Virus record (IMG/VR): IMGVR_UViG_3300030333_006922
Location: 1-21,999 of that record
DNA length: 21,999 nucleotides
Reading direction: 5' to 3' (one strand)
From: a virus
Part shown: piece by piece, positions 1-21,999 of the stretch
Position numbering within the stretch: position 1 is the stretch's first letter
How the letters are laid out: each line of letters opens with the position of its first letter
The notes under the pieces: model-generated
Seen by the model: only the letters and a program-made list of their open reading frames with translations
What the model was told of the DNA's origin: nothing
The model's database searches: none
Translations under genes and position numbers: made by a program

Positions 1-2
1 AT

Positions 3-185
3 TTTATTGGTTCGGATGGTGGTATGGCACACGTAGCAAGAAGTTTAAATATACCATCTACAGTATTTTTTAGAAGCGGAAATTCAATTTATGAAGAAGT
101 TGTTTGTCCTTACATTGATAATAAAATTCAAAACCTTTGTTCTTCTGAACAAGAATTAATTTCAAGCATAAAGGAACTATTATGA
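3..185 (+). CDS. C-terminal end of a GT9-like glycosyltransferase (5' partial)
   Basis: Only the last 60 residues are inside the window, and the frame is open to the left edge. The fragment opens with GSDGGMAHVARSLNIPSTVFF. This resembles the nucleotide-sugar-binding loop of heptosyltransferase-like GT-B enzymes (family GT9), where a D-S/T-G-x-x-H-x-A segment precedes a short beta strand. If correct, it would add a sugar to a glycan, such as host-type surface sugar or virion decoration. The stop overlaps the ATG of the next gene (ATGA), so the two are translationally coupled. The family call rests on one motif and could instead be another GT-B enzyme. Confidence 0.5.
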   Translation, partial: FIGSDGGMAHVARSLNIPSTVFFRSGNSIYEEVVCPYIDNKIQNLCSSEQELISSIKELL

Positions 186-424
186 AAACTTTTTTTAAAT
201 ATTGCCTTATGGCTGTAATCGGTTTATTTGGGCTTTGGTGTATTCAACCTTATGCTCAATTATTGTTTGGTCTTGCTTGTCTTTGGATTGTATTTGAAAT
301 ATTCAAATCCACTTTACCTGATGATGGTTACGATTGGAAATTCGAATATCTTAAAAGAAGAATTTCTAATTTAGAAGACAAGTGGTTTTATGCAGAACTA
401 AAAAAATATACCCGTATGGTGTAA
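182..424 (+). CDS. small inner-membrane protein, unknown function
   Basis: An 80-residue protein. Residues about 5-22 and 25-42 are hydrophobic and look like two closely spaced membrane segments. A charged tail of about 38 residues (KRR, LEDKW, ELKKY) should lie in the cytoplasm. An AAGGA ribosome-binding site at 171-175 lies 6 bases before the ATG. It overlaps the preceding glycosyltransferase by 4 bases. Its last 15 bases run into tRNA-Trp, so the C-terminal residues are encoded by the tRNA acceptor stem. I do not recognise the family. Confidence 0.75.
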   Translation: MKTFFKYCLMAVIGLFGLWCIQPYAQLLFGLACLWIVFEIFKSTLPDDGYDWKFEYLKRRISNLEDKWFYAELKKYTRMV

Positions 425-483
425 CGGTAGCACTACTGATTCCAAACCAGTCAGTCAGGGTTCGAATCCTTGTACGGGTGCCA
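410..483 (+). tRNA. tRNA-Trp (anticodon CCA)
   Basis: Acceptor ACCCGTA (410-416) pairs with TACGGGT (473-479), followed by discriminator G and an encoded CCA (481-483). The D arm is GTGT/GCAC. The anticodon loop TTCCAAA has T33 and CCA at 34-36. The anticodon stem ACTGA/CCAGT has one A-C mismatch next to the loop. The T arm is CAGGG-TTCGAAT-CCTTG. The 5' end lies inside the upstream coding sequence, and tRNA-Cys begins one base after its CCA. Confidence 0.93.
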
Positions 484-484
484 T

Positions 485-559
485 GTGACCGTGGCTGAAT
501 GGTTAGGCAATTGTCTGCAAAACAATTTTATGCAGGTTCGAATCCTGTCGGTCACTCCA
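485..559 (+). tRNA. tRNA-Cys (anticodon GCA)
   Basis: Acceptor GTGACCG (485-491) pairs with CGGTCAC, then T and an encoded CCA (557-559). The anticodon stem ATTGT/ACAAT is perfect around loop CTGCAAA, giving anticodon GCA. The T arm is GCAGG-TTCGAAT-CCTGT. It sits one base downstream of tRNA-Trp, so the two are probably processed from one transcript. Confidence 0.94.
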
Positions 560-569
560 AAAAAATATT

Positions 570-821
570 ATGGATAAAGAAACTGAATTAATGATTATCA
601 CCATGGAAGAATGTGGTGAAATGATACAAGCCTGTTCTAAAGTTCTAAGAACTAATTATGAAGAACATGCACTGATTGACCTTACTAAAGAAATTGGTGA
701 TGTCATGTGCATGATTGATTTGATAGTACAGAATAATTATATCGATGAAAATGATATAAAAATTTGTGCTAGAAAGAAAAGAGAAAAACTTAAAACTTGG
801 TCTAATTTGATTGGAAAATAA
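570..821 (+). CDS. MazG-like NTP pyrophosphohydrolase
   Basis: An 83-residue, all-helical protein with the MazG/dUTPase-like metal-binding pattern. E13-E14-x-x-E17 (EECGE) lies on the first helix and E41-x-x-D44 (EIGD) on a later one. Known members hydrolyse nucleoside triphosphates or ppGpp-like nucleotides to monophosphates and pyrophosphate, using magnesium. Short single-domain versions are frequent in marine phages, where pool cleaning or interference with host stress signalling has been proposed. No clear Shine-Dalgarno site precedes the ATG, which lies 10 bases after the encoded CCA of tRNA-Cys. The substrate cannot be told from the sequence. Confidence 0.8.
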   Translation: MDKETELMIITMEECGEMIQACSKVLRTNYEEHALIDLTKEIGDVMCMIDLIVQNNYIDENDIKICARKKREKLKTWSNLIGK

Positions 822-822
822 A

Positions 823-1041
823 ATGCCATTGTACGAATATCAATGTGAAGTTTGTTCTAACATAGAAGAAAGTATTCAAAAAATAAATGTAGAAGAAATT
901 GAATGTCCTATTTGTAATAACACGGCAAAAAGAATTATTAGTTTATCAAGTTTTGAATTGAAAGGTGGTGGTTGGTATAAAGATGGTTATTCATCAAATG
1001 CACCAAAGAAAACGCTTGACAATTCTTCTGATACAGAATAA
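823..1041 (+). CDS. FmdB-type zinc-ribbon protein (copy 1)
   Basis: A 72-residue protein beginning MPLYEYQCEVC, the hallmark start of the FmdB/CxxC_CxxC_SSSS zinc-ribbon family. C8-x2-C11 and C28-x2-C31 should bind one zinc. A KGGGWYKDGY segment follows, and the tail is serine- and charge-rich. The ATG at 823 is preferred over an in-frame TTG at 811 because the family starts at MPxYEY. The family is regarded as regulatory, but its role in phages is unknown. It starts 2 bases after the MazG-like gene. A second copy lies at 13347-13595. Confidence 0.85.
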   Translation: MPLYEYQCEVCSNIEESIQKINVEEIECPICNNTAKRIISLSSFELKGGGWYKDGYSSNAPKKTLDNSSDTE

Positions 1042-1056
1042 AATATATTAATACTA

Positions 1057-1075
1057 CGAAATACATCGAAATACA
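1057..1075 (+). repeat. tandem CGAAATACA repeat, 10-bp period
   Basis: CGAAATACA occurs at 1057-1065 and again at 1067-1075, one helical turn apart. Both copies are in the 53-base gap before the 189-residue gene. Equal phasing is what a protein dimer bound to one face of DNA would need, but a chance duplication is possible. Confidence 0.45.
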
Positions 1076-1094
1076 ACCTAATACGGAGAATACT

Positions 1095-1664
1095 ATGAAA
1101 GTTTCACTACGCAAAGCAAATTCACTTCAAGAGCAACTAAATGAGGCGATTAAGAATCGTCCTAGCAACCCAGGTGAGGTTGATGTTTTGAATTATGAAA
1201 TGTGGAAGTCTGAGGTAGAGAATGCCCAGACTAGATACTATAATGAAGTGGAACATAAACTTGCTCTGGTTAAGGCAAGGTATGCTATTCGCAAAAAAAT
1301 TGCGTATCAGAATCATCTTTCAGGTATCTCTGATCTGTTGGTCGATATGGCCGAATTGGATAGTACAATTACAACTGTTCAAAGGTTCATTCTTCAAAGA
1401 CAGGTTCGTTCAAAAGACGAGGTTCTTGAGAAGAAAAGAAACCGTAAAATGGCCCGTGTCGAAAATGCGGACTATGATGGATACATTGAGATGGATGTAT
1501 CGGTCATCAGTAAAGGTGACCACGATCATTGGACTGAAGAGGTTCAAAAATTGAAAAGGCATAAAGCCAAGATTAATGATATGCTTTTAGAGTTGAACAT
1601 AAAAACTGTGTTCGACTTGCCGCCGCAAGTGGAGGAGGTTCTCAAAAAAGAGAATCTAATCTGA
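1095..1664 (+). CDS. conserved-looking 189-residue helical phage protein, unknown
   Basis: The protein is rich in Lys, Glu and Arg and almost wholly predicted helical, with probable coiled-coil stretches at about residues 5-80 and 145-185. No enzyme motif, Cys pair or membrane segment is visible. A GGAG site at 1085-1088 lies 6 bases before the ATG. Codon use is somewhat richer in G and C than in its neighbours. It stands alone, between a leader with a tandem repeat and a long untranslated stretch. The helical-hairpin style faintly resembles DIP1984-type proteins, but I would not assign that name. Confidence 0.75.
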   Translation: MKVSLRKANSLQEQLNEAIKNRPSNPGEVDVLNYEMWKSEVENAQTRYYNEVEHKLALVKARYAIRKKIAYQNHLSGISDLLVDMAELDSTITTVQRFILQRQVRSKDEVLEKKRNRKMARVENADYDGYIEMDVSVISKGDHDHWTEEVQKLKRHKAKINDMLLELNIKTVFDLPPQVEEVLKKENLI

Positions 1665-1756
1665 CACCTGCGGTCAGGGAAGAGTAAGAGGTTCGATTCC
1701 TACCACATGGAATTATTTGGCAATAGCCATCTACGCCCAAATGAACTAAGGAACTA

Positions 1757-1842
1757 GATGCTTGCTTCTGTCATAAGAGGAACTTTTTGCTTTTTGTTAG
1801 GGAGCCTCCCCTAATTGCTGACAGAGAAAAACATTAGGCATC
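1757..1842 (+). ncRNA. candidate structured RNA in a 323-base gene-free stretch
   Basis: No gene is visible between 1665 and 1987, where only ORFs under 20 codons occur. Three complementary pairs nest inside one another: GATGC 1757-1761 with GCATC 1838-1842; TTCTGTCA 1766-1773 with TGACAGAG 1819-1826 (one G-U); and TTAGGG 1797-1802 with CCCTAA 1809-1814 around a 6-base loop. A separate 5-bp hairpin with a 7-base loop (CTGAC 1661-1665, GTCAG 1673-1677) covers the end of the upstream gene. No T-run follows, so this is not a standard terminator. It could be a small RNA, a processed leader or chance. Confidence 0.4.
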
Positions 1843-1927
1843 AACATTGTTAGTTGTTCGTTGTCATTTGCATAGAATGGACCGCATGGGATATTCGTTT
1901 GTTTTTCTTGCTCTTCCCATTTTTTCC

Positions 1928-1955
1928 TTGACTCTCCCTCCTACTTTGCTATACT
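1928..1955 (+). promoter_or_regulatory. sigma70-type early promoter with extended -10
   Basis: The -35 box TTGACT (1928-1933) and -10 box TATACT (1950-1955) are 16 bases apart, with a TGC extension just before the -10. The words CCTTGAC and TTTGCTAT recur in the promoter at 2875. It should drive the gene at 1988 and the two that follow, using host RNA polymerase. Confidence 0.75.
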
Positions 1956-1971
1956 AATAATGTAATTGATG

Positions 1972-1984
1972 ATTAACCCTTGCC
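1972..1984 (+). repeat. leader motif ATTAACCCTTKCC, copy 1
   Basis: ATTAACCCTTGCC lies in the expected untranslated leader 16 bases after the -10 box and directly before the start codon region. A copy with one changed base (T for G) sits at 2923 in the same place relative to a near-identical promoter. Confidence 0.6.
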
Positions 1985-1987
1985 GAG

Positions 1988-2254
1988 ATGACTATGGCTA
2001 TAAATGATAAATCAATTTTTGTTGGTGATGCAGTCAGATTGACTGGTAAGACCAGACATGGTAAAAATCGTATTCGTGAGAATGGCGATATGTGGGAAGT
2101 CATCACTATCGATGGCAAAGAAAGTTCAGTTCTTTCTACTAAGATCTGCGTAGTTCCTATGGCAGAAGGTCGTAGAGAGAACTGGCGTTGGCTTGATCTT
2201 CCAGAAGATGAGCATATGGAAATTGAAATCATTGATAATGAGGTAGTATTATGA
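1988..2254 (+). CDS. small early-type phage protein, possibly SH3-like fold
   Basis: An 88-residue protein rich in predicted beta strands. FVGDAVRLTGKTRHGKN and DMWEVITIDGKESSVLST look like a small barrel of the kind seen in KOW or SH3-like domains, but no family is recognised. ATG at 1988 or 1994 are both possible (MTMAIN or MAIN), and there is only a weak GAG ribosome site. It is the first gene after a strong host-type promoter, so it is probably made early. Its end overlaps the next start (ATGA). Confidence 0.7.
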   Translation: MTMAINDKSIFVGDAVRLTGKTRHGKNRIRENGDMWEVITIDGKESSVLSTKICVVPMAEGRRENWRWLDLPEDEHMEIEIIDNEVVL

Positions 2255-2394
2255 GTGAAGAAAGATTAGAACATTCAATTGCATTGGTTCTTGCACGTTG
2301 GATGGGTGGTGAGAATTTGAGAGAAGCAACTGAAGAGGTTGTCAGAATGGCAAGACTTTATTATGAAACTGGAACAATCGAAGAGGTAGAATAA
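2251..2394 (+). CDS. 47-residue helical protein, unknown
   Basis: ATG at 2251 with GAGG at 2240-2243. It overlaps the upstream gene by 4 bases, and the next gene starts one base after its TAA. The peptide (MSEERLEHSIALVLARWMGG...) is acidic and predicted to form two helices. Coupling on both sides and a good ribosome site support a real gene despite its length. No function can be proposed. Confidence 0.65.
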   Translation: MSEERLEHSIALVLARWMGGENLREATEEVVRMARLYYETGTIEEVE

Positions 2395-2395
2395 T

Positions 2396-2845
2396 ATGGA
2401 TGCATTCCGCAGATCGGTATTGAAGCAGATTGAAGAACTTTCTAAAAAGTTGGAATCAACTAAATCAATGGTTGACTTTGAACCCGAATGGTCTGAACCA
2501 GTTCCTATTGAGAAAGCAAAAGTGAAAGGCGGTTTAGGTGTTTACAAAATGATCTACGGACCCACCAAAGAAATCATGTCGATTGGTCAAGGACATGTCG
2601 GACAGAGAAAGTCTAGACATCTTGGAGTGTTTCGAAATGGAGGTGTTGACATGGTTTCTCCAAATGGTCATGTATCTCCCTCCCAGACTGGTAAGAAAAT
2701 GTTTGCTTATGATGCAGATATTGATAACTGGTATTTTTCTTATTGTCTTGTTCCCAACAAATCAATTTGTGCAGAGTATGAATTACAGTTGCAGTTTGAG
2801 ATGGAACCAAGATTTAATGAATTGAGTATGGCTGGAAATAACTAG
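2396..2845 (+). CDS. GIY-YIG-like nuclease domain protein
   Basis: A 149-residue protein. After a helical 40-residue lead, residues 47-64 contain GVY(48-50) and SIG(62-64), matching the two strands of the GIY-YIG fold. R71-x3-H75 follows with the same spacing as the catalytic Arg and His of I-TevI. Glu127 or Glu129, then N141, could supply the metal ligand and the closing Asn. The family cuts DNA in repair, restriction or homing. The YIG tyrosine is Ser here, so activity is uncertain. No separate DNA-binding domain is visible, so it is not a typical homing enzyme. It is third in the early unit with GAGG at 2383-2386. Confidence 0.6.
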   Translation: MDAFRRSVLKQIEELSKKLESTKSMVDFEPEWSEPVPIEKAKVKGGLGVYKMIYGPTKEIMSIGQGHVGQRKSRHLGVFRNGGVDMVSPNGHVSPSQTGKKMFAYDADIDNWYFSYCLVPNKSICAEYELQLQFEMEPRFNELSMAGNN

Positions 2846-2874
2846 GAAAAAGTTGGTTTTATTCCAAAAAAGCC

Positions 2875-2902
2875 TTGACAGTTTTCATGAATTTGCTATT
2901 AT
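2875..2902 (+). promoter_or_regulatory. sigma70-type early promoter, consensus -35
   Basis: TTGACA (2875-2880), 16-base spacer and TATTAT (2897-2902) with a TGC extension. The same CCTTGAC and TTTGCTAT words occur in the promoter at 1928. It lies in the only gap of this stretch and should drive the genes from 2960 onward. Confidence 0.78.
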
Positions 2903-2922
2903 ATAAGCATGTTGAGTGAGTC

Positions 2923-2935
2923 ATTAACCCTTTCC
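2923..2935 (+). repeat. leader motif ATTAACCCTTKCC, copy 2
   Basis: ATTAACCCTTTCC follows the -10 box of the 2875 promoter by 20 bases. It differs by one base from the copy at 1972. Its position in the leader suggests an RNA or operator element shared by early transcripts. Confidence 0.6.
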
Positions 2936-2959
2936 AGAAACAATCATTATGGGACAGTC

Positions 2960-3073
2960 ATGAATATAGAATGTAGAAGAGGTGTGGCCCTTTCAGTAAT
3001 TGAGGGTATGATCGGTTGGACATTTGCCGTTGGCATTGTTTATCTTAACTTTGTAATTGCTTTCTCTCTCTAA
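2960..3073 (+). CDS. 37-residue membrane peptide
   Basis: ATG at 2960 follows GGGA at 2951-2954. Residues about 17-37 (GMIGWTFAVGIVYLNFVIAF) form one membrane span after a short charged start with RR. It is the first reading frame after the strong promoter at 2875. Its stop overlaps the ribosome-binding site of the next gene. Tiny early membrane peptides of phages often act on host envelope proteins; that role here is inference only. Confidence 0.55.
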   Translation: MNIECRRGVALSVIEGMIGWTFAVGIVYLNFVIAFSL

Positions 3074-3082
3074 GGAGTTCAT

Positions 3083-3652
3083 ATGAGTACAAATGCTTTA
3101 GTTGCTTACACAAGAAGTGATGGTTCAATTGTTTCAAGTTATGTTCATTATGATGGTTATGTAACTGGTCTTGGTGAGACCTTGCTTGAGCATTACAATG
3201 ATGACAAATCAGCATTGGGTGTTTCAGTCGGCGGTTATTACTCAAGTCTTTCTGAAGATATTGATGCTTCACTTGAGAATTCGGTTCATACTGAAGAACC
3301 TGAGATGTTTGATTCTTTCAACGAGTTTCGAGATTATGTTGAAGAAAATAGTCATCTTGAATTTTGTTACTTGTGGTTAGATGGTCGTTGGATTTATTCT
3401 AGTTGGACTTCTACTACAACTGGTGTTGGTCGTTATACCGAGTGGCATACATCTTTCAATGGGTTTGCTGAGTTAATTCCTGCGTATGTCAGAGAAGGTT
3501 GGAAGTTGGTGAATCGTTATCGAGACATTGCCCTTGAAGATAATCGGGATACTGCCGAGTATGCTGAGTTGGCATACGAACTTGAAGAACGAGTCACCCG
3601 TTGGAATGAAATTGGTGTTAGCAACATCGCCAGAGAATACATGGCGGCATAA
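3083..3652 (+). CDS. conserved phage protein of the 'xTNALx...DG...HYDGY' type
   Basis: A 189-residue acidic, aromatic-rich protein. The start MSTNALVAYTRSDGS and HYDGYVTGLGETLLEHY resemble a family common in phages that reads roughly TNA-(x)n-DG-(x)n-H-W/Y-DGY-(x)n-G-x-x-L. No biochemical role is known to me. The C-terminal part (residues about 135-189) is helical. AAGGAG at 3072-3077, 5 bases before the ATG, is the best ribosome site nearby, so high expression is likely. Codon use is richer in G and C than in the small genes downstream. Confidence 0.8.
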   Translation: MSTNALVAYTRSDGSIVSSYVHYDGYVTGLGETLLEHYNDDKSALGVSVGGYYSSLSEDIDASLENSVHTEEPEMFDSFNEFRDYVEENSHLEFCYLWLDGRWIYSSWTSTTTGVGRYTEWHTSFNGFAELIPAYVREGWKLVNRYRDIALEDNRDTAEYAELAYELEERVTRWNEIGVSNIAREYMAA

Positions 3653-3660
3653 ATAATTTT

Positions 3661-3957
3661 ATGTCTTATTCTAGATGGATCAATTCTCATTTTTATACCT
3701 ACTGGTGTAGTTCTAAAGTCTATGACAAGCATGATGAACTTTTTGCTTGTCATGCTACTTTAGACGGTCAGCATATGTTTACGTATACAGAATGCAAAGA
3801 ATTTATCGAAGAACCTTTTAAACTTGTAAGTAGAATAAAAGATGTTTCATTAACCGATAATGATGTGAAAGAAATTATAGGTTACATGTCAGAGTTTATT
3901 TCCGATGTAGATTTAAGTTACGAGAAGAAATTAATTGAGTTGCGAGGAGGACAATAA
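3661..3957 (+). CDS. 98-residue phage protein, unknown
   Basis: Starts MSYSRWINSHFYTYWCS. The start and aromatic-rich first 45 residues resemble a small phage family whose members begin with a similar SRW...FYT(F/Y)W pattern, but I cannot attach a function. The C-terminal half is helical and acidic. No clear ribosome site precedes the ATG, which lies 8 bases after the previous stop. The gene ends in GAGGAGG, the ribosome-binding site for the ATG at 3957. Confidence 0.7.
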   Translation: MSYSRWINSHFYTYWCSSKVYDKHDELFACHATLDGQHMFTYTECKEFIEEPFKLVSRIKDVSLTDNDVKEIIGYMSEFISDVDLSYEKKLIELRGGQ

Positions 3958-3974
3958 TGTTCAGTCAAAAGTGA
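3957..3974 (+). other. five-codon minicistron in frame with the DUF6356-like gene
   Basis: ATG TTC AGT CAA AAG TGA starts 7 bases after a strong GAGGAGGA site. The TGA is followed at once, in the same frame, by the ATG of the 56-residue protein. It is either a real leader, a nonsense mutation near the start of a longer gene, or a read-through site. Confidence 0.5.
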
Positions 3975-4145
3975 ATGGATCATTATGAACAAGTCAGGAT
4001 GACTCGTACAGAACATTTCTTATATGCGTGGTCTAAGATACCAATTATATTTAAAATGACCTTAGCATTGATTATACACAGTTTTGCTCCTAGATTTTTT
4101 ACAACTTATTATAGCGACAAACTCAAGGAATTGAATGAGAAATAA
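3975..4145 (+). CDS. DUF6356-like small membrane protein
   Basis: 56 residues. The pattern EHFLYAWSKIP...MTLALIIHSFAPRFFTTYYSDKLKELNEK matches the layout of DUF6356 proteins: an EHxxxA helix, one hydrophobic segment ending in H-x-(x)-x-P-x-x-F, then T-x-S-x-x-x-x-x-L. Residues about 24-41 form the hydrophobic segment. Its function is unknown. The ATG used here has no good ribosome site of its own; the strong one sits before the ATG at 3957, which is separated by an in-frame TGA. Its last 11 bases overlap the next gene in another frame. Confidence 0.65.
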   Translation: MDHYEQVRMTRTEHFLYAWSKIPIIFKMTLALIIHSFAPRFFTTYYSDKLKELNEK

Positions 4146-4353
4146 GGCATGGCGTAGGAAACAAGAAGTTAGAAAAAAGAAAAAGGTAGTTAGAGAATAT
4201 TATAATTGGTGGGGTGATTGGGACTCAAGGTCAATTGGTTTGAAATCACATACTCCATGTAGATGTAGTTGTTATATGTGTGGAAATCCACGTAAACATT
4301 ATAATGAAAAAACTAAAAATGAAAGAATGCATGAATTGTTGGAGCCCTTATAA
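4135..4353 (+). CDS. small basic phage protein with CxCxCxxCGNPR motif
   Basis: 72 residues. The first 20 are strongly basic (RRKQEVRKKKK), then an aromatic stretch, then C42-x-C44-x-C46-x2-C49-GNPRKHYN. Four close Cys residues could bind one zinc. Similar short proteins with a Cys-rich CGNPR(K/R) core are common in tailed-phage genomes. The basic start suggests nucleic-acid contact (inference). AAGGA at 4125-4129 supports this start. Confidence 0.75.
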   Translation: MRNKAWRRKQEVRKKKKVVREYYNWWGDWDSRSIGLKSHTPCRCSCYMCGNPRKHYNEKTKNERMHELLEPL

Positions 4354-4420
4354 AAAACGAAATAAGGTCTTCTGTAGCCGTAAGTGCTATAATATTTGGA
4401 GAATGACTAGAAAATTATAA
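4304..4420 (+). CDS. 38-residue treble-clef-like zinc finger
   Basis: In a frame overlapping the previous gene, the peptide carries C9-x2-C12 (CMNC) and C24-x3-C28 (CSRKC) ten residues later, with the FCSRKCYN ending typical of short phage zinc fingers. ATGs at 4304, 4319 and 4331 are all in frame; 4331 would lose the first CxxC, so 4304 or 4319 is more likely. No good ribosome site is seen. The stop overlaps the next start (TAATG). Its role is unknown, possibly nucleic-acid or protein binding. Confidence 0.55.
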   Translation: MKKLKMKECMNCWSPYKKRNKVFCSRKCYNIWRMTRKL

Positions 4421-4818
4421 TGAAAATTAAAATCGGACCATACAGGAAGAATCGTGCTTTCAATATTCACATTGATGATTTTGATGTTTGGAGTTTGGAT
4501 TATACACTTGCTTGTATCATCCATCCTGCTCTTGTTCGTTTAAGAGAGACAAAACACGGTTATCCAGAACTTTGGGAAGACGGCATGGTTACTCATCATA
4601 ACTATGACCGTCAATTGCATTTTGATTTTATTGATGAAGAGGTTGAGACAAAATATCTAATTGAAAAATGGAATGATATAATGGATAAAATGATTTATTC
4701 CTTTGGAATCATAGTAGATCATCATGACGATTGGAATTATATGTCTCCACAAGAATGGGATAAAGTTCAAGAAGGTCTTGATTTGTTTGCAAAACATTAT
4801 ACTTCACTTTGGGATTAA
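4420..4818 (+). CDS. conserved phage protein of the MKIKIGPY type
   Basis: 132 residues. It starts MKIKIGPYRKNR, then FNIHIDDFDVWSLDYTLACIIHPALVRLRETKHGYPE. This start and the D-x-W-S-(x)n-T-L-A-x-I-I-x-P sequence are hallmarks of a protein family spread widely among tailed phages. The C-terminal half is helical with many acidic, His and Trp residues (VDHHDDW). I know of no proven function. It overlaps the zinc-finger gene by one base and is followed by a late promoter, so it ends this unit. Confidence 0.8.
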   Translation: MKIKIGPYRKNRAFNIHIDDFDVWSLDYTLACIIHPALVRLRETKHGYPELWEDGMVTHHNYDRQLHFDFIDEEVETKYLIEKWNDIMDKMIYSFGIIVDHHDDWNYMSPQEWDKVQEGLDLFAKHYTSLWD

Positions 4819-4831
4819 TTTTGTTTTTCTA

Positions 4832-4839
4832 TATAAATA
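4832..4839 (+). promoter_or_regulatory. T4-type late promoter box TATAAATA
   Basis: An exact TATAAATA in a 68-base gap, upstream of a run of tiny genes beginning at 4887. T4 late transcription needs only this -10 element, read by the phage sigma factor gp55. Confidence 0.65.
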
Positions 4840-4846
4840 TTTTGTT

Positions 4847-4867
4847 AAGAGGAATAAAAAAATGTAA
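4847..4867 (+). other. start-stop element (SD + ATG-TAA) in a late leader
   Basis: AAGAGGA (4847-4853) is followed 8 bases later by ATG (4862-4864) and immediately by TAA. A second near-copy of the site, AGAGGAG at 4875-4881, then serves the real ATG at 4887. The first set looks like a decoy or regulatory start. Confidence 0.4.
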
Positions 4868-4886
4868 ATAGGTAAGAGGAGAATAA

Positions 4887-5081
4887 ATGAATAAGCATGT
4901 TGAAGAAATTTATTCTCAAATCAAAGTTTTAAGTGATAAAGATGTAGACAATCTTTACCAATTATTGTATGATGTAAAGATAAAAAGAAATAGAGATAAA
5001 TTTGAACTTAAAAATAAAATTTTAAAAATATTAAATAATAAAAAAATGAAAGAAAATAAAATTGGATCATCTAATGTATGA
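4887..5081 (+). CDS. 64-residue basic helical protein, unknown
   Basis: The protein is very rich in Lys, Asn and Ile and predicted to be a helical hairpin (residues 1-30 and 38-55) with a polar tail. It has a strong ribosome site (AGAGGAG, 4875-4881) and is the first gene after the late-type box at 4832. It overlaps the next ATG by 8 bases. No family is recognised. Confidence 0.65.
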   Translation: MNKHVEEIYSQIKVLSDKDVDNLYQLLYDVKIKRNRDKFELKNKILKILNNKKMKENKIGSSNV

Positions 5082-5232
5082 AAAATTTTTGAGATCTATA
5101 AAAAATTGTAGTGACAATAGATTAGATGAAATAATTAATGAAGCAACCAAAGAAAGACAACATAGACAGGATCACTATAAGTCGATTAAAGATTTATCTG
5201 AAAAAATATCTAACTTAGAAAGTGATTGGTAA
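5074..5232 (+). CDS. 52-residue helical protein, unknown
   Basis: MYEKFLRSIKNCSDNRLDEIINEATKER and so on: charged, fully helical, with one Cys. It overlaps the previous gene by 8 bases and the next start by one (TAATG). The chain of tight overlaps is the main support. The ERQHRQDHYKSI segment resembles ELHRQETMEERA in the 53-residue protein two genes on, perhaps by composition only. Confidence 0.55.
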   Translation: MYEKFLRSIKNCSDNRLDEIINEATKERQHRQDHYKSIKDLSEKISNLESDW

Positions 5233-5396
5233 TGTTAGATTGGATTATTAATAATATTAATTTATTGACAAATAAAAATAAAAATGTCATAATTTACCCT
5301 GACACTCTTGAAAAGCGAAATCGTAGATTAGAAGAAACAACAACTGATCCCATTTACGAAAAAATAGAGAGAGATGGACAAGAACGAAGAGATTAA
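5232..5396 (+). CDS. 54-residue protein, unknown
   Basis: Begins MLDWIINNINLLTNKNKNVIIYPDTLEKRNRRLEE. There is no membrane span or motif, and the tail is charged. It is coupled to the upstream gene by TAATG and overlaps the next by 23 bases. Confidence comes from position only. Confidence 0.5.
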   Translation: MLDWIINNINLLTNKNKNVIIYPDTLEKRNRRLEETTTDPIYEKIERDGQERRD

Positions 5397-5535
5397 TTTT
5401 TGGATTAATCAATTAAAACTTTATGAAGATGAGTTACATAGACAGGAGACAATGGAAGAAAGAGCAATTGTAAGACGAGACATTTATAAAACCCGTATAA
5501 AGATAAACGAGTTAGTCCGTGATCTTACAGATTAG
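5374..5535 (+). CDS. 53-residue charged helical protein, unknown
   Basis: Begins MDKNEEINFWINQLKLYEDELHRQETMEERAIVRRD. It is predicted to form two long helices able to make a coiled-coil hairpin. It overlaps the previous gene by 23 bases and the following lipoprotein start by 17. No function is suggested. Confidence 0.5.
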   Translation: MDKNEEINFWINQLKLYEDELHRQETMEERAIVRRDIYKTRIKINELVRDLTD

Positions 5536-5743
5536 CATAGTAGCAATTGCAATATTATTAAGTTCATGTGTATCGAGAGCAACTTGTTGGAAGATAATAA
5601 ATGGCGGTCAATGTGTGCCCATTCAATCATACGAAGAATGGAACAAATGTGTCATGCCTTGTGAAAACATAATTATAAGAAGTAAATCAAAACCTTACAA
5701 TCCAAATGACTGGGTTAGACCGAGACCATATGCATATCCATGA
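5519..5743 (+). CDS. small lipoprotein, Pro-rich C terminus
   Basis: 74 residues from a GTG start. Residues 2-15 are hydrophobic and end in L-S-S-C16, a good lipobox, so the protein should be cleaved at C16 and lipid-anchored. Four further Cys follow (C23, C32, C44, C48), and the end is KPYNPNDWVRPRPYAYP. A small, Pro-rich lipoprotein resembles an outer spanin (Rz1-like), but no inner-membrane partner overlaps it. The role could also be superinfection exclusion. No ATG exists in frame before the lipobox, so GTG is required. Confidence 0.55.
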   Translation: MILQISIVAIAILLSSCVSRATCWKIINGGQCVPIQSYEEWNKCVMPCENIIIRSKSKPYNPNDWVRPRPYAYP

Positions 5744-5921
5744 ATATTCTATCGAGACATTATATCACATAAAATGTGGTGAATGTCACAACTGGTGGAG
5801 TTATGCCCACACCCCTGACCTCACCTTTATTACAAATCATGATCCCAGATCATTCGCTAAAGACAGAAAAATGCACTGCCCGCATTGTGGAGTAGAAGGT
5901 GTATTGAAAACGATACAATGA
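5730..5921 (+). CDS. small zinc-ribbon phage protein
   Basis: 63 residues beginning MHIHEYSIETLYHIKCGEC. C16-x2-C19 and C50-x2-C53 (CPHCG) form a classic zinc ribbon with an HNWWSYA segment between. An upstream ATG at 5706 is also in frame but would overlap the lipoprotein more and add an unrelated 8 residues, so 5730 is chosen. Its stop overlaps the next ATG. Such proteins recur in phages without a known role. Confidence 0.7.
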   Translation: MHIHEYSIETLYHIKCGECHNWWSYAHTPDLTFITNHDPRSFAKDRKMHCPHCGVEGVLKTIQ

Positions 5922-6265
5922 AAAAATTAATAGTCATAATGTTGTTTTTACCTTCACTCTTATGGGCACACCCAGACGGTGCAACACCTTATTGGTACCC
6001 TGCAACATATATTTACGGGTTTGTAGAGGGATGTTGGAAAACAGTTGAAGAAAATCAATCATTGGCGAAAAGCATGTGGCCAGATGATATACGAGCAGTT
6101 TGTGGTTGTGCTATTGATGCGATTAGACATGCAATGCCTTTCCATGAAGCAGAGAGCCCAGATGCAGAGACAAAAGCAAAATTTGATTTCATTACTCAAG
6201 GTGTGCTTCCACAATGTATAATGGAAGTTGAAGCAGGTATCATGTTACGTAATGGTGAGAAATGA
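5918..6265 (+). CDS. secreted four-cysteine protein, unknown
   Basis: 115 residues. MKKLIVIMLFLPSLLWA is a clear signal peptide, probably cut before His18. The mature part has C39, C62, C64 and C100, enough for two disulfides in the periplasm, around FVEGCWKTVEEN and VCGCAIDAIRHAMPF. The ATG at 5918 overlaps the previous stop (ATGA). A role in the envelope, in lysis timing or in excluding other phages would fit, but none is shown. Confidence 0.7.
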   Translation: MKKLIVIMLFLPSLLWAHPDGATPYWYPATYIYGFVEGCWKTVEENQSLAKSMWPDDIRAVCGCAIDAIRHAMPFHEAESPDAETKAKFDFITQGVLPQCIMEVEAGIMLRNGEK

Positions 6266-6468
6266 ATATATGGGTAGAATATTACAAGTTTTCTGATGAT
6301 AGAAAAAACAATCATGCTCAAATGAAAGAGCAGGCAAAATGGACACCACCTGACCCAAGTATAGTTCATAAAAGATTTTGTCAAACAAAAAAAGAAGCAC
6401 AAGAATTAGCAAAGAGAATGTTTGAGGATGGGTATCATGTTACAATTAAAACAGATGGTATTGTATAA
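6262..6468 (+). CDS. 68-residue protein, unknown
   Basis: MNIWVEYYKFSDDRKNNHAQ... ends in a helix (KKEAQELAKRMFEDGY) and a strand (HVTIKTDGIV), giving a small alpha/beta fold. ATGA overlap with the secreted protein supports the start. It ends two bases before tRNA-Asn. No family is recognised. Confidence 0.65.
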   Translation: MNIWVEYYKFSDDRKNNHAQMKEQAKWTPPDPSIVHKRFCQTKKEAQELAKRMFEDGYHVTIKTDGIV

Positions 6469-6470
6469 AC

Positions 6471-6545
6471 TCCCTCGTAGTTCAGTGGTAGAACGGTAGA
6501 CTGTTAATCTGCTTGTCGTTGGTTCGAATCCAGCCGAGGGAGCCA
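6471..6545 (+). tRNA. tRNA-Asn (anticodon GTT)
   Basis: Acceptor TCCCTCG pairs with CGAGGGA, then G and an encoded CCA (6543-6545). The D arm is GTTC/GAAC. The anticodon stem GTAGA/TCTGC surrounds loop CTGTTAA, so the anticodon is GTT. The T arm is GTTGG-TTCGAAT-CCAGC. Asn codons (AAT, AAC) are common in this AT-rich genome. Confidence 0.95.
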
Positions 6546-6550
6546 GATTA

Positions 6551-6558
6551 AATAAATA
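6551..6558 (+). promoter_or_regulatory. possible late promoter box AATAAATA
   Basis: AATAAATA, one base from TATAAATA, lies in the 40-base gap between tRNA-Asn and the gene at 6586, 27 bases before its ATG. The sequence around it is so AT-rich that chance is a fair alternative. Confidence 0.35.
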
Positions 6559-6585
6559 AATTAAAACCTTTAACATATAAAAAAT

Positions 6586-6759
6586 ATGTCAAAAAAGAAA
6601 AAATTTAACATAACATCGGAAGAACTTTCTATTAAAGTTCAAGAGTATTTGGATAAAGGTGGCAAAATAAAAAAATATGAATGTTCTGTACCTGAAAATG
6701 CGAATTCTATTAAAAGAGAGAAAGAAGAATTTATTGTGGATGTAACTAATTATTCATGA
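6586..6759 (+). CDS. 57-residue basic protein, unknown
   Basis: MSKKKKFNITSEELSIKVQEYLDKGGKIKKYE... has a basic start, a helix, then a GGKIKKY turn and strand. The LDKGGKIKK pattern resembles small phage proteins with a helix-strand fold. The stop overlaps the next ATG (ATGA). No ribosome site is clear. Confidence 0.6.
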   Translation: MSKKKKFNITSEELSIKVQEYLDKGGKIKKYECSVPENANSIKREKEEFIVDVTNYS

Positions 6760-6935
6760 TCGTAAAATTTTCAATTTTTTTAACTTTAATTTTAGTTATA
6801 TTAAAACTTACAAATAATATAGATTGGGATTGGACTTTGATAACCCTTCCAGTATCAATTTCAATTGTTACTGGTATTTCTATTTTTTGTATTAGTCTTT
6901 TACTAAATAAAATTGAAAATAGTATTAAGGAATAA
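6756..6935 (+). CDS. 59-residue two-span membrane protein
   Basis: Residues about 4-18 and 27-50 are hydrophobic, joined by TNNIDWDW. The short tail LLNKIENSIKE is charged. It is coupled upstream by ATGA, and the next GTG start follows its TAA by one base. It could be a holin-like or envelope-modifying peptide; the sequence alone does not say. Confidence 0.6.
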   Translation: MIVKFSIFLTLILVILKLTNNIDWDWTLITLPVSISIVTGISIFCISLLLNKIENSIKE

Positions 6936-6936
6936 T

Positions 6937-7185
6937 GTGCCAAAAAAACCTAAAAAAATGACAAAAAAAGAAGCACATCAGTATATCAGTGCTTTAGATG
7001 AAGCCCCTCATATTATAAAATCAGCAAGAGAAATGATATCAAAATTACCAAAAGGTGAAATTAGAGATGATTTGATTAGAAAATTTTTAAATCTTAAAAA
7101 GGCATTAATTTCATTAGATGTAAAATTAGAAGATATTGAATGGTCAATTTGTCAAAAAATGGTAAAAGAATTAATGAATGAATAA
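6937..7185 (+). CDS. 82-residue basic helical protein, GTG start
   Basis: The GTG at 6937 has AAGGA at 6927-6931 and directly follows the previous stop, so it is preferred over an upstream TTG (6913) or the ATG at 6958. The first residues are KPKKPKK-like and basic; the rest is helical (MTKKEAHQYISALDE onwards). It ends 11 bases before the structured RNA at 7197. No family is recognised. Confidence 0.65.
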   Translation: MPKKPKKMTKKEAHQYISALDEAPHIIKSAREMISKLPKGEIRDDLIRKFLNLKKALISLDVKLEDIEWSICQKMVKELMNE

Positions 7186-7196
7186 GTTTTAACGAT

Positions 7197-7254
7197 GGCG
7201 CAGGGTTGGTCCTTGTAGATATCGGATCTGCACCCCCGCTACAAGGACCGCGCC
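7197..7254 (+). ncRNA. structured 5' leader RNA with 11-bp perfect stem
   Basis: GGTCCTTGTAG (7208-7218) pairs perfectly with CTACAAGGACC (7239-7249). Outside it, GGCGC (7197-7201) pairs with GCGCC (7250-7254), leaving a 6-base bulge. The 20-base loop holds ACCC (7232-7235), able to pair with GGGT (7203-7206) of the bulge to make a pseudoknot. It is strikingly GC-rich for this genome. The ribosome site of the next gene (AAGGA, 7260-7264) begins 5 bases after the helix, so control of that gene's translation is likely. No T-run follows, so it is not a normal terminator. Confidence 0.75.
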
Positions 7255-7269
7255 CCTATAAGGATTATA

Positions 7270-7404
7270 ATGGCAAAAGCAAAAGAAACTAAATTAAAAA
7301 ATAATACCTATAAAAGAACTTCTATAGGAAATTCTAGATGGTCTAGACCAAAAAATAAAAATAAACGTAAAAATTGGAAACGATATCGTGGCCAAGGAAA
7401 ATAA
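7270..7404 (+). CDS. small very basic phage protein (RTSIGNSRWSRPKNKNKR)
   Basis: 44 residues, about one third Lys and Arg. The stretch TSIGNSRWSRPKNKNKRKN, then WKRYRGQGK, is a signature I associate with a short protein conserved across many T4-like and other tailed phages; its role is unknown. The charge and the structured RNA immediately upstream suggest RNA binding and possible self-control, as for ribosomal proteins (inference). AAGGA lies 5 bases before the ATG. Confidence 0.75.
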   Translation: MAKAKETKLKNNTYKRTSIGNSRWSRPKNKNKRKNWKRYRGQGK

Positions 7405-7498
7405 TTTTTATTTTGAAACTTTATGTGAGTATAAACGCCCTGATGGTACCAGGGGTTGGATACTTCAAATCAAACCTAAACCAAAAGAGGTTGAATGA
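7388..7498 (+). CDS. 36-residue protein, GTG start, overlapping
   Basis: Starts inside the end of the basic-protein gene in another frame (VAKENNFYFETLCEYKRPDGTRGWILQIKPKPKEVE). Its stop overlaps the ATG of the next gene. The strand-turn-strand look (CEYKRPDGTRGWILQI) hints at a small beta fold. Support is mainly the tight packing. Confidence 0.45.
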   Translation: MAKENNFYFETLCEYKRPDGTRGWILQIKPKPKEVE

Positions 7499-7713
7499 AA
7501 GGTACACAAGCAAAACGCTTGAGACAAGAATCCGCAATTAAGCGGATAGAAAAACAGATTGAGGCTCACAAAGCCGATAATCTTCTCACCAAACGTATCC
7601 TTGAAGATAAGGATCTGAAAAAAACTTCTGATGAGATTGAAAAGATCCGTAAGAAGAAAATCTCCAGTCTTGAGACTACTGTTCTCAATACAAAATCAAA
7701 CATGGGCAGATAA
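7495..7713 (+). CDS. 72-residue coiled-coil protein, unknown
   Basis: Lys/Glu-rich throughout, with heptad-like spacing of Ile and Leu over residues 15-60. No motif is seen. AGAGG at 7485-7489 lies 5 bases before the ATG, which is coupled to the upstream stop. It is followed after 10 bases by tRNA-Arg. Confidence 0.65.
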   Translation: MKGTQAKRLRQESAIKRIEKQIEAHKADNLLTKRILEDKDLKKTSDEIEKIRKKKISSLETTVLNTKSNMGR

Positions 7714-7723
7714 AAAAAATCGT

Positions 7724-7798
7724 GCCCTCATAGTTTAATGGATAAAACAAAAGACTTCTAATCTTTCGATCTAGGTTCGATTCCTGGTGAGGGTACCA
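7724..7798 (+). tRNA. tRNA-Arg (anticodon TCT)
   Basis: Acceptor GCCCTCA pairs with TGAGGGT (first pair G-U), then A and an encoded CCA (7796-7798). The D arm is GTTT/AAAC. The anticodon stem AAAGA/TCTTT surrounds loop CTTCTAA, anticodon TCT, reading AGA. AGA is the main Arg codon in the AT-rich genes here, which explains carrying this tRNA. The T arm is CTAGG-TTCGATT-CCTGG. Confidence 0.95.
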
Positions 7799-7809
7799 TT
7801 TTTAGTTTG

Positions 7810-7817
7810 TATAAATA
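7810..7817 (+). promoter_or_regulatory. T4-type late promoter box TATAAATA
   Basis: An exact TATAAATA in the gap between tRNA-Arg and the cell-wall hydrolase gene. Transcription should start around 7823, right at the base of the hairpin at 7824-7842. A late promoter suits a lysis or virion gene. Confidence 0.7.
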
Positions 7818-7823
7818 CAATTA

Positions 7824-7842
7824 CACTTATTAAAAATAAGTG
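7824..7842 (+). promoter_or_regulatory. 5'-terminal hairpin of the late transcript
   Basis: CACTTATT (7824-7831) and AATAAGTG (7835-7842) are perfectly complementary around a 3-base loop. The hairpin begins about where transcription from TATAAATA at 7810 should start. It could shield the 5' end from RNase E or, on longer read-through RNA, act in translation control. Confidence 0.55.
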
Positions 7843-7887
7843 AGTTGAATAAGATTTGCAATGGATTGTAAACTAAACGGAGTATAT

Positions 7888-8481
7888 ATGGGATTTTTGC
7901 AAAAAATCCTCTGTATATTGACCGCACTCGCAATTTATCCTGCTACAATTGTAATTCCTAAACAAGACAAATTTGACAGGCAGATATTCTTTCCTAGAGA
8001 AGGGCGAGTGTTTGAATTTAGACAGTATGAGTCAGTTGCAGAGAGAAGAAAACAAATTTCATGTTTACAAAAGAATGTTTATTTTGAAGCCGCAGTAGAA
8101 TCTACGGCAGGTAAACTTGCAGTAGCACACGTAACTTATAACAGGGTTAAAAACAAATATTTTCCAAATTCTTTTTGTGAAGTAGTATATCAAGGTAGAC
8201 ATCATGCATCAGGTCATCCTAAAAAGAACCAGTGCCAATTTTCGTGGTACTGTGACGGAAAGCACGATGTTCCTTATCCAGGTCCAACATGGAAAAAGAC
8301 AAAAGAATTAGCAACATGGTTTTATGACAATAAAGATAATATCAAAGATATTACAGATGGAGCGTTATACTATCATGCTGATTATATTCCAGATCCTAGA
8401 TGGGCCGTGTCAAATAAAACACAAAAAACAGTACAGATAGATACTCATATATTCTATGCGAGAAAAGACTTTATGTTTTAA
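7888..8481 (+). CDS. SleB/CwlJ-type cell wall hydrolase
   Basis: 197 residues. A signal peptide or signal anchor covers residues 2-22 (GFLQKILCILTALAIYPATI). Then comes the Hydrolase_2 domain: CLQKNVYFEAAVESTAGKLA with the likely catalytic Glu67 in YFEA, AHVTYNRV, a Cys-rich middle (FCEVV, CQFSWYCDGK), and GALYYHADYIPDPRWA near the end. These enzymes cleave peptidoglycan glycan strands. Here it fits an exported endolysin or a virion lysin. The ATG at 7888 with GGAG 5 bases before is chosen over one at 7861. A late promoter precedes it. Confidence 0.88.
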   Translation: MGFLQKILCILTALAIYPATIVIPKQDKFDRQIFFPREGRVFEFRQYESVAERRKQISCLQKNVYFEAAVESTAGKLAVAHVTYNRVKNKYFPNSFCEVVYQGRHHASGHPKKNQCQFSWYCDGKHDVPYPGPTWKKTKELATWFYDNKDNIKDITDGALYYHADYIPDPRWAVSNKTQKTVQIDTHIFYARKDFMF

Positions 8482-8497
8482 ATTATAATGGAGCATT

Positions 8498-9460
8498 ATG
8501 AAAAAAGGTGACGTTGACATTCCACAACATAAGCCTGGTAACATGGCTGAAAACTCCATGGGAGGAACAGAACTTCTAACCATGGAGTTATTCAAAAGAC
8601 TTCCTGAAGAGTACAAAGAAAAATTTCAGTTCGTCATATCAAGAAAATATGAACTTGAAGATAAACCTAGATTGTATTGGATTCACGATTTAGCATTGGA
8701 TCCTGCTCATAGTTTTTTAACAGAACCAGCAGAATTATCTAAATTTAAAAAGTTGATTTTTGTTAGTCATTGGCAACAACAACAATTTGATACTTTGTTA
8801 AAAATTCCTTACTCTATGGGAACTGTAATAAAAAATGCTATTGACCCTATACCCAAACATCAAAAAACAAAAAGTGATAAATTACAATTGATGTATTGTT
8901 CTACTCCTCAAAGAGGATTAGATGTTTTATTAACTGCATTAGATATGATTGATAGAGATGATTTTCATCTTCATGTTTTTTCTAGTTTTAAAATATATGG
9001 TTGGGAACAAAACGATGAACCTTTTAAAAAATTATTTGAAAAATGTGAATCCGATTCAAGAATTACTTATTATAGTTCTATTCCATATGACGAATTGAGA
9101 CAACATTGGACAAATATGCACATATTGGCATATCCATCAACGTGGCAAGAAACATCATGTCGAGTAGCAATGGAAGCAATGACGGCTCATTGTGCAATTG
9201 TTACTTCTAATTGGGGTGCTTTGCCAGAAACATGTGGTGAATATGCTTACATGTATACCTATGATGAAAATAAATTAAAACATGCAGAAAAATTTGCTGA
9301 TCAATTAGAAGATGTCATGGATTCATATTGGACTGATGATGTACAAAAAAATCTTGACAACGCCCAAGAATATTCGTATACTCATTACAGTTGGTCAAAA
9401 CGCATAGAGCAATGGACCGGTTTTCTTGACAACCTCATATATGAGATTGATAATGGCTAA
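8498..9460 (+). CDS. GT4-like (GT-B fold) glycosyltransferase
   Basis: 320 residues. The N-terminal part has NSMGGTELLTMELFKRLP, the glycine-rich loop typical of GT4 enzymes (MGGTE), then FVSHWQQ. The C-terminal part has CSTPQRGLDVLL, YYSSIPYDEL and the E218-x7-E226 motif (ETSCRVAME) that binds the sugar nucleotide. It is shorter than cellular GT4 proteins (usually 350-400), with a reduced N-terminal domain. GGAG precedes the ATG. Phage GT4 enzymes glycosylate DNA bases or virion/host glycans; the acceptor is not evident. It overlaps the next gene by 8 bases. Confidence 0.85.
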   Translation: MKKGDVDIPQHKPGNMAENSMGGTELLTMELFKRLPEEYKEKFQFVISRKYELEDKPRLYWIHDLALDPAHSFLTEPAELSKFKKLIFVSHWQQQQFDTLLKIPYSMGTVIKNAIDPIPKHQKTKSDKLQLMYCSTPQRGLDVLLTALDMIDRDDFHLHVFSSFKIYGWEQNDEPFKKLFEKCESDSRITYYSSIPYDELRQHWTNMHILAYPSTWQETSCRVAMEAMTAHCAIVTSNWGALPETCGEYAYMYTYDENKLKHAEKFADQLEDVMDSYWTDDVQKNLDNAQEYSYTHYSWSKRIEQWTGFLDNLIYEIDNG

Positions 9461-10619
9461 ATTGCAAAGAAAAAAAATTAAAAAAGTTGTTGGTAGTGGT
9501 AGGTCTTTCGATGAACAAAAGATGGGTACTGAACCTGTCTTTGACGAGACTTCTACACAAACTGACATAATGAATGCTATGAATTGGTATGGTTACTTTT
9601 ACGAAGCCGATCAATCTAAGAAATGGCTTGTTGAATATATGAAGTTTGTTGGTTATGACAAAGAAGAAATCAAATTAGTGAAAACTTCGCCTTGGGGTAA
9701 GTCTGGTATTTTTGTTGACGGTGAGCAAGTAATTAATTTGAGAACTTCTGGTTTTATTGGTCGTATGATTATGCGAGGTTTGAAAAATCTTCCAGAAAAC
9801 TTTGCTGATAAACTCAACTATTACATTGAGTACAGTAAGTCTATTTCAAGAATGACCAAACCAAAGAAAGAAGAAACTTCACAATCAACATATAAACCAT
9901 CAATACAAGATCATATCAGAGAACAGGTTATGGGTCTCTGTGGTGAAATTGAAGGTGCTATAGATGATTTTTTTGACAATAGTTGCACACCTACAATCGA
10001 TATATATGATTGGTTGGTTCAGAATGAAGTAAAAGGTTTGATAGCAAAACGTGTTGGTGAAGAATTTATGCCAACATTATCAAAAATAAATAATATTTGG
10101 GATGATGAATTAGTTGCTGAAGAATATTCCCATCTTAAAAAGAAACAAATTCTAGCCTTTCAGAAATTTCTTCAGACAATTGTTGATGATTGTCTTAGGT
10201 ATTCTGCAAATCAAAATGCACAAAGAAAACCTAGAAAGAAAAAACCTGTTACTGCACAAAAGCAAGTTTCTAAGTTAAAGTATAAGAAGCAAGACGATAC
10301 CTACAAAATTGCTTCTATCAATCCAATTGAGATTGTTGGTTGTGAAAAACTTTACGTATTCAATACAAAGAATCGTAAATTAGGTGTGTACGAATCGGAA
10401 AGTCGTAATGGCTTGTCTATCAAAGGTAGTACGATTCAAGGTTTCAATTCTTTGACTTCCAAGTGCAAAAGAGTACGTAAACCAGAAGATGTCTTGACAA
10501 AGATTCTTAATGGTGGTAAACTTGCAGTTCGCAGACAATATGAATCAATCAATTCAGTTGAAAAAGATTTGACTGGTCGTATTAATGATGAAACAATTCT
10601 TCTTAAAATTATAAAATGA
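9453..10619 (+). CDS. conserved marine-phage protein, 388 residues, unknown
   Basis: The start is basic (MAKLQRKKIKKVVGSGRSF). There is a middle of alternating strands and helices including WGKSGIFVDGEQVINLRTSGF. A Lys-rich linker around residues 245-275 joins a C-terminal domain beginning ASINPIEIVGCEKLYVFNTKNRKLGVY. The INPxEIxGxxxLxVxNTKxRKLGVY pattern is familiar from T4-like marine phages, but I know no function. The ATG at 9453 sits in the overlap with the glycosyltransferase. Placement next to the nuclease gene rnh suggests a DNA-linked role (weak inference). Confidence 0.75.
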   Translation: MAKLQRKKIKKVVGSGRSFDEQKMGTEPVFDETSTQTDIMNAMNWYGYFYEADQSKKWLVEYMKFVGYDKEEIKLVKTSPWGKSGIFVDGEQVINLRTSGFIGRMIMRGLKNLPENFADKLNYYIEYSKSISRMTKPKKEETSQSTYKPSIQDHIREQVMGLCGEIEGAIDDFFDNSCTPTIDIYDWLVQNEVKGLIAKRVGEEFMPTLSKINNIWDDELVAEEYSHLKKKQILAFQKFLQTIVDDCLRYSANQNAQRKPRKKKPVTAQKQVSKLKYKKQDDTYKIASINPIEIVGCEKLYVFNTKNRKLGVYESESRNGLSIKGSTIQGFNSLTSKCKRVRKPEDVLTKILNGGKLAVRRQYESINSVEKDLTGRINDETILLKIIK

Positions 10620-10628
10620 AAGGTTGAT

Positions 10629-10814
10629 ATGAATGAATGTAAATATCTCTATGTTGTTAATGATGGTGAACTCGAGGTCGAAAGTGATCTTGAGGCAAAC
10701 GATTTTATCATTGCAAATAAGGATGGTATGATCGATGACATGCGTTCGGTTAGAGAATTGACTTCCTTGGAGCAAGTCGTATCCCCTGTTGAATCCTACA
10801 AAATAGTATTATGA
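10629..10814 (+). CDS. 61-residue acidic protein, unknown
   Basis: MNECKYLYVVNDGELEVESDLEANDF..., strand-rich and acidic (net charge about -10), with no motif. AAAGG lies 6 bases before the ATG. It is coupled to rnh by a 4-base overlap. Acidic phage peptides beside nucleases sometimes mimic DNA; that is speculation here. Confidence 0.65.
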   Translation: MNECKYLYVVNDGELEVESDLEANDFIIANKDGMIDDMRSVRELTSLEQVVSPVESYKIVL

Positions 10815-11668
10815 TATTACTTGATTATTCTCAGATCGTCATTGCAAATGTAATGATGAATACCAAAATGATGTCTGAAGATTTTATCAGACATTCCGTT
10901 CTTAATACGATCAGAATGTATCACACAAAATTTAAAGATGATTTTGGCGAAATGATTTTATGTTGTGATGGGTCTAATAATTGGCGTAGAGATACGTTTA
11001 AATATTATAAAGCATCGAGAAAAACAACAAGAGAAAAATCCGATTTTGATTGGAAAGAATTATTTCGTTTGTTGCATCAAATTAGAAGTGAGATAAGTGA
11101 AAATTTCCCTTATAAAGTAGTGCATATAAATAAGGCAGAAGCGGATGATATTATCGCAACTCTTGTTATGAAACGAGAACAAAAATTAAATGGTGTTTTA
11201 TCTGAACCTGAACCAGTTTTGATATTATCAAGTGATAAAGACTTTTTACAATTGCAAAAATTTGAAAATGTTAAGCAATATTCTCCTCTGAAGAAAAAAT
11301 TTATTTCTACAGAAAATCCAAATACTTTTCTTAAAGAGCATATATTAAAAGGTGATGTCAGTGATGGTGTTCCCAATTTTCTTTCATCTGATGATACATT
11401 TGTTTCTGATAAAAGACAAAAACCTCTTGCAAAGAAAAAACTTTCCGTATGGTCTGAACTTGATCCTGATGTATTTTGTGAAGGTGAAATGTTAAGAAAC
11501 TATAGAAGAAATGAGATGTTAATAGATTTGACTAAAATACCAGACTGGTTGCAGGAAAATATTGTGAATGATTATGCATCACAACCTAATATAGGAAGAT
11601 CTAAACTTTTCAATTATTTTGTTAAACATAAATTAAAAAATTTAATGGAGCATATTAATGAATTTTAG
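10811..11668 (+). CDS. rnh: T4-type RNase H / 5'-3' flap exonuclease
   Basis: 285 residues (T4 RNase H has 305). Metal-ligand acids are in family order: D5 (LLDYS), D53 (CCDGSNNWRR), E110-x-D112-D113 (EAEADDI region), D142-x-D144 (SSDKDF) and D185 in GDVSDGVPN. The family removes RNA primers and flaps from lagging-strand fragments with the T4 replisome and gp32. GDxSDGVPN is the helix-hairpin-type DNA contact. A YYKASR segment matches the arch region. All key acids are present, so it should be active. It starts in the ATGA overlap with the acidic peptide gene. Confidence 0.92.
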   Translation: MILLDYSQIVIANVMMNTKMMSEDFIRHSVLNTIRMYHTKFKDDFGEMILCCDGSNNWRRDTFKYYKASRKTTREKSDFDWKELFRLLHQIRSEISENFPYKVVHINKAEADDIIATLVMKREQKLNGVLSEPEPVLILSSDKDFLQLQKFENVKQYSPLKKKFISTENPNTFLKEHILKGDVSDGVPNFLSSDDTFVSDKRQKPLAKKKLSVWSELDPDVFCEGEMLRNYRRNEMLIDLTKIPDWLQENIVNDYASQPNIGRSKLFNYFVKHKLKNLMEHINEF

Positions 11669-11676
11669 GGGAATGT

Positions 11677-12150
11677 ATGGCTAAAATGACTTTTGAATAT
11701 TTTCAAGAATTAGAAAAATTAAAAGATAAAAATGAAATTATAAATTTTTTAAAAACGGCAAGCATTACGATAAAAGAAGTTATTAATATAAATTTTAATG
11801 AAAATGTTGTATTAGCCTTACCTCCAGGTACTCCTGATATTGAACGTAAAGAGCATCTTCATGATGGTGCCACATTAAATCATGAAATAAAAAAAATGTA
11901 TCTTTTTGTTGAAAGCATGTCACCAAATGTAACTAAACTCAAAAGAGAATCTTTATGGTTACAATTATTAGATATATTGCATCCAGACGAAGCAGACGAT
12001 TTGGTTCAAATGAAAGATAAAGTATTACATAAGAAATATAAAAATTTATCACAAGAAAATTGTCATTTAGCATTTCCTGAGTTTGTTGCAAAACCTAAAG
12101 GTCCCGAGAGAGATAGTAAAGGAAGATTTATTAAAAAGGAAAATAAATGA
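11677..12150 (+). CDS. DUF6433-like T4-type phage protein
   Basis: 157 residues. The core reads ALPPGTPDIE..., then YLFVESMSPNVTKLKRESLWLQLLDILHPDEADDLVQMKDK, and the end is PKGPERDSKGRFIKK. This layout (A-L-P-x-G-T-P, KRE-S-x-x-x-Q-L-L-(x)n-P-x-(D/E)-A, KDK) is one I associate with DUF6433 proteins of cyanophage-like T4 relatives, whose function is not known. It lies downstream of rnh with a strong AGGGGA site. It overlaps the nucleotidyltransferase start by 4 bases. Confidence 0.7.
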   Translation: MAKMTFEYFQELEKLKDKNEIINFLKTASITIKEVININFNENVVLALPPGTPDIERKEHLHDGATLNHEIKKMYLFVESMSPNVTKLKRESLWLQLLDILHPDEADDLVQMKDKVLHKKYKNLSQENCHLAFPEFVAKPKGPERDSKGRFIKKENK

Positions 12151-12809
12151 AAGTTTTGATGACATGTGCGGGTTTAAATAATGAGTTAAGACCAATAACA
12201 GATAGAATTAATAAATGTTTAATAGAAATAAATGGAAAAACAATACTTAGATCTAATTTAGATTGGTTACAAAAATATGACATAGATGAAGTTGTAATTA
12301 GTACAAAATATAATCATAATCAAATAGAAAGAGAATTAAAAAATTACATATCAAAATTTTCTATTAATTTGCATCATTTAAAAGAAATGACTGATACTAT
12401 GCATATTTTAAAAAATTTAAGTTATAAATTTGAAAATGATTTTATTTTTATGCATGGTGATAACTTATACAATTTTGATTTGGATGATTTTTTAAAATTT
12501 CATAAAAATTCAAAAAAAGATTTAACTATTCTTGCACATGAAACTCAAAAAGATTATAAAAATAAATCAATTATTAAATTGAATTCTGATGAAACAAAAA
12601 TTGAAAAAATAATTCCTAGAAGTCAAGGTAAATTTGTAAATAAAGTTTTAGCAACATCTGGTTTTCTTGTTGCTAAAAAAATAAATTATGATATAATCCA
12701 TAAAAACGATAAAAAAGTATTTGATCATTTTTTACCAAAAAATGTAGATAATATTAATTTTTTTAAATCTAATTCTGTAAAATTTTTCAACAATATTGAA
12801 AGTTTATGA
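12147..12809 (+). CDS. reduced NDP-sugar nucleotidyltransferase-like protein
   Basis: 220 residues with the GT-A-type NTP_transferase fold: MKVLMTCAGLNNELRPITDR, K23 in INKCLIEINGK, and the metal-binding HGD (G104-D105). In active enzymes the first loop reads AAGxGTRLxP; here GTR is replaced by N-N-E, so the phosphate-binding Arg is missing. It is also shorter than usual (240-300). The gene is far more AT-rich than its neighbours, suggesting separate origin. It may be an inactive relative, or an enzyme with altered chemistry supplying one of the glycosyltransferases. Confidence 0.75.
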   Translation: MKVLMTCAGLNNELRPITDRINKCLIEINGKTILRSNLDWLQKYDIDEVVISTKYNHNQIERELKNYISKFSINLHHLKEMTDTMHILKNLSYKFENDFIFMHGDNLYNFDLDDFLKFHKNSKKDLTILAHETQKDYKNKSIIKLNSDETKIEKIIPRSQGKFVNKVLATSGFLVAKKINYDIIHKNDKKVFDHFLPKNVDNINFFKSNSVKFFNNIESL

Positions 12810-13372
12810 ATGTCTTTTACTTAGATAAAAATCCTAAGTTGGCGGCAGAATTTCATTGCGATAAGCATGTAGTTAAAATGCTTATCGAATATGCACAACT
12901 TATGAGTACGGCTCATCGTGTTATGGACGGTGAAGAATGGTATGATAGAACCGCAAATAATAGAAGAATTAAAAGATGGAAACATCCTGATTCCGAGATG
13001 GATAAGATATTGTATCTTGCTTCTCATGTAAATCATCCAAGTGGTATTTGGCTTAGAAAAAGTACAAAACACTATGATTGGTTATATGAAATGTGGCTTC
13101 ATCTTCATGATGAATTTGTTTCAAGATACAATAAAAAACATTTGTCAAATACTAAACTTACAGAAATACTTTGTAAATATCCTGACAATATGCCAACTCT
13201 TCCTTGGGAAGATCCACCACCAGCAATGCCAGATCATTGTAAAATACATAATGATTCATTGGCCTCATATCGCAAATATTACATAACTGAAAAAGTTAGA
13301 TTTGCGACTTGGAAAACAGAAACACCTATTTGGTTTAAGGAAAAAAATGCCGACTTATGTTTTCAAATGTGA
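12806..13372 (+). CDS. conserved phage protein with HCDKHVVKM motif
   Basis: 188 residues. It starts MNVFYLDKNPKLAAEFHCDKHVVKMLIEYAQLM. The H17-C-D-K-H21 cluster and a later HPSGIWLRKS, then WEDPPPAMPDHCK, and YRKYYITEKVRFATWK are strongly conserved in a family seen in T4-like marine phages and some bacteria. His, Cys and Asp close together suggest metal or catalysis. No proven activity is known to me; relation to DNA-repair glycosylases is possible but unsupported by visible motifs. It overlaps its neighbours on both sides. Confidence 0.78.
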   Translation: MNVFYLDKNPKLAAEFHCDKHVVKMLIEYAQLMSTAHRVMDGEEWYDRTANNRRIKRWKHPDSEMDKILYLASHVNHPSGIWLRKSTKHYDWLYEMWLHLHDEFVSRYNKKHLSNTKLTEILCKYPDNMPTLPWEDPPPAMPDHCKIHNDSLASYRKYYITEKVRFATWKTETPIWFKEKNADLCFQM

Positions 13373-13595
13373 AAAATGTGAAAATGTTTTTGAAGAAAGT
13401 TTAAAATATGAAGATAGAGATTCGCCTACAGAACATCTGTGTCAAAAATGTGATGGAAATGTAATTAGAATTCCTGCGATGCCTCTTTTTGCTTATGATA
13501 ATGTTGGTAGTAAAAAACCAGATAATGCGTTCAATGATAAATTGAAAGAAATAAAGAGGACACATTATGGAAGTACCATCAACCCAATCGAATAA
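13347..13595 (+). CDS. FmdB-type zinc-ribbon protein (copy 2)
   Basis: 82 residues starting MPTYVFKCEKC. C8-x2-C11 and C32-x2-C35 make the zinc ribbon, and IRIPAMPLFAYDNVGSKK follows. AAGGA lies 4-5 bases before the ATG; an upstream in-frame ATG (13302) would lie inside the previous gene and lose the family start. It has the same family start as the 823-1041 protein but a different tail, so it is a paralog or separate acquisition. It overlaps the exonuclease gene by 29 bases. Confidence 0.84.
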   Translation: MPTYVFKCEKCENVFEESLKYEDRDSPTEHLCQKCDGNVIRIPAMPLFAYDNVGSKKPDNAFNDKLKEIKRTHYGSTINPIE

Positions 13596-14238
13596 TTTTA
13601 TTCATGAAAATATTTTAGGTGACATTGAACTTGATACTATAACAGAAAATGGTAAAAGGTGTTATGTCACGCCTACAGGTGAAAAATATCCATCAGTTAC
13701 TACAATTCTTTCCGATTATAAGAAAGACTCTATTATAGAGTGGAGAAAAAGAGTTGGCGAAAAAGAAGCCAACAAGATTTCTACTCAAGCATCTCGCCGA
13801 GGTACAAAAGTTCATAAATTATGTGAGGATTATCTCAATAATGAACTTTCCACAAAAGAATATACTCCTGACAATATAGAAATGTTTAGATCAATTCAAA
13901 GTATTCTTGATGACATTGAATTGGTTTATGCACAAGAAAGAACTTTATTTTCTCATCATTTGAAAACTGCTGGTAGAGTTGATTGTGTTGGTAAATTTCG
14001 TGGTAAGAGACATATTATTGATTTTAAGACTTCAAGTAAGCCTAAGAAAAAAGAATGGATTGACAATTATTTTATGCAAGGATCGGCGTATTCTGTAATG
14101 TGGGAAGAGATGACAAATATTCCTATTGCTTATATTGCAATTATAATTGCAGTTGCAGATGATCATCCACAAGTTTTTATAGAACATAGAGATAATTGGA
14201 TTAACAAATTCATAGAAATAAGAGGTAAATATGTCTGA
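13567..14238 (+). CDS. PD-(D/E)XK exonuclease (RecB/MGME1-like)
   Basis: 223 residues. All nuclease motifs are in order: RRGTKVHKLCEDYL (H83, E87), AGRVDC (D139), IIDFKTSSKPKKK (D152-x-K154) and YFMQGSAYSVMWEE (Q171, Y175). This is the Cas4/RecB-like fold of MGME1-type exonucleases, which digest single-stranded DNA ends and are common in T4-like marine phages. YPSVTTIL near residue 41 is also typical. GAGGA lies 7 bases before the ATG, inside the FmdB gene. The motifs are intact, so it should be active in replication or recombination. Confidence 0.9.
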   Translation: MEVPSTQSNNFIHENILGDIELDTITENGKRCYVTPTGEKYPSVTTILSDYKKDSIIEWRKRVGEKEANKISTQASRRGTKVHKLCEDYLNNELSTKEYTPDNIEMFRSIQSILDDIELVYAQERTLFSHHLKTAGRVDCVGKFRGKRHIIDFKTSSKPKKKEWIDNYFMQGSAYSVMWEEMTNIPIAYIAIIIAVADDHPQVFIEHRDNWINKFIEIRGKYV

Positions 14239-15025
14239 TGAAATTAAAATTTATCCAAACGACATTCAAAATTTAGAATATTCAAAAACACCGGAAGGTA
14301 AAGATTGGTTAAAAAGACTAAACAATAATAAAAAATATTGTCTTGAAGTCAACAAAAATACAAGGAGCGGATATTATTACCACTATTGCGTAGAAAATAT
14401 ACCAGGTAGTTCTGAGTATAAAAAACCATATCTGAAATACGATAATATTAATTATGATTATCTGAAATTTTTAGATTTAAAAATTTATCAAGGATGCTTT
14501 GACGAAGAATCATATAAACATGTTTTAAAAAACTTTTTAGTCAATAGGAAATGCTATGAAATATTTTACTCAAAAAGTTTAACAAAGTACAAAAGATTAC
14601 ATGTTACTTGTTGTCAACATGCTATAAAAGAATATAAAATGTTAAATGATTTTATAAATTTACATTTAGATGAAATACCTGATGGTACAATTTGTGCTGA
14701 TTATAATTATTTGAATGTGGCTTTAAAAATAAAAGATAAAACAGATTTTGAAAATTTCATAAAAAATGATTCTAAAAATAGTAAAAAATTTCCAGTAATA
14801 GAATATAGAGTTTCTTCTTCAGATGACGTAGGTGATGGTGCATGGAATTTTAATAATTTAATATACTATAAACATTTTATAAATGATTCTTCTATATTTT
14901 TTGATGAAGATCATCATAAAGACGACCGAAAAGGTACAGGTTTTTTTCTAAAAAGAAGCACTGGTCGACCAGTGCATGGAACTAAAAGTTTACCTTTTGG
15001 TGTAATTTATGATGGTTTAGTATGA
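14231..15025 (+). CDS. orphan 264-residue protein, unknown
   Basis: Very rich in Lys, Asn, Tyr and Asp. There is a YYHYCVEN and a VTCCQHAIKEY Cys-His segment around residues 50 and 126. The C-terminal part holds FFDEDHHKDDRKGTGFF, a dense His/Asp run that could bind metal. The end contains a perfect 18-bp palindrome in the DNA (14958-14975). No family is recognised. It is coupled to the exonuclease by an 8-base overlap yet much more AT-rich, which marks the left edge of the accessory cluster. Confidence 0.65.
   Translation: MSDEIKIYPNDIQNLEYSKTPEGKDWLKRLNNNKKYCLEVNKNTRSGYYYHYCVENIPGSSEYKKPYLKYDNINYDYLKFLDLKIYQGCFDEESYKHVLKNFLVNRKCYEIFYSKSLTKYKRLHVTCCQHAIKEYKMLNDFINLHLDEIPDGTICADYNYLNVALKIKDKTDFENFIKNDSKNSKKFPVIEYRVSSSDDVGDGAWNFNNLIYYKHFINDSSIFFDEDHHKDDRKGTGFFLKRSTGRPVHGTKSLPFGVIYDGLV
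14958..14975. repeat. perfect 18-bp palindrome inside a gene
   Basis: GCACTGGTCGACCAGTGC equals its own reverse complement, with no spacer. It is GC-rich in a very AT-rich gene, near that gene's 3' end and about 80 bases before the nitroreductase start. It could be a protein-binding site for control of the downstream cluster, or chance. Confidence 0.5.
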
Positions 15026-15054
15026 TATGATTTAATACATTTCTCAAGGAATTT

Positions 15055-15693
15055 ATGCAAGAAAACTTAAATTTGCACATAATAAAATCATCAGAATTAG
15101 CAGGAAAATGTCAAAGAAATTGGATCGATGAGCCAATTGATGAATTTGATTTGAGAACGATAGTAAATTCTGCAATGAATATGCCCACAAAACAAAATGT
15201 GAAAATGTATGAATTGGTAGTCGTACAAGATAAAAAAGCTAGAGAGTTTTTATATGATAGTTCAGGCGTTCCTGAACTTAATGATTTTACACGATGGAGG
15301 AATGGCCAAATGTTGGCTCCTACTATTTTAATGTGGTTTATATCTACTAACATTCCCGAATTTCATGAAGCCGAAGATTTTGATATTTCTACACAACATC
15401 GAGATTCAATTAATTTAAATACAGGAATATCAATGGGGGCCGCCGCATTGACTGCGACTCAATTAGGGTATAATGTAGGATTTAATTGTTGCGGTGATAA
15501 TGAGTCATATGGCCAATTAGGCAGGACAGTGAATAATGGTTTTAATGATTATTCTTTTATATGTGCCCTTGGAATAGGAAAACCGATGAAAGAGTTTTCT
15601 AGAAATATTGTTCCTAAAAATAAAAATTTAAATATTGATTTAACGGTGGCTACTGAAGAACATAAAAAAGAAAAAACAATTTATTATATATGA
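15055..15693 (+). CDS. nitroreductase-like flavoprotein
   Basis: 212 residues with the FMN nitroreductase layout: an N-terminal KCQRNWIDEPIDEFDLRTIVNSAMNMPTKQN region, NGQMLAPTILMWF in the middle, SMGAAALTATQLGYNVGFNCC, and the ending ICALGIGKPMKEFSRN (the LGIGxP strand-turn). Members use FMN and NAD(P)H to reduce nitro groups, quinones or enones, or to dehydrate or dehydrogenate peptides in natural-product pathways. AAGGA precedes the ATG. It overlaps the carbamoyltransferase by 4 bases, which points to a shared pathway rather than a stand-alone detoxifier (inference). Confidence 0.8.
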   Translation: MQENLNLHIIKSSELAGKCQRNWIDEPIDEFDLRTIVNSAMNMPTKQNVKMYELVVVQDKKAREFLYDSSGVPELNDFTRWRNGQMLAPTILMWFISTNIPEFHEAEDFDISTQHRDSINLNTGISMGAAALTATQLGYNVGFNCCGDNESYGQLGRTVNNGFNDYSFICALGIGKPMKEFSRNIVPKNKNLNIDLTVATEEHKKEKTIYYI

Positions 15694-17042
15694 TTAAATG
15701 GGGAACTACTTTTGGTTCTCATGATGGTGCATTAGCGGTTTTTCAAGATGATGAACTTGTATTTGCATCAGATGCAGAACGATGGTCGAGAAAGAAAAAC
15801 GATCCTACAATACCTGACAACCTAATTAGATTTGCAGAAGATAATTGGGGCATACCTGATCAGGTTCATTTTTACGAAGATTATACTCTTAAAACACAAC
15901 GTAGAGAGTTTGCTGGTCAAAGTCCTCTGAAACCTATACAGTTCAAATACAATACAATTAGTCATAATCATCATTGGTCTCATGCTCGTTATGGTTATTG
16001 GACATCTCCGTTTGATGAGTGTACAGTTCTTGTTGTTGATGCAATAGGTGAATGGGACACATTGACACAATGGAAAGTCAAGAACGATTTTGAATGTGTG
16101 AAGAGATGGAGATATCCAAAGTCAATAGGTCTATTCTATTCTGCAATGACACAAGCGGCTGGTTGGAAACCTAATGAAGAAGAATATATTCTCATGGGTG
16201 CTTCAGCAGTTAAAAAACACAAAATTGAAAATTACAATATTGTCAAAGAGTTGTGGGATAATGGTGCAAATTTTCATACAGGAATAAATATAAATTTTGA
16301 TAAGTTTGAGATTGCATCAATAGCACAAGAAATTTACGAAGAAGAGTTTAAGAAAATTATCGATGAGATAGAAGATGATAATCTTGTGTTTGTAGGTGGT
16401 TGTGCATTAAATGTCTCTGCAAATCGATTTCTCACAAAGTTCAATACATTTATACCATGCAATCCAGGTGATGGTGGATCTGCAATAGGTTGTGTGATTG
16501 ACAGAAAGATACCTGCAAATGCATATCTAGGTTATGAAATACCTGGCGAATATCCTGTAACAGAGATCATAAAAGAGTTAAAAGAACGAGGTATTGTAGG
16601 TGTTGCTAAAGGAAGAGCAGAATTTGGTCCAAGAGCATTAGGTAATAGATCATTATTAGCAGATCCATCTATTTTCAATATGAAACATCGTGTTAATTTA
16701 GTTAAAGGCCGTGAAGAATTTAGACCATTTGCACCTATGATTTTAAAAGAAGATGCTGATTTATTTTTTGAAGAGGGTATTTCATCACCTTTTATGAATA
16801 CAATTAGAAAAGCAAAACTTATAACATTGAAAAAATATCCAAGCATAGTTCATCTTGACGGCACTTCAAGATTACAAGAGGTAACAGAAGAACCACACAG
16901 AACATTATTGAAAGAATGGAAAAAAGAAACAGGATGTCCGATGCTATTGAATACATCACTCAATGTAAAAGGTGAACCTATTGTTAATACAGAAGAAGAT
17001 GTTAAAAATTTTGAGAGAAAAACAGGTGTAAGAGTCTTTTGA
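15690..17042 (+). CDS. NodU/CmcH-type carbamoyltransferase
   Basis: 450 residues. The N-terminal TsaD/Kae1-like domain starts with GTTFGSHDGALAVF (ASKHA phosphate loop) and carries the metal site H92-x-HH-W-SH98. A second ASKHA-type loop is FVGGCALNVSAN. The C-terminal carbamoyl-binding domain holds KGRAEFGPRALGNRSLLADP, then KGREEFRPFAP and LNTSLNVKGEPIV. The family makes carbamoyl-AMP from carbamoyl phosphate and ATP and transfers the carbamoyl to a hydroxyl of a sugar, antibiotic or, for some viral members, 5-hydroxymethylcytosine. It is shorter than most relatives (550-600). Codon use is less AT-biased than its neighbours. Confidence 0.92.
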   Translation: MIKWGTTFGSHDGALAVFQDDELVFASDAERWSRKKNDPTIPDNLIRFAEDNWGIPDQVHFYEDYTLKTQRREFAGQSPLKPIQFKYNTISHNHHWSHARYGYWTSPFDECTVLVVDAIGEWDTLTQWKVKNDFECVKRWRYPKSIGLFYSAMTQAAGWKPNEEEYILMGASAVKKHKIENYNIVKELWDNGANFHTGININFDKFEIASIAQEIYEEEFKKIIDEIEDDNLVFVGGCALNVSANRFLTKFNTFIPCNPGDGGSAIGCVIDRKIPANAYLGYEIPGEYPVTEIIKELKERGIVGVAKGRAEFGPRALGNRSLLADPSIFNMKHRVNLVKGREEFRPFAPMILKEDADLFFEEGISSPFMNTIRKAKLITLKKYPSIVHLDGTSRLQEVTEEPHRTLLKEWKKETGCPMLLNTSLNVKGEPIVNTEEDVKNFERKTGVRVF

Positions 17043-17043
17043 C

Positions 17044-17529
17044 ATGAAAATGAAAACTCGTTTTTTAAACGATTCAGATACTAAATTTGTGAGTGATTTT
17101 TGTGATGCATGTAAACAATTAGGATACTATAATAATTCTTCTTTAGAAAACATGAAATGGTATTGGAAAGATGTTAAATGGGTTGGAACATTTAAAGATG
17201 GAAAGATTATATCACTTAGCGGTATACATCCGTTTTTAGAAATGGGTGAAAATGCGTTTAGAATTATGTTTAGAGGAGCATCATTACCTGGATATAGTTC
17301 AACATTTCTGAATTTCGAACAAGTACCATTAAAAATACAATATGCTCTTTTATTATGTGAGAAACCTACTTTTTATGTCACATTTAATACATCAAAAAAT
17401 ACAGGAGCGAAAAGTTATAGAATGTCTAAAGCAATAAGTAGAAGAAATGATTTTTCTTTTGTAAAACATATGAATTACTTCAATACCATGCAAGAAATTT
17501 GGAAATATGAAAATAACAATATTCACTAG
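17044..17529 (+). CDS. probable GNAT-like acyltransferase fold protein
   Basis: 161 residues. WVGTFKDGKIISLSGIHPFLEMGENAFRIMFRGA has the strand-turn-strand rhythm of GNAT beta2-beta4, and FYVTFNTSKNTGAKSYRMSKAI resembles the late strand and helix of that fold. The acetyl-CoA pyrophosphate loop (R/Q-x-x-G-x-G/A) is not obvious, so activity is uncertain. It starts one base after the carbamoyltransferase stop (ATG at 17044; a second at 17050). Its last 23 bases overlap the ANL gene. If it is an acyltransferase, the adenylating enzyme next door might supply its acyl group (inference). Confidence 0.5.
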   Translation: MKMKTRFLNDSDTKFVSDFCDACKQLGYYNNSSLENMKWYWKDVKWVGTFKDGKIISLSGIHPFLEMGENAFRIMFRGASLPGYSSTFLNFEQVPLKIQYALLLCEKPTFYVTFNTSKNTGAKSYRMSKAISRRNDFSFVKHMNYFNTMQEIWKYENNNIH

Positions 17530-18118
17530 TGGAAGCACAGGTGAACAAAAAGCAGTAACACATAATGAAACCGATTTTTATAAACCTGCACAGTTTTTAT
17601 GTAACAAATGGAAATTAGATTCAAATGATATTATTTTAAATCCTTTCCCCACATGGACAATAGCACATTGGGCTTTCTGTTTTTTTCCTGCACAATTATC
17701 AAATTGTGAAGTTATCAACATTAATTTTGAACCTAAAAAATTTTGGAAACAAGTCGATGAAATAAGACCTACAGTTCTTACATTAGCAGTTAGAACAATG
17801 AACACGATGTTAAAATTGGAAACTCCAAATTTAACATTTATGAAAAATTTATGTACAGGTTCTGCACCTGTTACAGAACATCATCTAAGCATGATGAAAA
17901 AAACGGGGGCACAAAATTTATGGAATATTTACGGTTCTTCAGAATGTATACCTCCCGTAATGATGACTCAAGGAGTGTGTTTTGATTTTAAAGATACACC
18001 TTATTATTTGGAATACGATCAATCTCTTATTGTTGATGGCTTTGATACTGAAGATATTTTTATAGATAACCAATGTTTAAGCAGACCAAACTTAAATGAA
18101 ACATGGAAATCTAAATGA
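17507..18118 (+). CDS. miniature ANL (acyl-adenylating) enzyme
   Basis: 203 residues, against 500-650 for normal family members. It opens directly on the P-loop, TSGSTGEQKAVTH (residues 7-19, motif A3). It then has FPTWTIAHW (A4 region), CTGSAP (117-121), NIYGSSE (140-146, A5) and DTEDIF (180-185, A7-like Asp that holds the ribose). It lacks the whole first subdomain and the mobile C-terminal domain with the catalytic Lys (A10). ATP binding and adenylation of a carboxylate are plausible; thioester formation is not. The GNAT stop is 23 bases into the gene and radical SAM follows with ATGA, so the small size is real, not a broken frame. Confidence 0.85.
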   Translation: MKITIFTSGSTGEQKAVTHNETDFYKPAQFLCNKWKLDSNDIILNPFPTWTIAHWAFCFFPAQLSNCEVININFEPKKFWKQVDEIRPTVLTLAVRTMNTMLKLETPNLTFMKNLCTGSAPVTEHHLSMMKKTGAQNLWNIYGSSECIPPVMMTQGVCFDFKDTPYYLEYDQSLIVDGFDTEDIFIDNQCLSRPNLNETWKSK

Positions 18119-19161
18119 ATTTCTTGTGTAAACATCCTTTTATATACGTATCTATCACACCTGATGGTCATTATCAACTATGTCCTCATTCAAAAAAATT
18201 GAATCCAATTCATAATACAAAAAATACTTCATTACATGATTTTTTCTATAGTGAATATTCAAATAGTATAAGAGAGGATATGTTGGATGGTGTTATGAGT
18301 GATGATATTAAAGATATGTGTAGTGAATGCATAAATTTAGAGAAAAATAATTTACCATCACATAGAAGAATGTTATCTGATTTTAAAAAACCAGAAGTGG
18401 AAATTATTCATTTAAATAATATTGGTACTAAATGTAATTTAAAATGCATTAATTGTGGACCTGAAAGGTCATCTACATTCGGGCCTTTGATTGATAATTG
18501 GAACGAATTTGATTTAAGTCAAATTAAGAACATTAAAGAAATATGGGCTATAGGCGGAGAAGCCTTATTGATGAAAAGAACCAAAGACATTGTTGAACAA
18601 TCGAGTAATGATTCAACAGTATATATTGTTACTAATTCAACAACATTCCCTAAATGGATTTTAGATTATAAAGAAAAAATAACCATTGTCATGTCTATTG
18701 ACGGAATCGGAAAGGTCGATGAATATATACGAACAGGAACCATTTTTTCGAAAAAGATGAAAAATATGGATAAATTTGTTGAAAATTTTAATCATAGATT
18801 TGTTTTTACTTTGAATATGATTAACTATAGGTATATGAATGAAGTAATAGATTTTTTAAAAGACAGATATGATTATGATCTAAATGTGATAAACAGATTG
18901 CAAAACCCCCCTTTTTTAGATTGTGTTAATGTACCTGGTAATCATATAGGTCAACCGAATCATGATATTTTTTTGAAGGGTATTAGATTTTTAAAATTTT
19001 ATGATATTGAAAACGGTAAAAATTTACTTGATATATGTCCTGAATGGCAAACATTTTATGAAAAAGAAAATCCTCAACCTCACAATTTTTCCATGGCAAA
19101 CTTAACAATGGATATTCCACCATTAACCATTTATGATAGAAATGAATTAATAAATGTCTAA
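18115..19161 (+). CDS. radical SAM protein with N-terminal twitch/SPASM cluster (1)
   Basis: 348 residues. The core motif is C107-x3-C111-x2-C114 (CNLKCINC), holding the [4Fe-4S]-SAM cluster, with the GGEAL SAM-binding motif at 147-151 and a later MSIDG strand. Before the core, C5-x17-C23 and C69-x2-C72 supply a possible auxiliary cluster (LCKHPF...PDGHYQLCPH, CSEC), the reverse order to usual SPASM proteins. Such twitch-type radical SAM proteins occur in marine phages; substrates are unknown. It starts in the ATGA overlap with the ANL enzyme and ends in an overlap with the oxygenase. Confidence 0.88.
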   Translation: MNFLCKHPFIYVSITPDGHYQLCPHSKKLNPIHNTKNTSLHDFFYSEYSNSIREDMLDGVMSDDIKDMCSECINLEKNNLPSHRRMLSDFKKPEVEIIHLNNIGTKCNLKCINCGPERSSTFGPLIDNWNEFDLSQIKNIKEIWAIGGEALLMKRTKDIVEQSSNDSTVYIVTNSTTFPKWILDYKEKITIVMSIDGIGKVDEYIRTGTIFSKKMKNMDKFVENFNHRFVFTLNMINYRYMNEVIDFLKDRYDYDLNVINRLQNPPFLDCVNVPGNHIGQPNHDIFLKGIRFLKFYDIENGKNLLDICPEWQTFYEKENPQPHNFSMANLTMDIPPLTIYDRNELINV

Positions 19162-19717
19162 AATTTTTGATAATGGTTATTATATTTTTGACATACCAGA
19201 AAAATGGTCATTTGATGGTGAAAATGTAAATGAATATGAAGATTTATTATTTAATGATAATTGGTATTGGAAATGTAAGATACAGAAAAATGTAAAAAAT
19301 AAATCAATTTTGAATATTTTTAATAAATATGAGCCAATTATCGCAGATATTATACGGAAAGATTATGGCATAGATTTTACAATATCTACTGAATTATCTT
19401 TGACCTCTATCATATATTATGATGAAAAAAAATCATCACATGACATACATAAAGATTATGGTATTTTTACTATGCTTTTGAACGATGATAGTCCCAATTG
19501 TTTATTTTATCTTGATGAAACTTGGAAACTTATGAATATAAATAAGAATAGTATTGTTATATTTGCAGGTGAAGAGTTGGAAAAAATATGTGATGTATCT
19601 GCAATAGAGCATAAGGTAGAAAAATCAGAAAACTTTTGTAGATTTTCTGCTACCAGAATAGTTTGGCCTGTAAATAAAAAAGATGAATTGGCTAATAAAA
19701 AATTAACTTGGATTTAA
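19154..19717 (+). CDS. 2OG-Fe(II) oxygenase, IPNS-type motif
   Basis: 187 residues. H99-x-D101 in HKDYGIFTMLL matches the HxDyGxLTLL of isopenicillin N synthase-type dioxygenases. H153 (AIEHKV) completes the iron triad, and R163-x-S165 (RFS) is the 2-oxoglutarate carboxylate site. The protein is shorter than plant and fungal relatives (280-350), keeping mainly the jelly roll. It likely hydroxylates or desaturates a substrate using oxygen and 2OG. It lies between two radical SAM genes with an 8-base overlap upstream. Confidence 0.82.
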   Translation: MSKIFDNGYYIFDIPEKWSFDGENVNEYEDLLFNDNWYWKCKIQKNVKNKSILNIFNKYEPIIADIIRKDYGIDFTISTELSLTSIIYYDEKKSSHDIHKDYGIFTMLLNDDSPNCLFYLDETWKLMNINKNSIVIFAGEELEKICDVSAIEHKVEKSENFCRFSATRIVWPVNKKDELANKKLTWI

Positions 19718-19718
19718 T

Positions 19719-20513
19719 ATGTCAAATATAGAAACAAATCCCTATGATAAAGTTGCACGAGAGATATTAGACACTGGTTGGTTTGAAGATAGTAAATCAG
19801 ATTATAATTCGATGTTTTTCAAACACGTAACTCATAGTGGAGAATTACATGTTCTTGACATAGGTTCACACTTGGGTCTTTGGGCTTTGAGAATTTTAGA
19901 ATATTCTAAAAATAATAATATCAGTACAAAAATGTTATGCGTAGATCCCTGCATAGATTCAACAGATTCTTTTGAATCTAATACTAGTGAATATTCTTCT
20001 CTAATAGAACATTTTGAGTTGGCGATAACCGATGAAACTGAAAATACTCTTTATATCAAACACCTTGAACAAAACAGTTTAGGTTCAATTCAGATTTCTC
20101 CTATGATTCGAAATACTATAGTTGATGAAATGGCGGTGTCAGGTCCTCCAGGTCCAGATTTGTATCCTAATGAAATAGTTTTAGGTGTTGCTCAGACTGT
20201 GACCGCTCAAAAAATAATAACAGAATATTCTCAAAACATTTCACCATCTTCTTTGAATGCGGTAGTGTGTTATGCCTGTGGTTATGAATATCAGATTTTA
20301 AAATCTTTACAATTTTTGTTTAACTCTAGTCAGCCTATTGCATATATCTTTCAGTTATATGACAACACATTGCAACAATGTGGTTCTTCCTTGAGTGAGG
20401 TATTAAGTTATATGGAATCTCACGGATTTAATTATGAAAAAACAAATTTGCATTATGCAATTTCCCATAACAACAATCATTTGGATCATACTTATTATAC
20501 CTTTTATAAATGA
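19719..20513 (+). CDS. FkbM-like SAM-dependent methyltransferase
   Basis: 264 residues. VLDIGSHLGLWAL (45-57) is SAM motif I and CVDP (74-77) ends the second strand. The overall spacing is that of FkbM O-methyltransferases, which often act on sugars or peptides. The family's late DxEGxE motif is changed to C-Y-A-C-G-Y-E (184-190), keeping only the GxE part. A GPPGPDLYP loop near 142-150 is unusual. It begins one base after the oxygenase stop. It probably methylates the cluster's product, or is altered in substrate or catalysis. Confidence 0.75.
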   Translation: MSNIETNPYDKVAREILDTGWFEDSKSDYNSMFFKHVTHSGELHVLDIGSHLGLWALRILEYSKNNNISTKMLCVDPCIDSTDSFESNTSEYSSLIEHFELAITDETENTLYIKHLEQNSLGSIQISPMIRNTIVDEMAVSGPPGPDLYPNEIVLGVAQTVTAQKIITEYSQNISPSSLNAVVCYACGYEYQILKSLQFLFNSSQPIAYIFQLYDNTLQQCGSSLSEVLSYMESHGFNYEKTNLHYAISHNNNHLDHTYYTFYK

Positions 20514-20524
20514 CTTAAATTAAT

Positions 20525-21952
20525 GTGATTATTGATAAAGACCCTGATAATTTACCTTCATCTACTTTTTGTGCATTGCCTTGGATGCACATCTCTACAA
20601 GACCGAATGGACATATGCGTGTATGTTGTACTGCAAATGCATCTGCCGTTCAAGACAAAGATTCAACAAACAAAACAGTTTCAGAAGCAGGTGTGCTTAG
20701 AAGAGATGACGGCAAACCTGCTAATCTAGCAACAACAAGTTTGCTTGATGCTTGGAACAACGAGTACATGAAGTCGGTTCGCAGAATGATGTTAAAGGGT
20801 GAAAAACCTGATTCATGTCTTAAATGCTTTAAGGAAGAAGATGCAGGTCATAGAAGCAAAAGACAATGGGAAACGGCTAAGTGGGTACATGAACTTGGTC
20901 TGGAAGACATTATTGGTGAGACTCAAGAAGATGGATCCATTCCGCCTAGAGTCAGATATATTGATTTGCGCCTGGGTAGTAAGTGCCAGTTGGCATGTGT
21001 TATGTGTAGTCCTCATGACTCTTCTTCTTGGGTGAAAGAATACAAACAAATTTATCCTGAATTAAAGAATAGCAGATTAAGAGATTCGCAAGAATGGGAA
21101 AAAGACTCTGGTAAGTTAGCATGGTCTGGTGGTTCATATGCTTGGCATAAATCAAATCCTACATTTTGGGATGAGTTTTGGACACAAGTACCTACACTTA
21201 GACAATTGTATTGGGCAGGTGGTGAAGCACTTATAATGAAAGAACATTACATGGTGCTTGAAAAAATCATTGAGATGGGTTATGCAAAGAATATAGAAGT
21301 TCGTTACAACTCAAATGGTCTTGAATGGGATGACCATCTTTTTGACTTGTGGAAAGAGTTTAGAAATGTTATATTTCATTTTAGTATAGACTCATATGAA
21401 GACAAGAATCATTTTATTCGATATCCATCAAATTGGGAACAAGTTATAACTCAATTAGAAACTCTTGACAATTATCCGCATGGAAATCTTAGACTCACTA
21501 CTGCAACAACAATACTTGCTCTTAATATATTTTATTTACCTGACTTCATAAAATGGAAGTTAGAACGTGACTGGAAATTACTGAACAAATTTCCTGCTGG
21601 TGCTGGTATGATAGATTTACATCTCGCATACTGGCCACCTCAATTGAATTGTAAGGTATTGCCTAAGTGGTTTAAACAAGAGGTGACAGAAAAATTTGAA
21701 GACTTCTATCCATGGCTTGAAGAAAACTGGAGAAAGTGTAACGGTGTTTCAGACATAAACTTTGAGCAATGGCGTGAATTGCCGTATGGTATAAAAAGAC
21801 TAGAAGGTCTTGTATCTTTTATGAATTCAGAAGATTGGTCTGAGCGTTTACCCGAAACTGCTGAATGGTGTGGCACGATAGCAAAAAGACGAAAGTTAGA
21901 TTTTCTAAAAATATTTCCTGATTTAGAATGGTTGGAGTGGTATGCAAATTGA
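20525..21952 (+). CDS. radical SAM protein with N-terminal twitch/SPASM cluster (2), GTG start
   Basis: 475 residues. C154-x3-C158-x2-C161 (CQLACVMC) is the radical SAM site, and WAGGEAL follows. The N-terminal C16-x17-C34 and C98-x2-C101 repeat the exact first spacing seen in the 18115 protein (FCALPWMH, PNGHMRVCC, CLKC), so the two are paralogs. GTG at 20525 is needed to keep the FCALPW region; an ATG two bases earlier is followed at once by TGA. Codon use is less AT-biased than the 18115 paralog. The C-terminal third is Trp-rich and unmatched. It overlaps the next gene by 11 bases. Confidence 0.87.
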   Translation: MIIDKDPDNLPSSTFCALPWMHISTRPNGHMRVCCTANASAVQDKDSTNKTVSEAGVLRRDDGKPANLATTSLLDAWNNEYMKSVRRMMLKGEKPDSCLKCFKEEDAGHRSKRQWETAKWVHELGLEDIIGETQEDGSIPPRVRYIDLRLGSKCQLACVMCSPHDSSSWVKEYKQIYPELKNSRLRDSQEWEKDSGKLAWSGGSYAWHKSNPTFWDEFWTQVPTLRQLYWAGGEALIMKEHYMVLEKIIEMGYAKNIEVRYNSNGLEWDDHLFDLWKEFRNVIFHFSIDSYEDKNHFIRYPSNWEQVITQLETLDNYPHGNLRLTTATTILALNIFYLPDFIKWKLERDWKLLNKFPAGAGMIDLHLAYWPPQLNCKVLPKWFKQEVTEKFEDFYPWLEENWRKCNGVSDINFEQWRELPYGIKRLEGLVSFMNSEDWSERLPETAEWCGTIAKRRKLDFLKIFPDLEWLEWYAN

Positions 21953-21999
21953 AATTCCTGAAAAAATTCGTAGATTAAAGCAAAAATATATTGATGAAT
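21942..21999 (+). CDS. start of a further gene (3' partial)
   Basis: ATG at 21942 overlaps the end of the radical SAM gene by 11 bases and stays open for 19 codons to the window edge (MQIEIPEKIRRLKQKYIDE). Only a helical start can be seen. The overlap suggests it belongs to the same transcript. Confidence 0.5.
   Translation, partial: MQIEIPEKIRRLKQKYIDE

Follow-up and report, generated by a model that had tools for sequence, protein, structure and literature searches.

A putative intercistronic regulatory RNA with two conserved modules in a clade of uncultured T4-like phages

We found that a GC-rich hairpin in a tight intergenic gap of the window (the whole stretch of 21,999 nt analysed here, positions 1 to 21,999 of the IMG/VR virus record IMGVR_UViG_3300030333_006922) belongs to an element whose main stem, P2, differs in sequence between related phages and nevertheless spans the same number of positions in all of them, with pairing largely kept. 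By sequence comparison it is a structured RNA motif, with compensatory changes in seven pairs of P2 and one pair of a short apical helix, P3, and it appears to represent a new regulatory RNA of phages, covered by no Rfam 15 family. Two conserved modules can be recognised among the aligned members, P1 with the AGGG bulge on one side and P3 with the AUCUGCACCC loop and the 3' CC on the other, with P2 apparently serving as a spacer. We give about an even chance to the reading that this is an intercistronic, probably cis-acting regulatory RNA which would act post-transcriptionally on its own polycistronic phage message, and we prefer it to a trans-acting RNA or a 3' processing or stabilising element, which are weighed below.

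The sequence-only reading had described a perfect 11-bp stem and a 5-bp outer stem across a 6-base bulge at 7197-7254, and this hairpin is present as described: GGCGC (7197-7201), the AGGGTT bulge (7202-7207), P2 GGTCCTTGTAG (7208-7218), a loop (7219-7238), CTACAAGGACC (7239-7249) and GCGCC (7250-7254). The ribosome site that it had placed 5 bases beyond the fold was likewise confirmed (AAGGA, 7260-7264), and the ATG at 7270 lies 15 bases past the hairpin end. Two details had to be revised: the loop is indeed 20 nt long but not wholly unpaired, as it contains the 3-bp helix P3 (7223-7225 / 7236-7238), and the bounds are right for the hairpin, but the full element is wider (7195-7256), with the AU ahead and the CC behind likewise invariant. 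For 86 nt the minimum free energy fold is this same hairpin at -28.9 kcal/mol; its z-score is -1.6, and an equally good fold was reached by 15 of 200 dinucleotide-shuffled copies. Among the perfect hairpins of the 46.5-kb record P2 ranks second by strength, and the combination of an 11-bp stem and an adjoining 5-bp stem, which the record contains once, also turned up in 11 of its 300 shuffled copies. Given these three figures (z-score, fold shuffles and stem shuffles), the hairpin is real yet statistically weak as a single sequence, being modestly unusual, and the case rests on comparison. The parts of the element are as follows; R1 is a covariance model built from six members with the window left out.

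7195-7256, plus strand: whole conserved element, 62 nt (AUGGCGCAGGG...GCGCCCC), matched by R1 at 62.2 bits, E = 7.3e-11
7197-7201, plus strand: P1 5' strand GGCGC, always paired and invariant in 7/7 distinct sequences
7202-7207, plus strand: 5' bulge AGGGUU, with AGGG invariant and then 1-2 variable bases (alignment A3)
7208-7218, plus strand: P2 5' strand, 11 nt, both-sided changes in 7/11 pairs, as many in 0/500 shuffles
7219-7222, plus strand: variable 5' bulge separating P2 from P3, 4 nt in the window and 5 nt in relatives (alignment A3)
7223-7225, plus strand: P3 5' strand CGG (UGG in relatives), outer pair changed from U-A to C-G, compensatory
7226-7235, plus strand: terminal loop AUCUGCACCC, 10/10 identical in all members
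7236-7238, plus strand: P3 3' strand CCG (CCA in relatives), other half of the compensatory outer-pair change
7239-7249, plus strand: P2 3' strand, 11 nt, covarying with the 5' strand
7250-7254, plus strand: P1 3' strand GCGCC, invariant
7255-7256, plus strand: CC after P1, invariant (alignment A3)

Relatives were located through the T4-type RNase H gene of the window (10811-11668), which gave 79 related viral loci whose gene orders were compared. In some of these RNase H-linked relatives, homologs of the window genes starting at 6586, 6756 and sometimes 6937 are followed by the element with a different P2 sequence. Further members came from pattern scans, and R1 matches not only the held-out window element but all other members as well. 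The concern that the element might occur in this contig alone is removed by 12 other viral contigs and one contig in a bacterial MAG that carry it. An exact-pattern scan of bacterial and archaeal genomes gave a single true member, located at 475-536 of contig L250 in a GTDB MAG labelled Chloroflexi NAT137; as the phage clade has the same neighbour genes, L250 most likely represents viral DNA that was binned wrongly. Broader pattern scans returned many GC-rich chance matches, and the covariance model was passed by the same clade and L250 only. An exact-stem search of viral contigs yielded no match, as expected given the variability of P2, and BLAST against 50,697 phage records left the window element unmatched and gave nothing beyond chance matches for that of relative L059. 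When 0.88 Mb of DNA from related phages was searched with a descriptor of the structure alone, no convincing analog with another sequence emerged. An improved model with P3 included (R2) added no member from 0.52 Mb that comprised stretches of Melnitz-3 and HTVC008M, and no searched record contained a second copy. The carriers are best read as a clade of uncultured T4-like phages related to the Melnitz/HTVC008M type, and they are apparently marine, judging from their phage relatives rather than from sample records.

The covariation alignment comprises 11 members with 7 distinct sequences, all from one clade. The consensus reads P1 GGCGC/GCGCC, bulge AGGG(N)1-2, P2, a bulge of 4-5 nt, P3 [U/C]GG/CC[A/G] and loop AUCUGCACCC. 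P1 shows no variation in the distinct sequences, its pairing being kept throughout, and P2 spans 11 positions in every one of them. The observed numbers of paired cells and of both-sided pair changes and the covariation score were reached by none of 500 shuffles, and no slid register of the alignment came near the observed covariation. The compensatory changes that the sequence-only reading had proposed to look for are present, in relatives located by gene order and pattern scans. Pairing in P2 is not perfect everywhere: three close relatives carry one mid-stem mismatch each, and another relative is mismatched elsewhere in the stem. P3, which is UGG/CCA in the relatives and CGG/CCG in the window, was obtained with RNAalifold and, independently, when single sequences were folded. 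The comparison of the window with relative L056 illustrates the pattern, as P1, the AGGG bulge, the loop and the flank bases are identical at 28/28 positions, while only 8/22 positions of P2 are identical and the stem is still fully paired. The fold is compact and stable, at about -24 to -28 kcal/mol. Regarding the strand, the signal is mixed, with a sense U-G pair in three distinct sequences and A-C mismatches, which correspond to G-U on the opposite strand, in two. The pair counts leave the strand undecided, and the coding-strand orientation is the one we infer from the co-directional neighbour genes.

For the pseudoknot suggested by the sequence-only reading, in which the ACCC of the loop could pair with the GGGT of the bulge, the six GGG/CCC positions are invariant among the members. 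The fourth pair of this candidate, between the U of GGGU and the A of ACCC, is impossible in the relatives, which carry an A at that position, and the candidate pseudoknot would there amount to GGG:CCC at most. Even this docking would be strained, because in ideal A-form geometry the 3' strand atop the 11-bp P2 and the 5' strand at the P2 base are ~40 A apart, and the linker available to bridge this span measures 3 nt, or 0 nt once P3 has formed.

A search of Rfam 15 at gathering thresholds gave four tRNAs only for the window and nothing but tRNA for the relatives, and at E up to 10 there were only weak, chance-level matches in both, so that the earlier statement that the fold belongs to no known riboswitch class holds for window and relatives alike. 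The four tRNA genes of the window (Trp, Cys, Asn, Arg) are located at 410-559, 6471-6545 and 7724-7798. With the intrinsic terminators of phage operons the element shares a GC-rich intergenic hairpin, but it differs from them in its invariant loop and bulge and in that no U-tract follows the hairpin; a riboswitch expression platform was not apparent either, with neither a terminator in the window scan nor a consistent Shine-Dalgarno pairing across the members. In T4-type phages mRNA elements precede genes, namely the autoregulatory pseudoknot of gene 32 and the translational operator hairpin of gene 43 (PMC3014915). These resemble the element in that a compactly folded RNA precedes a gene and loop bases are conserved, which in T4 have a role in recognition (PMC3014915), but the element adjoins neither gene, is flanked by genes for small proteins, has a two-module architecture with an 11-bp stem and contains a pseudoknot only as a candidate. 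The manA and wcaG motifs (RF01745, RF01761) are structured candidate regulators almost entirely confined to marine metagenomes and T4-like phages (PMC2864571); their position and host group are similar, but the neighbours of the element are small proteins and not sugar or photosynthesis genes. For the Melnitz-like phages, the nearest cultured relatives, a glutamine (glnA-type) riboswitch has been reported (PMC9004378), but the element has no Rfam match and is absent from Melnitz-3 and HTVC008M. By the tests run it belongs to none of manA, wcaG, the T4 operators and the glutamine riboswitch. Structured RNAs are poorly catalogued for phages of streamlined marine bacteria, and several orphan motifs come from such phages; the element offers a sharp consensus, a secondary structure supported by covariation and a spacer helix of constrained length.

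The element is always located in a tight intergenic gap on the coding strand with co-directional genes on either side; the stop codon of the preceding gene is 1-18 nt away and the next start 14-37 nt (from the coordinates of all members). The following genes surround it in the window:

6586-6759, plus strand: small gene belonging to the upstream module (KKxFxIxxxxLxxKIxEYLxKGGKIxKxEC), carried by 13/13 viral records with the element
6756-6935, plus strand: small probable membrane protein gene, whose homologs in most relatives immediately precede the element; the protein of one relative matches PHROG 1374
6937-7185, plus strand: small gene between the membrane-protein gene and the element, so placed only in the window and L056; L080 and L081 have the gene without the element
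7270-7404, plus strand: 44-aa basic peptide gene, adjoining the element only in this genome

Searches with the upstream 6586 family and with a family of ~84 aa encoded downstream of the element in the relatives led to the same 12 viral contigs, all of which carry the element. Counting the window, the viral records with the upstream gene have the element in 13/13 cases and the ~84-aa gene in 12/13. The latter has no match in the 46.5 kb of the window's phage, and an AlphaFold model of its protein (pLDDT 71) gave no significant fold match; in L056 (viral record G014, 11234-11470) it contains an in-frame TAA, due to a sequencing error or to decay. The immediate neighbours are thus exchanged and the element is kept, with a membrane-protein or 6937-type gene upstream and the ~84-aa gene or the 44-aa peptide downstream. 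Regarding the wider gene order at 5519-7404, the module 6586-7256 follows the genes at 5519-6468 in the window and precedes them in the relatives, and in L055, whose endolysin is 97% identical, the module genes are unmatched between the flanking genes.

P2 is free in sequence and fixed in length at 11 positions, about one A-form turn, an anatomy that suggests two recognition modules held one helical turn apart. In the intercistronic reading a protein of the phage or the host, or else a small ligand, would contact both modules simultaneously, or the modules would dock together, and binding would alter translation or processing at the junction of the preceding gene and the next start codon. Since the window keeps every invariant base despite its different downstream gene, the function is probably independent of the identity of the downstream protein. 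The window scan showed no U-tract terminator or promoter-like site at the element, and neither Shine-Dalgarno sequestration nor translational coupling through P1 gave a consistent pattern across the members computed; the mechanism by which the element would influence expression is therefore one that we infer. A narrower and tentative version, to which we lend rather little credence, is a new phage-borne aptamer class in which the two modules one turn apart would form a single site for a metabolite or host protein. If true, it would mean that uncultured marine T4-like phages time an operon junction by sensing the host.

The exchange of both neighbours around a retained element is also what would be expected of an autonomous unit, and a trans-acting small RNA, excised or separately transcribed, is possible while well short of probable. 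Its AGGG bulge and AUCUGCACCC loop would act by base-pairing with RNAs of the host or the phage, or by titrating a host protein, consistent with the invariant unpaired bases and the compact stable fold, but the window scan gave neither a promoter-like nor a terminator-like site at the element, the gaps are always tight and co-directional, and a second copy is absent from the searched records. The strict linkage to the upstream module, in 13/13 viral records, and the upstream stop codon, which in all members lies closer than the next start, point instead to the preceding small genes, whose messages the element could end or separate as a processing or stabilising structure, such as an exonuclease barrier of the 3' UTR type. 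We hold this to be unlikely, as mere protection leaves the strict invariance of loop, bulge and P1 unexplained and the stem has no U-tract behind it.

Compensatory changes can also keep a DNA hairpin, and the mixed strand signal together with the altered module order of the window would fit a single-stranded or cruciform structure for replication or recombination. Such a DNA-level role is very improbable in view of the invariably intergenic position in coding orientation between co-directional genes, and neither an origin feature nor a recombinase linked to inverted repeats was recognised.

The sequence-only reading had considered an autoregulatory RNA or a small-molecule-sensing leader possible. 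In the former case the RNA would be the target of the 44-aa basic peptide encoded directly downstream, in favour of which stand only that the two are adjacent in the window and that the peptide is very basic. Relatives of this protein, which the sequence-only reading had called conserved, are encoded in 47 viral loci and in Melnitz-3 and HTVC008M. The widespread family of small basic proteins, marked by a TSxG motif and by a tail, NKxKRKNWKRYRGQG[K/R], that hardly varies, occurs in very different phage lineages, and some of its members weakly match PHROG 516. The expected conservation of the element upstream of homologs of the 7270 gene was not borne out: the covariance model detected none there, in representatives of near-identical groups, and none in the Melnitz-3 and HTVC008M genomes. 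In the closest peptide homologs (L002-L008) a tRNA-Thr takes the place of the element directly upstream of the gene, and in L009, L010 and remoter homologs nothing comparable is found upstream; conversely, the 12 other element-bearing viral contigs lack the peptide and have the ~84-aa gene downstream. Because element and peptide occur apart in the relatives, autoregulation by the peptide is not a conserved function and we retain hardly any belief in it; the element-peptide junction looks like a joint formed by recombination in this genome. Adjacency in a single genome can thus point to the wrong partner, here a peptide gene apparently joined by rearrangement.

A leader peptide read from the first element base (ATG GCG CAG ...) was rejected as next to impossible: the ATG is invariant and a frame of 28-42 codons is open in most close relatives, but the frame is not kept among the members, since the conserved loop falls in other frames in L056 and in the window, where the frame ends after 7 codons, and no Shine-Dalgarno sequence is visible ahead of the ATG.

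Outside the element, the window carries at 12147-21952 a run of metabolic genes that is unusual for a phage, coding for a nucleotidyl transferase, a nitroreductase, a carbamoyltransferase, a short AMP-binding enzyme and two radical SAM proteins, one of them with SPASM, which possibly make up a small biosynthetic or modification pathway.

Follow-up and report, generated by a model that had tools for sequence, protein, structure and literature searches.

A radical-SAM-rich gene island of T4-like phages with an exchangeable left part, a conserved core and a possible role in glycan synthesis

Nine closely packed genes (A–I) of the window (the whole stretch of DNA analysed, the first 22 kb of the 46,536-base, or 46.5 kb, IMG/VR contig G000) belong to a larger island, in which genes A–H are the variable left part and gene I anchors a conserved core. 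The same-strand run of genes passes position 21952 and reaches the end of the record; the island covers 32 kb or more, with about 36 genes within 14.2–46.4 kb of the contig. We assign a probability of roughly 0.5 to the reading that the island encodes a phage pathway for making, tailoring and transferring an unusual glycan during infection, with interchangeable decorations.

Extent of the island and its variable left part

The original prediction, made from the letters of the window alone, described nine genes for coupled tailoring enzymes of natural-product or glycan classes, joined in one phage-borne pathway. The coordinates, all on the + strand, and the spacings were confirmed (gaps of 29 bases for A-B, 1 for C-D, 1 for G-H and 11 for H-I; overlaps of 4 for B-C, 23 for D-E, 4 for E-F and 8 for F-G) and the coupling is indeed tight, but the unit is larger than nine genes. 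A is not the start of the run, as it overlaps the preceding exonuclease gene by 8 bases. Moreover, across 40 IMG/VR relatives, A–H are replaced or rearranged while I stays with a different, conserved set downstream, so that the nine-gene operon was rejected as a functional unit. Recurrence of the order A–I, proposed as a check in the original prediction, was seen in no relative; A has no relatives found by the viral scan or among the loci compared, and none of G were found among those loci. On the scale of the larger island, gene order does recur, with T located within three genes of I in 16 of the 18 T4-like contigs.

Table 1 Features of the window, with the best supporting match or context
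Feature	Coordinates	Strand	Assignment	Support
	8498..9460	+	Glycosyltransferase gene, upstream of the island	phrog_2170 1.6e-35
	12147..12809	+	Sugar-nucleotidyltransferase-like gene	PF00483 NTP_transferase 1.7e-10
	13567..14238	+	PD-(D/E)XK-type exonuclease, conserved left island border	phrog_298 2.6e-73
A	14231..15025	+	Orphan protein, 264 aa	No family match at a meaningful score
B	15055..15693	+	Nitroreductase-like flavoprotein	PF00881 6.1e-5, just over cut-off
C	15690..17042	+	NodU/TobZ-type carbamoyltransferase, 450 aa	Both Carbam_trans domains, N (PF02543 4.5e-26) and C (PF16861 5.2e-49); phrog_1601 1e-84
D	17044..17529	+	Conserved 161-aa partner of E	Upstream neighbour of E in relatives
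E	17507..18118	+	Truncated ANL (AMP-binding) protein, 203 aa	PF00501 1.9e-19
F	18115..19161	+	N-twitch radical SAM, accessory	NF033640 1.2e-40, 139.9 bits, below cut-off
G	19154..19717	+	Probable 2OG-Fe(II) oxygenase	PF03171 0.005, below cut-off
H	19719..20513	+	Probable FkbM-like methyltransferase	PF05050 0.006, TIGR01444 0.008, both below cut-off
I	20525..21952	+	N-twitch radical SAM, first core gene	NF033640 405.7 bits (cut-off 170)

The content between the exonuclease and I is swapped between related phages at this one site, and the exonuclease directly precedes the variable segment in L019, L045, L048, L050, L140 and G005. It is unlikely that the contig is a chimera of phage and bacterial sequence, given that the junction recurs in independent contigs. 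The gene for gp23 was detected in the relatives G005, G007, G009–G012 and G015, not in the G000 fragment itself. Upstream of the border, a homologue of the glycosyltransferase gene occupies the same place in G005 and L140, and the upstream sugar genes of the window and of G005 include those for a glycosyltransferase and a nucleotidyltransferase and, by reading, for GmhA-, HddA- and cytidylyltransferase-like proteins.

Tests of the nine proteins against Pfam, NCBIfam and PHROG profiles, with PDB profiles for C, D and I, bore out most of the predicted enzyme classes (Table 1): C is firm, B marginal, F and I are twitch radical-SAM proteins, although F scores below the cut-off, and A is an orphan as proposed. 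For G and H the predicted classes are probable, the matches being weak, with scores below the cut-off. The proposed GNAT identity of D was not confirmed, with no GNAT or other match in Pfam, NCBIfam, PHROGs or PDB profiles. E, predicted to be a mini-ANL protein, is indeed truncated, matching only positions 168–330 of 384 of the profile, with the C-terminal ANL part that includes the lysine subdomain missing; its TSGSTG motif aligns with a peptide synthetase. The nearest solved chains to C are 7xb6 (9.5e-43), novobiocin carbamoyltransferase, GdmN and TobZ. F contains a CNLKCINC motif at residue 107.

Some of these genes recur within the variable part, notably C and the D-E pair: D is directly upstream of E, overlapping or abutting it, in L144, L145, L152, L153 and L134, and the C family is present in 39 viral loci (dN/dS 0.11–0.16). 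The B family was labelled in 9 of the 18 T4-like contigs, within three genes of I in 7, and has a match in phage Mosig (8e-19). Copies of F, about 40% identical, are present in G005 and L053, and the one clear relative of H lies inside the island of L015. When A, E, F and H were used in single-sequence pattern scans, no close viral relative appeared; this method is insensitive, because E and F have relatives of 40–67% identity reached by other routes. Genes C, D, E, F and I are under purifying selection (dN/dS against relatives 0.05–0.54, mostly below 0.29; A, B, G and H gave no usable pair).

The CX3CX2C motif is present in all 18 radical-SAM proteins of the island (17 are counted with PF04055), a density of 18 genes per 28 kb in this contig; one relative carries 22. 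I, J, M, N, R, V, X, Z and f score above the curated cut-off of 170 bits for NF033640 (N-terminal twitch radical SAM), a model whose name carries no functional meaning. Recent tandem duplication was rejected as the origin of these genes, their pairwise identities being 20–46%. The island also includes split radical-SAM/SPASM gene pairs, b with a and Q with Q2 among them, for which an assembly frameshift was rejected as the cause, the split being conserved and interleaved in relatives. A simple hydropathy test (19-residue hydropathy above 1.4) detected a clear transmembrane helix in none of the 36 island proteins. Wzx/Wzy-type flippase and polymerase membrane proteins were found neither among these 36 ORFs nor, with one borderline case by hydropathy, among the approximately 60 ORFs of G005, and the island yielded no flippase, polymerase, ligase or exporter.

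The conserved core and its bacterial counterparts

The core, most of which lies outside the window, consists of I, a PP-loop ATPase, T, U, e and i, and relatives continue it with GT250, MT191, MTA3 and GT211. Homologues of I were found in 40 viral loci of IMG/VR at 29–97% identity (dN/dS 0.05–0.09). In both phage groups the core has a small protein, h (65–74 aa), encoded next to it; h is conserved along its length and lacks a variable core region and conserved Cys residues.

Contig G000 ends after gene i, and the adjoining glycosyltransferases are known from relatives only. In the second phage group, every one of the 22 contigs carries a gene of a GT-A family (GTA2 in 14, GT250 in 8), and 21 of the 22 carry MTA3. 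The order i-GT250-MT191-MTA3-GT211 is present in L014, a contig of a close relative in which I is 97% identical, and in L135, L137 and L138. The two conserved core neighbours are predicted to be GT-A glycosyltransferases. The model of GTA2 (pLDDT 90) has GT-A glycosyltransferases as its top Foldseek matches, with VIA Z of about 10–11 to GT-A/nucleotidyltransferase folds; for the model of GT250 (pLDDT 72), the 50 PDB matches listed, with a best E of 4e-8, are glycosyltransferases of GT6/GT8/GT24 and similar types. GTA2 does not belong to the same family as GT250/GT211, and the two occur in different lineages. Profile searches of the PDB gave no firm match for GTA2, MTA3, D or W, the last reaching 0.0055 to an aminotransferase.

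The triad I-i-e also occurs as near neighbours on chromosomes of Bdellovibrionota (L056–L069), with orthologue identities of 46–55% for I, 30–42% for i and 55–62% for e. Bdellovibrio-type bacteria are predatory. In contrast to the phage island, accessory genes are scarce or absent on these chromosomes. GTA2 is within three genes of the triad in 7 of the 15 bacterial loci, and GT2-like or epimerase genes adjoin it in L062, L065 and L068; L057 additionally carries T, U, W, k_350, MTA3, GTA2 and an SGNH-like gene. In a quick tree of I, with an uncertain root, the phage sequences form one group among those of Bdellovibrionota, and the tree of e separates phage from bacterial sequences (support 99/98).

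Possible product of the pathway

Among the products considered in the original prediction, a glycan is favoured because conserved glycosyltransferases adjoin the core, and a modified DNA base is unsupported as a general function. We infer sugar as the substrate, as well as the order of the steps and the acceptor. The product would be a sugar or short oligosaccharide bearing many modifications. The core radical-SAM proteins I, i and e, joined in the T4-like group by T and U, would perform C–H chemistry on a sugar or sugar-linked substrate, with epimerisation, dehydrogenation, deoxygenation and bond formation as candidate reactions, and nitrogen groups may be installed by W (a PLP-type enzyme), an amidinotransferase and the PP-loop ATPase. 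Attachment and capping of the product would fall to the conserved GT-A glycosyltransferases and the methyltransferase-like proteins beside the core; A–H would contribute carbamoyl, adenylate, oxygenase, methyl and flavin steps, their swapping giving each phage a different decoration. Because the island encodes no flippase, polymerase, ligase or exporter, the acceptor would be either in the cytosol, for example a tail-fibre protein of the virion, or a glycan of the host envelope built by host machinery. It seems doubtful that the full combination holds, namely, a strain-variable, radical-SAM-built glycan on the phage's own virions (tail fibres), made by a core pathway shared with Bdellovibrionota, with the auxiliary-cluster SPASM domain of some of the enzymes acting in trans from a separate protein.

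The extent of the island with its 18 radical-SAM genes, the upstream sugar genes, the purifying selection and the lack of clear transmembrane proteins are consistent with glycan synthesis, as are the bacterial triad near GTA2 and the pairing of radical-SAM genes with sugar transferases in Campylobacter phage CP220. Other observations argue against it: no radical-SAM protein of the island matches a characterised sugar-acting enzyme at the family level, the radical-SAM genes greatly outnumber the glycosyltransferases, these are placed beside the core from relatives and not from the contig and differ in family between lineages, and the upstream sugar genes may belong to another pathway. SPASM proteins often act on peptides, and the sole match of I among solved-structure profiles is SkfB, a peptide maturase. 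The main rival, unlikely in our judgment, is that the SPASM/twitch radical-SAM proteins, hydroxylases and methyltransferases modify a phage-encoded peptide or protein, either RiPP-like or directly on virion proteins and tail fibres. The twitch and SPASM domains typical of peptide maturases, the retention of h at the core, Asp/Arg hydroxylase-like proteins in related islands, core genes abutting proteins that match virion structural families in L035 and the tail-fibre genes that flank the Mosig island all fit this possibility. However, h, the only precursor candidate, lacks the features noted above, no protease or exporter was seen among the 36 island ORFs, fibre genes are absent near the Bdellovibrionota copies, and the conserved glycosyltransferases and sugar-type tailoring enzymes would be left unexplained.

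An improbable alternative is a diffusible small molecule, aminoglycoside-like or another natural product, for manipulating the host or acting against competitors. The enzyme mix does resemble antibiotic tailoring (TobZ-like carbamoyltransferase, amidinotransferase, radical SAM and B12 radical SAM, with halogenase-like, PhyH/TauD oxygenase and aminotransferase-like proteins), but no exporter, resistance gene or clear membrane protein was recognised in the island, and the fast swapping of accessory genes is a better fit to surface variation. Boosting of host metabolism or Fe-S-related auxiliary metabolism has been proposed in print for Campylobacter phages (PMC2853527) and for marine T4-like genomes (PMC5332604); it is still harder to reconcile with a coherent, ordered gene set that includes glycosyltransferases and enzymes lacking an equivalog-level match to any host metabolic pathway. 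Least probable is hypermodification of DNA bases, in which the radical-SAM and transferase enzymes would have a modified nucleotide or the phage DNA itself as their substrate. QueC-, FolE- and DpdA-like genes are present, by reading, at the right end of the island in G005 and G007, and the C-terminus of the PP-loop protein shows a weak resemblance to QueC. The QueC- and DpdA-like genes suggested deazaguanine DNA modification, a reading that was rejected, as in G003 they are absent from the same place, which contains sugar-transferase-like and fibre-like genes instead (by reading; PHROGs did not confirm the tail-fibre calls for two G003 proteins). Furthermore, the core triad is also found on Bdellovibrionota chromosomes.

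Relation to known phage modules

Radical-SAM-rich phage modules are an already known kind, represented by CP220/CPt10, a marine T4-like genome and pelagimyophage islands. The closest published module is that of the T4-like Campylobacter phages CP220/CPt10 with 11–12 radical-SAM genes, where an interchangeable cluster combines five such genes, a glycine amidinotransferase and two nucleotide-diphospho-sugar transferases (Timms 2010, PMC2853527). As in the present case, many (at least five) radical-SAM genes are clustered in a T4-like phage, with content swapped at one site. CP220 gp086 was found with the profiles of gene c (4e-40) and of the k_amidT amidinotransferase family (8e-63); nucleotide-diphospho-sugar transferases, of which CP220 has two by fold, adjoin the module in the relatives L014, L135, L137 and L138, with G000 ending before that place. 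The island described here is larger, no match to the I family was found in the CP220 region examined, the carbamoyltransferase, ANL and nitroreductase genes were not seen in CP220, and no glycosyltransferase families are shared by profile.

The host recognition cluster of pelagimyophages, such as Pelagibacter phage Mosig EXVC030M (MT647606), is located with tail fibres between VrlC and the neck gene gp14 (Zaragoza-Solas 2020, PMC7029224). The Mosig island is a similar mosaic of nitroreductase, MoaA-like radical-SAM, aminotransferase, carbamoyltransferase, methyltransferase and dioxygenase genes, with homologues of i, C, B, W and MTA3 and, weakly, of GT250 and GT211, whereas I, e and T were not found in the region examined. 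Its location differs as well: between tail-fibre genes and VrlC in Mosig, between the exonuclease and nuclease/FolE/QueC-like genes in G005 and G007; in G003, fibre-like proteins adjoin the island (by reading only). The marine T4-like TARA_ERS488813_N000010, compared by published description only, has 12 radical-SAM genes treated as Fe-S-related auxiliary metabolism, and the description examined mentions neither a core nor a gene order nor a link to sugars (Nishimura 2017, PMC5332604).

Modules of this kind have been in the literature since 2010 with no assigned function, at 11–12 radical-SAM genes per phage in the published counts found. New here are the scale, the conserved core, the links to Bdellovibrionota and glycosyltransferases, and the split radical-SAM/SPASM gene pairs. 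The core of I, i, e, two methyltransferase-like proteins and GT-A glycosyltransferases, common to several T4-type phage lineages and partly present on the chromosomes of predatory bacteria, turns a gene list into a defined pathway, one that a small number of genes suffices to test. Should a virion or envelope glycan prove to be the product, the island would represent a new way for phages to diversify their surface chemistry and a pool of unstudied radical enzymes that modify sugars.

The extent of the island and its radical-SAM enzymes

The nine predicted ORFs, A to I, lie on the + strand at 14231-21952, as originally placed, and are separated by 29, -4, 1, -23, -4, -8, 1 and 11 bases (negative values denote overlaps); the exonuclease gene upstream overlaps A by 8 bases. 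The assignments of B (nitroreductase), C (NodU/TobZ carbamoyltransferase), E (truncated ANL) and F and I (N-twitch radical SAM) stand, and those of G (2OG oxygenase) and H (FkbM methyltransferase) are plausible, with scores below the cut-off. Family searches did not confirm D as a GNAT protein and assigned no family to A. The nine genes had been taken as a unit, which they are not: the window makes up bases 1-21999 of a 46,536-base virus record, and the sequence past it shows the island continuing to the record end; gene I as a protein query yields ten matches in this record. The window also contains four tRNA genes (Trp, Cys, Asn, Arg; 410-559, 6471-6545, 7724-7798).

Island genes beyond the window, split radical-SAM pairs and fusions (record coordinates, or those of the named loci of relatives)
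Feature	Position	Strand	Remark
J	22059
K	23200
L	24113		PP-loop
M	24898
N	26273
O	27450
P	28535		TauD-type; PF02668 6e-16
Q	29368	+
Q2	29954	+
R	30178
S	31221
T	31897
U	33026
V	33988
W	35004		probable PLP enzyme, weak matches
X	35837		radical-SAM
Y	37045
Z	37980
a-b-c-d group	39307-42156	-
e	42091
f	43134
g	44314
h	45161
i	45351		contig ends after i
Q + Q2	29368-30196	+	= L009:8869-9697
b + a	40362-39307	-	= L010:3308-4363
Relatives with split genes	L140:11703-13643, L143:371-2338, L145:544-2505, L021:7884-8971
W/N-twitch fusions	L039:12728-14872, L040:13335-15773, L032:18142-19955

The island encodes eighteen radical-SAM proteins, including F and I, all of which retain CX3CX2C and which show 20-46% mutual likeness (ten N-twitch, six C-SPASM type, two MoaA-like); PF04055 is found 17 times in the 46,536-base record and 5-22 times in 16 relatives. 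Q and b are radical-SAM cores lacking SPASM, and Q2 and a are stand-alone SPASM-like proteins. The interleaved order b-Q-Q2-a in three relatives rules out a frameshift as the cause of this split, and the arrangement suggests that auxiliary-cluster domains may be supplied in trans by Q2/a-type proteins. Two phage loci (L032:13917-18155, L040:9092-13345) encode chains of 1412-1417 aa that fuse at least two radical-SAM domains with a SPASM domain. One N-twitch frame carries two in-frame TAG codons in two relatives (G007:C1:25809-26930, G008:C1:11501-12622), as a putative pseudogene or a case of recoding; its counterpart in G006 (12189-13286) has none. For most genes tested, dN/dS is 0.05-0.28 (0.54 in one D comparison), indicating purifying selection on the proteins.

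A shared core with variable accessory genes

Gene I is present in forty IMG/VR loci, and mapping of their ORFs showed no recurrence of A-H as a block. Between the exonuclease and I, the accessory genes vary from phage to phage: C recurs in many phages carrying I, the D-E pair recurs, overlapping or abutting, and a single clear relative of H lies in an island of this kind. Accessory genes of the relatives include a tryptophan-halogenase-like gene (PF04820, 7e-62), B12-binding radical-SAM proteins and PhyH oxygenases.

In the T4-like group, T (16/18 contigs) and the PP-loop gene (13/18) lie within 3 genes of I; U comes next, ahead of genes of the i, V/Z, e and f types. Among the 22 contigs of the second phage group, 17 have i at most 3 genes from I, 21 encode the methyltransferase-like MTA3 and all 22 a GT-A family. 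Large members of both groups contain gp23, so both are T4-type. W precedes X in our contig; proteins of 605-813 aa in the second group join it to an N-twitch radical-SAM domain, which suggests that W and X may work together. The small protein h (65-74 aa) is conserved beside the core in both groups (L010:9162-9359; L014, L017, L018, L028, L054, L055), and extends into a 354-aa frame in L018.

At the right-hand end, locus L014 (97% identical in I) continues from i into GT250, MT191, MTA3 and GT211. This block, comprising predicted glycosyltransferase and methyltransferase-like families, also follows i in G003, G005 and G007, and stands whole or in part beside I in L027, L031-L033, L035, L037 and L046. 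For the GT250 model (pLDDT 72), all 50 PDB matches listed are GT6/GT8-like glycosyltransferases (best E 4e-8); GTA2 (pLDDT 90), which takes the place of GT250 in other lineages, is GT-A-like. On our reading of the sequences, the island ends in nuclease, FolE-, DpdA- and QueC-like genes in G005, and in fibre-like and large GT-like proteins in G003. In two related phages (L135:11228-13718, L137:3288-5807), the FolE-, DpdA- and QueC-like genes at the right end suggest that their DNA may contain 7-deazaguanine. In L035, the core block is preceded by genes whose products match virion structural or baseplate families. L133:6395-10197, which precedes the island by a few genes, reads as pyruvyltransferase-like, glycosyltransferase, cytidylyltransferase-like, heptose-kinase-like and GmhA-like genes.

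Bacterial counterparts

A scan of genome contigs identified I orthologues in Bdellovibrionota (46-55% identity), with i (11/15 loci), e (9/15) and GTA2 (7/15) within 3 genes. Contigs bearing the I-i-e triad reach 937 kb; in one of this length, from a Bdellovibrionia MAG, a single stretch (L057:1301-18812) holds I, i, e, T, U, W, k_350, MTA3, GTA2 and an SGNH-like gene, which is most of the phage core on a bacterial chromosome. Sugar-type genes neighbour the triad in L062, L065 and L068. Phage and bacterial sequences separate in the tree of e (support 99/98); in a quick tree of I, with uncertain root, the phage sequences form one group inside the Bdellovibrionota spread. Four MAG contigs with 55-84% matches, filed as Chloroflexi, Acidimicrobiaceae, Rickettsiales and Gammaproteobacteria (L052-L055), are probably mis-binned phage sequence.

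Precedents and possible function

Campylobacter phages encode 11-12 radical-SAM proteins and possess an interchangeable cluster of an amidinotransferase and five radical-SAM genes (Timms et al. 2010, PMC2853527), in which a sequence record annotates two sugar-transferase-fold proteins. Nishimura et al. (2017, PMC5332604) described a marine T4-like genome that carries 12 radical-SAM genes. In pelagimyophages, the host recognition clusters include radical-SAM cassettes, according to Zaragoza-Solas et al. (2020, PMC7029224). C, B, W, i and MTA3 have homologues in the cultured Pelagibacter phage Mosig, and GT250 and GT211 have weak ones. Thus, in the open-access literature, the kind is already known, and this island is a variant of it.

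None of the 36 island ORFs exceeds a 19-residue hydropathy of 1.4, and no flippase, polymerase, ligase or exporter was found among them by this measure, so the product would be completed in the cytosol or passed to host machinery. Peptides are often the substrate of SPASM/twitch enzymes, the profile of I matches SkfB, and h adjoins the core; peptide modification is the main rival on these grounds, albeit an improbable one. A glycan pathway whose decorations are interchangeable is the reading we prefer, at a probability of about one half, given that the core recurrently pairs with glycosyltransferases, that the tailoring classes are of sugar type and that the Campylobacter phage CP220 shows the same pairing. 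The acceptor of such a glycan may be a virion protein, in view of the fibre genes adjoining in some relatives and the absence of membrane proteins, or an envelope glycan, in view of the heptose-type genes upstream.
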